Source: Virgibacillus doumboii
Lineage (GTDB): Bacteria; Bacillota; Bacilli; Bacillales; Amphibacillaceae
Direction of reading: 5' to 3'
DNA length: 64,000 bases
NCBI RefSeq assembly: GCF_902806455.1
Contig: NZ_CADCWQ010000001.1
Coordinates: 1,054,001-1,118,000, forward strand
In this document: one piece after another, positions 1 to 64,000 of the stretch
Layout: each line of letters opens with the position of its first letter
Position numbering within the stretch: the first letter of the stretch is position 1
Program-made: the position numbers and the translations under genes
The notes under the pieces: generated by a model
Database searches by the model: none
Told to the model about the DNA's origin: nothing
What the model saw: the letters and a program-made list of their open reading frames with translations, nothing else

Positions 1-126
1 GAGCTGTTGCTCTCCCTTGTCTTTTTTAGTTTTGGGCAAATATGGTTTAGTTACCCCTTTCTGAAATTATTAAGTCGGTTTCAGGGAATACTGAGGATAA
101 ACAAGTTAGACTTGGAGGGGATTTCT

Positions 127-702
127 TTGTATGATTTTTGCCCAGTTATATGGCCGGAGGAGCCAACTCCTGATGATGTTAAAGCGTGTGAAGAATGTGG
201 TTTATATAAACACGGAACACGGATGGTTTGGGGAGAGGGTAATCCGGAAGCACCTATTATAATTATTCTGGATAACCCGGGTTTACGTGAGGATTCTAAA
301 GGAAAACAATTTATTTGCGGAACAAGACAAACGTTGCAAAAGGGTGTTTATGATGCAGGATTGACAATGGATGACCTGTACGTTACGTATATTTTAAAAA
401 GAAAGCCGACACGTTCTTATGATAAAGAACAGACACGGAAAATTTGTATGAATCATTTGGAACAGCAACTTAAGACTAAAGATCCGGCACTGATTCTTTG
501 TCTGGGAAATGTGGCAGTCCGGTCCTTTTTTCAAAGTCCTGAAGTCGATGTAAAGACCTTGCGCGGGACTACACACGATGTACAAGGTTATCCGACTACA
601 GCAGCATATCATCCATTAGCTGTCAGGCGCCGTCCGAATTTAGAGCCTTTATTCAGGGAAGATTTGACATATGCAGCCAACCAATATCGTGAGTTAAGAT
701 GA
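127..702 (+). CDS. Uracil-DNA glycosylase family protein (family 4/5-like)
   Basis: Predicted to excise uracil from DNA as the first step of base-excision repair. The reading frame is open upstream, but the TTG at 127 sits 6 nt after a GGAGGGG ribosome site, so it is preferred and gives 191 residues. Visible features: Cys21-x2-Cys24, an active-site loop LDNPG (residues 48-52) where family 4 enzymes usually have GEAPG, and a C-terminal YHPLAVRRRP motif matching the HPS/HP motif. Family 4 enzymes hold a 4Fe-4S cluster through four cysteines. Here the third (usual context K-C-R-P) appears to be Arg/Lys in LKRKP, while Cys107 remains, so the cluster may be absent or altered. Family assignment is good; exact substrate is inferred. 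Confidence 0.8.
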   Translation: MYDFCPVIWPEEPTPDDVKACEECGLYKHGTRMVWGEGNPEAPIIIILDNPGLREDSKGKQFICGTRQTLQKGVYDAGLTMDDLYVTYILKRKPTRSYDKEQTRKICMNHLEQQLKTKDPALILCLGNVAVRSFFQSPEVDVKTLRGTTHDVQGYPTTAAYHPLAVRRRPNLEPLFREDLTYAANQYRELR

Positions 703-813
703 GGGTTTTAAGATTGATCAGACAAGAGATGCAGATGTTTTGCATTTTCTTGTCTATTTGTTTATAAAAGGCTGTTTTTGTGCGCATTGTTGTTTTACAC
801 AAAAGATGTAAAT

Positions 814-1201
814 TGCGCAGTAACTGGAATGTTCTTTATACCCGCCGTCCGGGATCGCTCCGGGCGGATGCTTTCCGCGGGCACGGCCTCAGCCTCCTCG
901 AGAAAACCGCTCTGCGGGGTCTTCGGACTCGTGCTGTTCCCGCAGGAGTCACCGCCCTCCGCTCACCCGGACTAGTGAAGTGTTATCCTGTGTGTTTTAT
1001 CCCGTTTCCTACTCCAACCAATAGTTCATAGACGTAGAACCTAGCGGAGGAAATACACGGAGACTCCTGTGGGAGCAGAGGCCTAGATGAGACTCCGCAG
1101 CGACGAAGGAGCAAGGAGGCTCATCAGCCGCCCACGGAAAGCGAAGTGTATTTCCGCAGCGGTGATATAGCACTCCATATTTTTAAAAAAGTTACTGCGC
1201 A
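814..1201. repeat. GC-rich inverted intergenic element (copy A)
   Basis: Two diverged copies of a GC-rich sequence lie in inverted orientation (about 847-975 and 1041-1180). The right copy holds the core phrases GGAGACTCCTGTGGGAG, AAGGAGGCTCATCAGCCGCC and GAAAGCGAAGTGTATTTCCG. The unit is bounded by a perfect 12-bp terminal inverted repeat, TGCGCAGTAACT (814-825) against AGTTACTGCGCA (1190-1201). Related copies occur at 12172-12530, 33702-33971, 17680-17760 and 51369-51402. It encodes no convincing protein. It fills most of the gene-free stretch 703-1353. The structure suggests a MITE-like non-autonomous element, but no transposase source is in the window. Confidence 0.75.
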
Positions 1202-1251
1202 TTATATATCAAATACGATGTTAAAGAGTAACAATATTTATTAACAGAGCC

Positions 1252-1269
1252 TAACAAAATAATTTGTTA
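1252..1269. promoter_or_regulatory. Palindrome upstream of BCCT gene, candidate operator
   Basis: TAACAAAATAATTTGTTA has perfect 7-bp arms around ATAA and lies about 85 nt before the BCCT start. It could be an operator for an osmotic or choline-responsive repressor, but no regulator is identified and no clear -35/-10 pair was found beside it. Confidence 0.3.
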
Positions 1270-1353
1270 ACCAGTTCCCCTTTCCGAATAGAACAAATAA
1301 TTTCAGAAATACTAATATCATGTAGCTGAGGGAAACAAGGGAAGGTGAACACA

Positions 1354-2832
1354 ATGAAAAAAGTAACTTCGGTTTTTTGGATCACACTGGCCATTACAAT
1401 TGCATTGTCTGTTTGGGGAGCTGTGGCACCTAAGGGTTTTGAAAACAGGTCAAATTCTATTATGAATTTTATATCTGTAAACTTTGGCTGGTATTATTTA
1501 TTAATCGTTTCTTTATTTGTTGTTTTTTGTTTATATTTGATTATTAGTCCCTATGGAAAAATCAGACTTGGTAAGCAGGGAGAGAAACCTGAATTCAGCT
1601 ATCCTACCTGGTTTGCCATGCTTTTTAGTGCAGGTATGGGGATTGGGTTAGTATTTTATGGTGTGGCTTCACCTGTCTCCCATTATATAAAAACCCCTCC
1701 AACAGCTGAACCGGGCACGAGAGAGGCACTTGTGGACTCGTTGCGCGTTACCTTCTTTCATTATGGAATTCATGCGTGGGCAATATATGCTGTTATCGCG
1801 TTAGTTCTCGCTTATTTTATTTTTCGTCACGACAAGCCCGGGTTAATCAGTGCTACGCTCGAACCTGTTTTTGGAAAAAAGATGGAGGGCGCCTGGGGAA
1901 AGGCAGTCGATGTCATTGCTGTATTTGCGACTATTGTTGGTGTAGCTACTACCCTTGGTTTTGGTGCAACACAGATTAATGGAGGTTTATCTTACCTTCT
2001 TGATATCGAGAGTTCTTTTTGGGTCCAGCTTGTTATCATCCTCGTTGTAACGGTATTATTTATGCTTTCAACCTATACAGGTCTCAGTAAAGGTATTAAA
2101 TACTTAAGTAATGCTAATATGGGACTGGCTGGAACCTTATTTATTGCTACATTAATTCTCGGGCCAACTTTGTATATCTTCAATTCATTTACAGATACAA
2201 TTGGAGCATATATCCAAAAGCTTCCAACTGAGAGTTTCAGGCTGTCACCGAATGACGAACAGGAACGACAATGGGTTCTGGACTGGACTGTATTCTTTTG
2301 GGCGTGGTGGATTGCCTGGGCGCCGTTTGTCGGGATATTCATCGCCCGAGTATCAAAAGGACGAACCATCCGGGAATTCGTATCAGGCGTACTCATCGTA
2401 CCATCTGTGGTTAGCTTCTTATGGTTTTCCACATTTGGAATGACAGGTGTTAAGGCACAACAAGATGGTGCAGACATTGCAGGGTTGCCTGATGAACAAG
2501 CACTGTTCGGAATGTTTGACCAAATTCCATTGAGTGTCGTCTTATCCATAGTGGGCTTAATGCTAATCGGTACTTTCTTTATCACATCTGCGGATTCAGC
2601 AACTTTTGTTTTGGGAATGCAAACGACAAATGGTTCGTTATCTCCACCGACTACGGTAAAGTTTGTCTGGGGAATTGCCCAATCAACTATAGCAGCTGTG
2701 CTCTTATATACCGGTGGGTTGCAGGCTTTGCAAAATGCACTGATTTCCGCAGCGTTTCCTTTCTCAATTATTATGGTGATAATGGTTTATTCCTTTCATA
2801 AAGCATTGAGGGGTGAAAAATTGAGACATTAA
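1354..2832 (+). CDS. BCCT-family osmolyte transporter (OpuD/BetP-like)
   Basis: Secondary transporter for quaternary-ammonium osmoprotectants such as glycine betaine, choline or carnitine, coupled to sodium or protons, in the cell membrane. About 492 residues with twelve hydrophobic segments. The family hallmarks are visible: MLFSAGMGIGLVFYGVASP near residue 95, FHYGIHAWAIYA, and the tryptophan-rich WTVFFWAWWIAWAPFVGIFIA stretch followed by SKGRTIREF. ATG 1354 is preferred over the GTG at 1345 because the AAGGTGA site overlaps that GTG. It is monocistronic, closed by the terminator at 2834-2873. A second BCCT gene lies at 55149. The substrate cannot be fixed from sequence alone. Confidence 0.9.
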   Translation: MKKVTSVFWITLAITIALSVWGAVAPKGFENRSNSIMNFISVNFGWYYLLIVSLFVVFCLYLIISPYGKIRLGKQGEKPEFSYPTWFAMLFSAGMGIGLVFYGVASPVSHYIKTPPTAEPGTREALVDSLRVTFFHYGIHAWAIYAVIALVLAYFIFRHDKPGLISATLEPVFGKKMEGAWGKAVDVIAVFATIVGVATTLGFGATQINGGLSYLLDIESSFWVQLVIILVVTVLFMLSTYTGLSKGIKYLSNANMGLAGTLFIATLILGPTLYIFNSFTDTIGAYIQKLPTESFRLSPNDEQERQWVLDWTVFFWAWWIAWAPFVGIFIARVSKGRTIREFVSGVLIVPSVVSFLWFSTFGMTGVKAQQDGADIAGLPDEQALFGMFDQIPLSVVLSIVGLMLIGTFFITSADSATFVLGMQTTNGSLSPPTTVKFVWGIAQSTIAAVLLYTGGLQALQNALISAAFPFSIIMVIMVYSFHKALRGEKLRH

Positions 2833-2833
2833 G

Positions 2834-2873
2834 AAAAAGTGTGCCTCGCCTGAAAAGGATTGGCACACTTTTT
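2834..2873. terminator. Bidirectional intrinsic terminator
   Basis: AAAAAGTGTGCC (2834-2845) pairs perfectly with GGCACACTTTTT (2862-2873). It lies between the convergent BCCT and symporter genes and has A/T tracts on both sides, so it can serve both. Confidence 0.85.
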
Positions 2874-2877
2874 AATA

Positions 2878-4323
2878 TTAGGCCATTTTGTCCTGGCTTT
2901 TTTTATCAGGGAACAGCAGGCTGAATACGATACCAAAGAATGCTGCGATGAAGAAGGTTGAGAATCTGGATGTAATTATGCTGTCGAGTGGTGTACTGAT
3001 CCATAATACTGTGAAAACAAAACCGGAAATAATGGTCGCGACCACACCGGTACCTGAGTATCGTTTCCAGAAAAATGTCATCAGGATGGCCGGTGACAAG
3101 GTACATCCGACACCTGCCCAGGCCCAGCTGACAATAAGGTATACTAATGATTCAGACGTTAATGCAATAATCATTCCGATAATTCCGGATAGGAGAATGG
3201 TTATTCTGGATACATTTAAAAGCTGATTGTCGGTTAACTTCATCCCGAGCGCCTTGTGAATAATGTCCTCACTTACCGAGCTTGTGACAACCATCAGCTG
3301 TGAGTTGGCTGTTGTGATGATCGCTGCCAGAATCCCGGCAAGCAGGAGACCGGCAATCCATGGTGGCATCAGGTCGAGAATCATATGTGGCAATATGGTT
3401 TCCACATCTGTAAATGATCCCTGACTATACATGGCGATAGCCGCAAGACCGATCACGAATGCACCAGTATAGGCCAAAATAGTCCATACAATGGCAACGT
3501 TTCTGGCTTGTTTTGCTTCCTTTTCATTTTTTAGTGCCATGAACCGTGCACTCAGTTGTGGCTGTCCACCTAAATAGCCAAAAAACCAGGAGAAGTTATT
3601 AAAAAACAACACCCCGATTGCAAATCCGGTTGTTCCGCCAAACCATGAGTTAAATGAATCACCTGCAGACATAAGTGACTGACTGATGGATAAATCATTT
3701 GTTCCGATATAGATTAGAGCAATAATCGGCAGTATACATAAGGTGATTAACATCATGATACTTTGAATCATGTCGGTCCAGACAACGGAAATGAACCCGC
3801 CGAAAAAGGCAATACCCAAAACGACAATGGTTGCCAGTACGATTCCAAGCGTTTCATTCATTTGAAAGGAAGTGAAAAATAATTTTCCGGCACCGGCCAA
3901 TTGTGCTCCAACATAAAACATGAAGAAGCCCGCAACCAAAATGCTTGCAACCCAGCGGATTATATTTGCCTTTTCTTTAAAATTGACCGCCAAATAATCC
4001 GGCAGTGTTAACACTTTATGTTTATCCGTCTCCTGCATGAATTTTTTTGCAAGAAATAACCATGAGAATATAATTCCCAGTGCTATCCCGATTGCAACCC
4101 AGATTCCGGCAAGGCCTGTAGTGAACACAAACCCGGTAAAACCGAGAAGCAGCCATGCTGATTCACCGGTGGCACGTTCGGAAAAGGCCAGTGCCCAACC
4201 AGGAAGTTTCTTTCCGCCAAGCAGGAATACGGAATGATCCATTTTTGTCCGACTGGTATAAAAGCCAATGCCAATAATAGCGATAAAATAAAGCACAAAT
4301 TCAATTAAAATTATATTGCTCAT
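2878..4323 (-). CDS. Sodium:solute symporter (PutP-like)
   Basis: Member of the sodium:solute symporter (SSS) family, closest in style to sodium/proline symporters; 481 residues and about 13 membrane segments. Visible: FLLGGKKLPGWALAFSERATGESAWLLLG near residue 35, GGFISVVWTDMIQS in the middle (the SSS signature area), and NFSWFFGYLGGQPQLSARFMA. The ATG at 4323 is chosen because an AGGAGG site (4330-4335) lies 6 nt upstream; the longer frame has no ribosome site. It follows menA on the same strand across an unusual leader (4400-4496) able to form a terminator or a competing hairpin. Proline is the likeliest substrate, and a proline dehydrogenase gene starts at 63187, but the two are not linked. 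Confidence 0.82.
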   Translation of the reverse strand: MSNIILIEFVLYFIAIIGIGFYTSRTKMDHSVFLLGGKKLPGWALAFSERATGESAWLLLGFTGFVFTTGLAGIWVAIGIALGIIFSWLFLAKKFMQETDKHKVLTLPDYLAVNFKEKANIIRWVASILVAGFFMFYVGAQLAGAGKLFFTSFQMNETLGIVLATIVVLGIAFFGGFISVVWTDMIQSIMMLITLCILPIIALIYIGTNDLSISQSLMSAGDSFNSWFGGTTGFAIGVLFFNNFSWFFGYLGGQPQLSARFMALKNEKEAKQARNVAIVWTILAYTGAFVIGLAAIAMYSQGSFTDVETILPHMILDLMPPWIAGLLLAGILAAIITTANSQLMVVTSSVSEDIIHKALGMKLTDNQLLNVSRITILLSGIIGMIIALTSESLVYLIVSWAWAGVGCTLSPAILMTFFWKRYSGTGVVATIISGFVFTVLWISTPLDSIITSRFSTFFIAAFFGIVFSLLFPDKKSQDKMA

Positions 4324-4399
4324 GCTTAGCCTCCTATTTTTGCGCTTTGTTCCAAGAGTTAGCAATTGGTCAGGAAGCTTTTATATTATGGGGGCAAAA

Positions 4400-4496
4400 A
4401 ATGCATATTTACCATCACCTCAAATTCGATAGATTGCTATAGTACACCTATATGAAAAGGTAGATGGTAAACATGCATTAATTTAAAAGGTGATGG
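4400..4496 (-). promoter_or_regulatory. Attenuator-like leader before the symporter gene
   Basis: Read on the minus strand, AATGCATGTTTACCATC (4479-4463) pairs with GATGGTAAATATGCATT (4416-4400), 16 of 17 positions, followed by a run of T. This is a strong intrinsic terminator about 75 nt before the symporter ATG. Upstream of it, CCATCACCT (4496-4488) is perfectly complementary to AGGTGATGG (4420-4412), which overlaps the 3' arm of the terminator. The two pairings exclude each other, as in transcription attenuators. It may instead simply end the menA transcript. Confidence 0.45.
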
Positions 4497-4584
4497 ACAA
4501 TTTGAGAGATATGTCCTATAGGAATTTTCGCTCCAGGATTTCATCGATACACCTAATAGTCGAACAATAGGTAACTTTTATAGT

Positions 4585-5499
4585 TTAAAAAACCCCAATC
4601 CAGATTCCGGCTGCAAACAATAAACCGAACACCCAGTGATGCAGGGCCGCCCATTTCATGCCCTTAATTTCTTCTGCACGTTTGGCATTTTGACGGAATG
4701 ACCAGCGCAATTTAATTGCCCAGGGAAGCGCAAGCAGAATAATCAGGGATGAATATGGTGTGATCCTTGTCAGTGTCAATGAAATTACTGTCAGATAAGC
4801 TAATGTAAACAGACTGGTTAGCAGGATTACTGCTCTTCTGTGCCCGAGTATTGTCGCCAATGTATTTCGGAATGTATGGTCTTTTTTTATATCCCGGATG
4901 TTATTTGTCAGAATCATGGAAGCGATAAGCAGGGCAAATGGAAATGCGACTGCAATTATTTGAAAATCGATTGCGTTTCCCTGAACAACGTAGCCGAGTA
5001 TAGTCGTTACAAGGCCCAGAAAGACAAATGCGACAGTTTCACCGAGTCCAATCGAACATAATGGACGAGGACCGGCGGAGTAGAGATATCCAAAAATAAT
5101 ACCGAAAATACCAACAGGGATAATCCAGAAATTGCTCTGAAAAGCGATCCAAATACCAATTGACATTGCTGCAGCAAGCATGAAACATGCAACGTACGGA
5201 ATGATAGAATGGGAGGGTCCAAGTGCTTTAGAAGGATCATCCGTCCATTTTTCCTCATCCTGGCCATTCCGGAAATCATAATAATCGTTAAACATGTTTG
5301 TGGCGATCTGTATGAACAAGGTAGCAATCAGAAGGGCAATTAACACATCAAACCGGACAGAACTCGTTAATGCGGCTATCCCCGTTCCAACCAATATCGG
5401 GCTTATTGTTCCAGTAAGTGTCAATGGCCGAAACAATTGCAGCCATGAAGCACGATAATAATATTTCTCTTTATGATAATTAACTGCAGAATTTAACAT
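4585..5499 (-). CDS. menA: UbiA-family prenyltransferase, MenA-like
   Basis: Probably attaches the polyprenyl tail to 1,4-dihydroxy-2-naphthoate in menaquinone synthesis, in the membrane. 304 residues, the normal MenA length. The two aspartate-rich motifs of the UbiA superfamily are present: NMFNDYYDFRNG (near residue 68) and LTNNIRDIKKD (near 198), the latter matching bacterial MenA. An AGGAGG site (5509-5514) precedes the ATG by 9 nt. It lies 15 nt after the upstream membrane gene and is likely in its operon, behind an Fnr-type promoter, which would suit a respiratory quinone gene. Other UbiA prenyl acceptors cannot be excluded. Confidence 0.78.
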   Translation of the reverse strand: MLNSAVNYHKEKYYYRASWLQLFRPLTLTGTISPILVGTGIAALTSSVRFDVLIALLIATLFIQIATNMFNDYYDFRNGQDEEKWTDDPSKALGPSHSIIPYVACFMLAAAMSIGIWIAFQSNFWIIPVGIFGIIFGYLYSAGPRPLCSIGLGETVAFVFLGLVTTILGYVVQGNAIDFQIIAVAFPFALLIASMILTNNIRDIKKDHTFRNTLATILGHRRAVILLTSLFTLAYLTVISLTLTRITPYSSLIILLALPWAIKLRWSFRQNAKRAEEIKGMKWAALHHWVFGLLFAAGIWIGVF

Positions 5500-5514
5500 A
5501 TCTGTCAGCCTCCT

Positions 5515-6012
5515 CTATAGTAAAACCATGCAAATAATTAAAGCGACAAATCCGCTGACTTCGACGGATTCCAATAGTACGGTAGTTGTAAGTGCTTTTT
5601 TCAAAGGCTTTGCGTTACCGGAATCTGCACTTTCCCAGAGTGTGACATTCGAGAACACTTTGATAGATTGTCTGTACCCGACAAAAACACCCCATAACAA
5701 CGTGAACAGTGCAATAATTAAAGCGGTGAACCAAATCATACCGTATCGGGTGTGCCAAATATCATTCCATTGGTCTATTGGCCCGGCAACCGTCCCGAGG
5801 ATAATTCCCGTTAGTATGACGCCGGCTCCGGCTGTGGTTAATATTCCATGTGACCAGCTCATAAGTGCCAAAAAAAATTGCCTTTGCTGAGCAAACGCCA
5901 ATTTACGGACGGAAGGGAAAACACCCCATCCGATAAAAAATACCCCTCCAACCCAACTAATCGCCAGAAAAATGTGTATACCCAGTATGATTTGTCTGAT
6001 TTCCCATGGCAT
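5515..6012 (-). CDS. Small CopD-like integral membrane protein
   Basis: About 165 residues with four predicted membrane helices. The N-terminus MPWEIRQIILGIHIFLAISWVGG places a His and a WVGG turn in helix 1, as in CopD/DUF2269-type proteins; SHGILTTAG in helix 2 has another His. No function is proven for the family; links with copper or haem are only suggestive. The start at 6012 is preferred over ATGs at 6078 and 6045 because a TATAAT box (6049-6044) overlaps the latter and would put the transcript start near 6037. It is first in a probable operon with menA. Confidence 0.6.
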   Translation of the reverse strand: MPWEIRQIILGIHIFLAISWVGGVFFIGWGVFPSVRKLAFAQQRQFFLALMSWSHGILTTAGAGVILTGIILGTVAGPIDQWNDIWHTRYGMIWFTALIIALFTLLWGVFVGYRQSIKVFSNVTLWESADSGNAKPLKKALTTTVLLESVEVSGFVALIICMVLL

Positions 6013-6043
6013 GACGATCACCCGCTCTCTGTTATTTGACTTC

Positions 6044-6086
6044 ATTATATACCCCGGTTCTATAATGGGATGTGACATATATCACG
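6044..6086 (-). promoter_or_regulatory. Candidate Fnr-type promoter of the copD-like/menA operon
   Basis: TGTGACATATATCACG (6071-6086) matches the Crp/Fnr consensus TGTGA-N6-TCACA at nine of ten defined positions. On the minus strand a TATAAT box lies at 6049-6044, with no good -35. The predicted start near 6037 puts the centre of the box (6078.5) about 41 nt upstream, the spacing used by Fnr as an activator. The palindrome and the spacing are seen; Fnr binding is inferred. Confidence 0.5.
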
Positions 6087-6119
6087 AAATTCACTTAATT
6101 CGTTTACAATTAAATTTGA

Positions 6120-6147
6120 TAAAACTTTTTTCGGCTTCAATAGTCTA
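6120..6147 (+). promoter_or_regulatory. ECF-type promoter of the sigma factor operon
   Basis: TAAAAC (6120-6125), a spacer of exactly 16 nt, then AGTCTA (6142-6147). This resembles Bacillus ECF promoters of the TGAAAC-N16-CGTCTA kind and suggests that the sigma factor transcribes its own operon. Confidence 0.5.
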
Positions 6148-6189
6148 ATATACAGATACATAGAAAAGAACGGATAGGGGGACAGCAGC

Positions 6190-6714
6190 TTGAGTGAGGA
6201 CAAAGAATTAGTCCAGCAAGCCATCAAGGGCAGTAATGAAGCTTTTTTGGAACTAATGCAAATATATAAAATCGATTTATATAAAACAGCACTTTCCTAT
6301 TTACGAAATCAAAATGAAGCCCTGGAAGCGGTCCAGGAAGTTACTTTTCGGGCGTATCGTAAAATCCATACAGTTCGTAACGCTTCCTTTTTCAAAACCT
6401 GGCTTATCCGGATCATGATCAATTACTGCAATGATCAGTTACGTAAGAAAAAGCACCTCGTATTTGATGATGAGACAATACAAAGACGGGGAGTGTCGGA
6501 TAATCTGGAAAATATCGAACTGGAGGATGCAATAATGGGCCTGGATGATCGGTCTAGGGAAGTTCTGACATTGAAATATTTTCATGACCTGAAAATTAAG
6601 GATATTGCTGTTGCTATGAAATGCCCGGAAGGTACGGTCAAGACGTGGTTAAATAAAGCATTGAAAGCATTGCGGGATATGCTTGATGATAAGGAGGGAA
6701 ATCATCATGTTTGA
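6190..6714 (+). CDS. ECF-type RNA polymerase sigma factor (SigV-like)
   Basis: Extracytoplasmic-function sigma factor of 174 residues that directs RNA polymerase to stress promoters. Region 2 spans roughly residues 20-85, with the core-binding and -10 recognition helices (YLRNQNEALEAVQEVTFRAYR, then WLIRIMINYCNDQLRKKK). Region 4 covers about 115-165 with the helix-turn-helix KIKDIAVAMKCPEGTVKTWLNKALKALR. It starts at TTG 6190, behind a TAGGGGG site. The downstream gene overlaps it by 8 nt and is the likely partner anti-sigma factor. An ECF-style promoter lies about 40 nt upstream. The inducing signal is unknown. Confidence 0.88.
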   Translation: MSEDKELVQQAIKGSNEAFLELMQIYKIDLYKTALSYLRNQNEALEAVQEVTFRAYRKIHTVRNASFFKTWLIRIMINYCNDQLRKKKHLVFDDETIQRRGVSDNLENIELEDAIMGLDDRSREVLTLKYFHDLKIKDIAVAMKCPEGTVKTWLNKALKALRDMLDDKEGNHHV

Positions 6715-8029
6715 AAAGGAAGAAGAAAATCTGAAGAACTATAAAAAAACATTTGATACTGCATCTGTCCCTCTGGATGAACTGGATAACGCCATTTCAG
6801 CAGGCTATCAACGCGCCAAGGATACTAAAATCCGAAAACCACGCAAAAAGAAATGGATTACGAGTGCCGCATTGGTTGCTGTTATTTTAATAGCATTTGT
6901 TACTTCCGTTCGAGTGTCCCCGGTATTTGCGCAATACGTTACATCAATCCCCGGCATGGAAAAAATAGTTGAACTGATTCGTGATGATAAAGGGATGATG
7001 TCGGCGGTTAAGAATGATTATTATCAGGAGATTGGGGTTACAGCAGAGCAAAAGGATTTAAAGGTAACGATTGATGGAGCGATTGCAGACACGAACGGAC
7101 TTGTATTGTTTTATACGCTGGAAACAGAGGAAGCTCAGGAACGAATAAGCATTGAGCAAGTTGAATTGAAGAGTGCATCAGGAGAGTTACTTGAAATTGC
7201 TACAATGGAATATGGCGTGCCGCACGGTTCGGAAAATGGGGAAAAAAGTTATTCCGGGATGGTAAAATACTTTTTTGAAGAGCCGTATGATTCAAGAGAG
7301 TTCACTATCGACTTAATGGTGCGAGGTGATACAGTCAACGGAGAGTTCAGCATTCCGTTTAAGCTTAATGAGCAGCTGCAGGATAAAGTTACTTATAAAA
7401 TGAACGAAACGGTCTCAATCCAAGGACAAAAAATAACGTTTAAGCAGGCTAATGTTTATCCAACGAGAATAGCGGTTCATTTGAAAATGGATCCGTCCAA
7501 CACGAAGAAAATACTGGCATTTGAAGATTTAAGGCTGGTTGATGAAAATGGCGAAACTTGGAGCAAAATTAAAAATGGTGTCACGGGTACCTCTATCTCG
7601 GAAAATGAAAAAATAGTTTACCTGCAGAGCAATTATTTCCGAAAGGCAGAAGAACTGACGCTGGTATTAAGCAGGTTACAAGCCGTTGATAAGGACAAAA
7701 GTGAGCTATTGATTGATTTGGAAAAGGGAAAGATTCTCAGACAGCCTGAGGGGAATAAACTTAGGAAATTAAGGGTCAGTGGCAATACGGTTAAAATGGA
7801 ATTGCACACGAAAAAACCGTTTAATTCCTTTATATTTGGGGCAATCCATGATGCAAATGGAAATAAGATTGAATCAAGATCAGGTTTTTCAGAAGCCTCA
7901 GGTCCTAGTTCCGGAGTTACGAACATTGGATTCAATATGAAAGGTACCGATATTGCATCGCCTATCTCTGTGGGACTATTTTCTTATCCTTCTTGGATTA
8001 CAGAAAAAGTGGAAGTCAAAATAAAGTAA
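6707..8029 (+). CDS. DUF4179-type membrane protein, probable anti-sigma factor
   Basis: About 440 residues: a short cytoplasmic part, one membrane helix (roughly residues 55-75, ITSAALVAVILIAFVTSV), and a large extracellular beta-rich domain containing the DUF4179 region. Proteins of this layout next to ECF sigma factors commonly hold the sigma factor at the membrane. The ATG at 6707 has an AAGGAGGG site (6691-6698) and overlaps the sigma-gene stop, which implies translational coupling. The role is inferred from context. No RseC/zinc anti-sigma motif is visible, so inhibition is not certain. Confidence 0.7.
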   Translation: MFEKEEENLKNYKKTFDTASVPLDELDNAISAGYQRAKDTKIRKPRKKKWITSAALVAVILIAFVTSVRVSPVFAQYVTSIPGMEKIVELIRDDKGMMSAVKNDYYQEIGVTAEQKDLKVTIDGAIADTNGLVLFYTLETEEAQERISIEQVELKSASGELLEIATMEYGVPHGSENGEKSYSGMVKYFFEEPYDSREFTIDLMVRGDTVNGEFSIPFKLNEQLQDKVTYKMNETVSIQGQKITFKQANVYPTRIAVHLKMDPSNTKKILAFEDLRLVDENGETWSKIKNGVTGTSISENEKIVYLQSNYFRKAEELTLVLSRLQAVDKDKSELLIDLEKGKILRQPEGNKLRKLRVSGNTVKMELHTKKPFNSFIFGAIHDANGNKIESRSGFSEASGPSSGVTNIGFNMKGTDIASPISVGLFSYPSWITEKVEVKIK

Positions 8030-8038
8030 TTATGGAAT

Positions 8039-8066
8039 ATAAGGCGTCCGTTGAGGGCGTCTTATT
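8039..8066 (+). terminator. Intrinsic terminator after the sigma/anti-sigma operon
   Basis: ATAAGGCGT pairs with GCGTCTTAT through one G-U wobble around a short loop and is followed by TTTTA. Confidence 0.55.
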
Positions 8067-8121
8067 TTACGCAGGTGCAGTCGTTCATTTCGATTGAGTT
8101 AGTGGTGTTCACAAGCGGTTT

Positions 8122-8232
8122 CGCCGAAGTTGTCACAAAATCCGCCGAAGTTCACAGGGTTTTCGCCGAAATTCACATTTATTTCGCTGAAGTACACAAC
8201 TTTCCCGCTGAAGTTCACAATTTGTTCGCCTA
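8122..8232. repeat. Tandem array with exact 21-nt period (CGCCGAAGTTCACA unit)
   Basis: The core CGC(C/T)GAA(G/A)T recurs at 8122, 8143, 8164, 8185 and 8206, with a truncated CGCC at 8227: exactly 21 nt each time. The stretch is open in one plus-strand frame as a 7-residue repeat of the form FAEVHxx, but that frame lacks a ribosome site. Similar arrays with other units occur elsewhere in the window between genes, so it is called here as an intergenic repeat rather than a gene. Confidence 0.75.
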
Positions 8233-8351
8233 TCTAAAAGAGTCAAGTCCTGCCATCCCGAGAAAATCCACTCATCTACAGCAAATCCATCGTTACTCTG
8301 TCCTTTTCACAAATAATATGGCAAAATAGTAATAGAATGGAGGGGATTTTG

Positions 8352-9629
8352 GTGAAACAGAAGCTTACCCAGGAACAGACATTACAGCTGAAGATGAGCC
8401 AGTCCCTGCTGCAATCGATTAATTTGCTTCAGTTTACCGGGGTGGAACTCATTGAGTATATCCGGGAAATTTCCAGAGAAAATCCGTTAATCGAAGAAGT
8501 GAATTATGATTTCGAAATCAGTAACTATAAAAACTCGAATGCAGACCAGCCTGCCATCGGTGAAATCAATCAGGCCAAATTATCCATGTACGAGCAGCTG
8601 AAAGGCCAATTGTATACTCTGGATATCCCGGATGATCTTAAACCGGTTGTTTTATTCGGGATCGATTCGCTCAATGAAGATGGTTATTTGGATATTGATT
8701 TAGAGTTATGGGCTGAACAATGTAATACAACGATGAAAAAAGTTGAAGAGGCACTGCAATTTATTCAATCGCTTGAGCCTGCCGGGATTGGAGCAAGAAA
8801 CTTAAAGGAATGTATCCAGTTGCAGATGAAGGAGCCCTATCCATTTATGGAGGAACTACTGGAAGCTCATCTGGACTGGGTTGCCAACGAAGATATTTCA
8901 TCAATGAGTGCGGAGTATGAAATAACTGCAGCCCAGGCGAAAGATATATTGGACCAGATTAAGGCCTGTCATCCAAAGCCGGGACAGCTTTTGGCACCAA
9001 AGAGTCCGGAATATATCATCCCAGAAGCAAACATTTATGAGGAAGATGGAAAGTGGAAAATCTTTTTTTATAAATGGCACACGCCTGTTATTGAAGTTAA
9101 TGAATCGTATGCCAGCCTGGAAACAGACGAGAAAGAGGCTGCGGATTTTTTAAAAGACAAATATAAACAGGTTGATTGGCTGAAACAGGCAATTACGTTT
9201 CGGGCGAATACACTGGAGAAAGTTATCCGGAGCATTGTGGAGAAACAACAGATGTTTTTTGAACATGGGGCATTTATGCTGCAGCCATTAACCCTTAGAG
9301 AGGTCGCTGCAAAGCTGGGCTTGCATGTTTCAACCATCAGCAGGGCGATAGCCAATAAATATGTCCAAACCAGCCATGGTGTCATTCCATTGAAGTTTTT
9401 TCTCCAGCCGGGGGTAAAACAGGCGGATGGGCAAGAGACAGCATCATTTGTTATTAAACAGTTAATGCTGGAGTTAATTAATCACGAAAATAAACAAAAA
9501 CCATTGTCAGATCAGGCAATAAAAATACGTTTGCAGGATGAGTTCAACATAGCAATTGCCCGAAGAACGATCATGAAATATCGTGAGCAGCTTGGCATAG
9601 CGTCATCGACCAAAAGGAGGACAAGATAA
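8352..9629 (+). CDS. sigL: RNA polymerase sigma-54 factor
   Basis: Sigma-54, the alternative sigma factor that recognises -24/-12 promoters and needs an AAA+ activator. 425 residues, normal for Bacillus SigL. The N-terminal activator-interacting region is Gln/Leu-rich (LKMSQSLLQSINLLQF), followed by the core-binding domain, a DNA-binding helix-turn-helix (LHVSTISRAIANKYVQTSHGVIPLKFF), and the C-terminal RpoN box ARRTIMKYREQLGI. GTG 8352 is chosen since GGAGGGG (8339-8345) lies 6 nt upstream; the in-frame ATG at 8337 overlaps that site. It leads into the glutaredoxin gene by a 1-nt overlap. Confidence 0.95.
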   Translation: MKQKLTQEQTLQLKMSQSLLQSINLLQFTGVELIEYIREISRENPLIEEVNYDFEISNYKNSNADQPAIGEINQAKLSMYEQLKGQLYTLDIPDDLKPVVLFGIDSLNEDGYLDIDLELWAEQCNTTMKKVEEALQFIQSLEPAGIGARNLKECIQLQMKEPYPFMEELLEAHLDWVANEDISSMSAEYEITAAQAKDILDQIKACHPKPGQLLAPKSPEYIIPEANIYEEDGKWKIFFYKWHTPVIEVNESYASLETDEKEAADFLKDKYKQVDWLKQAITFRANTLEKVIRSIVEKQQMFFEHGAFMLQPLTLREVAAKLGLHVSTISRAIANKYVQTSHGVIPLKFFLQPGVKQADGQETASFVIKQLMLELINHENKQKPLSDQAIKIRLQDEFNIAIARRTIMKYREQLGIASSTKRRTR

Positions 9630-9871
9630 TGCGGCATATTGTTTTTTATACAAAAGAAAATTGCCAGTTATGTGATAATGCGCGTGAACTGCTGAATTTA
9701 TTGAAAGATGACTACCCTTACGAGATGGAAGAACGGGATATTTATACAAATGATGAATGGCTTGAAAAATATCAATTAATGATTCCGGTCGTTGAACTGG
9801 GTGATGTAACACTTGATTGTGAGGAAATAAACTATGATTCGCTGGAAAAAGCATTAAAACAAACAAAATAA
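9629..9871 (+). CDS. Glutaredoxin-family thioredoxin-fold protein
   Basis: 80-residue protein with a CQLC redox motif at residues 14-17 in a thioredoxin fold (FYTKENCQLCDNARELL) and a cis-proline in MIPVVELGD near residue 55. Probably a small thiol-disulfide reductase; partners are unknown. The ATG overlaps the last base of sigL and has a strong AAAGGAGG site, so the two are co-translated. Similar genes are commonly found between sigL and cggR in Bacillaceae. Confidence 0.8.
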   Translation: MRHIVFYTKENCQLCDNARELLNLLKDDYPYEMEERDIYTNDEWLEKYQLMIPVVELGDVTLDCEEINYDSLEKALKQTK

Positions 9872-9899
9872 TTGAATAAAAATAAAGCTATGATAAAAT
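9872..9899 (+). promoter_or_regulatory. Promoter of the cggR-gapA operon
   Basis: TTGAAT (9872-9877), a 16-nt spacer, and TAAAAT (9894-9899). The predicted start is near 9906, upstream of the CggR operator, as in Bacillus subtilis. Confidence 0.5.
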
Positions 9900-9942
9900 A
9901 ATAATAAATACAAAGATTAGTTGTATATTTTTTTGGCTGTGG

Positions 9943-9981
9943 TGGGACGTAATATAACCATGCGGGACTTATTCCGTCCAA
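9943..9981 (+). promoter_or_regulatory. CggR operator (two direct repeats)
   Basis: GGGAC occurs at 9944 and 9964, exactly 20 nt apart, each followed by a degenerate second half (TAACC, CGTCC). This matches the known CggR operator layout of two CGGGAC-N6-TGTC repeats with 20-nt spacing. It lies between the promoter and the cggR start, where bound repressor blocks elongating polymerase until fructose-1,6-bisphosphate accumulates. Confidence 0.75.
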
Positions 9982-9995
9982 GAAGGAGGCTTTAT

Positions 9996-11015
9996 ATGCG
10001 GGAACTGCTTGATGTTCAAAAAAAATTATACCCTGATTTATTAGCTGTAATGCAGCAGCGTTACGCTGTATTGAAGAATATAGAGCTTCTCCAACCCATT
10101 GGCAGACGCGGACTGGCAGTGAATTCAGAGCTGACCGAACGCAATGTAAGGGGGGAAGTTGAATTTCTTCAACGTCAGGGATTAATTGATGTGACATCAA
10201 AAGGAATGCATATTACAAATGAGGGCAAATTGGTAATAGAACAATTAGCCGTTTTCATGCATGAGGCTTCAGGCAGCAGTGTTTTAGAGAAACAGCTAAA
10301 GGATAAATTACAAATAGGTGATGTTATCATCGTTCCCGGTAATAGTGATACAGATAATTGGGTAAAACAAGAGATGGGAAAAGCTTGTGCGGTTTTTTTG
10401 CAGAAACGTATTGAACCTATCCAGACCATTGCTGTTACTGGTGGAACAACGATTGCTGCGGTTGCGGAGGCGATGAAGCCTTTTGAAAATGCCAAAGCGT
10501 GCCTGTTTGTACCTGCTCGTGGCGGCATTGGTGAAAAGGAAGAAAATCAGGCTAACACGATTGCCGCAAAAATGGCAAGGCAGGCTAAAGGTGAGTATCG
10601 ATTGCTGTATGTGCCTGACCCATTAAGTGAAACATCGTATCAGACAATGATTAATGAACCTACAGTTAATGAAATCCTGCATATTATTAAGGATGCCGAT
10701 GTGGTACTGCATGGAATCGGGGATGCGATGGCAATGGCGAAGCGAAGGAAGACACCGGACGAAGTAATAAACGAACTAAGAACCAAAAAAGCTGTTAGTG
10801 AGGCTTTCGGCTATTATTTTGACGAATCCGGAAAAGTGGTCCATAAAGTGAGAACGATTGGTCTCCACCTGGATGACTTGTCTGCCAGAAAACTCGTTGT
10901 TACGGTAGCCGGGGGAAAATCCAAAGCACAGGCAATCGCATCGTATTTCAGACAGGGTAAAAGTGATCTGCTTATTACCGATAAAGCAGCAGCTGAGGAG
11001 ATTTTAAAGGGATAG
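9996..11015 (+). CDS. cggR: Central glycolytic genes regulator CggR
   Basis: SorC/DeoR-family repressor of the lower glycolytic genes, with fructose-1,6-bisphosphate as the inducer in the known family. 339 residues: an N-terminal winged helix (LLQPIGRRGLAVNSELTERNVRGEVEFLQRQGLI, about 38-72) and a sugar-phosphate-isomerase-like effector domain with TGGTTIAAVAEAM near residue 150 and a C-terminal GGKSKAQAI motif. ATG 9996 has an AGGAGG site (9984-9988); upstream ATGs lie within the operator. It leads the operon with gapA, from which it is separated by a hairpin. Confidence 0.93.
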   Translation: MRELLDVQKKLYPDLLAVMQQRYAVLKNIELLQPIGRRGLAVNSELTERNVRGEVEFLQRQGLIDVTSKGMHITNEGKLVIEQLAVFMHEASGSSVLEKQLKDKLQIGDVIIVPGNSDTDNWVKQEMGKACAVFLQKRIEPIQTIAVTGGTTIAAVAEAMKPFENAKACLFVPARGGIGEKEENQANTIAAKMARQAKGEYRLLYVPDPLSETSYQTMINEPTVNEILHIIKDADVVLHGIGDAMAMAKRRKTPDEVINELRTKKAVSEAFGYYFDESGKVVHKVRTIGLHLDDLSARKLVVTVAGGKSKAQAIASYFRQGKSDLLITDKAAAEEILKG

Positions 11016-11023
11016 CCCTTTAA
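11004..11023 (+). promoter_or_regulatory. Stem-loop at the cggR-gapA junction, probable mRNA processing site
   Basis: TTAAAGGG (11004-11011) pairs perfectly with CCCTTTAA (11016-11023) around a 4-nt loop that contains the cggR stop codon. In Bacillus subtilis the cggR-gapA transcript is cleaved near the end of cggR next to a stem-loop that stabilises the gapA part. Equivalent position and form suggest the same here. There is no U-run, so a terminator is unlikely. Confidence 0.55.
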
Positions 11024-11040
11024 TATAAAAATCAATATAA

Positions 11041-12078
<1,038 letters not shown>

Positions 12079-12090
12079 AATTATGTGATA

Positions 12091-12125
12091 TAAAGGGGGA
12101 GGGAGCAATCCCCCTCCTTTTTCTT
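12091..12125 (+). terminator. Intrinsic terminator after gapA
   Basis: A G-rich arm (AAAGGGGGAGGG) pairs with CCCCCTCCTTT, with one bulge, followed by TTC TTG. It probably limits read-through from gapA into pgk, as in other bacilli where gapA is expressed above the rest of the cluster. Confidence 0.7.
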
Positions 12126-12171
12126 GTAACCTAATCTTGTATAGATTGTTGTTTTTGACACAAAATCCATA

Positions 12172-12530
12172 GACTGCGAAACAGTATATGAGGCTCTCAA
12201 AACGCCGCAGCTGGAATATACTCGCTTTTCGCGGGCAAGCGCCGAGCCTCCTCAGCTCGTTCCTCACTTCCGAGTCTCGCCTAGCTTGTTCTTCCCGCAG
12301 GAGTCTCGCGTATTTCAGCTGCTGGTTTGTTTTTTTTCATAGTTTATATTCAAGGTCAAAAGAGCAGAATACAGCGGAGGAAATACGCTGAGACTCCTGT
12401 GGGAGCAGAGGCCAAGATGAGACTGCGCAGCGACGTAGGAGCAAGAAGGCTCATCAGCCGCCCACGGAAAGCGAAGTGTATTTCCGCAGCGGTGTTGCAG
12501 CACTCAACTCTATTCAAAGTAGTTCGCAAT
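12172..12530. repeat. GC-rich inverted intergenic element (copy B)
   Basis: Same family as 814-1201. An inverted copy (about 12206-12325) faces a forward copy (12373-12500). The forward copy shares long exact blocks with copy A, including GACTCCTGTGGGAGCAGAGG and GCCGCCCACGGAAAGCGAAG. Imperfect outer repeats (GACTGCGAAAC against GTAGTTCGCA) flank it. It separates gapA from the pgk promoter. Confidence 0.72.
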
Positions 12531-12625
12531 TTATATCAACTACGAGGTTAAAAGCAGCAAAACTTACTAAAACGGCCTTCTTGTTTTATGGTTATTTACG
12601 GAATAGGGTGGACACGAGGAATCAG

Positions 12626-12653
12626 TGTTTTATATTTTTGTTTCTAGTATAAT
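12626..12653 (+). promoter_or_regulatory. Candidate promoter of pgk-tpiA-gpmI-eno
   Basis: TATAAT at 12648-12653 with a weak -35 (TGTTTT at 12626, 16-nt spacer). A second TATAAT at 12681 has no clear -35. Position after the gapA terminator and repeat supports a separate promoter, but the choice is tentative. Confidence 0.35.
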
Positions 12654-12718
12654 GGTTATCAGATACAGATTTTGGGAAAATATAATACGATACATAGGAA
12701 GATGTGGGAGGTTTATCC

Positions 12719-13900
12719 GTGGACAAAAAAACATTGCACGATCTTGATGTAGAAGGCAAGAAAGTGTTTTGCCGTGTAGACTTTAATGTGCCGATGAAGA
12801 ACGGAGAAGTCACCGATGACACACGCATAAAGGCGGCAATACCAACGATTGAATATCTTTCTGAACATGGAGCCATTGTTATTTTGGCAAGTCATCTCGG
12901 CCGGCCAAAAGGCGAGGTTGTGGAGGATTTTCGCCTCGATCCCGTTGCGGAGCGTTTAAGTGATTTGATCGGAAAAGATGTTGTTAAAACAGATGCCGTT
13001 TACGGGAAAGAAGTACATGAAGCTCTTTCTCAGATCAGTGATGGTGATATTTTGTTGATTGAGAATGTACGATTTGAGCCTGGCGAGGAGAAAAATGATC
13101 CACAGCTGGCACAGAACTTTGCAGAAATGGCTGATTTGTATGTAAATGATGCGTTCGGAGCTGCTCACCGCGCACACGCGTCAACAACAGGAGTTGCCGA
13201 AAAACTCCCTGCAGCTGCCGGATTTTTGATGGAAAAAGAAATTGATGTACTAGGCAAGGCACTGGAAAATCCCGACCGTCCATTCACAGCAATCATCGGT
13301 GGAGCAAAGGTGAAAGACAAAATTAATGTAATCGATAATTTGCTTGATAAAGTAGACAACCTGATTGTTGGCGGCGGGCTTGCCTATACATTTGTAAAAG
13401 CACAAGGTCACGAGATTGGAAAATCACTGCTTGAAGAAGATAAAATTGACTTGGCAAAAGATTTCATGAAAAAAGCTGAGGACAAAGGGGTACGCTTTAT
13501 TCTGCCGGAAGATGCAGTCGTAGCGGATGATTTTTCTGAGTCAGCAAATACGAAAATCGTGGATATTACCGAAATCCCTGCAGATTGGGAAGCACTGGAC
13601 ATTGGACCAAAAACACGTGAAACATATGAAAAGGTTGTGGCATATTCCAAACTGATCATCTGGAACGGTCCGATGGGTGTTTTTGAATATAATGCTTTTG
13701 CTGGTGGAACAAGAGCAGTAGCTGAAGCACTGGCAAACACAGAAGGATATACGGTAATCGGTGGCGGTGATTCTGCTGCAGCCGTTGAAAAATTTGGCTT
13801 TGCTGAAGAAATGGACCATGTTTCAACCGGCGGTGGAGCTTCACTCGAATTTATGGAAGGCAAAGTTCTTCCAGGTGTCCAGGCACTGGATAATAAATAG
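12719..13900 (+). CDS. pgk: Phosphoglycerate kinase
   Basis: Transfers the acyl phosphate of 1,3-bisphosphoglycerate to ADP, forming ATP and 3-phosphoglycerate. 393 residues, standard for the family. Visible: RVDFNVP at about 20-26, SHLGRPKG near 62, and the C-terminal nucleotide-binding [13 protein letters not shown] and [11 protein letters not shown] motifs. The start is GTG 12719, 7 nt after GGGAGG; the in-frame GTG at 12704 overlaps that site. It is followed 13 nt later by tpiA in the same operon. Confidence 0.97.
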
Positions 13901-13913
13901 AGAGGTGAGACGA

Positions 13914-14668
13914 ATGCGTAAAAAGGTAATTGCAGGAAACTGGAAAATGAACAAAACATTAGCAGAAGCAAATCAATTCGTTGATGATGTTGTGGGAAAG
14001 GTACCTGACGATGACAATGTGGAAGCAATTGTCTGTGCACCATTTCCCTTTTTGCCATCCCTTGTGGAGAAAACAAAAGGGAGCAAGCTGAAAGTCGGCG
14101 CACAAACGATGCACTATGAAGAAAGCGGCGCATTCACCGGAGAAGTTAGCCCGGTTATGCTGAAAGATCTCGGTGTTACTCATGCCGTTATAGGTCACTC
14201 TGAACGCCGTGCTTATTTTGCCGAAACAGATGAAACGGTCAACAAGAAGGTACACGCAGCTTTCAAGCATGATCTGACCCCGATTGTTTGTGTAGGTGAA
14301 ACATTGGAACAGCGTGAGGCCAATCATACTATGGATCATATCGAAAACCAGGTCCGAAAAGGATTGGAGGGTCTTAGTGACGAACAAGTTGCTGATACAA
14401 TTATAGCTTATGAACCAATTTGGGCGATTGGCACAGGCAAAACTGCATCAAGTGAAGATGCAAATGAAGTATGTACCCATATCCGCAATGTCATAAAAGA
14501 TATGACTTCTGAGGATATTGCTGAAAAAGTTGTTATTCAGTATGGAGGCAGTGTGAAACCTGCCAATGTTGACGAATTGCTCGCAACTTCCGATATTGAT
14601 GGTGCCTTAGTCGGCGGTGCAAGTCTTGAAGCTGATTCCTTTTTAACACTTGTGGAGGCAGGTACGAA

Positions 14669-14672
<4 letters not shown>
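13914..14672 (+). CDS. tpiA: Triosephosphate isomerase
   Basis: Interconverts dihydroxyacetone phosphate and glyceraldehyde 3-phosphate. 252 residues forming a TIM barrel. Catalytic residues are visible in context: Asn-Lys in AGNWKMNK near the N-terminus, His in IGHSERR near residue 95, and Glu in [11 protein letters not shown] near 168; the phosphate loop is [10 protein letters not shown] 13914 has an AGAGGTGAG site. The stop overlaps the gpmI start by 4 nt (ATGA), which implies coupled translation. Confidence 0.97.
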
Positions 14673-17508
<2,836 letters not shown>

Positions 17509-17578
17509 TCTGGTGATTAGAGATGGAATTTTTCCGATTTGATAGAAGTTTTCTAAACAAGATTAATTGAACATATAG

Positions 17579-17614
17579 AAAGATGGTGATCCAAAAAGGA
17601 GAGCCATCTTTTTC
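17579..17614 (+). terminator. Intrinsic terminator of the glycolytic operon
   Basis: AGATGG (17581-17586) pairs with CCATCT (17604-17609), extended by TCC/GGA inside, then TTTTTCT. Confidence 0.65.
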
Positions 17615-17679
17615 TATTTGGCAGTTAAAGGTTGGGAAAAAGCGGAAATGGGTAAAACAAATGCGAACAATGCACAGGA

Positions 17680-17760
17680 TAAGCGAAGTATATTTCCGGA
17701 GCTGTTATACACACTATTTTTCAGTTGATTTGGATTTTTATTTTGCAAAACACTTTGTCC
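17680..17760. repeat. Truncated copy of the GC-rich intergenic element
   Basis: The stretch AAGCGAAGTATATTTCCGGAGC through AAAACACTTTGTCC matches the right end of the element at 33702-33971, including the terminal ACACTTTGT. The left part is missing. The rest of 17509-17960 shows only the eno terminator and the leader of the next gene. Confidence 0.65.
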
Positions 17761-17960
17761 CAGCCCCACTGCATAAGTGAAATTAAGGCTTTCACCATCA
17801 AAGTCTAGTGATAGCCATTATTTTCAAAGGACTGGGAAAATATTAACTCTTCTTATCTTCATAAGCACAATTTCCGCTAGAATAGCTGAATGGGAATTGG
17901 ACAGTAATAAGAAATAAATGATATTTGGTGATTCTAGTACAAATAGTGAGGATGAAGATA

Positions 17961-19412
17961 GTGCAATCACGAAAACCAGTTATTTTATTGAATATCGATT
18001 CATTAATGCCTAAGCCGCTGGAAACAGCTGTTCAAACCGGACGCGCGCCTGCTTTGAAGTTTTTGATGGAAAATGGCAGGTACATTTCGAATATGGTCAG
18101 TTCATTTCCTACAATGTCTGTTACGATTGACAGCAGCCTCCTGACCGGTACTTATGCTGACAAGCACAAAATTCCCGGTTTAAACTGGTTTGATGATTCC
18201 AAGAATGAAATTATTAACTATGGCACGGGATTTCGGGAAACAAATAAATCGGGACTCAGAAAATCAGTCCATAATATGCTTTACCGGCTCAATAATGAAC
18301 ACTTAAGCAGTAATGTCAGGACGATTTATGAAGAATTGGCAGACAGAGATATACCATCTGCCTCCATTAATTCCTTTGTTTATCGCGGAAACACACCACA
18401 AAGGCTGCAGGTTCCCCGGCTCTTCCGTGGACTAACCCGTTTCAAAGATGGTCAGTGGACAGCAGAAGCTACATCGATTTTTTCGCTGGGTGTTTTTTCA
18501 AAACTGCGTAAGCGGAGTGTTGCAACACAAATTGCTGCCGGAAATTACAAATATACAGCCCGGGAGCTTCGTCATTTGATTCGCCGAAATAAACTTCCTG
18601 GATTTACTTTTTGCATTTTTCAGGATTTGGATTTTCGCATTCACTTCAAAGGGCCGATGGATATAAAGGGGATTGCCCGAATTGACCGCCAAATTCAAAA
18701 AACATTAAATATGTACTCAAGCTGGGAGGAAGCGCTTAACCGGAATGTATGGATGGTTATGGGAGATAATGGCCATGCTCCGATGGGGTTCAGGTATCGT
18801 GATTTTGTGATTGATCTCCGTAAAATATTGAAAAAACTCCGCATTGCACGAATAGGGCGTCGGATTCGCAAAAAAGACCAGATTGTTTTAAGTGTAAATC
18901 AGCGTATGGCTTATGTTTACACATTGGATAACAAGTTATCGCTTGCTACTATTGCTGAACAACTGAAGGATGATAACCGGATTGATATCATTGCCTGGAA
19001 GACCGAAAAAGGAATTCAAGTTGAATCAGGTATGAGAGAAGGATCATTGCATTATAGTCCGGAAGGCGAATATTCGGACGTGTACGAGCAAACATGGAGC
19101 ATTGAAGGAAATTCTGAACTTTTGGATTTAATGGTGACAAGTGACAAGAATATTTCTTATGGTGATTACCCCGATGCGTTAGCCCGTGTTTATGGAGCAT
19201 TGCATTCGCAACCAGGTCGTTTTATCGTAGTTAATGCGAAACCAGGCTGTGAATTCAAAGCACAATCTACACCATTTCATATTGGTGGTGCAGCACATGG
19301 TTCCTTGCATAAACAAGAAACGCTGGTCCCCTTGGTGATTGCAGGGACCACCGCCAAGCCTGAATACCCGCGGATTGTAGATATGAAAGCTTTTCTGCTG
19401 GATTTGATTTAA
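17961..19412 (+). CDS. Alkaline-phosphatase-superfamily phosphodiesterase-like protein
   Basis: About 483 residues of the type I phosphodiesterase/nucleotide pyrophosphatase group. Metal-site residues can be traced: NIDSLMP near the N-terminus, the nucleophile Thr/Ser region FPTMSVTIDSSLLTGTYADKH, MGDNGHAPMG in the middle, and HIGGAAHGSLHKQETLVPLVI near the end. No signal peptide or membrane helix is visible, so it is probably cytoplasmic. GTG 17961 follows a GTGAGGA site by 8 nt; upstream alternatives lack one. Substrate is unknown. It stands alone between eno and a nucleoside hydrolase gene. Confidence 0.72.
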   Translation: MQSRKPVILLNIDSLMPKPLETAVQTGRAPALKFLMENGRYISNMVSSFPTMSVTIDSSLLTGTYADKHKIPGLNWFDDSKNEIINYGTGFRETNKSGLRKSVHNMLYRLNNEHLSSNVRTIYEELADRDIPSASINSFVYRGNTPQRLQVPRLFRGLTRFKDGQWTAEATSIFSLGVFSKLRKRSVATQIAAGNYKYTARELRHLIRRNKLPGFTFCIFQDLDFRIHFKGPMDIKGIARIDRQIQKTLNMYSSWEEALNRNVWMVMGDNGHAPMGFRYRDFVIDLRKILKKLRIARIGRRIRKKDQIVLSVNQRMAYVYTLDNKLSLATIAEQLKDDNRIDIIAWKTEKGIQVESGMREGSLHYSPEGEYSDVYEQTWSIEGNSELLDLMVTSDKNISYGDYPDALARVYGALHSQPGRFIVVNAKPGCEFKAQSTPFHIGGAAHGSLHKQETLVPLVIAGTTAKPEYPRIVDMKAFLLDLI

Positions 19413-19446
19413 CGATAAAACAAATTCCATAATTTTTTTCAAATTG

Positions 19447-19500
19447 ATGCCACCTTTTCACTATTATAATCGATTGTAGTTATGAAAAGGTGGCATTCTT
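19447..19500. terminator. Long hairpin, probable terminator
   Basis: ATGCCACCTTTTCA (19447-19460) and TGAAAAGGTGGCAT (19483-19496) are perfectly complementary. The 22-nt loop can itself fold around ATCGAT. It is followed by TCTTTC, a weak T-tract. Confidence 0.6.
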
Positions 19501-19580
19501 TCAACAAAAGTTTTTCCACATAGGACGAAACCATTGTGGAATAGGGTTTATAAAGGTTGTTATCCAAAGGAGGATATGCT

Positions 19581-20540
19581 TTGGCGCAAAAGGTTTTGGT
19601 TTTTGGTGATATCGGTATTGATGACACAGTTGCTCTAATCTACGGTTATTTTAAAGATGAAATTGATATAGTTGGTGTCGTGGCGGATTATGGTAATGTC
19701 TCCAGAGCTAAAGCATTGGCAAATGTACATTATGTGCGTAGTATTTTAACAAATACCGAGGAAATAAAAGTTATTGGCGGAGCAGAAATTCCCATGACGG
19801 GTGAGACTCCGGTTTTTTATCCTGAGATTCATGGTGAATATGGATTGGGTCCCATAAGTCCACCGCAAGTTGAGAATGGTGATATTATTGAAAATTTCTT
19901 TCAGATTATTGATATAATTGATCAATATCAGGGTGAATTAATTATAGTTAATATTGGAAGGCTGACTTCGCTTGCCACGATGTTTATTTTATATCGAAAC
20001 CGTATGAGCAAGATAAAAGATTTTTATATAATGGGTGGGGCATTTTGGGTGCCGGGCAATATAACTGCAGTATCGGAAGCGAACTTTTATGGCGATCCCA
20101 TTGCAGCCCATATTGTTTTAAAAAACGCACAGAATGTAACAATTATCCCGTTAAATGTTACGGCTCAGGCAATTGCCACCCCACAGATGGTCGATTATAT
20201 TGACAGGGCCCAAGATACAAATATAGTTAAAACCCTGCTTGATTATTATTATAATTTCTATAAAGAACGTGATCCCAGTGTACAGGGAAGCCCATTACAT
20301 GATGTGTTAACGCTAATGGCGACCATTCATGAGGACATGTTAGGATATCGAACATTACCTGTCCAAATCGTTCAAGCACAAAATGGAATCGCCAGGGGGC
20401 AGAGTGTTGCGGATATACGGCCCTATGCAATAAATGAAGAAACGGAAAAAAAGAAACTGCACCGTATCGCTTTTGAATTGGATTACAAAAAATTTTATAT
20501 TGATTTTATGTCGGTAATGACTGGGCAGCGGTTTAGTTGA
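19581..20540 (+). CDS. Nucleoside hydrolase family protein
   Basis: Related to inosine/uridine-preferring N-ribohydrolases that split nucleosides to ribose and base. 319 residues. The calcium-binding motif is altered: the family's DTDPGxDDA reads FGDIGIDDT here, so the first Asp and the Pro are lost while the catalytic Asp, the Gly and the DD pair are kept. NVTAQA near the middle and SPLHDVLTLM near residue 235 match other ligand motifs. TTG 19581 has an AGGAGGA site 7 nt upstream. The changed motif leaves activity uncertain. Confidence 0.75.
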   Translation: MAQKVLVFGDIGIDDTVALIYGYFKDEIDIVGVVADYGNVSRAKALANVHYVRSILTNTEEIKVIGGAEIPMTGETPVFYPEIHGEYGLGPISPPQVENGDIIENFFQIIDIIDQYQGELIIVNIGRLTSLATMFILYRNRMSKIKDFYIMGGAFWVPGNITAVSEANFYGDPIAAHIVLKNAQNVTIIPLNVTAQAIATPQMVDYIDRAQDTNIVKTLLDYYYNFYKERDPSVQGSPLHDVLTLMATIHEDMLGYRTLPVQIVQAQNGIARGQSVADIRPYAINEETEKKKLHRIAFELDYKKFYIDFMSVMTGQRFS

Positions 20541-20577
20541 ATGGCATAATGAGGGTATAGAGTAATAGACATATGAG

Positions 20578-21165
20578 GTGATCCCCATCGAACTATTGGA
20601 TGCAATCAAACAACGCAGATCGATACATAATTTAAAAGACATGGAAGTGGATACAGCTATTTTGAAAGAAATTTTCAGGTACGGGTCATATGCACCAACA
20701 CATTATATGAAGGAACCGTGGAATATTAAATTGTACCAGCGTGCCGGGAAAAAGAGACTTGTAGATTCGATTATAGCAAGCTATCAACGGATCGGTATGC
20801 TGAAGGCAGATAATGATCCGAAAACGATAAAAATGACCAAATCAATGCGGGAATTCCTTTTGGCCATACCACATCATGCCGTGATTTATTTTGAGAAAGA
20901 AAATGATGCTGTCCGTTACGAAGAGGAATATGCTGCGGTGAGCGCATTTATCCAAAATGCCCAGCTGGCTGCATGGGAATATGGTGTGGGCATGCTATGG
21001 ACAATCACTCCGTACATGCATGACAGTGGATTTGTGGAAGACATCGGATTGGACAGCGAGCGGATAAAGGTTGCGGCTGTTTTGCAAATTGGCTATCCGG
21101 AGAAGATTCCCCGGGATAAAGGTCGTACACCGATTGAGGAGAAGCTGGAGATTATTGAGAAGTGA
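20578..21165 (+). CDS. Nitroreductase family protein
   Basis: FMN-dependent oxidoreductase fold, about 195 residues, with the N-terminal AIKQRRSIHNL and SYAPTHYMKEPWNI motifs that bind FMN phosphate, and AVLQIGYPEK near the C-terminus. The start is ambiguous. GTG 20578 lies inside the only ribosome site (GAGGTGA, 20574-20580). The codon ideally placed, 6 nt after it, is ATC 20587, and a protein starting there would read M-ELLDAIKQRRSI, the usual family N-terminus. The substrate is unknown. Confidence 0.75.
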   Translation: MIPIELLDAIKQRRSIHNLKDMEVDTAILKEIFRYGSYAPTHYMKEPWNIKLYQRAGKKRLVDSIIASYQRIGMLKADNDPKTIKMTKSMREFLLAIPHHAVIYFEKENDAVRYEEEYAAVSAFIQNAQLAAWEYGVGMLWTITPYMHDSGFVEDIGLDSERIKVAAVLQIGYPEKIPRDKGRTPIEEKLEIIEK

Positions 21166-21187
21166 TAGTGTGGCAGAGTCAATATAT

Positions 21188-21359
21188 CAGGAGATGAACG
21201 CGTTTAACAGGAGAAGAGTAAATATAACAGGAGAAAAGTGAATTTAACAGGAGAAGAGCAAAAATAACAGGAGAAAAGTGAACTTATAAGGATAAGCAGT
21301 CCGCAGCATCTACAGAAAAGAGAACGACATTTACGGAATAGATCGTAACATCTACAGAA
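21188..21359. repeat. Tandem arrays with 20- and 21-nt periods
   Basis: CAGGAG recurs at 21188, 21208, 21228, 21248 and 21268, with a decayed AAGGAT at 21288: exactly 20 nt apart, consensus AACAGGAGAAnAGTnAAnAT. It is followed by three CAT(C/T)TAC(A/G)GAA units at 21307, 21328 and 21349 (21-nt period). The array lies between convergent gene ends. Related units occur at 28601-28713 and 53707-53782. Confidence 0.8.
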
Positions 21360-21376
21360 TAGCTTTTTCCCAAATA

Positions 21377-21411
21377 AAAACCCTTGCCCGATATTATCAG
21401 GCAAGGGTTTT
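21377..21411 (-). terminator. Intrinsic terminator of ptsI
   Basis: AAAACCCTTGCC (21377-21388) pairs perfectly with GGCAAGGGTTTT (21400-21411). Its position 8 nt after the ptsI stop on the minus strand and the T-tract there make it the ptsI terminator; it may work in both directions. Confidence 0.85.
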
Positions 21412-21418
21412 ATCAACC

Positions 21419-23125
21419 TTATTCCGTTTTCTCCTTAACAAACTCAACAACTTCCTCAGATGTGCCCATTGATAAGAGCTTGTCTTTATAGGAAGCCATC
21501 TTTTCCTTGGACAAGCCGCGGATTTGTGTCCGGGCTGGAAGGATGGATGTTGCACTCATGCTGAATTCGTCCAGGCCAAGTCCGAGCAAAATAGGAATGG
21601 CTATGGAATCGCCGGCCATTTCGCCGCACATTCCAACCCATTTATCTTCACCGTGTGCTGCCTCGATGACATTGTTTACAAGGTTCAAAATTGCCGGGTG
21701 GTATGGCTGGTACAGGTATGATACACGTTCATTCATCCGGTCAGCTGCCATGGTGTATTGAATTAAATCGTTTGTTCCGATGCTGAAAAAGTCCACTTCT
21801 TTGGCAAACTGTTTCGCCGTTACAGCAGTGGATGGAATTTCTACCATGATGCCGACTTCGATATTATCAGCAACTTCCACATCTTCCCGTTTTAAATCTT
21901 CTTTTTCATCTAAAAGAATTGCTTTTGCCTGGCGGAACTCTTCCAATGTCGCAATCATCGGGAACATGATTTTCAGATTACCGTGAACGCTTGCCCGTAA
22001 AAGAGCACGTAGTTGTGTGCGGAACACATTTTCATTTTCCAGGCAGAAGCGGATTGCGCGAAAGCCAAGAAATGGGTTTAACTCATCTGGTAAATCCAAA
22101 TAACTTAATTCCTTGTCACCGCCGATATCCAATGTTCGGACAACGACTGGTTTGCCTTCCATCTGTTCAAGTACGGATTTATAGGCGTCGTACTGTTCAT
22201 CCTCTGTCGGCAGTTCGCTTTTACCCATGTATAAAAACTCTGTCCGGTAAAGTCCGATTCCTTCGCCGCCATTATCCAGCACACCAGCAACATCTTCAGG
22301 TGTGCCGATATTTGCAGCCAATTCCACTTGCTCGCCGTCAGAAGTTATTGTAGGCTCGTCCTTCAATTTGGCCCATTCTTCTTTTTGTTTGGCAAAGGTT
22401 TCCTGTTTTTCCCGATAAAACTTCAGATCCTCATCTGATGGATTCACAATCACATTTCCTTCGATTCCATCGACAATAACCATTTCACCTTGTTTAACGG
22501 ACTTTGTAATCTCTTTTGTACCGACTACAGCCGGGATTTCCAGAGAACGTGCCATAATCGCTGAGTGCGATGTCCGTCCCCCGATATCTGTTGCAAAGCC
22601 TTGTACAAATTGGCGGTTAAGCTGTGCAGTATCAGATGGTGTCAGGTCATTCGCGATGACAATAACTTCTTCATCAATCAACGCGGGATCTGGAAATGTT
22701 GCTCCAAGTAAATGCGCCAGCACACGTTTTGTAACATCCTGAATGTCTGCGGCACGTTCGCGCATGTATTCATTATCCATATTTTTAAACATATCGATGA
22801 ACATGTTGGCTGTCTCTTCCAATGCCACTTCAGCCATTACATTATCGTTATTGATTTTCTCTTTCATCGGATTTATCATCTCCGGGTCACCGAGCACAAG
22901 CAAGTGAGCCGAGAAAATTTCCGCATGCTCATCACCAATTTCTTTTTTGGTGTGGGCTTTAATCTTTTCCAGTTCCTGTTTGGATATTTCAAGCGCTTTA
23001 TCCAATCGCTCGATTTCTTTATTCGGATTATCGATTGGCTTCTTTTCAAATGTCAAATCTGGAGAAGTGAGCTGATATGCTTTGGCAATCGCTACTCCAT
23101 TTGATGCTGCTATACCTTCAATCAT
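21419..23125 (-). CDS. ptsI: PTS enzyme I (phosphoenolpyruvate-protein phosphotransferase)
   Basis: Takes phosphate from phosphoenolpyruvate and passes it to HPr, starting all PTS sugar uptake. 568 residues, normal. The phosphorylated His lies in [22 protein letters not shown] near residue 187; the PEP-binding domain has [15 protein letters not shown], and the signature [19 protein letters not shown], with active Cys in [11 protein letters not shown]. The start at 23125 is chosen to match family N-termini ([17 protein letters not shown]); the frame stays open to 23176. ptsH, normally just upstream, is absent here; a hydrolase gene takes its place. Confidence 0.93.
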
Positions 23126-23200
23126 GTTTTCTTCAACCAACCCTTCAGTTAAAAAATTCGTATGTCCACACTCCATTTTATACTCTTTGTTCCTATCAAT

Positions 23201-24115
23201 TCAAGCATTGTGGACTATAATCCAATCCAGAATGGCCTGGTACACTTCGTCACGGTTCTTTTCATTCAGCAGTTCATGTCTTCCTTGTTCAAATAACATG
23301 GTTACAACATTTTCAAGTCCAGCTTCATGATACAGACTTGCAGTTTTCCATACACCTTTTCCATAATCGCCGATAGGGTCGTCAGTACCGCTGATGAGCA
23401 TCATTGGCAAGTCGGAACGGATTGTTTTATTCAGGTTTTTATTGTGAATTGTTGTAAGGCCATCCATTAAATCGTAGAAAAACCGTGCTGTTGGAATTCG
23501 CCCACACAACGGATCGTCCATGTAACCTTGCACGATTTTTGAATCGCTTGAAAGCCAATCGAAATCTGTCTGTTTATTTTTAAGACGCTTGTTATTCGAA
23601 TGAAATACGAGAGAATTCATCAAGTTCGACTCTTTCTTTGGAGGAAGTCCGGATGCAATGCGCTTTGCAAGAATAGTTACGGGTCTCGGATAAAATCCTG
23701 TTCCGGATAAAATGACACCATCAATTGTTGAGCTGTATTCCCGTATATAATCCCGTGCCAGAAAAGATCCCATACTGTGGCCCAGCAAAAATATTGGTGT
23801 ATTCCGATAGTCCTGTTTTATTTGCTCCGTAATTTTCACCAGGTCATCGGTTGTCTTTTGGAAGCCGTCCTTGTCAGACAGGTAGCCCATTAATCCCTGT
23901 TGTTCACCGGTCTTCCCGTGGCCGCGATGATCGTTTCCATAAACAACGAAGTCATTTTCAACGAGAAATTCAGCAAAGTCCTTATACCGTTCAATATGTT
24001 CCACCATGCCATGTGCAAGCTGTACAATAGCTTTTGGTTGTTTTGATGGGTTGTACCATTTTTTCACAAAAACTTCTGTATCATCGGCCATTTGCAGCCA
24101 AAACGTTTTTTCCAT
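23201..24115 (-). CDS. Alpha/beta hydrolase, monoacylglycerol lipase-like
   Basis: 304 residues of the serine aminopeptidase S33/monoacylglycerol lipase group. The catalytic triad can be traced: Ser in GHSMGSFLARD near 114, Asp in ISGTDDPIGD, and His in FEQGRHELLNE near the C-terminus. The oxyanion-hole motif is LAHGMVEH near 34. No signal peptide. It probably hydrolyses lysophospholipids or monoglycerides. Ribosome site GAGAGG. It lies 75 nt upstream of ptsI on the same strand and divergent from secG. Confidence 0.85.
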   Translation of the reverse strand: MEKTFWLQMADDTEVFVKKWYNPSKQPKAIVQLAHGMVEHIERYKDFAEFLVENDFVVYGNDHRGHGKTGEQQGLMGYLSDKDGFQKTTDDLVKITEQIKQDYRNTPIFLLGHSMGSFLARDYIREYSSTIDGVILSGTGFYPRPVTILAKRIASGLPPKKESNLMNSLVFHSNNKRLKNKQTDFDWLSSDSKIVQGYMDDPLCGRIPTARFFYDLMDGLTTIHNKNLNKTIRSDLPMMLISGTDDPIGDYGKGVWKTASLYHEAGLENVVTMLFEQGRHELLNEKNRDEVYQAILDWIIVHNA

Positions 24116-24268
24116 GTAATCCTCTCATTCCTTAATTTATTGTTATAATTATGATAGAATGAAAAGAGTGAAACGTCCAAAGTTAAGCAAAAATAGCTTG
24201 CTATATAATCTGAATTTATGCTAAAGTACTTATAGGTATTTGTCCGTAATAGGAGGTGCTGTTGAAAA

Positions 24269-24499
24269 ATGGCAGGGTTAGTAAATGTGTTATTAGTAAT
24301 TGATGCAATTATTATGATTGTACTTATTTTATTACAGTCTGGTAAAAGTGCCGGGTTATCCGGAGCAATTTCAGGTGGTGCCGAGCAGTTATTCGGTAAG
24401 CAAAAAGCTCGGGGCGCTGATTTGGTTTTGCACCGCGGTACCGTCGTTACTGGCGTACTATTCTTCGTTTTAGCTTTTTTAAGTGCATATGTAATATAA
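24269..24499 (+). CDS. secG: Preprotein translocase subunit SecG
   Basis: Third subunit of the SecYEG protein-export channel. 76 residues with two membrane helices (about 3-22 and 55-75) separated by the conserved [24 protein letters not shown] loop, which is diagnostic. An AGGAGG site (24251-24256) lies 12 nt before the ATG. Position upstream of est-rnr-smpB-ssrA is the conserved Bacillaceae order. A terminator follows. Confidence 0.95.
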
Positions 24500-24504
24500 A
24501 TGAT

Positions 24505-24540
24505 AACCCTTATCGCAAAAAAATGTGATAAGGGTTTATT
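24505..24540 (+). terminator. Intrinsic terminator after secG
   Basis: AACCCTTATC (24505-24514) pairs with GATAAGGGTT (24527-24536), followed by TATTTATTTT. Confidence 0.8.
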
Positions 24541-24614
24541 TATTTTCAGATGCCAAATAATAGGGTAAGGTATACTATATGAGGCTGGAATGACAGAAGG
24601 AGATGAACTACATA

Positions 24615-25361
24615 ATGAAAATAAAATTGCCACAGCCGTTTACGTTTGAAGCCGGTCCCCGTGCGGTATTGTTATTACATGGTTTTACCGGCCATTCTGC
24701 AGATGTCCGGATGCTGGGACGTTTTTTGGAGAAAAAAGGATATACGAGTCATGCGCCGATTTACCGCGGGCATGGAAAAGAACCGGAGGAACTGGTAAAA
24801 GCAAGTGCTGATGAATGGTGGGAGGATGTGCAAAATGCCTTTAATCATTTAAAAGAACTGGGTTATCAGGAAATAGCTGTCGCAGGATTGTCACTGGGAG
24901 GTGTATTGTCATTGAAACTTGCATACTCCGAGCAGGTAAAAGGGGTTATCCCCATGTGTGCACCGATGTTTTTTGACAATGAAACAGAGCTTACCAAAGG
25001 TTATCGATTTAAGGCAAAAGAATTTAAGCAGTTGGAAGGAAAAGATGCTGATACGATTGAGCAGGAAGTGAACAAGCTCATTGATGATTCACAGGATATG
25101 TTTAAGGATCTGGGTGAATTTATCACGGAAGTCAGTAAAAACATTGATACGATATACACACCAACATTCGTTGTACAGGCGAGACAGGATGAAATGATTA
25201 ATACCGATAGTGCTGAATACATTTATAAGAATGTTGAGGCAGATGAAAAAGATATCAAATGGTATGAAAAATCAGGTCATGTCATTACGATGGATAAAGA
25301 AAAAGAGCAACTATTTGAGGATATCTATCAATTTCTGGAATCGCTTGACTGGAAAGAATGA
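24615..25361 (+). CDS. est: Carboxylesterase Est30-like
   Basis: Carboxylesterase of 248 residues, very close in motif and length to Geobacillus Est30. Catalytic Ser in [13 protein letters not shown] near residue 93, Asp in [10 protein letters not shown], and His in [11 protein letters not shown] near 222; the oxyanion motif is LLHGFTG. ATG 24615 is preferred because the AAGGAG site directly abuts the ATG at 24603. It hydrolyses short-chain carboxyl esters in the known family; the natural substrate is unclear. Lies 49 nt before rnr. Confidence 0.93.
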
Positions 25362-25410
25362 TTATATTTGCGCTGGAAAGTGAACAATATTAATGAAAGA
25401 AGGTGAGCAA

Positions 25411-27588
25411 ATGAATGAAACAATTAAAGAACAAGTACAGGATTTTTTTGCCGAACATAGGGAAAGGCCTTTATCTGTCGATGAATTGGAGGATGCATTG
25501 GATCTGGAAGGGTCGGATGATTTCAAAGAACTCGTTAAAGCATTGAATGAGCTGGAGGAAACCGGTGAATTGGTTCGTACCCGGAAAAATCGGTTTGGTT
25601 TGCCGGAAAAAATGAACCTGATTCGCGGCAAAATTCAAATGCATGCCAAAGGGTTTGCTTTTCTGATTCCGGATGATGAAGGCCAGTCAGACGTCTATAT
25701 TCATCACTCTGATTTGGGGTCATCAATGAACAACGATATTGTGCTCGTCAGGCCGGAAAAAGGAAGTGCGGACGGAAACAGGCCGGAAGGAACCGTTATC
25801 CGTATTTTGGAGCGGGCAACCCATCAGGTGGTTGGAACATTTGAAGATAATAAGTCATTCGGATTTGTCGTTGCTGATGACAAACGGATTCCCAATGATA
25901 TTTTTATACCGAAAAGCGTGACAGGAGGAGCTGTTACCGGTCACAAGGTAATTGTGCATATAACAAAATATCCGGAAGCCGGCAAGAGTGCCGAGGGTGA
26001 AGTCGTCCTTATTCTTGGCCACAAAAATGACCCTGGAATTGATATTATATCGATAATTCATAAGCACGGAATTAAGATTGACTTTCCTGAAGAGGTAATG
26101 GATCAGGCGAAAAATACACCGGAAGAAATTGACGAATCGGAACTGGAAAATCGGCGAGACCGGCGTGATGAGACGATTGTCACGATAGATGGCGCCGATG
26201 CCAAGGATTTGGATGATGCGGTGTCCGTCAAAAAACTGGATAATGGCAATTATCAGCTTGGCGTCTATATTGCGGATGTCAGCTATTATGTAGAGGAAAA
26301 TTCACCGATTGACAAAGAAGCGTTTGAGCGCGGGACAAGTGTCTATCTGGTCGACCGTGTCATTCCGATGATTCCACACCGGCTGTCAAATGGAATCTGT
26401 TCATTAAACCCGCAAGTGGACAGGCTTACATTGGGTTGTGAGATGGAAATTAACGCAAAAGGTGAAGTGGTTAATCATGAAATTTTCCAGAGTGTCATCA
26501 AGACGAACGAACGGATGACGTATAAAGATGTGAACCGGATTTTGGTTGATCGCGATGAAGAAGTACGTGACAGATACGATGCGCTGGTTCCGATGTTTGA
26601 AGACATGGGAAAATTGGCGGAAATATTACGTGCCAAGCGTTTTGGCCGGGGTGCGATTGACTTTGATTTCAAAGAAGCACAGGTATTGGTTGATGAAAAC
26701 GGAAAAGCAAGTGATGTCGTTTTACGTGAGCGCTCGGTTGCCGAACGGCTGATTGAAGAATTTATGCTGGCTGCCAATGAAACGGTGGCTGAGCATTTTC
26801 ACTGGATGGATGTACCATTCATTCACCGGATTCACCAGGATCCTGATGAAGGAAAACTGCAGAACTTTTTCGAATTCATTGCCGGGCTTGGTTATGTTGT
26901 TAAAGGGACTGCGAATGATATTCACCCGCAGGCATTGCAAAAAGTGATTGAGGAAGTAAAAGGAAAGCCGGAAGAAATGATTGTCTCGAAGCTGATGCTG
27001 CGTTCGATGCAGCAGGCGAAGTATGATCCGCAAAGTATCGGACATTTTGGCCTGGCAACCGAATTTTATACGCACTTCACGTCGCCAATCAGACGGTATC
27101 CGGACTTGACCGTTCACAGACTAATTCGTACCTATTTAATTGAAAAGAAAATGGATCCGAAAACAATTAAGCATTGGAAAGAACAGATGCCGGAAATCGG
27201 CAGGCATACGTCAGCAATGGAGCGGGCTGCTGTTGATGCGGAACGGGAAACCGATGATTTGAAAAAAGCAGAGTATATGCAGGATAAAATCGGCGAGGAA
27301 TATACCGGCGTAATCAGCTCTGTAACGAACTTCGGATTATTTGTTGAGCTGGAGAACACGGTTGAAGGACTGATTCACGTCAGCTATTTGACCGATGATT
27401 ATTATCATTTTGATGACCGTAATTATGCAATGATTGGTGAACGAACCGGGAACATCTATAAAATTGGCGAGGAAGTCAATGTCCGTGTTGTAAAGGTTAA
27501 TCTGGATGAGCGGGTCGTTGATTTTGAACTGGTCTCGGACAGGCGGCCGCCGAAAAAGAAAAAAATCAAAGCTAAGAAGGCGAAATAG
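25411..27588 (+). CDS. rnr: Ribonuclease R
   Basis: Processive 3'-5' exoribonuclease that degrades structured RNA and works with tmRNA-SmpB on faulty messages. About 725 residues in the usual order: N-terminal helix-turn-helix-like RNase B domain, two cold-shock domains, the RNB catalytic domain with the Asp-rich [14 protein letters not shown] near 275, an S1 domain ([22 protein letters not shown]) from about 625, and a Lys-rich tail. ATG 25411 has an AAGGTGA site. The conserved context est-rnr-smpB-ssrA supports the role; here a ZIP transporter gene intervenes before smpB. Confidence 0.95.
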
Positions 27589-27605
27589 AATGATTTTAGA
27601 ATAGG

Positions 27606-27647
27606 GGCTGATAAGGGGCAGCAGATTGTGCCGTATCAGCCTTATTG
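27606..27647 (+). terminator. Intrinsic terminator after rnr
   Basis: GGCTGATA (27606-27613) pairs with TATCAGCC (27634-27641), with an inner GGCA/TGCC pairing, followed by TTATTGTTTG. Confidence 0.6.
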
Positions 27648-27665
27648 TTTGTCGAATAATTCTTG

Positions 27666-27734
27666 TTGCAATTAGTTCCCTGTTAGAATAAAATGTAACT
27701 GTTACTATAAAAGTTTCCTTAGGTAAACTTTTAT
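27666..27734 (+). promoter_or_regulatory. Promoter and MntR-like operator of the ZIP transporter gene
   Basis: TTGCAA (27666-27671), a 17-nt spacer and TAAAAT (27689-27694) form a good promoter. Just after the predicted start is a palindrome with perfect 10-bp arms (ATAAAAGTTT, 27707-27716, and AAACTTTTAT, 27725-27734) around CCTTAGGT. Its core AGTTTCCTTAGGTAAACT resembles the AGTTTGCCTTAAGGAAACT type bound by the manganese repressor MntR. The palindrome is seen; MntR is inferred from recalled consensus. Confidence 0.5.
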
Positions 27735-27765
27735 TAATATGGACAACATAGAAGGTGAATGCAAG

Positions 27766-28575
27766 ATGTCACATGATGTTATTCTGGCGTTTTTATTTAC
27801 GCTGGTTGCCGGCTTGGCAACTGGTATCGGAAGTCTGCTAGCTTTCTTTGCAAAAACAACCAATACCAAGTTTTTATCGTTTGCATTGGGCTTTTCGGCA
27901 GGCGTGATGATTTATGTATCATTTGTTGATATTTTTACCAAAGCACAGGAATCACTGGTAGGAGAACTTGGTGAGCAGGGTGGAACCTGGCTTACGGTAG
28001 GTTCTTTTTTTGGCGGGATATTACTGATAGCACTGATCGACCGTTTCATACCGAAACAGTCAAATCCCCATGAGTTGAAAAAAATTGAAGATATGAGCAA
28101 AAATGGCAGCAGGGTTAAGGATCCTGATTTACTGAAGATGGGTGTATTCACTGCACTTGCCATTGGAATTCATAACTTTCCCGAGGGTATAGCAACTTTT
28201 ATGTCCACACTGGAGGATCCGGCGCTCGGTTTGGCAATTGCAATAGCTGTGGCCATTCATAACATCCCCGAAGGAATTGCCGTGTCCGTTCCTATTTACT
28301 ATGCCACAGGTGATAAGCGCAAGGCATTTCGACTTTCGTTTTTGTCCGGAATTGCGGAACCAGTTGGAGCTGTTGTTGGCTTTTTGATTCTTATGCCATT
28401 CTTAAGTGATCTTACATTCGGCATTATTTTTGCTGCAGTTGCAGGAATTATGGTGTTTATTTCGTTGGATGAACTGCTTCCTGCCGCAAAAAAATACGAT
28501 GAGGCGCACGTATCGATTTACGGGTTAATTGGCGGTATGGCGGTTATGGCGGTGAGCTTGTTGTTGATTATTTGA
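27766..28575 (+). CDS. ZIP-family divalent metal transporter (ZupT-like)
   Basis: 269-residue membrane protein with eight helices. The two metal-binding helices carry the ZIP signatures HNFPEGIATF (about residue 137) and HNIPEGIAVS (about 172), both with His and Glu ligands as in ZupT. It would move zinc, manganese or iron into the cytosol. ATG 27766 has a GAAGGTGA site; the ATG at 27739 lacks one. The MntR-like operator directly upstream points to manganese-controlled expression, so manganese may be a substrate. Confidence 0.87.
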   Translation: MSHDVILAFLFTLVAGLATGIGSLLAFFAKTTNTKFLSFALGFSAGVMIYVSFVDIFTKAQESLVGELGEQGGTWLTVGSFFGGILLIALIDRFIPKQSNPHELKKIEDMSKNGSRVKDPDLLKMGVFTALAIGIHNFPEGIATFMSTLEDPALGLAIAIAVAIHNIPEGIAVSVPIYYATGDKRKAFRLSFLSGIAEPVGAVVGFLILMPFLSDLTFGIIFAAVAGIMVFISLDELLPAAKKYDEAHVSIYGLIGGMAVMAVSLLLII

Positions 28576-28600
28576 TGCTAGGAATTTAGGAACTGCGCTG

Positions 28601-28713
28601 ATTTATCGGGAGAAAATCAGGTTTATCAGGAGAAGAAAAGATTTATCGGGAGAATAAGGATTTTATCAGGAGAAGAACAGATATATCAGGAGAAAAACAA
28701 TTTTATCTGGAGA
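28601..28713. repeat. Tandem array, six units of exactly 20 nt
   Basis: TTATC(G/A/T)GGAGA recurs with starts at 28601, 28621, 28641, 28661, 28681 and 28701. Consensus: nTTTATCAGGAGAAnAnnAG. The unit is related to that at 21188-21280. It lies between the ZIP gene and smpB, with no terminator or gene in the 267-nt gap. Confidence 0.82.
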
Positions 28714-28842
28714 TAGAAAGCAGAACATCAAGTGAGCGGCACCAATTACTAAAGAAAGAGCCATCCCAGCGTCAAAAACAATTGGATTTCCCGCTAATAT
28801 TTGGTAGAATAAGGTTCACGCAAGCAGTAGGAGGAAGTACGT

Positions 28843-29310
28843 ATGCCAAAAGGAAACGGGAAAGCCATCGCACAAAATAAAAAAGCAAGGCATGATTATT
28901 TTATAGAGGAAACCTATGAGGCCGGGATTGTCTTAAAAGGAACGGAAATTAAATCGATCCGGGCCGGCCGTATAAATTTAAAGGATTCGCATGCTCGGAT
29001 TGATCGCAATGGTGAGGTTCAACTGGTCAATATGCATATTGCGACATATGAACAAGGGAACCGATTCAATCATGATCCGACCCGGACACGCAAGCTATTG
29101 CTCCACCGCAAAGAAATAGATAAACTGATTGGATTAACACAGCAGCAGAGCTATACACTTGTGCCATTGAAGGTTTACATTAAAAACGGTGTAGCCAAAG
29201 TGTTGATTGGCCTTGGAAAAGGGAAAAAGAAATATGACAAACGTGAAGATGTGAAGCGGAAACAGATGAAGCGTGATGCCGATCGGGCTGTTAAGGAAAG
29301 TATGCAGTAA
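28843..29310 (+). CDS. smpB: SsrA-binding protein SmpB
   Basis: Binds the tRNA-like part of tmRNA and brings it to stalled ribosomes for trans-translation. 155 residues, normal. Visible: the N-terminal oligonucleotide-binding beta barrel with [26 protein letters not shown], and the C-terminal basic tail [26 protein letters not shown] that enters the ribosome mRNA channel. Ribosome site GTAGGAGGAAG. The ssrA gene follows 107 nt later with its own promoter. Confidence 0.97.
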
Positions 29311-29323
29311 ATCTTTCCAGCCC

Positions 29324-29351
29324 TTGATTTTAGTGAGGTTTGTGATATAAT
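29324..29351 (+). promoter_or_regulatory. Promoter of ssrA
   Basis: TTGATT (29324-29329), a 16-nt spacer, and an extended TGATATAAT -10 (box at 29346-29351). The predicted start is about 60 nt before the mature tmRNA 5' end. Confidence 0.55.
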
Positions 29352-29417
29352 GATAGTTGTCGTTAAAGACATATAAATGAATATTGCTCGTTCTATTCCG
29401 AGCGATTCTCCTTACAT

Positions 29418-30054
29418 GGGGACGTTACGGATTCGACAGGGATAGATTGAGCTCAGGCTGCGCGTCGAGGTTACGGCTCGTAAAACGTTATCGCCTATAA
29501 TAACTGGCAAAGAAACAAATCAACCTGCTTTAGCAGCTGCGTAAGTAGTTCTAAAGCGATCCTTCCTGCTATCGCCCGTGTGGCAGATTGAAGGGTCTCA
29601 AATGAAGCGGGCTATACTGTCATCCACCGTCTGAGGATGATAGTTGAAACGAATCAGACTAGCTCTTCCAAAGCCTGTTGGTAGGCTGAGGAATGAGTGA
29701 ATGATAATATACCAACTAAGCGTGTAGATGCTTGAGTGGCGATATCTCTGGACGTGGGTTCGATTAGTAACTAGTCGCCTTTTGTGGCAACACAAAAGTG
29801 AAAATCCGGCTTAATCGGTGAAACCTAAGTCGCTTTAAGCGATACGGCAATGCCGAGCGGTGTGTGGAGCAATCCAACAGCCGTGTATCGACTCATAGGC
29901 TGCCATGATCATGGTAGTACTAGGATGTGGAATCATACCAGTTGTGGTAAATTTACATTCCGCATAAGACGCCGGAGAATCTGGAAAATCAGGTTCAAGA
30001 TATAGTCAGTGCCATGTCGAAAGCATGGAAGAGCACGTCCCACCGTCTCCACCA
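29418..30054 (+). ncRNA. ssrA: Transfer-messenger RNA, interrupted by a group I intron
   Basis: Rescues stalled ribosomes by acting as tRNA-Ala and as a short message. The 5' end GGGGACGTTACGGATTCGACAGGG and 3' end CGTCTCC-ACCA form the acceptor stem. The tag reading frame begins at GGC 29506 and ends at TAA 29542, giving GKETNQPALAAA after the alanine carried by tmRNA. Exon 1 is 29418-29764 and exon 2 is 30038-30054; between them is a 273-nt intron in the T-loop. Spliced, the T-arm becomes GTGGG-TTCGATT-CCCAC and the mature RNA is about 364 nt. Unspliced, the tRNA-like domain could not form. Confidence 0.95.
29765..30037 (+). ncRNA. Group I self-splicing intron in the ssrA T-loop
   Basis: The sequence after TTCGAT is not tmRNA and resumes tmRNA at TCCCACC after a G. 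A P1 hairpin forms across the 5' site: exon CGAU then UAG, loop UAA, CUAGUCG, with a U-G pair at the cut. P2 is CTTTTGTG-GCAA-CACAAAAG (29779-29798, GNRA loop). A P/Q-like pair lies around GGTGAAACCTAA and ACGGCAATGCCGAGC. R-like ATCGACTCATAG (29888-29899) and the canonical S element AAGATATAGTC (29997-30007) form P7. A P9-like hairpin CCATG/CATGG precedes the terminal G (30037). It carries no endonuclease gene, so mobility alone is unlikely. Style suggests subgroup IC; this is tentative. Confidence 0.9.
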
Positions 30055-30076
30055 ATACATAAGTTGGTGGTTTTTT
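30049..30076 (+). terminator. Intrinsic terminator of ssrA
   Basis: CCACCAA (starting in the tmRNA CCA end) pairs with TTGGTGG (30064-30070), followed by TTTTTT. Confidence 0.85.
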
Positions 30077-30093
30077 GTTTGTAACTGTTACGT

Positions 30094-30156
30094 AAAGCAT
30101 AAATCTTCCATTTGGAAGGTTTATGCTTTATTTAGTTTTTGGAAGATTTATGCTTT
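30094..30156. repeat. Three-arm inverted/direct repeat
   Basis: AAAGCATAAATCTTCCA (30094-30110) is inverted relative to TGGAAGGTTTATGCTTT (30113-30129, 16 of 17 match) and to TGGAAGATTTATGCTTT (30140-30156, perfect). The first arm can pair with either of the other two. No gene is visible in 30077-30436; the rest holds the ECF promoter. Confidence 0.7.
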
Positions 30157-30349
30157 ATTATCGTAATGCGTCACCTTTTATTGAGTTTATATTAACTAGT
30201 TTTTGTCGAGTTTTCAGGGTAAATCCAATGCAAAGTTCCCTCAATAGGCTTACTTAAATTTATTGATGTGATTTTATAAAAAATATCCATATCGGTTTCA
30301 GATTGTACAAGTAAAAAAGATGGAAAAGCCAACGTTTTCAAAGTAAGTT

Positions 30350-30407
30350 AGAATAGTTCTTAAGAAATTTAAACTTTTCGGGAACTATTCTATTTTTCTT
30401 ACGTCAA
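30350..30407 (+). promoter_or_regulatory. ECF-type promoter with overlapping inverted repeat
   Basis: GGGAAC (30380-30385), a 16-nt spacer and CGTCAA (30402-30407) fit the ECF promoter pattern, about 30 nt before the sigma factor start. An inverted repeat AGAATAGTTC (30350-30359) / GAACTATTCT (30382-30391) overlaps the -35 and could be a terminator for upstream transcripts or an operator. Confidence 0.5.
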
Positions 30408-30436
30408 AAGTTGTAATTGGGGGAGAGAACATCGCT

Positions 30437-31006
30437 ATGGCCATGGAACTAGACAACCAGGAACTGAAAGCCATCCAGAATGACGAGAATCTGCGTGAGC
30501 AATTTTTGGAACAGCTGATTCATGAATATAGTCAATCTGTGTTATGGCTTGCTTATACATATGTAAAAGAAAAGCAGCTTGCTGAAGAAGTGACGCAGGA
30601 TGTCTTTATGACCTGTTATAACAAAATCAGCAGTTTTAAAAACCAATCTTCCATAAAAACGTGGATGTATCGCATCACGGTAAATAAATGCAAAGATGAG
30701 CTGAGAAAAAAATCGTTTAAGCGTTTTTTGTTACGAAATGAACAATCCCAGGACAACTGGGGTGCCTACGAGAATCATCCGGAATCCATTCTGGTGCAAG
30801 AAATGGAGGATGAAGTGCTGACAAATAATGTTATGTCTCTCCCAACCAAATTCAGAGAAGTGATTTATATGCATTATTTTGAAGATATGAAAATACGTGA
30901 AATAAGTGAGATTTTTAATGTAAAACTAAATACGATCAAAACCAGATTGAATCGCGGAAGGTCCATGCTCCGGAAAATGTATGAAGACAAGGAGGGCTTA
31001 AAATGA
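30437..31006 (+). CDS. ECF-type RNA polymerase sigma factor (SigX/SigW-like)
   Basis: Sigma factor of 189 residues. Region 2 (about 25-95) includes LAYTYVKEKQLAEEVTQDVFMTCYNKISSFK and WMYRITVNKCKDELRKK; region 4 (about 125-180) includes LPTKFREVIYMHYFEDMKIREISEIFNVKLNTIKTRLNRGRSMLRK. ATG 30437 follows a GGGGAGAG site; ATG 30443 is an alternative. The next gene overlaps by 4 nt and encodes its likely membrane inhibitor. An ECF promoter upstream suggests autoregulation. This pair is distinct from the one at 6190 and has a different partner. Confidence 0.87.
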   Translation: MAMELDNQELKAIQNDENLREQFLEQLIHEYSQSVLWLAYTYVKEKQLAEEVTQDVFMTCYNKISSFKNQSSIKTWMYRITVNKCKDELRKKSFKRFLLRNEQSQDNWGAYENHPESILVQEMEDEVLTNNVMSLPTKFREVIYMHYFEDMKIREISEIFNVKLNTIKTRLNRGRSMLRKMYEDKEGLK

Positions 31007-32031
31007 AAATGGACGACAAACTGAAACATCTGCGCAAATCGATGTCCAAAACGATTTTTAAGGATTTTGATGTAAATAAACAGGAACTAAAAAGAAACGT
31101 TCTTAATGAGTCAAAAAAACATCATCCGCTTTTCAATTTTAAACAGTGGATGAGAACGGGGATGAGTGCCATAAGTGTTGCTATTCTCTGTTTCATTATT
31201 GGGATTGCAGGTTTTTCGGATCAATTGTTTGAGAACAGTGAGCAGAATTCTAAGCCGGATTACCGTTCGGCAGAAAATAATGATAATCCGGAGAACATCG
31301 AAGAAAAGCTTAAACCATCAGAAAAATATCCTGATAAATTTCAAATTGTAAAGAAAAAGCGAAATTCCAGGGATTATGTGAACAGTGCTCTAGGGGTATA
31401 TGAGTATTTTCCAAGTCCCGGGTCTAAAAATCGGGTGGAATTTTACGTTGATTTTCAACGAAATAAAAATAGGGTGACATATATGGATATTACGAATCGG
31501 AAAGTTACTGAAACGTTGCATTACTTGTTTGAGTATAATGTGGTTCTACGTAAAAAAGAGGAAGACCACATTTTTAACCGGAAAACTTTAAAAGAGAGCT
31601 ATCACGATGATATGCAATTTTTTATAGAATCACATACGAATAAATTTAATGGTCAAATATTTGATAGTGAATGGGATTTTTTATACCAAAATTATGAAAA
31701 CTGGACCTATGTAGAAGGAGAAAAGTTTGGTATGCCTGTTTATGAAATCGAAGGGACTGTTACAGAAGATATATCTCCTGAACTGGTTGGTCCTTTTACT
31801 ATGACGATTTCGAAAGAGACAGGAGCCCTGCTGGATTTAAAAGCTTACGGCAGTAGAGATAAGCCATTTGTTTCACTTACGGTCAAAGAAATCAAACTTA
31901 ATCAAGGCATACCAGATGATGTGTTTATACTTGATGTATCTGGTTATAAAGAATTACCGAATAAAGAATTCAATATAAGTGGGATTGAAAATTATCAGGA
32001 AAAACCAGGTGGTGTTGATACCAGTCGTTAA
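31003..32031 (+). CDS. Membrane-anchored probable anti-sigma factor
   Basis: 342 residues: a basic cytoplasmic N-terminus (about 1-45), one membrane helix (about 50-68, MSAISVAILCFIIGIAGFS), an acidic linker, and an extracellular domain with regular beta-strand character. Layout and the 4-nt overlap with the sigma gene fit an RsiX/RsgI-type inhibitor released by a membrane signal. The extracellular part ends in a region reminiscent of MucB/RseB or LolA-like folds, but this is only by general pattern. No zinc-binding His-x3-Cys-x2-Cys motif is seen. Confidence 0.65.
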   Translation: MKMDDKLKHLRKSMSKTIFKDFDVNKQELKRNVLNESKKHHPLFNFKQWMRTGMSAISVAILCFIIGIAGFSDQLFENSEQNSKPDYRSAENNDNPENIEEKLKPSEKYPDKFQIVKKKRNSRDYVNSALGVYEYFPSPGSKNRVEFYVDFQRNKNRVTYMDITNRKVTETLHYLFEYNVVLRKKEEDHIFNRKTLKESYHDDMQFFIESHTNKFNGQIFDSEWDFLYQNYENWTYVEGEKFGMPVYEIEGTVTEDISPELVGPFTMTISKETGALLDLKAYGSRDKPFVSLTVKEIKLNQGIPDDVFILDVSGYKELPNKEFNISGIENYQEKPGGVDTSR

Positions 32032-32058
32032 AAGGTGGGCTAATTATGTCCGCCTTTT
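32030..32058. terminator. Bidirectional terminator
   Basis: AAAAGGTGGGC (32030-32040) pairs with GTCCGCCTTTT (32048-32058) over 11 positions including G-U pairs, between convergent genes. Confidence 0.65.
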
Positions 32059-32077
32059 CCATTTCGATCTTGATTTT

Positions 32078-32488
32078 TTAGTTTGTGAATGTCGCCTTCA
32101 CACGTTTCGATCTGAAAAAATACACAATCCAGATACAGTCAATCAGTGTATACAGCCATACATATTCGGTGAGTCCCCACTGAATCATTGCATAAAAACG
32201 CCACAAAATGTTAAGTGCATAATTGGCAATTATTAATTTCGGCAGCAGTTTTTTTCGCCTGACCCAACATACAATAATGAAGAGATAAAAGATTAGGAGC
32301 AAAATATTAAATATGTAATTTATTAGAAGATAAGATGAGTTGTAGCCCAACACATAAATGAGAGTGCCAAAAAAGGCAAAAGCAATTCCGATAGCCGGTA
32401 AAACAAGCCAGCCTGCAACGATTGCGTAATGATAGTCCGTATCAAATTCGGACTTATTCTCATTATGAAACCGTTCTGTATTAGTCAT
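32078..32488 (-). CDS. DUF2569-type small membrane protein
   Basis: 136 residues with four predicted helices. The segment AGWLVLPAIGIAFAFFGTLI near the N-terminus is typical of the DUF2569 family, for which no function is known. Ribosome site GGAGGT just before the ATG. It is a single-gene unit, convergent with the anti-sigma gene. Confidence 0.65.
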   Translation of the reverse strand: MTNTERFHNENKSEFDTDYHYAIVAGWLVLPAIGIAFAFFGTLIYVLGYNSSYLLINYIFNILLLIFYLFIIVCWVRRKKLLPKLIIANYALNILWRFYAMIQWGLTEYVWLYTLIDCIWIVYFFRSKRVKATFTN

Positions 32489-32619
32489 GAATACCTCCAG
32501 GGAATTAATATTAATTTAATGATAAGTATTTAAACATAGACAGTCAATACGTCCCACGCATAATAGTTGCATTAATGTTAAAATAAAAAATGGTAACTAT
32601 TTAGAGAGGAGAAACAGTC

Positions 32620-33675
32620 ATGACTACATATCCAAACGTAAACGAAACAAAAGGACTACTTAGACAACTGGTTTCCATACCAAGTCCATCCGGAAACACC
32701 GGGAAAGTAATTCAGTTTGTGGAGGATTTTTTGAAGGATCTGCAAGTGGAAACAAGACGGAACCGCAAAGGCGGCTTGATTGCAACATTGCCTGGAAAAA
32801 ATAATGATGAGCAGCGGATGCTGACGGCACACGTAGATACGCTCGGTGCGATGGTAAAAGAAGTGAAAAACAATGGCCGGCTGCGTCTTGATTTAATTGG
32901 CGGATTTAAATACAACGCGATAGAAGGGGAGTACTGCGAAATCCAAACTTCCGACGGCGATGTATTTACAGGAACGATCCTGATGCGTCAGACTTCCGTG
33001 CATGTATATAAAGATGCCGGAAAAGCGGAGCGTAACCAGGAAAACATGGAAGTCCGGATTGATGCCAAGGTGGAAAACGCTGACGATATCCGAGAGCTTG
33101 GAATTGAAGTAGGGGATTTTGTTTCCTTCGATCCACGGGTCCAACTTACGGAAACTGGTTTTGTTAAATCACGTCATTTGGATGACAAAGCGAGTGTTGC
33201 TACGTTATTACAGTTGATTAAGCGGGTGAAAGAAGAAGGCATTACCCTACCATACACGACGCATTTTCTTATTTCCAACAATGAAGAAATCGGCTATGGC
33301 GGGAATTCCAACATTACACCAGAGACTGTGGAATATCTGGCAGTCGATATGGGTGCTATGGGTGACGGACAAATGACGGATGAGTATACAGTGTCCATTT
33401 GTGTAAAGGATGCGAGTGGTCCGTATCATTATGGATTGCGCAAGCATTTGGTCGAACTCGCAGCAAACAACAACATCGGGTATAAACAAGATATCTATCC
33501 ATATTACGGTTCCGATGCATCTGCAGCAATCCGTGCTGGACATGATATTATTCATGGACTTATCGGACCGGGAATCGACTCGTCGCATGCGTATGAGCGG
33601 ACACATGAAACGTCGTTGGAATATACGGAACAATTGCTGTATCACTATGTAAAATCTGAGTTGGTAGACTACTAA
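32620..33675 (+). CDS. M42-family aminopeptidase (YsdC/FrvX-like)
   Basis: Cytosolic dinuclear-metal aminopeptidase of 351 residues. Metal and catalytic residues can be followed: His in TAHVDTLGAMV near 66, bridging Asp in SRHLDDKASVA, catalytic Glu pair in SNNEEIGYGGNS near 219, Asp in AVDMGAMGDG, and His in HAYERTHETSLEYTEQL at the end. The ribosome site is GAGAGGAG. Members trim short peptides or are cellulase-linked in name only. It is followed by repeat copy C and no terminator is clear. Confidence 0.9.
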   Translation: MTTYPNVNETKGLLRQLVSIPSPSGNTGKVIQFVEDFLKDLQVETRRNRKGGLIATLPGKNNDEQRMLTAHVDTLGAMVKEVKNNGRLRLDLIGGFKYNAIEGEYCEIQTSDGDVFTGTILMRQTSVHVYKDAGKAERNQENMEVRIDAKVENADDIRELGIEVGDFVSFDPRVQLTETGFVKSRHLDDKASVATLLQLIKRVKEEGITLPYTTHFLISNNEEIGYGGNSNITPETVEYLAVDMGAMGDGQMTDEYTVSICVKDASGPYHYGLRKHLVELAANNNIGYKQDIYPYYGSDASAAIRAGHDIIHGLIGPGIDSSHAYERTHETSLEYTEQLLYHYVKSELVDY

Positions 33676-33701
33676 TATCTAAAAAGAGGTTGAGACATAA
33701 T

Positions 33702-33971
33702 ACAAAGTGTAAAATAAAGTCGAACTATATATAACTCTAGCGTAGGAAATATACGCAGACTCCTGCGGGAGGAAAGGCATAGGTGAGACTCCGAAGCGCG
33801 ATAGCGCAAGGAGGCTCAACAGCCGCCCGCGGCTAAGAAGACACTGCGAAAACGTACTTCTTGAGCAGATGTCGCCTTGGTACCCGGAGGTGTGAAAGCG
33901 AAGTATATTTCCGGAGCGGTTGTATGCACCTTTTCCAGTTAATCATTTTTCCTTTTGATAAAACACTTTGT
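33702..33971. repeat. GC-rich intergenic element (copy C) with an internal insert
   Basis: Bounded by ACAAAGTGT (33702-33710) and ACACTTTGT (33963-33971), a perfect 9-bp inverted repeat. The core ATATACGCAGACTCCTGCGGGA ... AAGGAGGCTCAACAGCCGCCCGCGG matches copies A and B. Between CCCGCGG and AAAGCGAAG about 65 nt are inserted that the other copies lack (about 33833-33894); this insert has its own AAGAAG/CTTCTT hairpin. Confidence 0.72.
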
Positions 33972-33999
33972 CCATCCTCTTTTTTTAGCTTAAATTTAG

Positions 34000-34056
34000 T
34001 TTGTATACAAATTATATTTACACAAAGTTAAATGTAGTGTATAATGATACAAGTAT
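34000..34056 (+). promoter_or_regulatory. Promoter and operators of the marR-MFS operon
   Basis: TTTACA (34017-34022), a 17-nt spacer and TATAAT (34040-34045). A perfect palindrome TTTGTATACAAA (34000-34011) flanks the -35, and a second related site ATACAAGTAT (34047-34056) covers the predicted start. Paired palindromes around a promoter suggest autorepression by the MarR protein. Confidence 0.55.
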
Positions 34057-34078
34057 GAATGAAGGGAGTTCACCTGCC

Positions 34079-34540
34079 ATGTCCCTGTCAATGGATAAAG
34101 CCATCAGATCCGCTTCCGTTCGACTCAGCAAAAAAATATCCCGAATCATCAATCATCAATTAAAAAAATTCAATATCACAACCGAACAATGGAGTGTACT
34201 AAGGACATTGCATGATTCAGGCCGGATTACACAAAAAACACTTTCCGAACGATCGGATAAAGATCAGGCAACCTTAACAAAAATTCTCGACTTATTGGAA
34301 AAACACGGGTATACCGACAGAGTCCGGAATCCGGAAGATCGCCGTTCCTTTCTGGTTCAGATTACTGAAAAAGGATTTAATCTTGTTGAAGAGGTTGGTC
34401 CCTTTTTACAGGATGTATATAGAGATATAGTTGAGGATATTGATCAGGAGAAATTGTCACTATATCAGGAAGTATTAACCTCATTGGAAAAGAACATTGA
34501 TTTCCTGTTAATGAATGAATCAAATAGAAAGAAGGAATAG
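34079..34540 (+). CDS. MarR-family transcriptional regulator
   Basis: About 153 residues with the MarR winged helix: ITTEQWSVLRTLHDSGRITQKTLSERSDKDQATLTKILDLLEKHGYTDRVRNPEDRRSFLVQITEKG, where the recognition helix and the DxR-type wing (NPEDRRSFLV) are plain. Likely represses its own operon and the downstream MFS gene. ATG 34079 is preferred: the promoter start lies near 34052, so earlier ATGs (34001, 34055) are upstream of or at the transcript start. The ligand is unknown. Confidence 0.87.
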   Translation: MSLSMDKAIRSASVRLSKKISRIINHQLKKFNITTEQWSVLRTLHDSGRITQKTLSERSDKDQATLTKILDLLEKHGYTDRVRNPEDRRSFLVQITEKGFNLVEEVGPFLQDVYRDIVEDIDQEKLSLYQEVLTSLEKNIDFLLMNESNRKKE

Positions 34541-34546
34541 ATTTAA

Positions 34547-35722
34547 ATGAGAAACGCACCAAAGTTATGGACATCCCAGTTTTTGGCCATTATTGTAATG
34601 GCTTTTTTATTTTTTCTTTGTTTACAGTTATTAACGGCTGGTTTTCCGGCATATATAACTACGATCAAAAATGACCCTGCACAGGCCGGTCTGATGACAA
34701 CAGTCTTTATGGCTGCAGCAATTTTAACCCGTCCGCTGATTGGTTATATCATGCAAAAAATAAATATGAAATTGATCAGTATTGCAGCACTTATCTTTCT
34801 CACATTGTCCGTTGGCTTAAGTTATGGACAGGATTCGGTTGCTGTACTACTAGGGTTACGGGTACTGCACGGGATTGGATTCGGTATTGTTTCAACTATA
34901 TTTGCGACAATGGCAACAACAATTATCCCGGTAAAACGGATTGGTGAAGGGATTGGCTATTATGGCATGGCCACAAGTGTCGGAACCAGTGTGGCACCAA
35001 TGTTTGCTTTATCCATTCTGCAATTTTTCTCGTATAATGCGATGATTATTCTGTCGGTTATTTTAACGATTGCCGCACTTGTTCTTTGTTTCTTTGTAAA
35101 AGCACCAAAAACAGCTGTTACCGATAGTGGCAGTATACGAAATATCACGTTAAAAGAATATGTTTTTGATAAAAAGGCATTACTTCCATGTATTCTGACG
35201 ATGTTTTTCACCGTTACATTGGGTGGGGTAATCAGCTTTTTGAGCGGACTGGGTAAAGAGGCAGGCCTAAGCTCTGTTTCGTTATTTTTCCTCGTAATGA
35301 CAATCATGATGACAGCAATTCGTCCGTTTTCAGGAAGATGGTTTGATAATTACGGACATAAAGTCATTATGTACCCTGCAGCCGTTTCGGGTATTGTTGG
35401 ACTGTTTCTTTTATAGATTACACAGAACACCATAACATTGCTTGCTGCCGGGATGTTTTACGGTATCTCCTATGGTATTGTTACTCCGACGCTTCAGGCT
35501 ATTGCGGTAAGTTTTGTTGATCGGGAGAAGCAGGGAACAGCCAATGCCATGTTTTTCTCATCGATGGACATTGGAATGGCAGTAGGTTCTACCGGATTGG
35601 GAATGCTCGCAGCCGCTACTAGTTATCATTTTATCTATGGATTTTCAATAATAAGTATTGTTATTTTGCTGTTAATCTACACATTTATTTTTGTAAGGTC
35701 TGAGAAGGTGCTAAAAGAATGA
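34547..35722 (+). pseudogene. MFS transporter interrupted by an in-frame TAG stop
   Basis: A 12-helix major facilitator protein of about 391 codons. The frame is continuous from ATG 34547 to the stop at 35722 except for one TAG at 35414-35416, which falls in the ninth or tenth helix (GIVGLFLL-stop-ITQNTITLLAAGMFYG). Motifs: RPLIGYIMQ after helix 2, and REKQGTANAMFFSSMDIGMAVGS in the C-terminal half. It starts 6 nt after marR. A single nonsense change inactivated it, or the stop is read through, or it is a sequence error. Residual truncated protein would lack the last third. Without function, the MarR regulator has lost its obvious target. Confidence 0.85.
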
Positions 35723-35744
35723 CCCAAAAGCAATCTTTTGGGTC
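35721..35744. terminator. Hairpin between convergent MFS and sdhB genes
   Basis: GACCCAAAAG (35721-35730) and CTTTTGGGTC (35735-35744) are perfectly complementary with a 4-nt loop. T-tracts are weak on both strands, so strength is uncertain. Confidence 0.55.
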
Positions 35745-35755
35745 AACACCCTGAA

Positions 35756-36502
35756 TCAATCCGCGCCAAAGAAACTTTTGAAGGATTCCACTGTAGCCTG
35801 CCGGTTTACTGATGCAATGGAAGTTGTTATGGGAATTCCTTTAGGACAGACTTGTACACAATTTTGCGAGTTACCGCACCCTTGAAGACCACCATCTTCC
35901 ATAAAACCGTCAACACGCTCTTCCCAATTCATTTCTCCGGTTGGGTGAGCGTTTTTCAGGCGGACCTGAGGGAAAACAAACGGCCCTAAAAATTCATTCT
36001 TATCATTTACGTTCGGACATGCTTCCAGGCAAACACCACACGTAAAACACTTTGAAAGTTCATAGGCCATCTGACGTTTTTTCTCAGCCATCCGCGGTCC
36101 GGGCCCCAAATCGTATGTACCGTCAATCGGTATCCATGCTTTCACTTGCTTTAATGAATCAAACATACTTTCCCGGTCAATAATCAGGTCGCGGACAACC
36201 GGAAATGTCCGCATCGGTTTCAGACGGATTGGTTGCTCCAGGTTATCGACTAAGGTTGAACATGCCTGCTGCGGATAGTCGTTGATAACCATCGAACATA
36301 TCCCGCAAACCTCTTCCAGACAACTCATTTCCCATTGGACCGGGGTAGTTTTATTTCCATCCTTATCAACGGGATTTTGACGAATTTCCATTAGTGCAGA
36401 AATAATATTCATATTTGGACGGTAAGGGATAGTGAATTCCTGTTCATAGGCCTCGGCGTTCGGTTCTTCCTGTCTTTCAATAATCAATTGAAATGTTTCC
36501 AC
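35756..36502 (-). CDS. sdhB: Succinate dehydrogenase/fumarate reductase iron-sulfur subunit, orphan copy
   Basis: 248-residue electron-transfer subunit with all three cluster motifs: 2Fe-2S in CLEEVCGICSMVI plus a later Cys in QQACS; 4Fe-4S in CFTCGVCLEACP; and 3Fe-4S in GCGNSQNCVQVCPKGIP. Close to Bacillus SdhB throughout (PIDGTYDLGPGPRM), with one change, GIC for the usual GAC. GTG 36502 has an AAGGAGTG site. SdhB normally sits at the end of sdhCAB; no sdhA or sdhC is next to it here. It may be a second copy or the operon may have split. Confidence 0.85.
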   Translation of the reverse strand: METFQLIIERQEEPNAEAYEQEFTIPYRPNMNIISALMEIRQNPVDKDGNKTTPVQWEMSCLEEVCGICSMVINDYPQQACSTLVDNLEQPIRLKPMRTFPVVRDLIIDRESMFDSLKQVKAWIPIDGTYDLGPGPRMAEKKRQMAYELSKCFTCGVCLEACPNVNDKNEFLGPFVFPQVRLKNAHPTGEMNWEERVDGFMEDGGLQGCGNSQNCVQVCPKGIPITTSIASVNRQATVESFKSFFGAD

Positions 36503-36678
36503 GATGCATACACTCCTTTGTTCTCAGTATTGGATAAATGGGGGGATTCTATTCGAAATTCGGATTTTTGTTGTGTTAAAGATAGTTGTTTTAATGTTCT
36601 GAAAACATGTCAATTGTGTTATAATACACCAATAAGAAGATAGTAATACTGTGGATTTCAGTTTGAGAGGTGAACCAG

Positions 36679-37401
36679 GTGTTTAAACAAATTGATCAAA
36701 AAAAGCTCGTCTTGATGCCAGTCGGCCATTACCAACATATATATTAAGAAGTTTACGTGAGAAATTATTACTTGAATGGACGTATAATTCGAATGCAATC
36801 GAAGGAAATACCTTAACGATAAAGGAAACAAAAGTTGTATTGGAAGGTATAACGGTTGGCGGGAAAACGATGCGTAAACATTTAGAAGTAATAAATCACT
36901 GTGATGCGATTACATATGTGGAAGAAATCGTTGAAAAAAATGAACCGTTATCAGAATGGCAAATTAAAAACCTGCATCGGTTGGTGCTTAAAGAAATTAA
37001 TGATGAATATGTGTACCGGGATCAACAAGTAGTCATTTCAGGTGCAACACACACACCACCAGCACCATACCTGTTAAAACAAAAAATGGAACAGCTAATG
37101 GATTGGTATAAAGAAGAAACAGAAGAACTGCAACCGATTACACATGGAGCAATGCTGCATGCGTTTTGCAGTGGTCCATTCTTACATTGATGGAAATGGT
37201 CGTGTATCACGGTTACTATTAAATCTGGAACTTATGAAAAATGGCTACCCGCCAATTATCATTAAAGTGGAAAATCGATTGGAATATTATGAAGCGCTGG
37301 ATAAAGCACATATCGAAGAAGATTGTGATGATTTTATTAGATTGGTCGCAAAGGAAACAGAGGATTCGTTAGACCTGTATTTGTCGACAATAGAAAAGTG
37401 A
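36679..37401 (+). pseudogene. Fic-family protein gene with two frameshifts
   Basis: Fic proteins usually transfer AMP to target proteins. Three reading frames must be joined. The first begins at GTG 36679 (site GAGAGGTGA). It shifts at a run of seven A near 36699, where eight would keep the frame and give QIDQKKARLDASRPLPTYI. It shifts again near 37160, where loss of one CG from GCGCG would explain LHA(R)FAVVHSYIDGNGR. The catalytic motif is HSYIDGNGRVSR (canonical HPFxDGNGR), and an N-terminal inhibitory motif SNAIEGN is present. Two independent lesions make a pseudogene likelier than a sequencing error. Confidence 0.85.
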
Positions 37402-37429
37402 GCGGATGTAAGATGCCCGCTCACTTTTT
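37394..37429. terminator. Bidirectional terminator
   Basis: GTGAGCGG (37399-37406) pairs with CCGCTCAC (37417-37424), with AAAA and TTTTTA flanks, between the convergent fic remnant and the hemolysin III gene. Confidence 0.8.
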
Positions 37430-37431
37430 AC

Positions 37432-38079
37432 TTAAAGCACATACATATACACACAAAGGAAATGAAACAGGCTTCCTACTAAAATAAACACGTGAAAAAT
37501 CTCGTGGAAGCCCATATGTTTAAACGACAGGAACTTCGGTTTTAACCAGTAGATAAACGCCCCAATTGTGTAGAACACTCCGCCAAGAATAAGCATGAGC
37601 ATTCCATTTGTACCAATGATTGGTGCGAGCGCGGAACTGTAAAATACAGCAATCCAGCCCATTGCAATGTACAGAAAAGTTGATAACCATCTGGGTGCAT
37701 GGAACCAAACTATCTTAAACGTGACACCACTTATTGCAATCCCGCTAATAACGCCAAAGAGCACCCAGCCAGTGATACCGTTTAAACTAATCAGGCACAG
37801 TGGTGTATAGGTTCCTGCGATTAGCACAAAAATCATGGAGTGGTCAACACGTCGCAAAAATGCAATAACATGATCCTTTGCGACAACCATGTGATAGGTT
37901 GCAGAAGCACTGTACAACAATATCATGCTTGTTCCAAAAATAATCACCGCCACGATTGCGAGGGATGAATTTGTCGTTTCTGCAGCCTTTATGACCATTG
38001 CAAGTAATCCCACAACCGATAAAACAGCACCAAACAAGTGTGTCAGCCCATTGATCGGTTCGCGAATGTAAACACCCAT
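37432..38079 (-). CDS. Hemolysin III / YqfA-like membrane protein
   Basis: About 215 residues, seven helices, of the hemolysin III (PAQR-type) family. Conserved metal-ligand-like motifs are visible: REPINGLTHLFGA near the N-terminus, SATYHMVV and FLRRVDHSMIFVLIAGTYTP in the middle, and GFHEIFHVFILVGSLFHF at the end, supplying His and Asp residues. The family name is historical; activity is unknown here. ATG 38079 has an AAGGTG site 9 nt upstream, which overlaps the longer GTG/TTG starts. Confidence 0.85.
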   Translation of the reverse strand: MGVYIREPINGLTHLFGAVLSVVGLLAMVIKAAETTNSSLAIVAVIIFGTSMILLYSASATYHMVVAKDHVIAFLRRVDHSMIFVLIAGTYTPLCLISLNGITGWVLFGVISGIAISGVTFKIVWFHAPRWLSTFLYIAMGWIAVFYSSALAPIIGTNGMLMLILGGVFYTIGAFIYWLKPKFLSFKHMGFHEIFHVFILVGSLFHFLCVYMYVL

Positions 38080-38213
38080 TTTTATCAACACCTTTATAAG
38101 TGGTTTTAAAAACTATATAGTAATAATATACCTATCAGAACAAGTAGTCAATATTTACTTTGGAATATTCCTGCATTATAATAAAGTAAAATGCAGCGAA
38201 TTGGAGTTTTATT

Positions 38214-38795
38214 ATGAAAAAATTGGAAGAGATTATAGAAAATATGCATTTGGATACCCGTTTATCTTTGGATGAAATACCGGATTTAAATTTGTATATG
38301 GATCAGGTTATCCAATTATTTGAAAAAAAATTTGCGAATTCCAGACGAAATGACGATGAAAAAGTTCTGACGAAAACGATGATTAATAACTATGCAAAGG
38401 GGAAATTATTTTTTCCGATTAATAATAAAAAATACTCGAAAGATCATTTAATTCTTATCAGCATGATTTACCAGATGAAAGGTGCACTATCGATTAACGA
38501 TGTGAAGCAGACATTGGACCAATTAAATAAAAAAGTAACGGATGACGAATTTGATTTAAAAAATCTTTATAACCGTTATCTCCAGTTGGATGAAAACAAT
38601 GTCGGGATGTTTAAGGAAAATATCCAGGAACATAAGAATGAAGTGGCGAATGAAGTAGAGAAACTGGATGATAAAGACAGCGAGTACCTGGAGCAGTTAT
38701 TAATGGTTACCGTTTTAACGAATATGAGTAATTTTTATCGCAGAGCTGCTGAAAATCTGGTAGATGAGATGGCGGAAGATGAAAGAAAGGAGTGA
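38214..38795 (+). CDS. DUF1836 domain protein
   Basis: 193 residues. DUF1836 proteins carry an N-terminal MerR-like helix region; here LTKTMINNYAKGKLFFPINNKKYSKDHLILISMIYQMKGALSI (about 60-105) fits a DNA-binding winged-helix pattern. The C-terminal half is acidic and helical. Function is unknown; regulation of transcription is possible. It precedes the oxidoreductase gene by 7 nt, with that gene's ribosome site inside its own last codons, so they form an operon with ltaA and the deacetylase gene. Confidence 0.68.
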   Translation: MKKLEEIIENMHLDTRLSLDEIPDLNLYMDQVIQLFEKKFANSRRNDDEKVLTKTMINNYAKGKLFFPINNKKYSKDHLILISMIYQMKGALSINDVKQTLDQLNKKVTDDEFDLKNLYNRYLQLDENNVGMFKENIQEHKNEVANEVEKLDDKDSEYLEQLLMVTVLTNMSNFYRRAAENLVDEMAEDERKE

Positions 38796-38802
38796 TTCTG
38801 AC

Positions 38803-39786
38803 ATGAAACTCAGTATATTGGATCAGTCACCTATTTCATCCGGCAAATCACCACAGGAGGCTCTGCAGGCGTCGGTTGAACTGGCAAAAGCGGCTGACAA
38901 AATTGGATACACAAGGTATTGGATGGCGGAGCATCATGATCTTACCGGTCTGGCATGTCCCAATCCTGATGTGATGCTGGGAATTGTCGGTTCACAGACG
39001 GAGCGCATTCGGATTGGTGCAGGTGCTGTGCTTTTGCCGCATTATAAACCTTACAAGGTGGCAGAAACGTATAATCTGCTTGCAACCTTATATCCGGGTC
39101 GGGTTGATTTGGGTATCGGACGTGCGCCGGGAGGGTCTGCAGAGGCATCGATGGCACTTTCAGGAAATTTTTTAGAAAACGTAAAGCAGATGCCTGAGAA
39201 GCTTGATGAATTGTTACAGTTTTTACACAATGATTTTTCTGAAGAGAATATGTATGCAAAAATAAATCCATCGCCGGTCCCTGCAGTCTCACCGGAAACA
39301 TGGCTGTTGGGAACGAGTGAAAAAAGTGCTGATTTAGCTGTCGAAAAAGGATTGCCATATGTTTTTGGCCATTTTATGAGTGATGCGGACGGGCCATCGA
39401 TTGTGAAAAAATATAAAGAAAGTGGATCCAAAACGATTGTAACCGTGTCTGCTGTATGTGCTGAAACAACGGAAGAAGCTCAGGAGCTGGCCTTAAGCAG
39501 CCAATTATGGAATGTCCAGCGTGCGAAAGGAGAAGGGGATGGAAAGGTTCCTTCAGTTGATGCTTCCAAAGTATATTCTTTTTCAGAGGAAGAATTGGAA
39601 ACTGTCTCACGAATGAAGCAAAAAATGATTGTTGGCAACCCACGGGAAGTTCGTCAACAATTAGAACAATTGCAGGCAAGGTATGATACAGATGAAATAA
39701 TGGTTGTCACGATTACGCACAGTTATAAGGCACGGTTGAGGTCATATGAATTAATAGCAGAGGAAATGATGGAGGGGAAACGATGA
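38803..39786 (+). CDS. LLM-class flavin-dependent oxidoreductase
   Basis: 327 residues, bacterial luciferase-like TIM barrel that uses reduced flavin. Typical motifs: KLSILDQSPIS at the start, RYWMAEHHD near 45, GAGAVLLPHYKPYKVAE near 85, and RVDLGIGRAPG near 107. The group is annotated MsnO8/YceB-like; substrates are unknown. ATG 38803 has an AAAGGAGTGA site that overlaps the previous stop. It overlaps ltaA by 4 nt. Confidence 0.85.
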   Translation: MKLSILDQSPISSGKSPQEALQASVELAKAADKIGYTRYWMAEHHDLTGLACPNPDVMLGIVGSQTERIRIGAGAVLLPHYKPYKVAETYNLLATLYPGRVDLGIGRAPGGSAEASMALSGNFLENVKQMPEKLDELLQFLHNDFSEENMYAKINPSPVPAVSPETWLLGTSEKSADLAVEKGLPYVFGHFMSDADGPSIVKKYKESGSKTIVTVSAVCAETTEEAQELALSSQLWNVQRAKGEGDGKVPSVDASKVYSFSEEELETVSRMKQKMIVGNPREVRQQLEQLQARYDTDEIMVVTITHSYKARLRSYELIAEEMMEGKR

Positions 39787-40802
39787 TTGATTTACGGAGT
39801 GATACAGTAACTAAACCAACACAGAAAATGAGACGAGCTGCATTTGAAGCGGAAGTCGGGGATGATGTATACGGAGAAGACCCGACGCTGAATGAACTGG
39901 AGCAACTGGCCGCTTCTATGCTTGGAAAAGAAGTAGCCATGTTCGTCCCAAGTGGAACACAGGGGAATCAGATTGCTGTGCTGACTCATTGCCAGAAGGG
40001 GCAGGAAATTATATTGGAAGCGGAATCCCATATTTTTATTTATGAAGGTGCGTCCATTTCAGCACTAGCCGGTGTCCAGCCACGCACGGTTAAGGGACAA
40101 AATGGGGTGATGGATCCTATAGAAGTCGAATCGGTTATTCGTGGAAATGACGTTCATTTCCCTGAAACGGGACTTATTTGCCTGGAAAATACCCACAACC
40201 GTGCAGGTGGAGCTGTTGTCCCCCTTGAAAAAGTGAAAGAGACATATGAAGTGGCTTCGGAGAATGGGATTCCTGTTCATCTTGATGGAGCACGATTGTT
40301 TAATGCATCTGTGGCCACTGGAATTAATGTAAAAGAATATGCGGCATATACGGATTCAGTCCAGTTTTGCTTATCGAAAGGGCTGGGGGCACCCGTTGGC
40401 TCGATTATAGCGGGAACAGAAGCTTTTATTCAACGTGCCCGCAAATGGCGGAAACGTCTTGGCGGCGGATTGCGTCAGGCAGGGATTATCGCTGCACCAG
40501 GACTTGTTGCACTGCGGAAGATGGTTGACCGTTTGGAAGAAGATCATGAAAATGCGCGAGTGCTGGCATCCGGGCTTAACGAGATTAACGGCTTAACGGT
40601 TGAAAATAATGTAGACACGAATATAGTGCTCGTTAATACGGAAGGAGTGGGCTTGACGGCTACACAGTTGTTAGAGAGGTTGAAGGAAGCCGAGGTGCTT
40701 GCAGTGCCGTTTGGTCCAAATACAGTTCGTTTTGTAACACATTTTGATGTGACGAAAGAAGAAATACAAACAGTTCTTGGCAAAGTAGCTGAAATAGTGT
40801 AG
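39783..40802 (+). CDS. ltaA: Low-specificity L-threonine aldolase
   Basis: PLP-dependent enzyme that cleaves threonine or allo-threonine to glycine and acetaldehyde. 339 residues, normal. Visible: the N-terminal IDLRSDTVTKPT, GDDVYGEDPT, PSGTQGNQIA, HLDGARLFNA, and the PLP Lys in FCLSKGLGAPVGS near residue 200. The GGAGGGG site is optimally spaced, and the ATG overlaps the upstream stop (ATGA). It ends two bases before the next gene's ribosome site. Confidence 0.94.
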   Translation: MIDLRSDTVTKPTQKMRRAAFEAEVGDDVYGEDPTLNELEQLAASMLGKEVAMFVPSGTQGNQIAVLTHCQKGQEIILEAESHIFIYEGASISALAGVQPRTVKGQNGVMDPIEVESVIRGNDVHFPETGLICLENTHNRAGGAVVPLEKVKETYEVASENGIPVHLDGARLFNASVATGINVKEYAAYTDSVQFCLSKGLGAPVGSIIAGTEAFIQRARKWRKRLGGGLRQAGIIAAPGLVALRKMVDRLEEDHENARVLASGLNEINGLTVENNVDTNIVLVNTEGVGLTATQLLERLKEAEVLAVPFGPNTVRFVTHFDVTKEEIQTVLGKVAEIV

Positions 40803-40811
40803 GTGGAGAAA

Positions 40812-42065
40812 TTGCGTCAACTAAAATTATTGATAATAATTTTTTTACTGGTTTTCACAGCAGCCTGTGATTCTGAAAAAACTGCTGAAAAGTCACCTGA
40901 AAATCAGATTGGACTGGATACGAAGGAAGGTCCGGATCAGATTCTGGATGCCGGCGATGTATTTAATAAAGCTGAGCAGGGGCTCGTTCCGTCAAGCAGA
41001 TTTAATGCGATTAACAGCACGATTGTCGAAGTTAAAGCAGAATGGGGAGAACCGGACCGTGTGGATAATGCAGGTGAAGGAATGTATGCCACGTATGCAC
41101 AACGAAACATTACGTTTGGTTATAACAAATCCGGACAGATATTTGACGTTCGGTCTGATGCAGAAGATATTCAGGCGTTGACCATCGGTGAGGTGAAAAA
41201 TGCTTTGGGTGAGCCGGATGAAGTTACCAGCTACAGGGAGGATCAGATAGTAGCTTTCAACCTGAATCCAATTGCGCTGAAGTTTATTTTTCGAAATGGC
41301 AGTGAAAATGTTCATCACATCTCGGTAATCAATCAGGAAGAAGCACAATCAGATTATGTGCTGGACATTAAAGGGAAATCAAATCAGCTTTCCGAAGAGG
41401 GATGGCAGAACATGAAAAACTGGCGTAAGCAGATTATTAATTTTGCACAGGAACAGAATCATGTTTACACAAATGGCCCGGATAAGAAAATGGTCGCGTT
41501 AACTTTTGACGATGGACCGGATGATGACATTACCCCGGCTATTGTTGACATACTTTCCGATTATAACGTCACAGGTAATTTCTTTTTTGAAGGACGGAAA
41601 GTTGAGCAGCATCCTGGAATTGTTGAAAAAGCGTTTGAGAAAGGCAACCTGGTCTTAAGTCATGGTTTCACACACACAGATTTAACAACTATGGGTAAAG
41701 AGCAGATTTTATCAGAAATCGAAAGGACCGAAAAGGCAATTGAGTCGGCAATCGGAGTAAAGCCTGCCATAATCCGGACACCATATGGCGAGACTGATGA
41801 GCGTGTTGCATTGATAGCGAAAAATAATGGCTATTCGATTGTGCTGTGGTCAATAGATACATTGGACTGGTCACAAAAAGAATCGCAAAATATTGTTAAT
41901 AACGTAGTAGACAATATCCGAAACGGTGATATTATTTTGATGCATTCCAATGCCGGACGTACGGCGACGAAAGAGGCACTTCCCGCTATTATTGAATCAT
42001 TGCAGGGAAGGAATTTTGAAATCGTCGGGTTGGATGAAATGTTGAATATTAAAGCTTATCAATGA
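40812..42065 (+). CDS. Lipoprotein with DUF4309 and NodB polysaccharide deacetylase domains
   Basis: About 417 residues. A signal peptide with the lipobox-like FTAAC near residue 19 suggests lipid anchoring outside the membrane. Residues about 55-190 repeat a YjgB/DUF4309-like segment (IVEVKAEWGEPDRVDNAG, then VKNALGEPDEVTSYRE). Residues about 225-410 are a NodB deacetylase with TFDDGPDD, SHGFTHTD, RTPYGETD and ILMHS motifs, so it may deacetylate peptidoglycan or another glycan. TTG 40812 is preferred because the site AGGTGG lies 5 nt upstream. The domain pairing is unusual. Confidence 0.82.
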   Translation: MRQLKLLIIIFLLVFTAACDSEKTAEKSPENQIGLDTKEGPDQILDAGDVFNKAEQGLVPSSRFNAINSTIVEVKAEWGEPDRVDNAGEGMYATYAQRNITFGYNKSGQIFDVRSDAEDIQALTIGEVKNALGEPDEVTSYREDQIVAFNLNPIALKFIFRNGSENVHHISVINQEEAQSDYVLDIKGKSNQLSEEGWQNMKNWRKQIINFAQEQNHVYTNGPDKKMVALTFDDGPDDDITPAIVDILSDYNVTGNFFFEGRKVEQHPGIVEKAFEKGNLVLSHGFTHTDLTTMGKEQILSEIERTEKAIESAIGVKPAIIRTPYGETDERVALIAKNNGYSIVLWSIDTLDWSQKESQNIVNNVVDNIRNGDIILMHSNAGRTATKEALPAIIESLQGRNFEIVGLDEMLNIKAYQ

Positions 42066-42100
42066 ACTGAAGTTATTTTTAAAAACGAACTCATATTGAA

Positions 42101-42137
42101 AGCAGGAAAATTTCATGTAAATTTTCCTGCTGTTTTT
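42101..42137 (+). terminator. Intrinsic terminator of the ltaA-deacetylase operon
   Basis: AGCAGGAAAATTT (42101-42113) pairs perfectly with AAATTTTCCTGCT (42119-42131), followed by GTTTTTATT. Confidence 0.88.
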
Positions 42138-42192
42138 ATTGATTTTTTTAAGGATATTAAAGGTTTGAATATAAAGAAGCATTCTAAAAGTT

Positions 42193-42341
42193 ATGAGTTA
42201 CCGAATGAAGCTTGAAATCGAAATAACGGTAACTCATCAAGGCCATGAGTGCCCGAATGAAGTTTGAAATCGGGAAAACGGTAACTCATTGAGGCCATGA
42301 GTGCCCGAACGAAGCTTGAAATCGGAAAAACGGTAACTCAT
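42193..42341. repeat. Three 52-nt tandem units, each an inverted repeat
   Basis: Units start at 42193, 42245 and 42297, exactly 52 nt apart. Each begins with ATGAGT(T/G)(A/C)CCG and ends with CGGTAACTCAT, so unit 1 is a perfect 11-bp inverted repeat and units 2 and 3 have two mismatches. The centre GAA(T/C)GAAG(C/T)TTGAAATCG is conserved. It lies just upstream of the liaI promoter. The constant centres exclude a CRISPR array. Confidence 0.82.
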
Positions 42342-42438
42342 CAATATAGGAAGGTTATTTTTCCGCTTTTGTATATATTTAAAACTCTCCACATTAATGT
42401 CACCCCTTTTATACCAACTTATCCTCGAAAAATACGCC

Positions 42439-42500
42439 TCAGGTCCTAGTCCAAAATATGGCTCTGGATCATTACGGAGAATCACCCAACTCGGTATGAT
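42439..42500 (+). promoter_or_regulatory. Promoter and possible LiaR site of liaI
   Basis: TTACGG (42472-42477), a 17-nt spacer and TATGAT (42495-42500). About 20 nt upstream is CAGGTCCTAGTCCA (42440-42453), with a GTCC-TA-GTCC direct repeat, where LiaR would be expected to bind. The match to the LiaR consensus is not certain. Confidence 0.4.
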
Positions 42501-42525
42501 GAATGTAAGAAAGGAGGCGGGATAC

Positions 42526-42879
42526 ATGAAGAAATTTATGTTGTTTGTCGGTGGGCTGATTACATTTTTTATTTTGCTCGCGAACCTCGGACCTATGATT
42601 TTGCTGGGGCTCAGTGTTTGGCTGCTGTATGTCATCTTTAAACAATTTGTCAAAAGTGATTCCACAGCCGGAAAAATCGGCTGGATAATAGCAGGATTGT
42701 TTGTACTTGGTATTGGGCTATCCAACATTTATGCAGTAATCGGAGTTGCGGCAGCATATGTGCTGTACCTGATTTATAAGAGCTGGAAGCAAGAAGACAG
42801 TGATCCAGTTGGACAAGTAGTGGAAGATAATGATCCGTTTACAAATTTTGAGCGACAATGGGCAGAAATCAACAGATAA
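42526..42879 (+). CDS. liaI: LiaI-like membrane protein
   Basis: 117 residues with about four helices; the small membrane anchor that recruits LiaH under envelope stress in Bacillus. ATG 42526 has an AAAGGAGGCG site; the frame upstream has no start signal. Longer than Bacillus subtilis LiaI (126 residues or so) only in the tail region, which ends in an acidic segment. Identification rests mainly on position directly before liaH-liaF-liaS-liaR. Confidence 0.8.
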   Translation: MKKFMLFVGGLITFFILLANLGPMILLGLSVWLLYVIFKQFVKSDSTAGKIGWIIAGLFVLGIGLSNIYAVIGVAAAYVLYLIYKSWKQEDSDPVGQVVEDNDPFTNFERQWAEINR

Positions 42880-42900
42880 AATAAAAAGGAGCGATTTATA

Positions 42901-43530
42901 ATGACGAATATATTTACCCGTATTAAGGATTCGGTATCAGCTGACCTTCATCATATGATGGACCAGAAAGAGCAGCGTAATCCGATTTCAGCGTTAAATC
43001 AATATTTACGCCAAAGTGAGCAGGAAAAGGATAAAGTACGCAGATTGATCGAGCGTCAGTACAAGCTCAGGGATGAATTCACAAGGGAATATCATAAAGC
43101 CCAGGATATGGCCGATAAAAGATTGAAGCAGGCCGGCGTTGCTGAAAAGGCCGGTGAAGAACAAATGCAGGAATTTGCGATGAAAGAACATGAGGAATAT
43201 CAGGTTCGTGCAGACCGGATGAAAGCATCCCGTGAAGAAGCGGTTCAGCAACTGGAAACACTGGAACAAAAATACGAAGAAATGAAGCACAAATTGAAGG
43301 ATATGCATTTACGCCGGATGGAACTGATGGGCCGGGAAAATATTGCACATGCGAATCATCAAATCAATAAAGTTGTTGATGAAACATCAGAAAAATCATT
43401 TTCGAAGTTCGATGAAATGGAGCAATACATCGAGGGCCTGGAATACAAAGTAAACAGTGCTTTTTACCGAAGTACATTCGACAGTAAAATAGCCAAGCTG
43501 GAAAAAGAAATGCAGGAGAAGGCTAACTAA
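42901..43530 (+). CDS. liaH: PspA/IM30-family protein LiaH
   Basis: 209 residues, almost wholly coiled coil (about 30-200), as in phage-shock proteins that assemble into large rings at the membrane when cell-wall synthesis is disturbed. The N-terminus MTNIFTRIKDSVSADLHHMMDQKEQ-NP is typical of LiaH, including the ADLHxxLDxKEQKNP pattern. Ribosome site AAAAGGAGCG. It follows liaI by 21 nt. It is the main LiaR-controlled product in bacilli. Confidence 0.9.
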   Translation: MTNIFTRIKDSVSADLHHMMDQKEQRNPISALNQYLRQSEQEKDKVRRLIERQYKLRDEFTREYHKAQDMADKRLKQAGVAEKAGEEQMQEFAMKEHEEYQVRADRMKASREEAVQQLETLEQKYEEMKHKLKDMHLRRMELMGRENIAHANHQINKVVDETSEKSFSKFDEMEQYIEGLEYKVNSAFYRSTFDSKIAKLEKEMQEKAN

Positions 43531-43572
43531 AAATAAAGCTGGCGCCCTTATACAGCAACCTGCAAAAAAATG

Positions 43573-43608
43573 ATATACTTGTGAACAGGCGCAGTTGTTC
43601 TGCGTCTA
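43573..43608 (+). promoter_or_regulatory. Possible internal promoter of liaFSR
   Basis: An extended -10 TGATATACT (box at 43574-43579) with no clear -35, followed by a GCGCAG/CTGCGT hairpin (43590-43606). A weak constitutive promoter ahead of the signalling genes is known in Bacillus subtilis. Tentative. Confidence 0.35.
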
Positions 43609-43638
43609 TTCTACATAATAGAGAAAGGGGATCACTTC

Positions 43639-44367
43639 ATGTTTCAACGTTTGTCGACAGATACGTTCAACTGGATATTGATTATTGGAGTGATTCTTTT
43701 TGTAATAGAAATTGCTTTTTTTCATGGTGGGATGATCGTATCGGCGTTATTTTCGGGATTTATGATTTATATCGGCTGGAAAAAATTCACTCATCTTTGG
43801 GGCAAGATTTTATTCTGGCTTGGTGTTGTCGGGCTCATTTTTGCCATATTGAATATGCTGGCAGTCCGCTTTTTAATTCTGGCAGCTATCGTTATATTTC
43901 TCATTAACTATTCAAAATCCAAGCAGGAAGCGGAGCGTATCCATCCTGAACTCCCCCGTGAAGTCATCAACATGGATCCAGTCACTCAGGTTAAACCGTT
44001 ATTTGACCATAAGATTTTTGGCGATCAGAATACTTCAGATACAGCCTATCAATGGCGGGATATTAATATTCACGGAGCATTTGGTGACCGGGTAATTGAT
44101 TTAAGCAACACCGTTCTTCCGAATGATACAGCGGTCATTTCCATTCGCCATATGGTTGGTAATATCGTAGTCTACATTCCGTACGAGGTGGAAGTGAGCG
44201 TACATCACAGTTCCATTTTTGGAAGGGCACATATTTTAGGAGAACAAAATTGGAAGCTAATAAATCAATCGCTTTTATATCAAACGAAAAATTATGATAC
44301 TGCTTTTCCACGGGTGAAAATTGTAACATCCGTAATTTCCGGGGATATCGAGGTGAAACGGATATGA
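43639..44367 (+). CDS. liaF: LiaF, negative regulator of LiaRS
   Basis: 242 residues: three to four N-terminal helices (about 1-95) and a C-terminal cell-wall-active antibiotic response domain (DUF2154-like; DINIHGAFGDRVIDLSNTVLPNDTAVISIRHMVGNIVVYIPYEVEVSVHHSS). LiaF keeps the kinase LiaS inactive without stress. Ribosome site AAAGGGGA. liaG, which precedes liaF in Bacillus subtilis, is missing. It overlaps liaS by 4 nt. Confidence 0.9.
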   Translation: MFQRLSTDTFNWILIIGVILFVIEIAFFHGGMIVSALFSGFMIYIGWKKFTHLWGKILFWLGVVGLIFAILNMLAVRFLILAAIVIFLINYSKSKQEAERIHPELPREVINMDPVTQVKPLFDHKIFGDQNTSDTAYQWRDINIHGAFGDRVIDLSNTVLPNDTAVISIRHMVGNIVVYIPYEVEVSVHHSSIFGRAHILGEQNWKLINQSLLYQTKNYDTAFPRVKIVTSVISGDIEVKRI

Positions 44368-45407
44368 GTCCAATTCTGCGTCATGTTTTCACTGCGATAT
44401 TGTTCAGTTTATTGATTACTCTGGTAATGATCGGGGTAACATTCATCGCATTCCCGTTGGATGACTGGTCACTGCTTTTGAAAAAAACATTATATGATAT
44501 TCCGTTTTATGTGTTTGTTGTCAGTATTCCGGTAGTCGCCGGTGCAATTATTGGTATTACAACCGGATGGTATTGGCGGCAGCGGCTTCAACAGGTTTCC
44601 AGACATTTGGATGAAATTGTAAAAGGTCAAAAGATTTCGGACGACGACGAGCCGTACAAAGAGCTGAGTAAGATTCATCAGCACATGGAGCAAATCCAGG
44701 AAAAAATACGAATACAAACGGAAAATGCACAGCGCCTTGCTACAGAACGAGCGAATGAGAGGGAAAAAAGTTTACAGGAGATTGTAGTTCAGGAGAGAAA
44801 CCGTCTGGCAAGGGAATTGCATGATTCTGTCAGTCAGCAGTTGTTTGCAGCGTCCATGATGATGTCAGCAATCAATGAATCCAATCCTCCTGAAGATGAT
44901 TCTTTGAAACAACAAATGCAGATGGTGGAAAAAATGATCCATCAATCACAACTGGAGATGCGTGCTCTCCTGCTTCATTTACGGCCGGTAGCACTGAAAG
45001 GTAAGTCATTGCAGGAAGGAACCAAAGAACTGTTGGCTGAATTAACCCAAAAAGTACCGATGGAAATCGATTCAAAGCTTGAGGAATTTTCAATTGATAA
45101 GGGTGTGGAGGATCAGTTATTCCGTATTTTGCAGGAGTCGGTTTCAAACACACTCCGTCATGCGAAAGCCTCAACCCTTCATGTAATGCTGATTGAGCGG
45201 GATGAAACAATCATATTACGGACAGTGGATAATGGTGTTGGTTTTGATATGGAAAACGTCAGAACAAGTTCGTATGGCCTGCAAAACATGCGCGAACGGG
45301 CTTTTGAAATAGGAGGAACATGTAAAGTGATCAGCCTGCCTGATGAAGGAACACGGTTGGAGGTTAAAGTCCCAACGATGAAAAAAGAAGGTGAAAGTCT
45401 TGATTAA
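44364..45407 (+). CDS. liaS: Sensor histidine kinase LiaS
   Basis: 347 residues: two helices (about 8-28 and 47-67) with a very short extracellular loop, marking an intramembrane-sensing kinase; a HAMP-like linker; and a HisKA_3 domain with phospho-acceptor His in ERNRLARELHDSVSQQLFA near residue 152. The ATPase domain has N-box LQESVSNTLRHAKA and G-box DNGVGFD and YGLQNMRERA. It phosphorylates LiaR. It overlaps both liaF and liaR. Confidence 0.92.
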   Translation: MSPILRHVFTAILFSLLITLVMIGVTFIAFPLDDWSLLLKKTLYDIPFYVFVVSIPVVAGAIIGITTGWYWRQRLQQVSRHLDEIVKGQKISDDDEPYKELSKIHQHMEQIQEKIRIQTENAQRLATERANEREKSLQEIVVQERNRLARELHDSVSQQLFAASMMMSAINESNPPEDDSLKQQMQMVEKMIHQSQLEMRALLLHLRPVALKGKSLQEGTKELLAELTQKVPMEIDSKLEEFSIDKGVEDQLFRILQESVSNTLRHAKASTLHVMLIERDETIILRTVDNGVGFDMENVRTSSYGLQNMRERAFEIGGTCKVISLPDEGTRLEVKVPTMKKEGESLD

Positions 45408-46035
45408 TGTATTATTTGCCGATGATCATGAGATGGTACGAATTGGTGTGACAGCCTATTTATCATCCCAGCCCGATATCGATGTAGTTGCCGAAGCTGA
45501 TGATGGCGGGGATGCTGTCCGGCTTGCTTTGGAGCTTAAACCTGATATCATTCTGATGGACCTGGTAATGAAAGAAATGGATGGAATTGAGGCGACGAAG
45601 AAGATTATTGAACAGTGGCCTGAAGCTAAAATAATCGTTGTGACCAGCTTTCTGGATGATGAAAAAGTATATCCGGCACTTGAAGCAGGCGCGACAAGCT
45701 ACATGTTGAAAACGTCAAAGGCAAACGAAATTGCTGATGCAATTCGGGCTACACATGAAGGACAGTCGATTTTGGAGCCTGAAGTAACAGGAAAAATTAT
45801 GAATCGGATGCGAGAAAAACCTGTTGAAAATCTTCATGACCAATTAACTGACAGGGAAACGGAAATACTTATGCTTGTTGCCCAGGGAAAGTCAAACCAG
45901 GAAATAGCGGATGAACTATTTATTGCTCTAAAAACGGTCAAAGTGCATGTCAGCAATATTTTAGGGAAGCTGGAAGTACAGGACCGGACACAGGCGGTAA
46001 TTTATGCGTTTAATCATAATCTGGTGAAAGAATAA
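45400..46035 (+). CDS. liaR: Response regulator LiaR
   Basis: NarL/FixJ-family regulator of 211 residues. The receiver domain has the acidic pair in FADDHEMVRIG, phospho-acceptor Asp in ILMDLVMKEMDGIEA near 53, Thr in VVTSF and Lys in YMLKTSKA. The LuxR helix-turn-helix is LTDRETEILMLVAQGKSNQEIADELFIALKTVKVHVSNILGKL. TTG 45400 is preferred, 5 nt after GAAGGTGA, and matches family N-termini (M-INVLFADDHE). It activates liaIH in the known system. Confidence 0.93.
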   Translation: MINVLFADDHEMVRIGVTAYLSSQPDIDVVAEADDGGDAVRLALELKPDIILMDLVMKEMDGIEATKKIIEQWPEAKIIVVTSFLDDEKVYPALEAGATSYMLKTSKANEIADAIRATHEGQSILEPEVTGKIMNRMREKPVENLHDQLTDRETEILMLVAQGKSNQEIADELFIALKTVKVHVSNILGKLEVQDRTQAVIYAFNHNLVKE

Positions 46036-46058
46036 TAGCGGAAGTACTATTTTCCATG

Positions 46059-46085
46059 AAAAAAGCCACAATCACTGTGGCTTTT
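46059..46085. terminator. Bidirectional terminator after liaR
   Basis: AAAAAGCCACA (46059-46069) pairs perfectly with TGTGGCTTTTT (46075-46085), between convergent genes. The 3' end of the minus-strand gene lies within it. Confidence 0.87.
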
Positions 46086-47091
46086 TGTAATATCTTTCAA
46101 CCAGATTATAAATGGAGACAAGTTCATATAAAATAATTAATTCCGGCGGGAACCTGGTCGGATGTTCATCATTCTTTTTTGTAATCTCCTCATTATCATC
46201 CCAAAATATCTCTGTTAACTGCCGCAAATCCTCTTGGTGCTTGTCAGGCGAGTAGTATTTTTCGTTTTTCAGCGACTGTGCAAGATCAGTTATCGCCTTA
46301 AGGATTATCGTTCGCTCCTCCAGTGACCATGAAATACGTTGAAGAGGCGTATTGATTAAATTATTCAGGTGATAATGGATAAGCCGCAGTCTCTTTATAT
46401 GATTTTGAGCCGACTTAAACTGTGTCTGTTCACTTCCGACAAGCGGATGATATTTGGTTTCTTCACGTTGAAAGCGAATCAATGTATCGGTCTGCTGTAT
46501 GGTTTTGTTCAGCTGATTAAGCCTATTCTGGTCGCTGTTTTGGTTTTCGTCGCTTTCTTCAAGAATATCACGGAAAACCTTTTCGATGGCTTGTCCTGTT
46601 CGCTGTCGTATCCCTTTAATGTTCCGAATGATTTCCTCCGTGTAGTCCGGCGGTAAAACAAACATGTTTACAACAGTAGAAACAACTAACCCGGTAGTTG
46701 TCGTCCCAAGTCTGATAAAAAATGAAATTAAATAATTACTGTGAATTACCTCGACCATGGCAACAGCGGTAAGTGTTGCAACAAGTAATCCGGCATGCAG
46801 TTTTAATTTAAAGCATGTGGCAATCGTAAATACAGCTGCCAGGGTATATGTAAGTGGCGAATTACCAAAAACAGATATGAAAAATACTGCATATGCCGAC
46901 CCGATAGCAGATGCTGGAAAACGTACCACACCTTTTTTAATCGAGTCAGAAACAGTTGGTTCGATTGTTACAATGGCTGTTATCACGGCGAACACGGGCG
47001 GCCAGTCAAGCAGTACACAAATCCAGGCAGTAATAAATATTGATACCCCTGTTTTTACAACCCGGCTCCCGGCGATTTTCAAGTACTTCAT
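46072..47091 (-). CDS. Aromatic-acid-exporter-family (FUSC-like) membrane protein
   Basis: About 339 residues. Six helices in the first half (VFAVITAIVTIEPTVSDSIKKGVVRF near the start is typical of the ArAE_1/FUSC group), then a cytoplasmic helical domain rich in Glu, Gln and Arg. Plant and enterobacterial relatives export aromatic acids; the substrate here is unknown. ATG 47091 is chosen for the GGAG site 9 nt upstream; the frame is open to a GTG at 47118. It is convergent with liaR. Confidence 0.75.
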   Translation of the reverse strand: MKYLKIAGSRVVKTGVSIFITAWICVLLDWPPVFAVITAIVTIEPTVSDSIKKGVVRFPASAIGSAYAVFFISVFGNSPLTYTLAAVFTIATCFKLKLHAGLLVATLTAVAMVEVIHSNYLISFFIRLGTTTTGLVVSTVVNMFVLPPDYTEEIIRNIKGIRQRTGQAIEKVFRDILEESDENQNSDQNRLNQLNKTIQQTDTLIRFQREETKYHPLVGSEQTQFKSAQNHIKRLRLIHYHLNNLINTPLQRISWSLEERTIILKAITDLAQSLKNEKYYSPDKHQEDLRQLTEIFWDDNEEITKKNDEHPTRFPPELIILYELVSIYNLVERYYKKPQ

Positions 47092-47196
47092 ATCCTTCAA
47101 CTCCAAAATATATTCCACATCTTATTTTTCCATAGTTGATCGCATTTGCAAAATTTTTATAAAAAAAGGTTGCATTTTTATAATTATTCGCATAGA

Positions 47197-47211
47197 CTGT
47201 ATTATAACAAT
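47197..47211. promoter_or_regulatory. TGTATTATAACAATA motif, copy 1
   Basis: This 15-mer recurs exactly at 47398-47412, once before each of two neighbouring genes. Its ACAATA half also forms the arms of the palindrome at 47364-47383. Probable binding site for one shared regulator. Confidence 0.45.
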
Positions 47212-47255
47212 AATAAATTATTTATATCTGTTATATATAAGTGGAGGTGAAAAAA

Positions 47256-47351
47256 TTGGAAAGAACGATTTGTCCTGAATGTGGGAATCAGGTAGACAAT
47301 CGCAACTATGTGCTGGAATGTGATTATTGTCTATCAAAAAAGGAGGAGTAA
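47256..47351 (+). CDS. 31-residue zinc-ribbon-like small protein
   Basis: A short open frame starting at TTG with an ideal GGAGGTGA site 5 nt upstream. The product reads MERTICPECGN, then QVDNRNYVLECDYC and a lysine/glutamate tail. The CPxC and CxxC pairs 14 residues apart form a plausible zinc ribbon. No known family is recognised. It lies between two regulatory repeats and just before the aceBA promoter, so it may share their control. Good start signals make it more credible than a chance frame. Confidence 0.6.
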   Translation: MERTICPECGNQVDNRNYVLECDYCLSKKEE

Positions 47352-47357
47352 ATTTTT

Positions 47358-47412
47358 TTGCACATATTGTTATATAACAATATATAATAATTACTTATGT
47401 ATTATAACAATA
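47358..47412 (+). promoter_or_regulatory. Promoter and operator of aceBA
   Basis: TTGCAC (47358-47363), 17-nt spacer, TATATA (47381-47386). The spacer is filled by the 20-nt perfect palindrome ATATTGTTATATAACAATAT (47364-47383). The 15-mer TGTATTATAACAATA (47398-47412) lies at the transcript start and also at 47197. A repressor binding the palindrome would block polymerase directly. Its identity is unknown. Confidence 0.6.
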
Positions 47413-47428
47413 GAAGGGCGGAGGGAAC

Positions 47429-48992
47429 ATGTTAACAAAAAATGATGATGTACAAATTACCAATCAAATTAGTGAACGGTTTGATGAAGTGCTGACCGAG
47501 GATGCACTGGAATTCATCGTAAAGCTTCATAATCAATTTGATGAACGCCGAAGAAGTTTATTAAAGATACGGGCACATCTGCAGGAACAATTGAATAAAG
47601 GGAAAGAATTGGTTTTTCTGGGCGAAACCGCGGAAATTCGTGAAAGAGAATGGACGGTTGCATCACTGCCGGAGGATTTAAAGGACCGGCGAGTTGAAAT
47701 TACCGGGCCGGTTGACCGGAAAATGGTGATTAATGCGCTTAATTCAGGTGCAAAGACGTTCATGGCGGATTTTGAAGATGCGACCTCACCTACTTGGAGT
47801 AATGTAATTAACGGGCAAATTAACTTAAAGGATGCCATCCGACGGGAAATTGATTTTCATGGTGATAATGGGAAGTCATATAAATTAAACGAAAATACTG
47901 CTGTTTTAATGGTAAGACCGCGTGGCTGGCACCTGGATGAGCGAAATATAACCATTAAAGGGAAGCCTGTTTCTGCCAGTTTAATAGATTTCGGATTGTA
48001 TTTTTTTCATAATGCCAGAGATATTGAGTCGGGGTACTGGACCGTATTTTTATTTGCCGAAACTGGAAAACCATCTGGAAGCACGGCTCTGGAATGATGT
48101 ATTTCTTTTCGCGCAACAGGAGCTTGGGCTGGAACCAGGTACGATTAAAGCAACCGTTCTCATTGAAACAATAACAGCAGTATTTGAAATGGATGAAATA
48201 TTATATGAGTTACGCGAACATTCAGCAGGTTTAAACTGTGGCCGCTGGGACTATATTTTCAGTTTTATTAAAAAGTATCAAAAGCATCCGGAGGTTATTT
48301 TGCCTGACCGGGCATCTGTGACAATGGAAGTGCCATTTATGCGGGCATATTCATTACTGGCAATTAAGACCTGCCACAAGCGGGGAGCACCGGCAATTGG
48401 CGGGATGGCTGCCCAAATACCGGTCAAAAACGATGAAAAAGCAAATAAAGCAGCTTTTTCCAAAGTGCGTGCTGATAAGGAACGTGAGGTGAACGATGGT
48501 CATGACGGTACATGGGTTGCACATCCGGGGATGGTCCAGCATGTCAAAGATATTTTTGATAGAAAGATGCCTGCAGCCAACCAGATTGATAGACAGCGGA
48601 ATGATGTTCATGTCACAAATAAAGACTTACTGGAATTGCCTTCAGGAAAAATAACCGAATCAGGCCTGCGAACAAATATAATTGTGGGAATTCAGTATAT
48701 TGCTGCTTGGCTTAGGGGAAATGGTGCTGTTCCAATCAACCATTTAATGGAAGATGCTGCCACAGCAGAGATTTCCCGGGCGCAGGTATGGCAATGGGTC
48801 CGCCATCCAGAAGGGGTTCTTGACGATGGTCGGAAGGTAACAATGGAGATGGTTGATCGTATTTTGCGGGAGGAAATGGATGAACGATATACCGAAGCGG
48901 TGGAAATTTTCAGGGATCTTGTTAACCATGATGAATTTCAGGAATTTCTTACGTTACCGGCATACGACAAATTAATTGAAGGGGGAAAATAA
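47429..48992 (+). pseudogene. aceB: Malate synthase A gene with one frameshift
   Basis: Malate synthase joins glyoxylate and acetyl-CoA in the glyoxylate shunt. The two parts, 47429 to about 48023 and about 48024 to 48992, together give some 520 residues, the full length of malate synthase A. Motifs: [20 protein letters not shown], then [38 protein letters not shown], and DGTWVAHPG. The frame breaks near 48020, where GATATTG would read on if it were GATATATTG: loss of one AT. Start ATG 47429 has a GGCGGAGGG site. As it stands no active enzyme is made, unless the sequence is in error. Confidence 0.88.
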
Positions 48993-48993
48993 A

Positions 48994-50271
48994 ATGGAGA
49001 GAAATCGTGTCGAAATGATTCAACAGGAGTGGGATAACGCTATTCGTTGGGTGAATGTGGAGCGTCCATACACGGCGGAGGATGTCGTACGACTACGGGG
49101 GTCAATTGACATAGAACACACCCTTGCAAAAAAAGGTGCAGAGAAATTGTGGAAGCTTGTTAATGGTGACGACTATGTGAATGCATTGGGTGCATTAACT
49201 GGTAATCAAGCGGTTCAACAGGTGAAGGCGGGGTTAAAGGCGATATACCTGAGCGGCTGGCAGGTAGCTGCAGATGCCAACATGGCAGGACAGATGTATC
49301 CTGATCAAAGTCTCTACCCGGTAAACAGCGTTCCTAATGTGGTGAAACGAATTAATCAGGCATTACAGCGTACGGATCAGATTCATTATGCAGAAGGTGA
49401 TGATTCGACGGATTGGTTTGCACCAATCGTTGCTGATGCGGAAGCCGGATTTGGCGGACAGTTGAATGTATTTGAGTTAATGAAGGCAATGATTGAAGCC
49501 GGTGCCTCAGCAGTTCACTTTGAAGATCAGCTTTCATCAGAAAAAAAATGCGGGCATTTGGGCGGGAAAGTATTACTTCCAGCACAGACAGTGGTTCGTA
49601 ATCTGATTTCCGCCAGATTCGCAGCAGATGTCATGGGAACGTCAACGCTAATTATTGCAAGAACAGATGCCAATGCGGCTGATATGATTACAAGTGATGT
49701 TGATCCGTATGATGTATCGTTTTTAACCGGTGAACGAACAGCGGAAGGATTTTTCAAAACAAAAGCCGGGTTGGATCAGGCAATTGCCCGAGGATTGGCA
49801 TACGCACCATATGCAGACCTGATCTGGTGCGAGACTTCAGAGCCGAATTTGGAAGAAGCACAACGGTTTGCGGATGCAATTCACGAAAAATATCCGGGAA
49901 AACTGTTGGCTTACAATTGCTCCCCGTCCTTTAACTGGAAAAGGAAACTGTCGGACCAGGAAATTGCTGACTTTCAGAAAGAGCTTGGACGCATGGGATA
50001 TAAGTTCCAGTTTGTAACATTAGCAGGGTTCCACGCCTTGAACCACAGCATGTTTGACCTGGCCAGGAAGTATAAAGAGCATGGAATGGCTGCATACTCC
50101 GAATTGCAGCAGGCGGAATTCGCAAGTGAAATTGATGGCTATAGTGCTACCCGGCACCAGCGCGAAGTTGGCACAGGTTATTTTGATGAAGTGGCTCAGG
50201 TGATTTCAGGTGGTACATCTTCAACCGGGGCATTGGCAGGATCCACCGAAACGGAACAATTTACATCCTGA
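48994..50271 (+). CDS. aceA: Isocitrate lyase
   Basis: Splits isocitrate to glyoxylate and succinate, the first step of the glyoxylate shunt, allowing growth on acetate or fatty acids. 425 residues, normal bacterial length. Catalytic Cys in the signature [11 protein letters not shown] near residue 185; also [32 protein letters not shown] and [15 protein letters not shown] 48994 has a GAAGGGGG site and lies 1 nt after the aceB stop. With aceB frameshifted, its glyoxylate product would lack the usual next enzyme. Confidence 0.96.
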
Positions 50272-50278
50272 TAATTAC

Positions 50279-50307
50279 GACACCCTCCATTTGCGGGGGT
50301 GTTTTTT
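50279..50307 (+). terminator. Intrinsic terminator of aceBA
   Basis: ACACCC pairs with GGGTGT around a short loop, followed by TTTTTTG. Confidence 0.8.
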
Positions 50308-50362
50308 GTTTAATCAAAGGTGGTTTGGGAAAAGTAAGGTAGCATGAGGAAAGGAAAATTAC

Positions 50363-51313
50363 ATGATACGCATTGTGGCACAAACAAACGACAACGAGAT
50401 AGTTATAAATTTGACCATGGAAGATTTAAGGAAACAACATTTTTCTTGGGTCTGGGTTGATTTTGAAGCACCATCCCAGGAAGAAATTGCCTTGCTGGAA
50501 TCTCATTTTCATTTCCATCCGTTGGCGGTGGAGGATTGCATGCATGAGTTACAGCGGCCGAAACTTGATTATTATGACAACCATTCATTTTTTGTTATTC
50601 ACGCAGTTGATAAAGAGGATCTGTCCAAAAAGGAAATTGATATCTTTCTTGAAAAAAATAGGATTGTCACATTTCATGCGCATGCTTCAGGTTCGATTAA
50701 TGCTGCCTTTAATATGTTTAACGGTATAAATAATAAGGAGGAGCTGGATGAATTTTTTGTATTTCACCAGTTGTTGGATAATGTCGTCGATAAATATTTT
50801 CCAATTGTATATGATATTGAGGATCATATAAATGAACTTGAGGATAATACAAAGCAATTATCTATGGAACAATTGCTGGAACAACTATTTGACCGACGAG
50901 GTGAACTGCTTAAACTCAGACAGACAGTACATCCGATGCGCGATCTGTTATACCGTGTATTGAACACGCATCATCTGGAAGGAATCGATGACCGGCGTGA
51001 GTACTTTGTTGATATTCATGACCATTTGATTAAGGTTGCTGATATGATTGCCTCCAACCGGGAAATGACCCAGGATATCCGTGACAGTTATCTTTCATTG
51101 AGCTCCCACCAGACGAACCGTACCATGCAGATGCTGACAGTCATATCAGTTATTTTTATGCCACTGACGTTCATTGTTGGCGTATATGGCATGAATTTCG
51201 AGTTTATGCCGGAATTGGATGAAAAATATGGGTATTTTGTCGTATGGTTTATTATGCTGGCCATTGGCACATTAATGTTTTTCTGGTTTAAGAAGAAAGG
51301 ATGGTTTGATTAA
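50363..51313 (+). CDS. corA: CorA-family magnesium/divalent cation channel
   Basis: 316 residues: a large cytoplasmic N-terminal funnel domain and two C-terminal helices. The defining GMN motif is present in VGVYGMNFEFMPEL between the helices, with the basic tail KKKGWFD. It forms a pentameric Mg2+ channel gated by cytoplasmic Mg2+. Ribosome site GGAAAGGA. Single gene; the next stretch holds a repeat fragment. Confidence 0.93.
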   Translation: MIRIVAQTNDNEIVINLTMEDLRKQHFSWVWVDFEAPSQEEIALLESHFHFHPLAVEDCMHELQRPKLDYYDNHSFFVIHAVDKEDLSKKEIDIFLEKNRIVTFHAHASGSINAAFNMFNGINNKEELDEFFVFHQLLDNVVDKYFPIVYDIEDHINELEDNTKQLSMEQLLEQLFDRRGELLKLRQTVHPMRDLLYRVLNTHHLEGIDDRREYFVDIHDHLIKVADMIASNREMTQDIRDSYLSLSSHQTNRTMQMLTVISVIFMPLTFIVGVYGMNFEFMPELDEKYGYFVVWFIMLAIGTLMFFWFKKKGWFD

Positions 51314-51368
51314 AAGGCAGGGAAAAAGTTTTTTATCAAAAAGAATGTCCGAACATACTGGCCTTTTC

Positions 51369-51402
51369 TCCCGCAGGAGTCTACGTATATTTCCTCCGCT
51401 TT
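51369..51402. repeat. Fragment of the GC-rich intergenic element, reverse orientation
   Basis: CTCCCGCAGGAGTCT followed by ACGTATATTTCCTCCGCT is the reverse complement of the left core of copies A to C. The remaining sequence in 51314-51670 is AT-rich and holds the promoter of the next gene. Confidence 0.6.
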
Positions 51403-51530
51403 ATCTGCCGTACATTATACGTTTCTTATGCTGTACGTTTTTGTTATGTCCTATCCTTTTTTATGAAAATTTCGCTTTCATTTTTGAAATACAATTGTAA
51501 TACTCCTATTATATTCATGTCATTTTTACA

Positions 51531-51539
51531 TGATATAAT
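51531..51539 (+). promoter_or_regulatory. Extended -10 promoter of the NlpC/P60 gene
   Basis: TGATATAAT has a TG extension and a consensus -10 (51534-51539). No good -35 is seen. The transcript would have a leader of about 125 nt. Confidence 0.4.
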
Positions 51540-51670
51540 ACGAATTACCTAAAATGATAGATTACATAGATTTTAAAAATACATCACATTACTGCAAATT
51601 ACTTTGTAAATCGTGAATAAATACATATAAGGCGTTTTGCGGTTGTGAAATGGAAGCGGGGAAGAGAAAG

Positions 51671-52858
51671 TTGAAAAAAACGATAGGTACAATAGCCACA
51701 GCTGGTGTGGTTATTCTAGGAAGTGCTTTTTTCAGTAATTCTGTCCATGCTGACACAATACAGGAAATTCAGTCACAACGTTCAACGGTTCAATCAAATC
51801 TATCAGAAACAGAGCAAAAAATAGCTGATGTAATGGTAGAGTTGGAAAAGTTAAACGAAAAAATAGAAAACGTTAATAATGCTTTGGCAGCAAACGAAGA
51901 GAAAATGAAAGAAACGAAGAATAAAATAGAAGATTCCAAACAGGAAGTTGAAAAGACAAAAGAAGAAATCAACGTATTGGAAGATAAAATAGAAAAGCGG
52001 AAGGAAATATTAAAAGACCGGATCGTATCCCTGCAAAAAAGCGGCGGGGACATCAGCTTTCTTGAGGTTCTTTTTGGTTCCAAGAGCTTTGGTGACATGA
52101 TTAGCCGGATGTCAGCTGTAACGAAAATTGCTGAGTCTGATGAAAAGCTGATGGAAAACCAAAAAGAGGATAAAGCTCAATTGGAAGAGAAGCAGGAAGC
52201 AGTGAAGAAAAGATTATCCGAACTGAAAGATATGAAAGTGGAACTGGAAGGTATGCAGGAAACTATCCAGGCACAAAAACAACAAAATGAAAAAGATAAG
52301 CAAATATTAAAAGAAAAAGAACAGAAGTTAAAAGGAATGAAGAATAATCTGGAGGATAAAGACAGAAGTTTGGCATCCATTGAACGTCAGCTCCGCAATC
52401 CTGATAGCAATTCTTCCAGCAACAGTTCAAATGGGTCATCTTCATCATCATCTGATGGTGGTAAGCTGACACAGCTAAGCAAGTCTTCAGGCGGCAGCTT
52501 CAGTTCAGCAATTCAGGCAGGATATTCCCAGATTGGAACACCTTATGTAATTGCCGGAAAAGGACTAGGCGGATTTGACTGCTCCGGGTTTGTATCATGG
52601 GCATTTGCACAAGCGGGGGTATCCATTCCATCAAGCACATCAGCATTGGATTCTATTGGGAAAAGAATTCCATACAGCAGTGCTCAGCCTGGTGACCTGG
52701 TATTCTTCAATACGTATAAAACGAACGGACATGTTGGAATCTACCTTGGAAATGGCAAGTTTCTTGGATCTCAGAGCAGTACCGGGGTTGCAGTTGCGAG
52801 TATGAGCAATACTTACTGGAATAGTCACTTCTCCGGCCATGTACGTCGTATTCGATAA
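51671..52858 (+). CDS. Secreted NlpC/P60 endopeptidase with coiled-coil domain (CwlO-like)
   Basis: About 395 residues. A signal peptide ends near NSVHA-D (about residue 28). Residues 30-240 form a long coiled coil with a break at SGGDISFLEVLFGSKSFGDMISR, as in CwlO, where it meets the FtsEX system. A Ser/Asn-rich linker follows. The C-terminal NlpC/P60 domain has catalytic Cys in GGFDCSGFVSWAF and His in GHVGIYLGNGKF, so it should cut D-glutamyl-diaminopimelate links in peptidoglycan. TTG 51671 follows a GCGGGGAAG site; ATG 51650 lacks one. Confidence 0.87.
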   Translation: MKKTIGTIATAGVVILGSAFFSNSVHADTIQEIQSQRSTVQSNLSETEQKIADVMVELEKLNEKIENVNNALAANEEKMKETKNKIEDSKQEVEKTKEEINVLEDKIEKRKEILKDRIVSLQKSGGDISFLEVLFGSKSFGDMISRMSAVTKIAESDEKLMENQKEDKAQLEEKQEAVKKRLSELKDMKVELEGMQETIQAQKQQNEKDKQILKEKEQKLKGMKNNLEDKDRSLASIERQLRNPDSNSSSNSSNGSSSSSSDGGKLTQLSKSSGGSFSSAIQAGYSQIGTPYVIAGKGLGGFDCSGFVSWAFAQAGVSIPSSTSALDSIGKRIPYSSAQPGDLVFFNTYKTNGHVGIYLGNGKFLGSQSSTGVAVASMSNTYWNSHFSGHVRRIR

Positions 52859-52866
52859 TTAAAATC

Positions 52867-52899
52867 AGAAAGATCTATCCAGTTGGGTAGATCTTTTTT
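52867..52899 (+). terminator. Intrinsic terminator
   Basis: AAAGATCTATCC pairs with GGGTAGATCTTT around AGTT, followed by TTTTT. Confidence 0.87.
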
Positions 52900-53000
52900 T
52901 ATGGAAGCATATTGGTTATCAATAATGTTTAGAAAATGTATAATAGCTTTCGGAGTATTTACATGTAAAACGAACATAGAAAAAACAAGGAGGAATACCT

Positions 53001-53591
53001 ATGTATGAAGTAAAAGAGTTTCGAAAGGTGTCATATGATATTGACCCAATTTACATAAAACGGTGGTCGCCACGATCATTCTTAAATAAGGAAGTTTCAG
53101 ACGATGTACTGCACAGTTTATTTGAAGCAGCACGTTGGGCACCATCAGCTGCGAATATGCAGCCATGGCGGTTTGTAGTTGCACGTACAGAGAAGGACCG
53201 GGAAAAATTTCTGTCATTTATTAACGAAGGTAATGTTGCATGGTGTAAAAAGGCGCCAGTTTTGACAGCCGTCGTTTCGAAAATGGATGCAAAAACTACG
53301 GGTGGAACTAATCCTACACATGCATTTGATACAGGTGCAGCATGGGGTTATCTGGCTCTTGAGGCAGCACGCAAAGGATTAGCTGTACATGCGATGGGTG
53401 GATTTGATAAAACGAAAGCAAAAGAAGTTTTGGGAATTCCTGAAAATTATGCTGTACACGCCATCGTTGCCATTGGCTTTCAAGGTGAAAAAGAGGCATT
53501 GCTCGAGAAGTTACAGGAGCGTGAAAAACCATCTGACAGAAATGAAGTCGACACATTTATTTCAGAAGGAACATTTGAAGAAAAACTATAA
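53001..53591 (+). CDS. Nitroreductase family protein
   Basis: 196-residue FMN-dependent oxidoreductase-like protein. N-terminal KRWSPRSFLNKEV, AARWAPSAANMQPWRFVVAR, and GAAWGYLALEAARKGLAVHAMGGF fit the family. It differs from the nitroreductase at 20578 in sequence and length of loops. Ribosome site CAAGGAGGAA. Monocistronic, with a terminator before and after. Substrate is unknown. Confidence 0.87.
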   Translation: MYEVKEFRKVSYDIDPIYIKRWSPRSFLNKEVSDDVLHSLFEAARWAPSAANMQPWRFVVARTEKDREKFLSFINEGNVAWCKKAPVLTAVVSKMDAKTTGGTNPTHAFDTGAAWGYLALEAARKGLAVHAMGGFDKTKAKEVLGIPENYAVHAIVAIGFQGEKEALLEKLQEREKPSDRNEVDTFISEGTFEEKL

Positions 53592-53620
53592 AGATCTCCC
53601 ACGGTGGAGATCTTTTTTTG
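53590..53620 (+). terminator. Intrinsic terminator
   Basis: AAAGATCTCC pairs with GGAGATCTTT around CACGGT, followed by TTTTTG. Confidence 0.87.
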
Positions 53621-53706
53621 CAAATTTTCGATTGAAAAGCAGGAACTATCAGGCCAAGACCTAAGAATCATTAGACAGGAAACAGTCATATCTGAAGAAT
53701 AGGAAA

Positions 53707-53782
53707 AACATCGGCAGAACAGCGCAAACATCGGCAGAACAGCGCAAACATCAGCAGAAGAGTATGAACATATCCCGAACAA
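53707..53782. repeat. Tandem array, 20-nt period (AACATCGGCAGAACAGCGCA)
   Basis: Units at 53707 and 53727 are identical over 20 nt; the unit at 53747 is diverged, and a partial unit starts at 53767. The core ATCnnCAGAAnAG is related to the CATCTACAGAA units at 21307-21359. It lies between the nitroreductase terminator and the MFS gene. Confidence 0.8.
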
Positions 53783-53858
53783 AAAGCCATTGCGCATTCA
53801 CATACAGTGTGCTACCATTCTAATCTTATAATAATAAACTAAAAGTGGGGACAATCTA

Positions 53859-55046
53859 ATGGGTGCGAGGAAAAGAGTAATTGGGATAGCGTTGCTTACT
53901 GCTCTGGCTGTGTTGGGAGATTCGATGTTATTTATAGTTCTACCTGTATATTGGAGAGAAATGGGGTTAACCGCAATATGGCAGATTGGTGTGCTGCTTT
54001 CGGTCAACCGCTTTATTCGACTGCCTGTGAATCCATTGATTGGAATTTTTTATAAGTATTTCAGCCTGCGTACAGGTTTATTGATTGCTTTATTTTTAGC
54101 GGTTGTTTCCACTTTTTCATATGGAGTTCTAACAAATTTTTGGCTGTTATTTCTAATGCGGATCCTTTGGGGTATAGCATGGTCGTTTCTTAGACTTGGC
54201 GGCTATTTAACAGTTATCGAAGTTTCTGATAGTAATAATCGTGGAAATTTAGTCGGATTGTATAATGGTTTGTGGGGACTGGGTGGATTAGTTGGAATGT
54301 TTGGCGGCGGTTTGCTTATTGATCAAACATCGATATTTTTTGTTACTGCATTGTTTGCAACAATGGGGATTACAGCTTTTCCGCTTTTATTCCTGTTCGT
54401 CCCAAAAGTCCATTCGGAAACCAGCGACAGGAAGAATGCGATAAATACAAATGCACTTTCCAGTTATGTATGGATGGTACTGCTGACGGGGTTGACGATG
54501 GGGTTCATCGTATTCGGGCTTTTTGCTGCAACATTAAGCCAGTTAATTGACCGGAGTTTTACGGAAAATTGGACATTTTTAAATGTAACAGTTGGCGCCG
54601 CGACAATTGCGGGTGTTATTCAGGCAGTTCGATGGAGCTGGGATCCCTTTGTCGCATCGTATTTTGGGAAGGTTTTGGATAGTGCAAAATCAAAAATAAG
54701 ACTTTTATACGTTCCATTAGTGGGGGGTGGAATGTTACTATTTTTTATGGGCTTCACGCAAACACTCACGATATTGGTTTTATTACTTCTTATTTTCCAG
54801 TTGATGTCGACCATGTTCGTAACGACGACCGATACATTAGCGACCAATGCTGCCGGAGAGGCTAACTCAATAAAAATAATCACGTTACATACAATTGTAG
54901 TTGATGTTGGTGCTGCACTTGGGCCTTTAATGGCGTATATTGTTATTCAGCATTTTAACCTCACTGTTGCCTACATCTTCTCAAGTGTTATTATGTTAAT
55001 TTTATTGATTGCCTGGTTTAGTTATAACAAAATTGCAAAGAGGTAA
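53859..55046 (+). CDS. MFS transporter
   Basis: 395 residues, about 12 helices. It has GDSMLFIVLPVYWREMGLT in helix 1, RFIRLPVNPLIGIFYKYFSLR as the loop 2-3 signature, and RILWGIAWSFLRLGGYLTV. The C-terminal half retains NAAGEANSIKI. Substrate unknown; it belongs to the broad multidrug or metabolite exporter type. Ribosome site GTGGGGAC. Confidence 0.82.
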   Translation: MGARKRVIGIALLTALAVLGDSMLFIVLPVYWREMGLTAIWQIGVLLSVNRFIRLPVNPLIGIFYKYFSLRTGLLIALFLAVVSTFSYGVLTNFWLLFLMRILWGIAWSFLRLGGYLTVIEVSDSNNRGNLVGLYNGLWGLGGLVGMFGGGLLIDQTSIFFVTALFATMGITAFPLLFLFVPKVHSETSDRKNAINTNALSSYVWMVLLTGLTMGFIVFGLFAATLSQLIDRSFTENWTFLNVTVGAATIAGVIQAVRWSWDPFVASYFGKVLDSAKSKIRLLYVPLVGGGMLLFFMGFTQTLTILVLLLLIFQLMSTMFVTTTDTLATNAAGEANSIKIITLHTIVVDVGAALGPLMAYIVIQHFNLTVAYIFSSVIMLILLIAWFSYNKIAKR

Positions 55047-55148
55047 TCCGAAATGTTTAGTTTTGCGCGATTCGGGTTAAATTACATATGATATCCCTTT
55101 TTAGTCTCTGTAGTCCATGCAAAATAATTTAATCGGAAAGGACCAATT

Positions 55149-56648
55149 ATGGAAAAACATACGTATAAAAATCCTGTATTTTTTGTATCAGCAATTATAG
55201 TATCATTATTAGTAATAATCGGTGCGATAATGCCTGAAAAGTTTGGAGAAGTAGCGGGTGAACTATTTAATTTTACCACCATTAATTTTGGCTGGTTCTA
55301 TTTATTAGCTGTCTTTATTTTTGTTTTATTTTTAGCAGGTCTTGCCATAAGTAAATATGGTAAAGTTCGATTAGGATCCCAGGATTCACGCCCGGAGTAT
55401 CCGTTTTTTACATGGATCGGCATGCTGTTTTCCGCCGGATTCGGTGCTGGGTTGGTTTTCTGGGGTGTGGCTGAGCCAATGAGTCATTTTTTTGAAACGC
55501 CTTTTCTGGGATTGGAAGCCCAGACAGAAGAATCCGCAAGAATTGCAATGGGGTATGCCTTTTTCCATTGGGGAGTCAGTCAGTGGTCAGTGTTTGCTGT
55601 AGTTGGCTTAATTATTGCTTTTCTCCAGTTTAAGAAAGAAAAGAAAGGATTAATATCGACAGCAATACAGCCGGTAGTTGGCGGAAACAGGGCACTAAGC
55701 GGTACCATCGATACATTAGCTGTTATTGCAACAGTAATGGGGGTGGCAACATCATTAGGGCTTGGGATTTCGCAGATGAATGGCGGTCTGAAAAGCGTAT
55801 TTGATGTACCGAATTCCATTTGGATTCAAATGGCAATTGCCGGAGTCATGCTTGTAACTTACTTACTTTCATCAAGTACTGGATTAAATAGAGGGATCAA
55901 GTGGCTGAGTAATCTGAATTTGGGATTATGCTTGTTATTATTGGTTTTTGTATTCGTTGCAGGACCGACAGTATTTATATTAAACACGTTTGTACTGGGA
56001 CTGGGCGATTATATAACTAATTTTGTACAGTACAGTCTGCGTCTTACACCTTACAACGGTGAAACGTGGGTTCGTGAGTGGACAGTATTCTACTGGGCAT
56101 GGTCAACTGCGTGGTCACCATTTGTTGGTGCGTTTGTTGCCCGTGTATCCAGAGGAAGAACGATTCGTGAATTTGTTTTTGGTGTACTTGTTGTGCCACC
56201 GCTGATTGCTTGTCTTTGGATTGCTGCATTCGGCGGAACAGCTATTTACAGTGACTTATTCAATGGAACACAAATTGCTGAAGCAGTAAATGCTGACATG
56301 ACTGTTGCACTGTTTGAGACATTTACTGACCTGCCAATGCCGATTGTTCTGTCGTTACTATCCATTTTTCTGATCTTCACTTTCCTGGTGACTTCTGCAG
56401 ACTCAGCGACATATATTTTAGGAAGTATGACATCAAAAGGAAGCCTTAATCCGGCATTAGTTGTAAAAATAATCTGGGGGGTACTGATTACAGCTATTGC
56501 TGTCGTATTACTGCTAGCAGGTGGACTGGATGCACTACAGACTGCATCGCTTGTATCCGCACTGCCGTTCACAATAATTTTACTTATAATTGTTGCAGCC
56601 TTTTTAAAGATGCTTAAAAAGGAACAGATACCAAAAAATAAAGAATAA
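55149..56648 (+). CDS. BCCT-family osmolyte transporter (second copy)
   Basis: 499 residues, twelve helices. Visible family motifs: MLFSAGFGAGLVFWGVAEPMSHF (near 98), FFHWGVSQWSVFAVVGL, and WTVFYWAWSTAWSPFVGAFVARVSRGRTIREF. The GFGAGLVFWGVAEP form is closer to betaine carriers (OpuD/BetP) than the first copy, which has GVASP. Ribosome site AAAGGACC. Two BCCT genes in 64 kb fit a halotolerant lifestyle. Confidence 0.92.
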   Translation: MEKHTYKNPVFFVSAIIVSLLVIIGAIMPEKFGEVAGELFNFTTINFGWFYLLAVFIFVLFLAGLAISKYGKVRLGSQDSRPEYPFFTWIGMLFSAGFGAGLVFWGVAEPMSHFFETPFLGLEAQTEESARIAMGYAFFHWGVSQWSVFAVVGLIIAFLQFKKEKKGLISTAIQPVVGGNRALSGTIDTLAVIATVMGVATSLGLGISQMNGGLKSVFDVPNSIWIQMAIAGVMLVTYLLSSSTGLNRGIKWLSNLNLGLCLLLLVFVFVAGPTVFILNTFVLGLGDYITNFVQYSLRLTPYNGETWVREWTVFYWAWSTAWSPFVGAFVARVSRGRTIREFVFGVLVVPPLIACLWIAAFGGTAIYSDLFNGTQIAEAVNADMTVALFETFTDLPMPIVLSLLSIFLIFTFLVTSADSATYILGSMTSKGSLNPALVVKIIWGVLITAIAVVLLLAGGLDALQTASLVSALPFTIILLIIVAAFLKMLKKEQIPKNKE

Positions 56649-56657
56649 ACGACTTGG

Positions 56658-56692
56658 AGCAGCTGAAAGAATTTCTTTTAGCTGCTTTCTTT
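56658..56692. terminator. Bidirectional terminator
   Basis: AGCAGCTGAAAGAA pairs with TTCTTTTAGCTGCT with one G-U pair, followed by TTCTTTT, between convergent genes. It overlaps the end of the minus-strand gene. Confidence 0.75.
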
Positions 56693-57271
56693 TACCCGCC
56701 CAAAGTAGTCCGTTATCGTAAATGTTGTCACGCCAATCATGATTACCATCAAACTGGAATAAATGATTGTTGCCTCCTGGATGATAAGCCAGCCAAAAAG
56801 AATAACAATACTATCAATAATAAATATAATTACTCCTACATTGAAAGAAGTTACTCTGGCAATCATTAATGCCAAAAGATCTATCCCGCCTGTGCTGGTT
56901 TTTGTCAGCATCATAATACCGATGCCTGTACCAATTAAAAACCCGCCTGAAATTGCACTTATTAATATGGGAGCCGTATGCCAGGAGGATAATGGGTGAA
57001 AATAATCAATAAGTAATGAAGATACAAGTAAACCGTGCAGTCCATTATAAAAATACGTACGAAAGCGAAACCAGGCGTAAACATATAACGGCAGGCTTAA
57101 AACAATGATTGTCAGACCTGGCTTAAGTCCCAGGGTATATTTAGAAATCAATCCCAATCCGATGATTCCACCATCGATTAAATGGTTAGGAATAACAAAA
57201 TAGTTTACGCCAATTCCAATGAAAATACTGCCGATTAATATCGATGCTATTTTTTGCAGCAAATGTATCAC
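56678..57271 (-). CDS. YitT/DUF161-type membrane protein without the C-terminal domain
   Basis: 197 residues with five to six helices. GIGVNYFVIPNHLIDGGIIGLGLISKY near the N-terminus and GIGIMMLTKTSTGGIDLLALM in the middle are typical YitT-family features. Full-length YitT proteins (about 280 residues) carry a C-terminal DUF2179 domain, which is absent here. Function is unknown. The start is taken as GTG 57271. Confidence 0.78.
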   Translation of the reverse strand: MIHLLQKIASILIGSIFIGIGVNYFVIPNHLIDGGIIGLGLISKYTLGLKPGLTIIVLSLPLYVYAWFRFRTYFYNGLHGLLVSSLLIDYFHPLSSWHTAPILISAISGGFLIGTGIGIMMLTKTSTGGIDLLALMIARVTSFNVGVIIFIIDSIVILFGWLIIQEATIIYSSLMVIMIGVTTFTITDYFGRVKESS

Positions 57272-57369
57272 GCACCATATAACTTGTCCTGAAAATTTCC
57301 GCTTATTAAAAGATATGTAGGGTTAATCCAAATTATCCGTAAAAATGAGTTGAAAAAGGAGCCATTCTT

Positions 57370-58593
57370 GTGATTATTGCAATTATTGTTTTATTGTTTG
57401 TTTCATTTTTCTTCTCAGGAAGTGAAACGGCGTTGACAGCCACCAATAAGATGAAGCTAAAGACAAAAGCTGATAAAAATGATAAAAAGGCAGAAAAACT
57501 CTTGGATCTGGTTTCCAAACCAAGTGAGTTTATAACAACTATTTTAATCGGAAACAATATAGCCAATATATTACTCCCGACGCTCGTGACAACGCTTGCG
57601 ATTCAATATGGATTTAATGTTGGTCTTGCTTCTGCTATTTTAACGGTTACCATTATTGTTTTTTCCGAAGTCATTCCAAAATCAGTGGCGGCTGCCTTTC
57701 CCAATCGTATTTCATTAGCTGTTTCACCGGTAATACGTTTTTTCATGGTACTGTTTAAGCCAGTCACGATTGTGCTGAATTGGCTGACGGACAACATTAC
57801 CGGGGCACTGGCAAAGAGGGACCCGAATGATAATGTGTCTGTGTCCAAAGAAGAATTACGCAGCATGATCGATATTGCCGACTCGGAAGGGACATTCAAC
57901 GATGCGGAGTCTCATCGTATTAAAGGGGTACTTGACTTTTACAATTTGGATGTTAAAGATGTCCTGAAAACACCACGGGTCGATATTATGGCACTGCCAT
58001 CCACCGCTTCTTTTGAGGAAGTAAGAGATGTTGCCATCCAAAATCCATTTACGAGGTATCCTGTGTATAATACGAGTATAGATGATATTTTTGCAGTCTT
58101 TCATTCAAAATATTTGATTTCCTGGTCCATGGAGCCTGAGAAACCGTTACAGGCATTCAGTTACCCGGATCCGCTAATTGTATTTGAGTTTCAGTCGATT
58201 GAATGGGTTTTCCGGAAAATGACGAAAGAGAAGAAGCATATGGCGATTGTGCTTGATGAATATGGTGGTACAGAAGGAATACTGACACATGAAGATGCCA
58301 TTGAAGCAATGATTGGATTGGAAATTGAAGATGAAATAGACCTTGAAGGTGAGGGAATCGTTGAAGCACTTTCGGAGAATGAAATAATTTGTGATGGAAA
58401 AATCACCCTTCATCGACTTAATTCACTTTTTGATACCGAAATTCCCGAAGAAGAGGATGTACTTGCCGGTTATTTGCTGAAGGAATTTAATGATTTTCCT
58501 GAAGAGGGAGAAACCATTGAGCGAAACAATTTGACATTTAAAATACTGGAAATGGAAGGAAGAATGATTAGGAAAGTTCAGATTAATAAATAA
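57370..58593 (+). CDS. CNNM/CorC hemolysin-family membrane protein
   Basis: 407 residues: a CNNM membrane domain (about 1-180, with FFSGSETALTATNKMKLK and VIPKSVAAAFPNRIS), two CBS domains (about 195-315, including MALPSTASFEEVRD and VLDEYGGTEGILT), and a C-terminal CorC/HlyC domain. Relatives handle Mg2+ export or sense it. The start is GTG 57370 with an AAAAGGAG site. The next transcript starts behind a riboswitch. Confidence 0.9.
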   Translation: MIIAIIVLLFVSFFFSGSETALTATNKMKLKTKADKNDKKAEKLLDLVSKPSEFITTILIGNNIANILLPTLVTTLAIQYGFNVGLASAILTVTIIVFSEVIPKSVAAAFPNRISLAVSPVIRFFMVLFKPVTIVLNWLTDNITGALAKRDPNDNVSVSKEELRSMIDIADSEGTFNDAESHRIKGVLDFYNLDVKDVLKTPRVDIMALPSTASFEEVRDVAIQNPFTRYPVYNTSIDDIFAVFHSKYLISWSMEPEKPLQAFSYPDPLIVFEFQSIEWVFRKMTKEKKHMAIVLDEYGGTEGILTHEDAIEAMIGLEIEDEIDLEGEGIVEALSENEIICDGKITLHRLNSLFDTEIPEEEDVLAGYLLKEFNDFPEEGETIERNNLTFKILEMEGRMIRKVQINK

Positions 58594-58632
58594 TGTTGAG
58601 CTTTCCGAATGTAAAAGGCCAATAATATGTGT

Positions 58633-58661
58633 TTGACTGTAGTTGACGATTAGGCTATACT
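58633..58661 (+). promoter_or_regulatory. Promoter of the guanidine riboswitch-SMR operon
   Basis: TTGACT (58633-58638), 17-nt spacer and TATACT (58656-58661); a near-consensus promoter with a start near 58668. Confidence 0.75.
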
Positions 58662-58677
58662 ACTATCATAAAGTAAG

Positions 58678-58804
58678 AGGTTTTCTAGGGTTCCGCAGCA
58701 GAGGCTGGGCTGGTCCGAGAGAAAACGCACGGAACGTGTACACGGCGGGACAAAAGCCCGGGAGGATATCTGAGTGATGGATATCGTCCCGGGCTTTTTT
58801 ATTT
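58678..58804 (+). promoter_or_regulatory. Guanidine-I (ykkC-yxkD) riboswitch with terminator
   Basis: Conserved ykkC-class blocks occur in order: TTCTAGGGTTCCGC, CTGGTCCGAGAGAAAAC, ACACGGCGGGACAAAAGCCCGGGAGGA. The last block merges into a terminator: GCCCGGGAGGATATC (58756-58770) against GATATCGTCCCGGGC (58779-58793), then TTTTTT. Guanidinium binding should hold the aptamer and let transcription reach the exporter genes. Class assignment rests on the conserved sequence and on the genes controlled. Confidence 0.9.
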
Positions 58805-58850
58805 TTTAACCCGGGTTAAATTTTCAGGACTGTACATTGAGGTGATTATC

Positions 58851-59189
58851 ATGAATAAAAGCTGGAATATATTATTTTTGGCAGGATTATTTGAAATTGG
58901 CTGGGTAGTTGGATTGAAGCATGCTGATAGTGTTTGGACATGGAGTCTGACCGCGGTTGCCATTTATCTTAGTATGCATCTGCTTATACTTGCTACCCAA
59001 AATCTTCCGGTAGGCACATCATACGCTGTATTTGCCGGAATCGGAACGACCGGGACCGTGATTCTGGAAATTGTGGTGTTTGGCGAGCCATTCCACCTGA
59101 TTAAAATTATTCTTATTTTAATACTGTTAAGCGGTGTGATCGGGTTGAAACTGGTAACAGATGAACAGGCAGGTGAATGGGAATCATGA
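58851..59189 (+). CDS. ykkC: SMR-family exporter subunit, guanidinium exporter (YkkC-like)
   Basis: 112-residue four-helix small multidrug resistance protein. The essential Glu lies in helix 1 (LAGLFEIGWVVGLKHAD); GTSYAVFAGIGTTGTVI in helix 3 is typical. The riboswitch upstream and the paired gene downstream indicate a heterodimeric guanidinium/proton antiporter. ATG 58851 lies 5 nt after GAGGTGA; the GTG at 58842 overlaps the site. It overlaps the next gene. Confidence 0.9.
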   Translation: MNKSWNILFLAGLFEIGWVVGLKHADSVWTWSLTAVAIYLSMHLLILATQNLPVGTSYAVFAGIGTTGTVILEIVVFGEPFHLIKIILILILLSGVIGLKLVTDEQAGEWES

Positions 59190-59500
59190 GTTGGATTTAT
59201 TTAGTCATAGCCGGGTTTGGAGAAGTGTTAGGTGTTATGGGAATCAATAAAGTCAATCAGGAAAAAAGTCTTTTCTCATTCACGTGGCTGATCGGCGGAT
59301 TTTTATTTAGTTTTCTGTTTTTGACCCTGGCAATGGAAGGTCTGCCAATGGGGACTGCTTATGCCATCTGGACTGGAATCGGCACGGCCGGGAGTGCGAT
59401 TGCCGGTATGATTTTTTATGAAGAATCAACGGATTGGCGCCGCATGCTGTTTATCAGTATGATTATTGTGGCAGCTGCAGGATTAAAGCTGATCAGCTAG
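59186..59500 (+). CDS. ykkD: SMR-family exporter subunit, guanidinium exporter partner (YkkD-like)
   Basis: 104-residue four-helix SMR protein with Glu in helix 1 (VIAGFGEVLGVMGINKVNQEK) and GTAYAIWTGIGTAGSAIAGM in helix 3. ATG 59186 overlaps the stop of the first subunit (ATGA), so the two are made together, as expected for an antiparallel heterodimer. Confidence 0.9.
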   Translation: MSWIYLVIAGFGEVLGVMGINKVNQEKSLFSFTWLIGGFLFSFLFLTLAMEGLPMGTAYAIWTGIGTAGSAIAGMIFYEESTDWRRMLFISMIIVAAAGLKLIS

Positions 59501-59578
59501 GGCATGTTTAGTTGGCGGATTATGCGGATAAACACTACTATGAAATCGTAATACTGATTAAGGGAGTACCTGTATCCG

Positions 59579-59762
59579 ATGAATTTACGTCAACAGATTA
59601 AACAGCTGGAAAAGGTTAAAAAAGAAGGAAACAATAAAGTAATGTCGATGTATTTGAACACAGACCCTTCTGACCTTGAGCAGCATTTCCGCAAAGGTAT
59701 TATATTATTTGCGACTGCTGGATCATGAAGAGTCAAAAGTGCTGGAAGAAATATTCAATTGA
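59579..59762 (+). pseudogene. Remnant of a VLRF1-like protein gene
   Basis: The start is good: AAGGGAGT then ATG 59579, reading MNLRQQIKQLEKVKKEGNNKVMSMYLNTDPSD. That N-terminus recalls VLRF1/YtqI-like Bacillus proteins of several hundred residues. It stops after 49 residues (TGA 59726). Another frame continues with LRLLDHEESKVLEEIFN to a stop at 59760-59762. The middle of the gene seems to be deleted and the frame broken. Family assignment is tentative. Confidence 0.55.
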
Positions 59763-59794
59763 GTATTTTACGATATTAGCTGCTTCCTATTTCC

Positions 59795-59973
59795 CGGACT
59801 TATTTTCCGCTATTTTCGAAAATAACCCTTGATTGAACGACTTGGCGGACATATTTTCCGTTATCCCGTTAAATTACAGGTGAATCGCTTCTTTTTTGAT
59901 GAATAGCAGAACAAATGTCCGCGAACAGCCTAAAAACACTACTTTTGTCACATATAGCGGAAAATATGTCCGC
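59795..59973. repeat. Dispersed GCGGACATATTTTCCG motifs
   Basis: CGGACTTATTTTCCGC (59795-59810), GCGGACATATTTTCCG (59845-59860) and the inverted GCGGAAAATATGTCCGC (59957-59973). The motifs are not strictly periodic. They fill the gap before zur, in which no terminator with a T-run was found. Confidence 0.6.
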
Positions 59974-59993
59974 TTAGCCTTATTCGGAATCCC

Positions 59994-60407
59994 CTATGCT
60001 TCCTGACATACCGGACACAATCCGTATATCTCAAATTTATGTCCTTCGATTGCATAGTTGCCTAGGGATTGCCGCACTTCATCCATTGGACAGACTTCGA
60101 TTTCCTTGGTTTTTCCGCAATCTTTGCAAATAAAATGATGGTGATGATGATGTGTGCAGCTGATCCGAAAGTGCCTTTCACCATTTAACTCGGTTGTTTC
60201 CAGTACGCCAATTTCATCAAATAAGTGCAGATTGCGATATACCGTATCAAAACTGATGCCTTTATATGCTGGCTCCAAATAGTTAAGCAGGTCTTTTGCT
60301 GTCCGGTAGCCGTCAGCTTCGGAAAAGAAACGCAATATATCTCTTCGCTTTGTGGTAGTTTTATAACCTTGTTTTTTTATTTCTTTGATGGCTTCATTCA
60401 GTTCCAT
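59994..60407 (-). CDS. zur: Fur-family zinc regulator Zur
   Basis: 137-residue repressor of zinc uptake. The winged helix includes KTTTKRRDILRFFSEADGYRTAKDLLNYLEP and the recognition region ISFDTVYRNLHLFDEIGVL. The metal sites include CTHHHHHHFICKDCGKTKEIEVCP and the C-terminal CPVCQ, giving two CxxC pairs for a structural zinc. Placement next to znuBCA and the Zur boxes upstream of znuA support Zur rather than Fur or PerR. It overlaps znuB by 14 nt and is last in the operon. Confidence 0.9.
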   Translation of the reverse strand: MELNEAIKEIKKQGYKTTTKRRDILRFFSEADGYRTAKDLLNYLEPAYKGISFDTVYRNLHLFDEIGVLETTELNGERHFRISCTHHHHHHFICKDCGKTKEIEVCPMDEVRQSLGNYAIEGHKFEIYGLCPVCQEA

Positions 60408-61257
60408 TCGTAATCCCCCTTTTCCCTGGAGCTAACTTGAAACGTTTCATTCCAATCGATACGAGCAGGATGACAATCGATACAACGACTATTGTGCCTC
60501 CTGGTGGAATGCTGAAATAATATCCACTTATTAATCCTATAATAACAGCCAGTTCACCGAATACAACAGAAAATAGAATCATTTGCTTAAAACCCCGGGC
60601 CAGTCGCATACTGGCCGCAACAGGCAGTGTCATCAAAGCGGATACGAGCAATACGCCGACAACCCGAATGGAAGCGGCAATTACCAGTGCGGTTAATACA
60701 ATGAACATCAGGTGTATTCGTTTTGCATGAATTCCTGAGATAACGGCGTGTTCCTCGTCAAATGAAAGGGTGACAAGTTCTTTATAGAATAATCGGATGA
60801 CCAGAACGATGACGATGGAAATGCCCAAAATCGAATAAAAATCTTTTTGGCTTACTGCAGAAACGGACCCGAATAAATAGTTAAACAGTTCTGTATTAAA
60901 TCCATCTGCGAGCGCAATAAAAATAACACTTAACCCGACACCGCCGGATAAAATAATAGGAATCGCCAGTTCCTGATATGCCTTATAAACGCCTCGCAGT
61001 TTCTCAATAAAAATTGATCCAAGGACTGAAAATCCCATCCCACTGTACAGCGGGGTGATGAACCCAAAAGCAAACTTTTTTTCAAGCAGAAGTCCAAACG
61101 CGATACCCGCCAATGTAACGTGTGACAGTGCGTCGGCAATCAGGGACAGACGCCGGACTACGATGAAAGTTCCGAGTAATGGTGCAATGATTCCGACAAG
61201 CAGGCCGGTTAAAAATGTATGTCGTAAAAAATCGTATTGTAAAAAATCTGCCAGCAT
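60394..61257 (-). CDS. znuB: Zinc ABC transporter permease
   Basis: Membrane subunit of the zinc importer, about 287 residues with eight to nine helices. Family features: GTFIVVRRLSLIADALSHVTLAGIAFG near residue 40 and ASIRVVGVLLVSALMTLPVAASMRLARGF near 210. The start at 61257 is chosen for the AAGGGGAAAG site; the open frame extends further without a signal. Transcribed with znuA, znuC and zur. Confidence 0.93.
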   Translation of the reverse strand: MLADFLQYDFLRHTFLTGLLVGIIAPLLGTFIVVRRLSLIADALSHVTLAGIAFGLLLEKKFAFGFITPLYSGMGFSVLGSIFIEKLRGVYKAYQELAIPIILSGGVGLSVIFIALADGFNTELFNYLFGSVSAVSQKDFYSILGISIVIVLVIRLFYKELVTLSFDEEHAVISGIHAKRIHLMFIVLTALVIAASIRVVGVLLVSALMTLPVAASMRLARGFKQMILFSVVFGELAVIIGLISGYYFSIPPGGTIVVVSIVILLVSIGMKRFKLAPGKRGITNGTE

Positions 61258-61273
61258 AATCTTTCCCCTTACT

Positions 61274-62029
61274 TTAATGGTCGTGTGTGACTTTATTAAC
61301 AGGATGACCGTAGAATTGCGATAAATCACTTTCTGACAATGAATTATATTCTTCCGGCTTTCCGTGACAATGCAGTGTTTGGTTCAGACAAACAATATCT
61401 GTCGCGTGTTCGGTCATTGTCCCAGTATCGTGTGTGACAAGCAGCAACGTAATATTGTGTTCATTATTTAAATGATGTAAAAGTTCATAAAATCGTTGCA
61501 CATTTTCATAATCGACACCAACAGTTGGCTCATCGAGAATAAGTAACTCCGGATCACTTACTAATGAACGGGCGATAAATACGCGCTGCTGCTGACCACC
61601 TGACAAGCTGCCGATATTCTCATTTGCATATGCAGCCAATCCTACCTGGTCAATCGCCTGCATTACTTTTTTCTTATGTCTTGCAGTAAAGAATTTAAAA
61701 TAGCCGACTTTTGCAGTGAGCCCCATTGAAACAACCTCGAAAACGGTTGCCGGAAAGCCTTTGTTGAATGTATTGGATTTCTGCGAGACGAAGCCAATCT
61801 TGGTCCAGTCCTTATACTTTTCAACCGGTAGACCGAAAAGATTGACGTCTCCACTGTCCGGTTTTAACAATCCAAGAATTATCCTGATCAGGGTCGTTTT
61901 TCCACCACCATTCGGGCCGATTAATCCCATGAACGCACCCTGGGGAATTTCAAAGTTGATGTTATGGAGGACATGTTTGTGTTCATATGCATAATCAATA
62001 TTTGTCATCGATACAACTGGTTTGGTCAT
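61274..62029 (-). CDS. znuC: Zinc ABC transporter ATP-binding protein
   Basis: 251 residues. Walker A GPNGGGKTTLIRI near residue 38, Q-loop VSQKS, ABC signature LSGGQQQRVFIARSL near 140, Walker B LLILDEPTVGVD, and switch His in VTHDTG. The C-terminal tail is His-containing. Drives zinc uptake. The ATG has an AGGAGG site and lies 11 nt after znuA. Confidence 0.94.
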   Translation of the reverse strand: MTKPVVSMTNIDYAYEHKHVLHNINFEIPQGAFMGLIGPNGGGKTTLIRIILGLLKPDSGDVNLFGLPVEKYKDWTKIGFVSQKSNTFNKGFPATVFEVVSMGLTAKVGYFKFFTARHKKKVMQAIDQVGLAAYANENIGSLSGGQQQRVFIARSLVSDPELLILDEPTVGVDYENVQRFYELLHHLNNEHNITLLLVTHDTGTMTEHATDIVCLNQTLHCHGKPEEYNSLSESDLSQFYGHPVNKVTHDH

Positions 62030-62040
62030 CAGCTTTCCTC

Positions 62041-62967
62041 CTAATTTGTTGCCTGATCAAGCACGTCGAGATTGTGTTTCATTAGCGACAGGTAGTCGGC
62101 ATTCTTTTCAATATCTTCTTCTGTTAACACAGACAGATTATGAATGTACAGTGCTTTTGCATCAATCTGCTCCTGGATAATTTTTGATACACGGTCAGAG
62201 CCATTTTGTTCAAAAATAACATAGTTCATATTTTTTTCTTTTGCCAGATCAATAATTTCTGTTAACTCTTTCTGGGATGGTTCATCACTTGAAGATAGAC
62301 CGCTTATGGCGATTTGTTTAATACCGTAACGTTCTTCCCAATAGCCATATGCTGCATGTGAAACGAGTATATCCTTGTTTTCTTTTGCTTGCAGTGTCTC
62401 TTTAAAACGTTTTTCCAGCGCTATTATATCTTTTTTAAGGGAATTGAAATTTTCAATAAAAAGCTCTTTGTTTTCCGGGCTTAGATTGATCAGTTTATCT
62501 TTAATATAGCTGGACATATCAATCATTCGTTTTGGGTCAAGCCATATGTGCGGGTTGTGGTCACCATGATTATGACTTGCATGCTCTTCCTGTTTTTCCT
62601 CCATATGAAATAATTCCTCATGCTGACCAATTTCAACCATTTTAATATCCTGCGACCCAAGTGCAGCTGCTGCCGTTTCGGCGAATGCTTCCATCCCTGC
62701 TCCAAGGTAAATAAATGCATCACCTTCAGCAATAGCAGTCATTTCTTTTGATGATGGTTCATAAGAATGTGCGTCAACGCCAGGCGGGTATACCGTTTCA
62801 ACATGAACAGTTTCTCCGCCAATCCGCTCAACTGCATATTGGATTGGATAAATAGTAGTATATATTGTTAAGTCAGTATTATTTTCAGAATTGGAAGAGG
62901 AGGAGGAGCATCCTGATGCAACAATTGCTATGATAATAAGCATAATAAATAGTTGATGACGTTTCAT
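62041..62967 (-). CDS. znuA: Zinc ABC transporter substrate-binding lipoprotein
   Basis: 308 residues, extracellular. Signal peptide with lipobox VASGC near residue 20. Cluster A-I metal-binding fold: His in YPPGVDAHSYEPS near 68, a His/Glu-rich loop (HEELFHMEEKQEEHASHNHGDH, about 117-138), HIWLDPKRM, and SHAAYGYW. The His-rich loop favours zinc over manganese. First gene of the operon, under two Zur boxes. Confidence 0.93.
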   Translation of the reverse strand: MKRHQLFIMLIIIAIVASGCSSSSSNSENNTDLTIYTTIYPIQYAVERIGGETVHVETVYPPGVDAHSYEPSSKEMTAIAEGDAFIYLGAGMEAFAETAAAALGSQDIKMVEIGQHEELFHMEEKQEEHASHNHGDHNPHIWLDPKRMIDMSSYIKDKLINLSPENKELFIENFNSLKKDIIALEKRFKETLQAKENKDILVSHAAYGYWEERYGIKQIAISGLSSSDEPSQKELTEIIDLAKEKNMNYVIFEQNGSDRVSKIIQEQIDAKALYIHNLSVLTEEDIEKNADYLSLMKHNLDVLDQATN

Positions 62968-63000
62968 GATTTTATCCTCTCTGTGTTTAATCGCTATTAT

Positions 63001-63047
63001 ATAATATCGGAATGATTACGATTTGTAAATAAGAATGATTACGATTT
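63001..63047 (-). promoter_or_regulatory. znuA promoter with two Zur boxes
   Basis: On the minus strand, TTTACA (63029-63024), a 17-nt spacer and TATTAT (63006-63001). Two copies of the 14-mer AAATCGTAATCATT (in plus orientation AATGATTACGATTT, at 63011-63024 and 63034-63047) lie 23 nt apart; the first fills the spacer. They match the Bacillus Zur consensus TCGTAATnATTACGA at the first half and part of the second. Zinc-loaded Zur would block the promoter. Confidence 0.85.
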
Positions 63048-63186
63048 CGAAAAAATAGTTATAGTAATTAGCTTGCACGGAATAGACCGAAAAAATAATT
63101 ATCCAAAAATTAATGATACTCTTTTAACCAGATAAGTGATAAAATAACCATAGTAGACATATTCTATTAATTTGGGGGTATTCAGC

Positions 63187-64000
63187 GTGGAACAGCTTAT
63201 GCGTAACTTCTTTTTATTTTTATCTAAAAATAAAACGCTTACAAAATTAGCGAAAAAATACGGGTTTAAGTTCGGTGCCTCCCGATTTGTTGCCGGAGTT
63301 GACATCGATCATGCATCCAGAAAAATCAAAGAAATTAATGAGGATGGTTTTGTCGTTACGGTAGACCACCTTGGTGAGTTTATCGATAATGAACAAGAAG
63401 CAAGGGAATCTGCGGATGAATGCATTCATGCGATTAAAACGATTGATGAAAAGGGTTTGAAGTCTGAAATGTCGTTGAAACTGACTTCGATGGGACTGGA
63501 TATTTCAGAAGAACTGGTAATGGAGAACCTGCGAAAAATTCTCGAAGCAGGCAAAAAACATAATGTAACCGTTACGATAGATATGGAAGATTATGAACGC
63601 TGTGAAAAAACGTTGGATATATTTAAAGAGCTAAGAAAAGAGTATGAAAATGTGGGTACTGTACTTCAGGCATATTTGTACAGAACGGAAGAAGACCTGC
63701 AGGATTTGAATGAGTTTGATCCATATCTTCGCCTTGTAAAAGGTGCTTACAAGGAATCAGCTGAAGTGGCATTTCCTGATAAAAAAGATGTAGATGAAAA
63801 TTATAAAAAACTTATTAAATTGAACTTATTAAATCGTAATTATACTGCAATTGGAACACATGACGATGATATTATCGACTATGTAAAACAATTGGAAAAG
63901 GAACATAATCTTTCACGGGATCAATTTGAATTTCAGATGTTATTCGGTATTCGTATTGAACTGCAGAACAAACTGCTCAATGAAGGATACAAAATGCGGG
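63187..64000 (+). CDS. putB: Proline dehydrogenase, 5' part (cut by window end)
   Basis: FAD enzyme that oxidises proline to pyrroline-5-carboxylate. The first 271 codons are present and the gene runs off the window. Visible: KFGASRFVAGVD at the N-terminus, VTIDMEDYERCEKTLDIF, TVLQAYLYRTEEDLQDL, and LRLVKGAYKE, all typical of the monofunctional Bacillus type. GTG 63187 follows a GGGGGT site. Proline catabolism genes often lie with a proline permease; none is in view here, the only PutP-like gene being at 2878. Confidence 0.92.
   Translation, partial: MEQLMRNFFLFLSKNKTLTKLAKKYGFKFGASRFVAGVDIDHASRKIKEINEDGFVVTVDHLGEFIDNEQEARESADECIHAIKTIDEKGLKSEMSLKLTSMGLDISEELVMENLRKILEAGKKHNVTVTIDMEDYERCEKTLDIFKELRKEYENVGTVLQAYLYRTEEDLQDLNEFDPYLRLVKGAYKESAEVAFPDKKDVDENYKKLIKLNLLNRNYTAIGTHDDDIIDYVKQLEKEHNLSRDQFEFQMLFGIRIELQNKLLNEGYKMR

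Follow-up and report, generated by a model that had tools for sequence, protein, structure and literature searches.

Group I introns in the T-loop of tmRNA are already documented. A published report (PMC11915505) gives 883 unique sequences at four subsites, position 7 being the main one; the position-7 introns come from 21 phyla, predominantly Bacillota, and a homing endonuclease gene is counted in 23 of 844 introns. Furthermore, a tmRNA intron of 287 nt from Clostridium botulinum is cited as previously shown to self-splice (PMC2729099). In the stretch of 64,000 nt from Virgibacillus doumboii analysed here (the window), the tmRNA gene ssrA carries an insert of 273 nt (29765..30037, + strand) in its T-loop. 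Compared with the position-7 introns as PMC11915505 presents them, this one shares the gene, the T-loop internucleotide position (with the numbering inferred from a figure legend of that paper), the Bacillota host, the -1U.G pair in P1, the terminal G and the lack of an endonuclease gene, and in what that paper states we found nothing categorical that differs. Actually, the insert lies between loop nucleotides 6 and 7 and joining the exons rebuilds the T-loop, as in position-7 introns. The C. botulinum intron, likened here from its description in PMC2729099, is also in tmRNA and of similar size, whereas the host is different. The intron is genuine and adds one more case to a kind already known; the arrangement is already published and is neither new in kind nor rare. 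A preliminary description of this DNA had called such introns rare, which does not agree with the number of unique cases in print (PMC11915505) or with the family counts given below.

The gene for SmpB, the protein partner of tmRNA, precedes ssrA on the + strand (28843..29310; open reading frame with a Pfam SmpB match, E 2.5e-62), and ssrA itself occupies 29418-30054. A consensus scan marked a promoter-like site at 29324..29351 on the + strand (TTGATT, 16 nt, TG-TATAAT), one of 4 such sites in 29250-30250 where shuffled sequences gave a mean of 2.0. The 5' exon (29418..29764; RF00023 148.7 bits, ARAGORN start at 29418 on the joined sequence) contains the acceptor strand GGGGACG, the tag frame, the pseudoknot region, the 5' strand of the T-stem and T-loop bases 1-6, and it terminates in ...GTGGGTTCGAT at 29764. 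The 3' exon (30038..30054, placed by ARAGORN on the joined sequence) starts with TCCCAC and holds the last T-loop base, the 3' strands of the T-stem and of the acceptor stem, and the encoded CCA. Both exons are on the + strand, as is an intrinsic terminator-like hairpin at 30049..30070, whose start lies within the encoded CCA of ssrA; therefore, 3' processing is presumably needed as well.

The joined stretch across the exons reads GTGGGTTCGATTCCCAC. It restores an exact T-arm (GTGGG-TTCGATT-CCCAC, that is, a 5-bp T-stem GTGGG/CCCAC and a 7-nt T-loop) together with the acceptor stem GGGGACG/CGTCTCC, and ARAGORN reads the joined exons as a standard tmRNA of 364 nt with the tag GKETNQPALAAA. The preliminary description had placed the same boundaries and predicted the same T-arm, and its coordinates for the insert proved exact. 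ARAGORN also prints an overlapping 'permuted' reading of the joined sequence, because the piece is treated as circular. The gene thus has tRNA-like ends, a tag frame ending in Ala-Ala and an RF00023 match, the pseudoknots being taken as a region. Nevertheless, standard annotation stumbles here: ARAGORN gave no tmRNA on the unspliced ssrA stretch or on the whole 64,000-nt window, and the default Rfam scan gives a tmRNA ending at 29766 and no intron. The RF00023 match covers 29426-29766 (148.7 bits), with the 3' strands of the T-stem and the acceptor stem left unplaced by the model.

Within the insert we could draw a complete group I architecture by hand, all on the + strand. P1 (29761..29777; 7 bp, UAA loop), backed also by the alignment and by folding, carries the 5' splice site as a U29764.G29774 pair, which is U.G in 25 of 25 alignment rows; its outermost pair beside the loop is unpaired in 9 of the 24 rows with letters there. 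P2 (29779..29798; 8 bp) is capped by a GCAA tetraloop, shows two-sided changes in 4 of its 8 pairs and is also found by folding. The hand-drawn structure and the alignment then place the 5' strand of P3 (29805..29810, pairing with 29971-29976), P4-P5-P5a (29815..29856, where P4 is 29815-29820 with 29851-29856) and P6 with P6a (29857..29884). The 5' strand of P7 (29890..29893, GACU) pairs with AGUC at 30004-30007 and is invariant in the alignment, and RF00028 places it as well. Two further hairpins, P7.1 (29900-29917) and P7.2 (29925-29965), the extra hairpins of group IA type, fill 29900..29965; two-sided changes occur in 7 of the 9 pairs of P7.2. After them, on the same two grounds as P3 to P6a, come the 3' strand of P3 (29971..29976), P8 (29978..29995) and, downstream of P7, P9.0 (30009-30011 with 30034-30036) and P9 (30012-30028), both within 30009..30036. 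J8/7 and the 3' strand of P7 together form the S element AAGATATAGTC (29997..30007; also placed by RF00028), invariant in 25 rows. The last base, 30037, is the terminal (omega) G, identified from the sequence and the alignment and present in all 25 related introns parsed. Therefore the U.G at the cut, the GNRA-capped P2, the canonical S element and the terminal G reported in the preliminary description are all there. The helices run from P3 to P9, P3 and P7 are interleaved and the S element sits at J8/7-P7, which is what defines a group I core.

Extra hairpins P7.1 and P7.2 between P7 and the 3' strand of P3 are a feature of the group IA subtype. On the modelled structure, P7.1 and P7.2 place the ssrA intron among the group IA introns; as far as PMC3984707 deals with them, P7.1 and P7.2 are named only as features used in classing. 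The 26 introns measured run from 270 to 308 nt, plus one of 425 nt with an insertion, so the 273 nt of this intron are among the shorter lengths. A homing endonuclease gene within the intron was ruled out, the longest stop-free stretch being 58 codons.

Regarding covariation, the helices were drawn on the window sequence (P9.0 was later trimmed to three pairs, which removed an overlap) and were then read in an alignment of 25 rows, the window intron and 24 introns of other genomes. The alignment omits L012 (presumed counterpart of L045), L017 (its gene is already present as L108) and L020/L021 (from G025, with an intron longer by around 150 bases). Over 81 named pairs and 2017 cells, 97.1% show standard pairing. 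Two-sided changes were found in 28 of the 81 pairs against a shuffled mean of 16.1, and 131 cells were changed on both sides against 35.6 in the shuffles; in neither count did any of 500 shuffles reach the observed value. Controls in which the structure was slid along gave 3 to 10 pairs with two-sided changes, a comparison biased towards the structure, since it had been drawn on the window sequence. The changes fall in P2, P3, P5a, P6, P6a, P7.1, P7.2, P8 and P9. In the same 25 rows P1, P4, P5, P7 and P9.0 had none, and therefore covariation lends little or no support there and these helices are based on pairing and conservation.

The insert resembles the group I catalytic intron family RF00028 over the full length of the model (29755-30028, E 7e-11), although its score of 47.3 bits is 2.7 bits below the cut-off of 50, which is a curated threshold and not a structural criterion. 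The search with this model, one of the checks proposed in the preliminary description, thus gave a match by E-value, but one that is absent at the default threshold: since 47.3 is less than 50, the gathering scan of the window does not list the intron. The lack of a model hit, named in that description as counter-evidence, therefore applies at the default threshold only and not by E-value. Four related introns were also scored. L010 and L072 gave 41.2 and 43.5 bits, and those of L018 and L029 had no RF00028 match at E 0.01; because two of four relatives score low and the other two have no match, the generic model is weak for these introns. The scores of three other introns of the same genome were 65.7, 69.7 and 73.8 bits. 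In energy folding the whole stretch exceeded all of 100 shuffles in stability (z -4.58), but its minimum-energy fold did not reproduce the full group I fold. P1-P2 fold as drawn, with 3 of 200 shuffles as stable, and the stability of the P9 region was not unusual (40 of 200 shuffles as stable). The group I identity claimed beforehand is thus borne out by the RF00028 match, the covariation beyond 500 shuffles and homologues of the insert in 11 of 59 genomes.

We consider it about 95% probable that the sole detected ssrA is interrupted in the T-loop by a group I intron, which is spliced from the pre-tmRNA to restore the tmRNA. This explanation is built on the sequence, the structure, the covariation, the single gene copy, the homologues and the empty sites; the splicing, its dependence on guanosine and the need for it before the tmRNA works are what we infer from the knowledge of group I introns and tmRNA. 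Once folded as a group I ribozyme, the insert in the pre-tmRNA would hold U29764 in P1 through the U.G pair; attack by a guanosine cofactor directly after this base would release the 5' exon, which would in turn attack after G30037. Joining the exons would rebuild the T-loop UUCGAUU, so that the tRNA-like domain could form and allow charging and SmpB-dependent trans-translation, with end processing expected to follow splicing. Regarding gene copies, a single tmRNA scores above the cut-off in the whole genome (3.9 Mb, 99.99% complete). A second intact ssrA, which the preliminary description had named as an observation that would speak against this role of the intron, was not found genome-wide; the other 15 matches are weak, below the cut-off and at most 27.7 bits.

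The RF00028 score below the Rfam cut-off could also mean a decayed intron that no longer splices and would leave ssrA as a pseudogene. Such decay is hard to reconcile with the retention of the invariant positions of the 25-row alignment, including the splice-site U.G and the terminal G, with exon and intron helices that are intact, and with an intact smpB in a genome with no other tmRNA above the cut-off, and we regard it as very improbable. Excision by protein nucleases, as in fragmented rRNA, would instead yield a two-piece tmRNA; two-piece tmRNAs do exist, in the permuted form mentioned in PMC11915505, but here a 3' piece of no more than 17 nt would result, and excision by nucleases would have no need of the full ribozyme core, guide and terminal G that the insert has, which makes this route slightly less probable still. 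That the insert is an artefact of assembly, or an insertion that has nothing to do with introns, has next to no chance of being correct, and nothing was found in favour of it: homologous inserts, with covariation, occupy the identical position in other genomes, and these homologues refute it.

Of 59 related genomes, 11 contain DNA that matches the insert (12 of 60 counting the genome of the window). Within the genus, 2 of 12 genomes have the intron, the present one included, and 10 have an uninterrupted site. The comparison with a neighbour lacking the insert, suggested in the preliminary description, is given by G002, the nearest relative in the host tree: its site is empty, with the same junction bases, and its exon is 95% identical. 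In the family, junction patterns, which look at the junction rather than at the entire intron and overlook sites whose flanking letters differ, detected the 5' junction of a filled site in 37 of 159 genomes (own included), an empty site in 118 and neither pattern in 4. No filled junction preceded by a base other than U was seen in the 159 genomes. Among 80 loci fetched by SmpB, 15 were filled, 57 empty and 8 had no pattern-matching site in the fetched stretch; loop base 6 of the 57 empty loci was C in 45, T in 11 and A in 1. Intron presence is thus patchy.

A host tree was built from smpB and the 5' exon, with 26 filled and 66 empty sites among its 92 rows; eleven rows have under half of the columns, the long branches L080 and L087 join, and L094 was dropped as its exon was not parsed. 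On this tree intron presence requires at least 18 changes; the well-supported branches taken alone force 11. Presence is only mildly clustered, because random labels need 22.8 changes on average and 7 of 500 shuffles were as low as observed. For the intron tree the family set had nine members: eight were the window intron or introns with a family handle, and the ninth was L029, put there by name and host-tree place. In the best tree, weakly supported with 4 of 22 inner branches starred, the nine family introns do not form one clade, and a single clade was not rejected (p-AU 0.0923). Intron and exon similarity among 25 introns are weakly correlated (Mantel r 0.344 in core and 0.254 in variable columns, with 0 of 2000 permutations as high in each).

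By whole-intron identity the window intron is closest to that of L072, which belongs to another family (identity 87.2% for the intron, 74.3% for the exon), with G017, of the window's own family, almost level (87.1% and 89.8%); in the variable region, counting gaps as differences, L072 is again the best match at 72.4%, before G017 at 69.8%. With gapped columns omitted, the introns are 76.5-87.2% identical to that of the window at a host exon identity of 67% or 92%. This pattern would fit a ribozyme that is strongly constrained, an intron that has moved horizontally to some extent, or both. The intron appears to come and go among relatives by gain, loss or transfer.

The base before the junction may record part of this history. 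In the family, empty sites have U at loop base 6 in 36 of 63 cases in genera with filled sites and in 20 of 55 in the others, a difference with Fisher p 0.028 on counts tallied by hand and with no correction for kinship. By eye on the 92-row tree, the empty sisters of five intron-bearing branches carry U (window/L103, L018/L027, L014/L028, L066/L077, and L108 with seven neighbours), and those of two others carry C (L093/L091, and L078 with L088 and L100). A tentative idea, which we rate as rather unlikely, is that the intron cycles through the tmRNA genes of these Bacillales, enters sites with U at base 6 and leaves the U upon precise loss, so that U-bearing empty sites would mark past occupation and the base would be shaped by the intron. 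It agrees with the finding that none of the 159 genomes has a filled junction with another base at this place. It is equally conceivable that the U was there beforehand and made the site permissive.

Other elements were observed in this genome and its relatives. A flagellin gene of the same genome (C1 ~903.3-905.9 kb; L114/L115), its N-terminus identified by Pfam, apparently contains a pair of group I introns, which score 73.8 and 69.7 bits, and a reverse-strand frame of 314 aa just downstream (L115:2013-2957) looks by eye like a LAGLIDADG endonuclease; flagellin introns are mentioned for thermophilic Bacillus in PMC3984707. A gene for the large subunit of ribonucleotide reductase in the same genome has a group I intron (L116:1501-1815, C1 ~1582.4 kb; 65.7 bits), and the frame L116:2681-3313, with no Pfam match, may at a guess be an endonuclease. 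The tmRNA intron of G025 reaches 425 nt because of the extra bases, around 150, in its P5 region. A stretch of 162 nt of this insertion (L021:1341-1502) has diverged, partial copies at three other places of G025 and two in G004, with none in G000 or G031, and judged from these copies the insertion is a putative small dispersed repeat nested in the intron; we presume a similarity to the bcr1-type repeats. An Rfam scan also placed a guanidine-I riboswitch in the window (58674-58766, 82.7 bits). In L022 (Lentibacillus kapialis) and L023 (L. salicampi) no ssrA T-arm was found within 2 kb after smpB; the genomes presumed to correspond have ssrA elsewhere on the contig, and therefore an insertion may separate smpB from ssrA in these two species.

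Provided that splicing takes place as predicted, this organism would rely for its tmRNA-based ribosome rescue on a ribozyme that lies within the single tmRNA gene detected. Furthermore, two closely related genomes, one with and the other without the intron, offer a handy natural setting in which to compare what such introns cost and how they are gained and lost.
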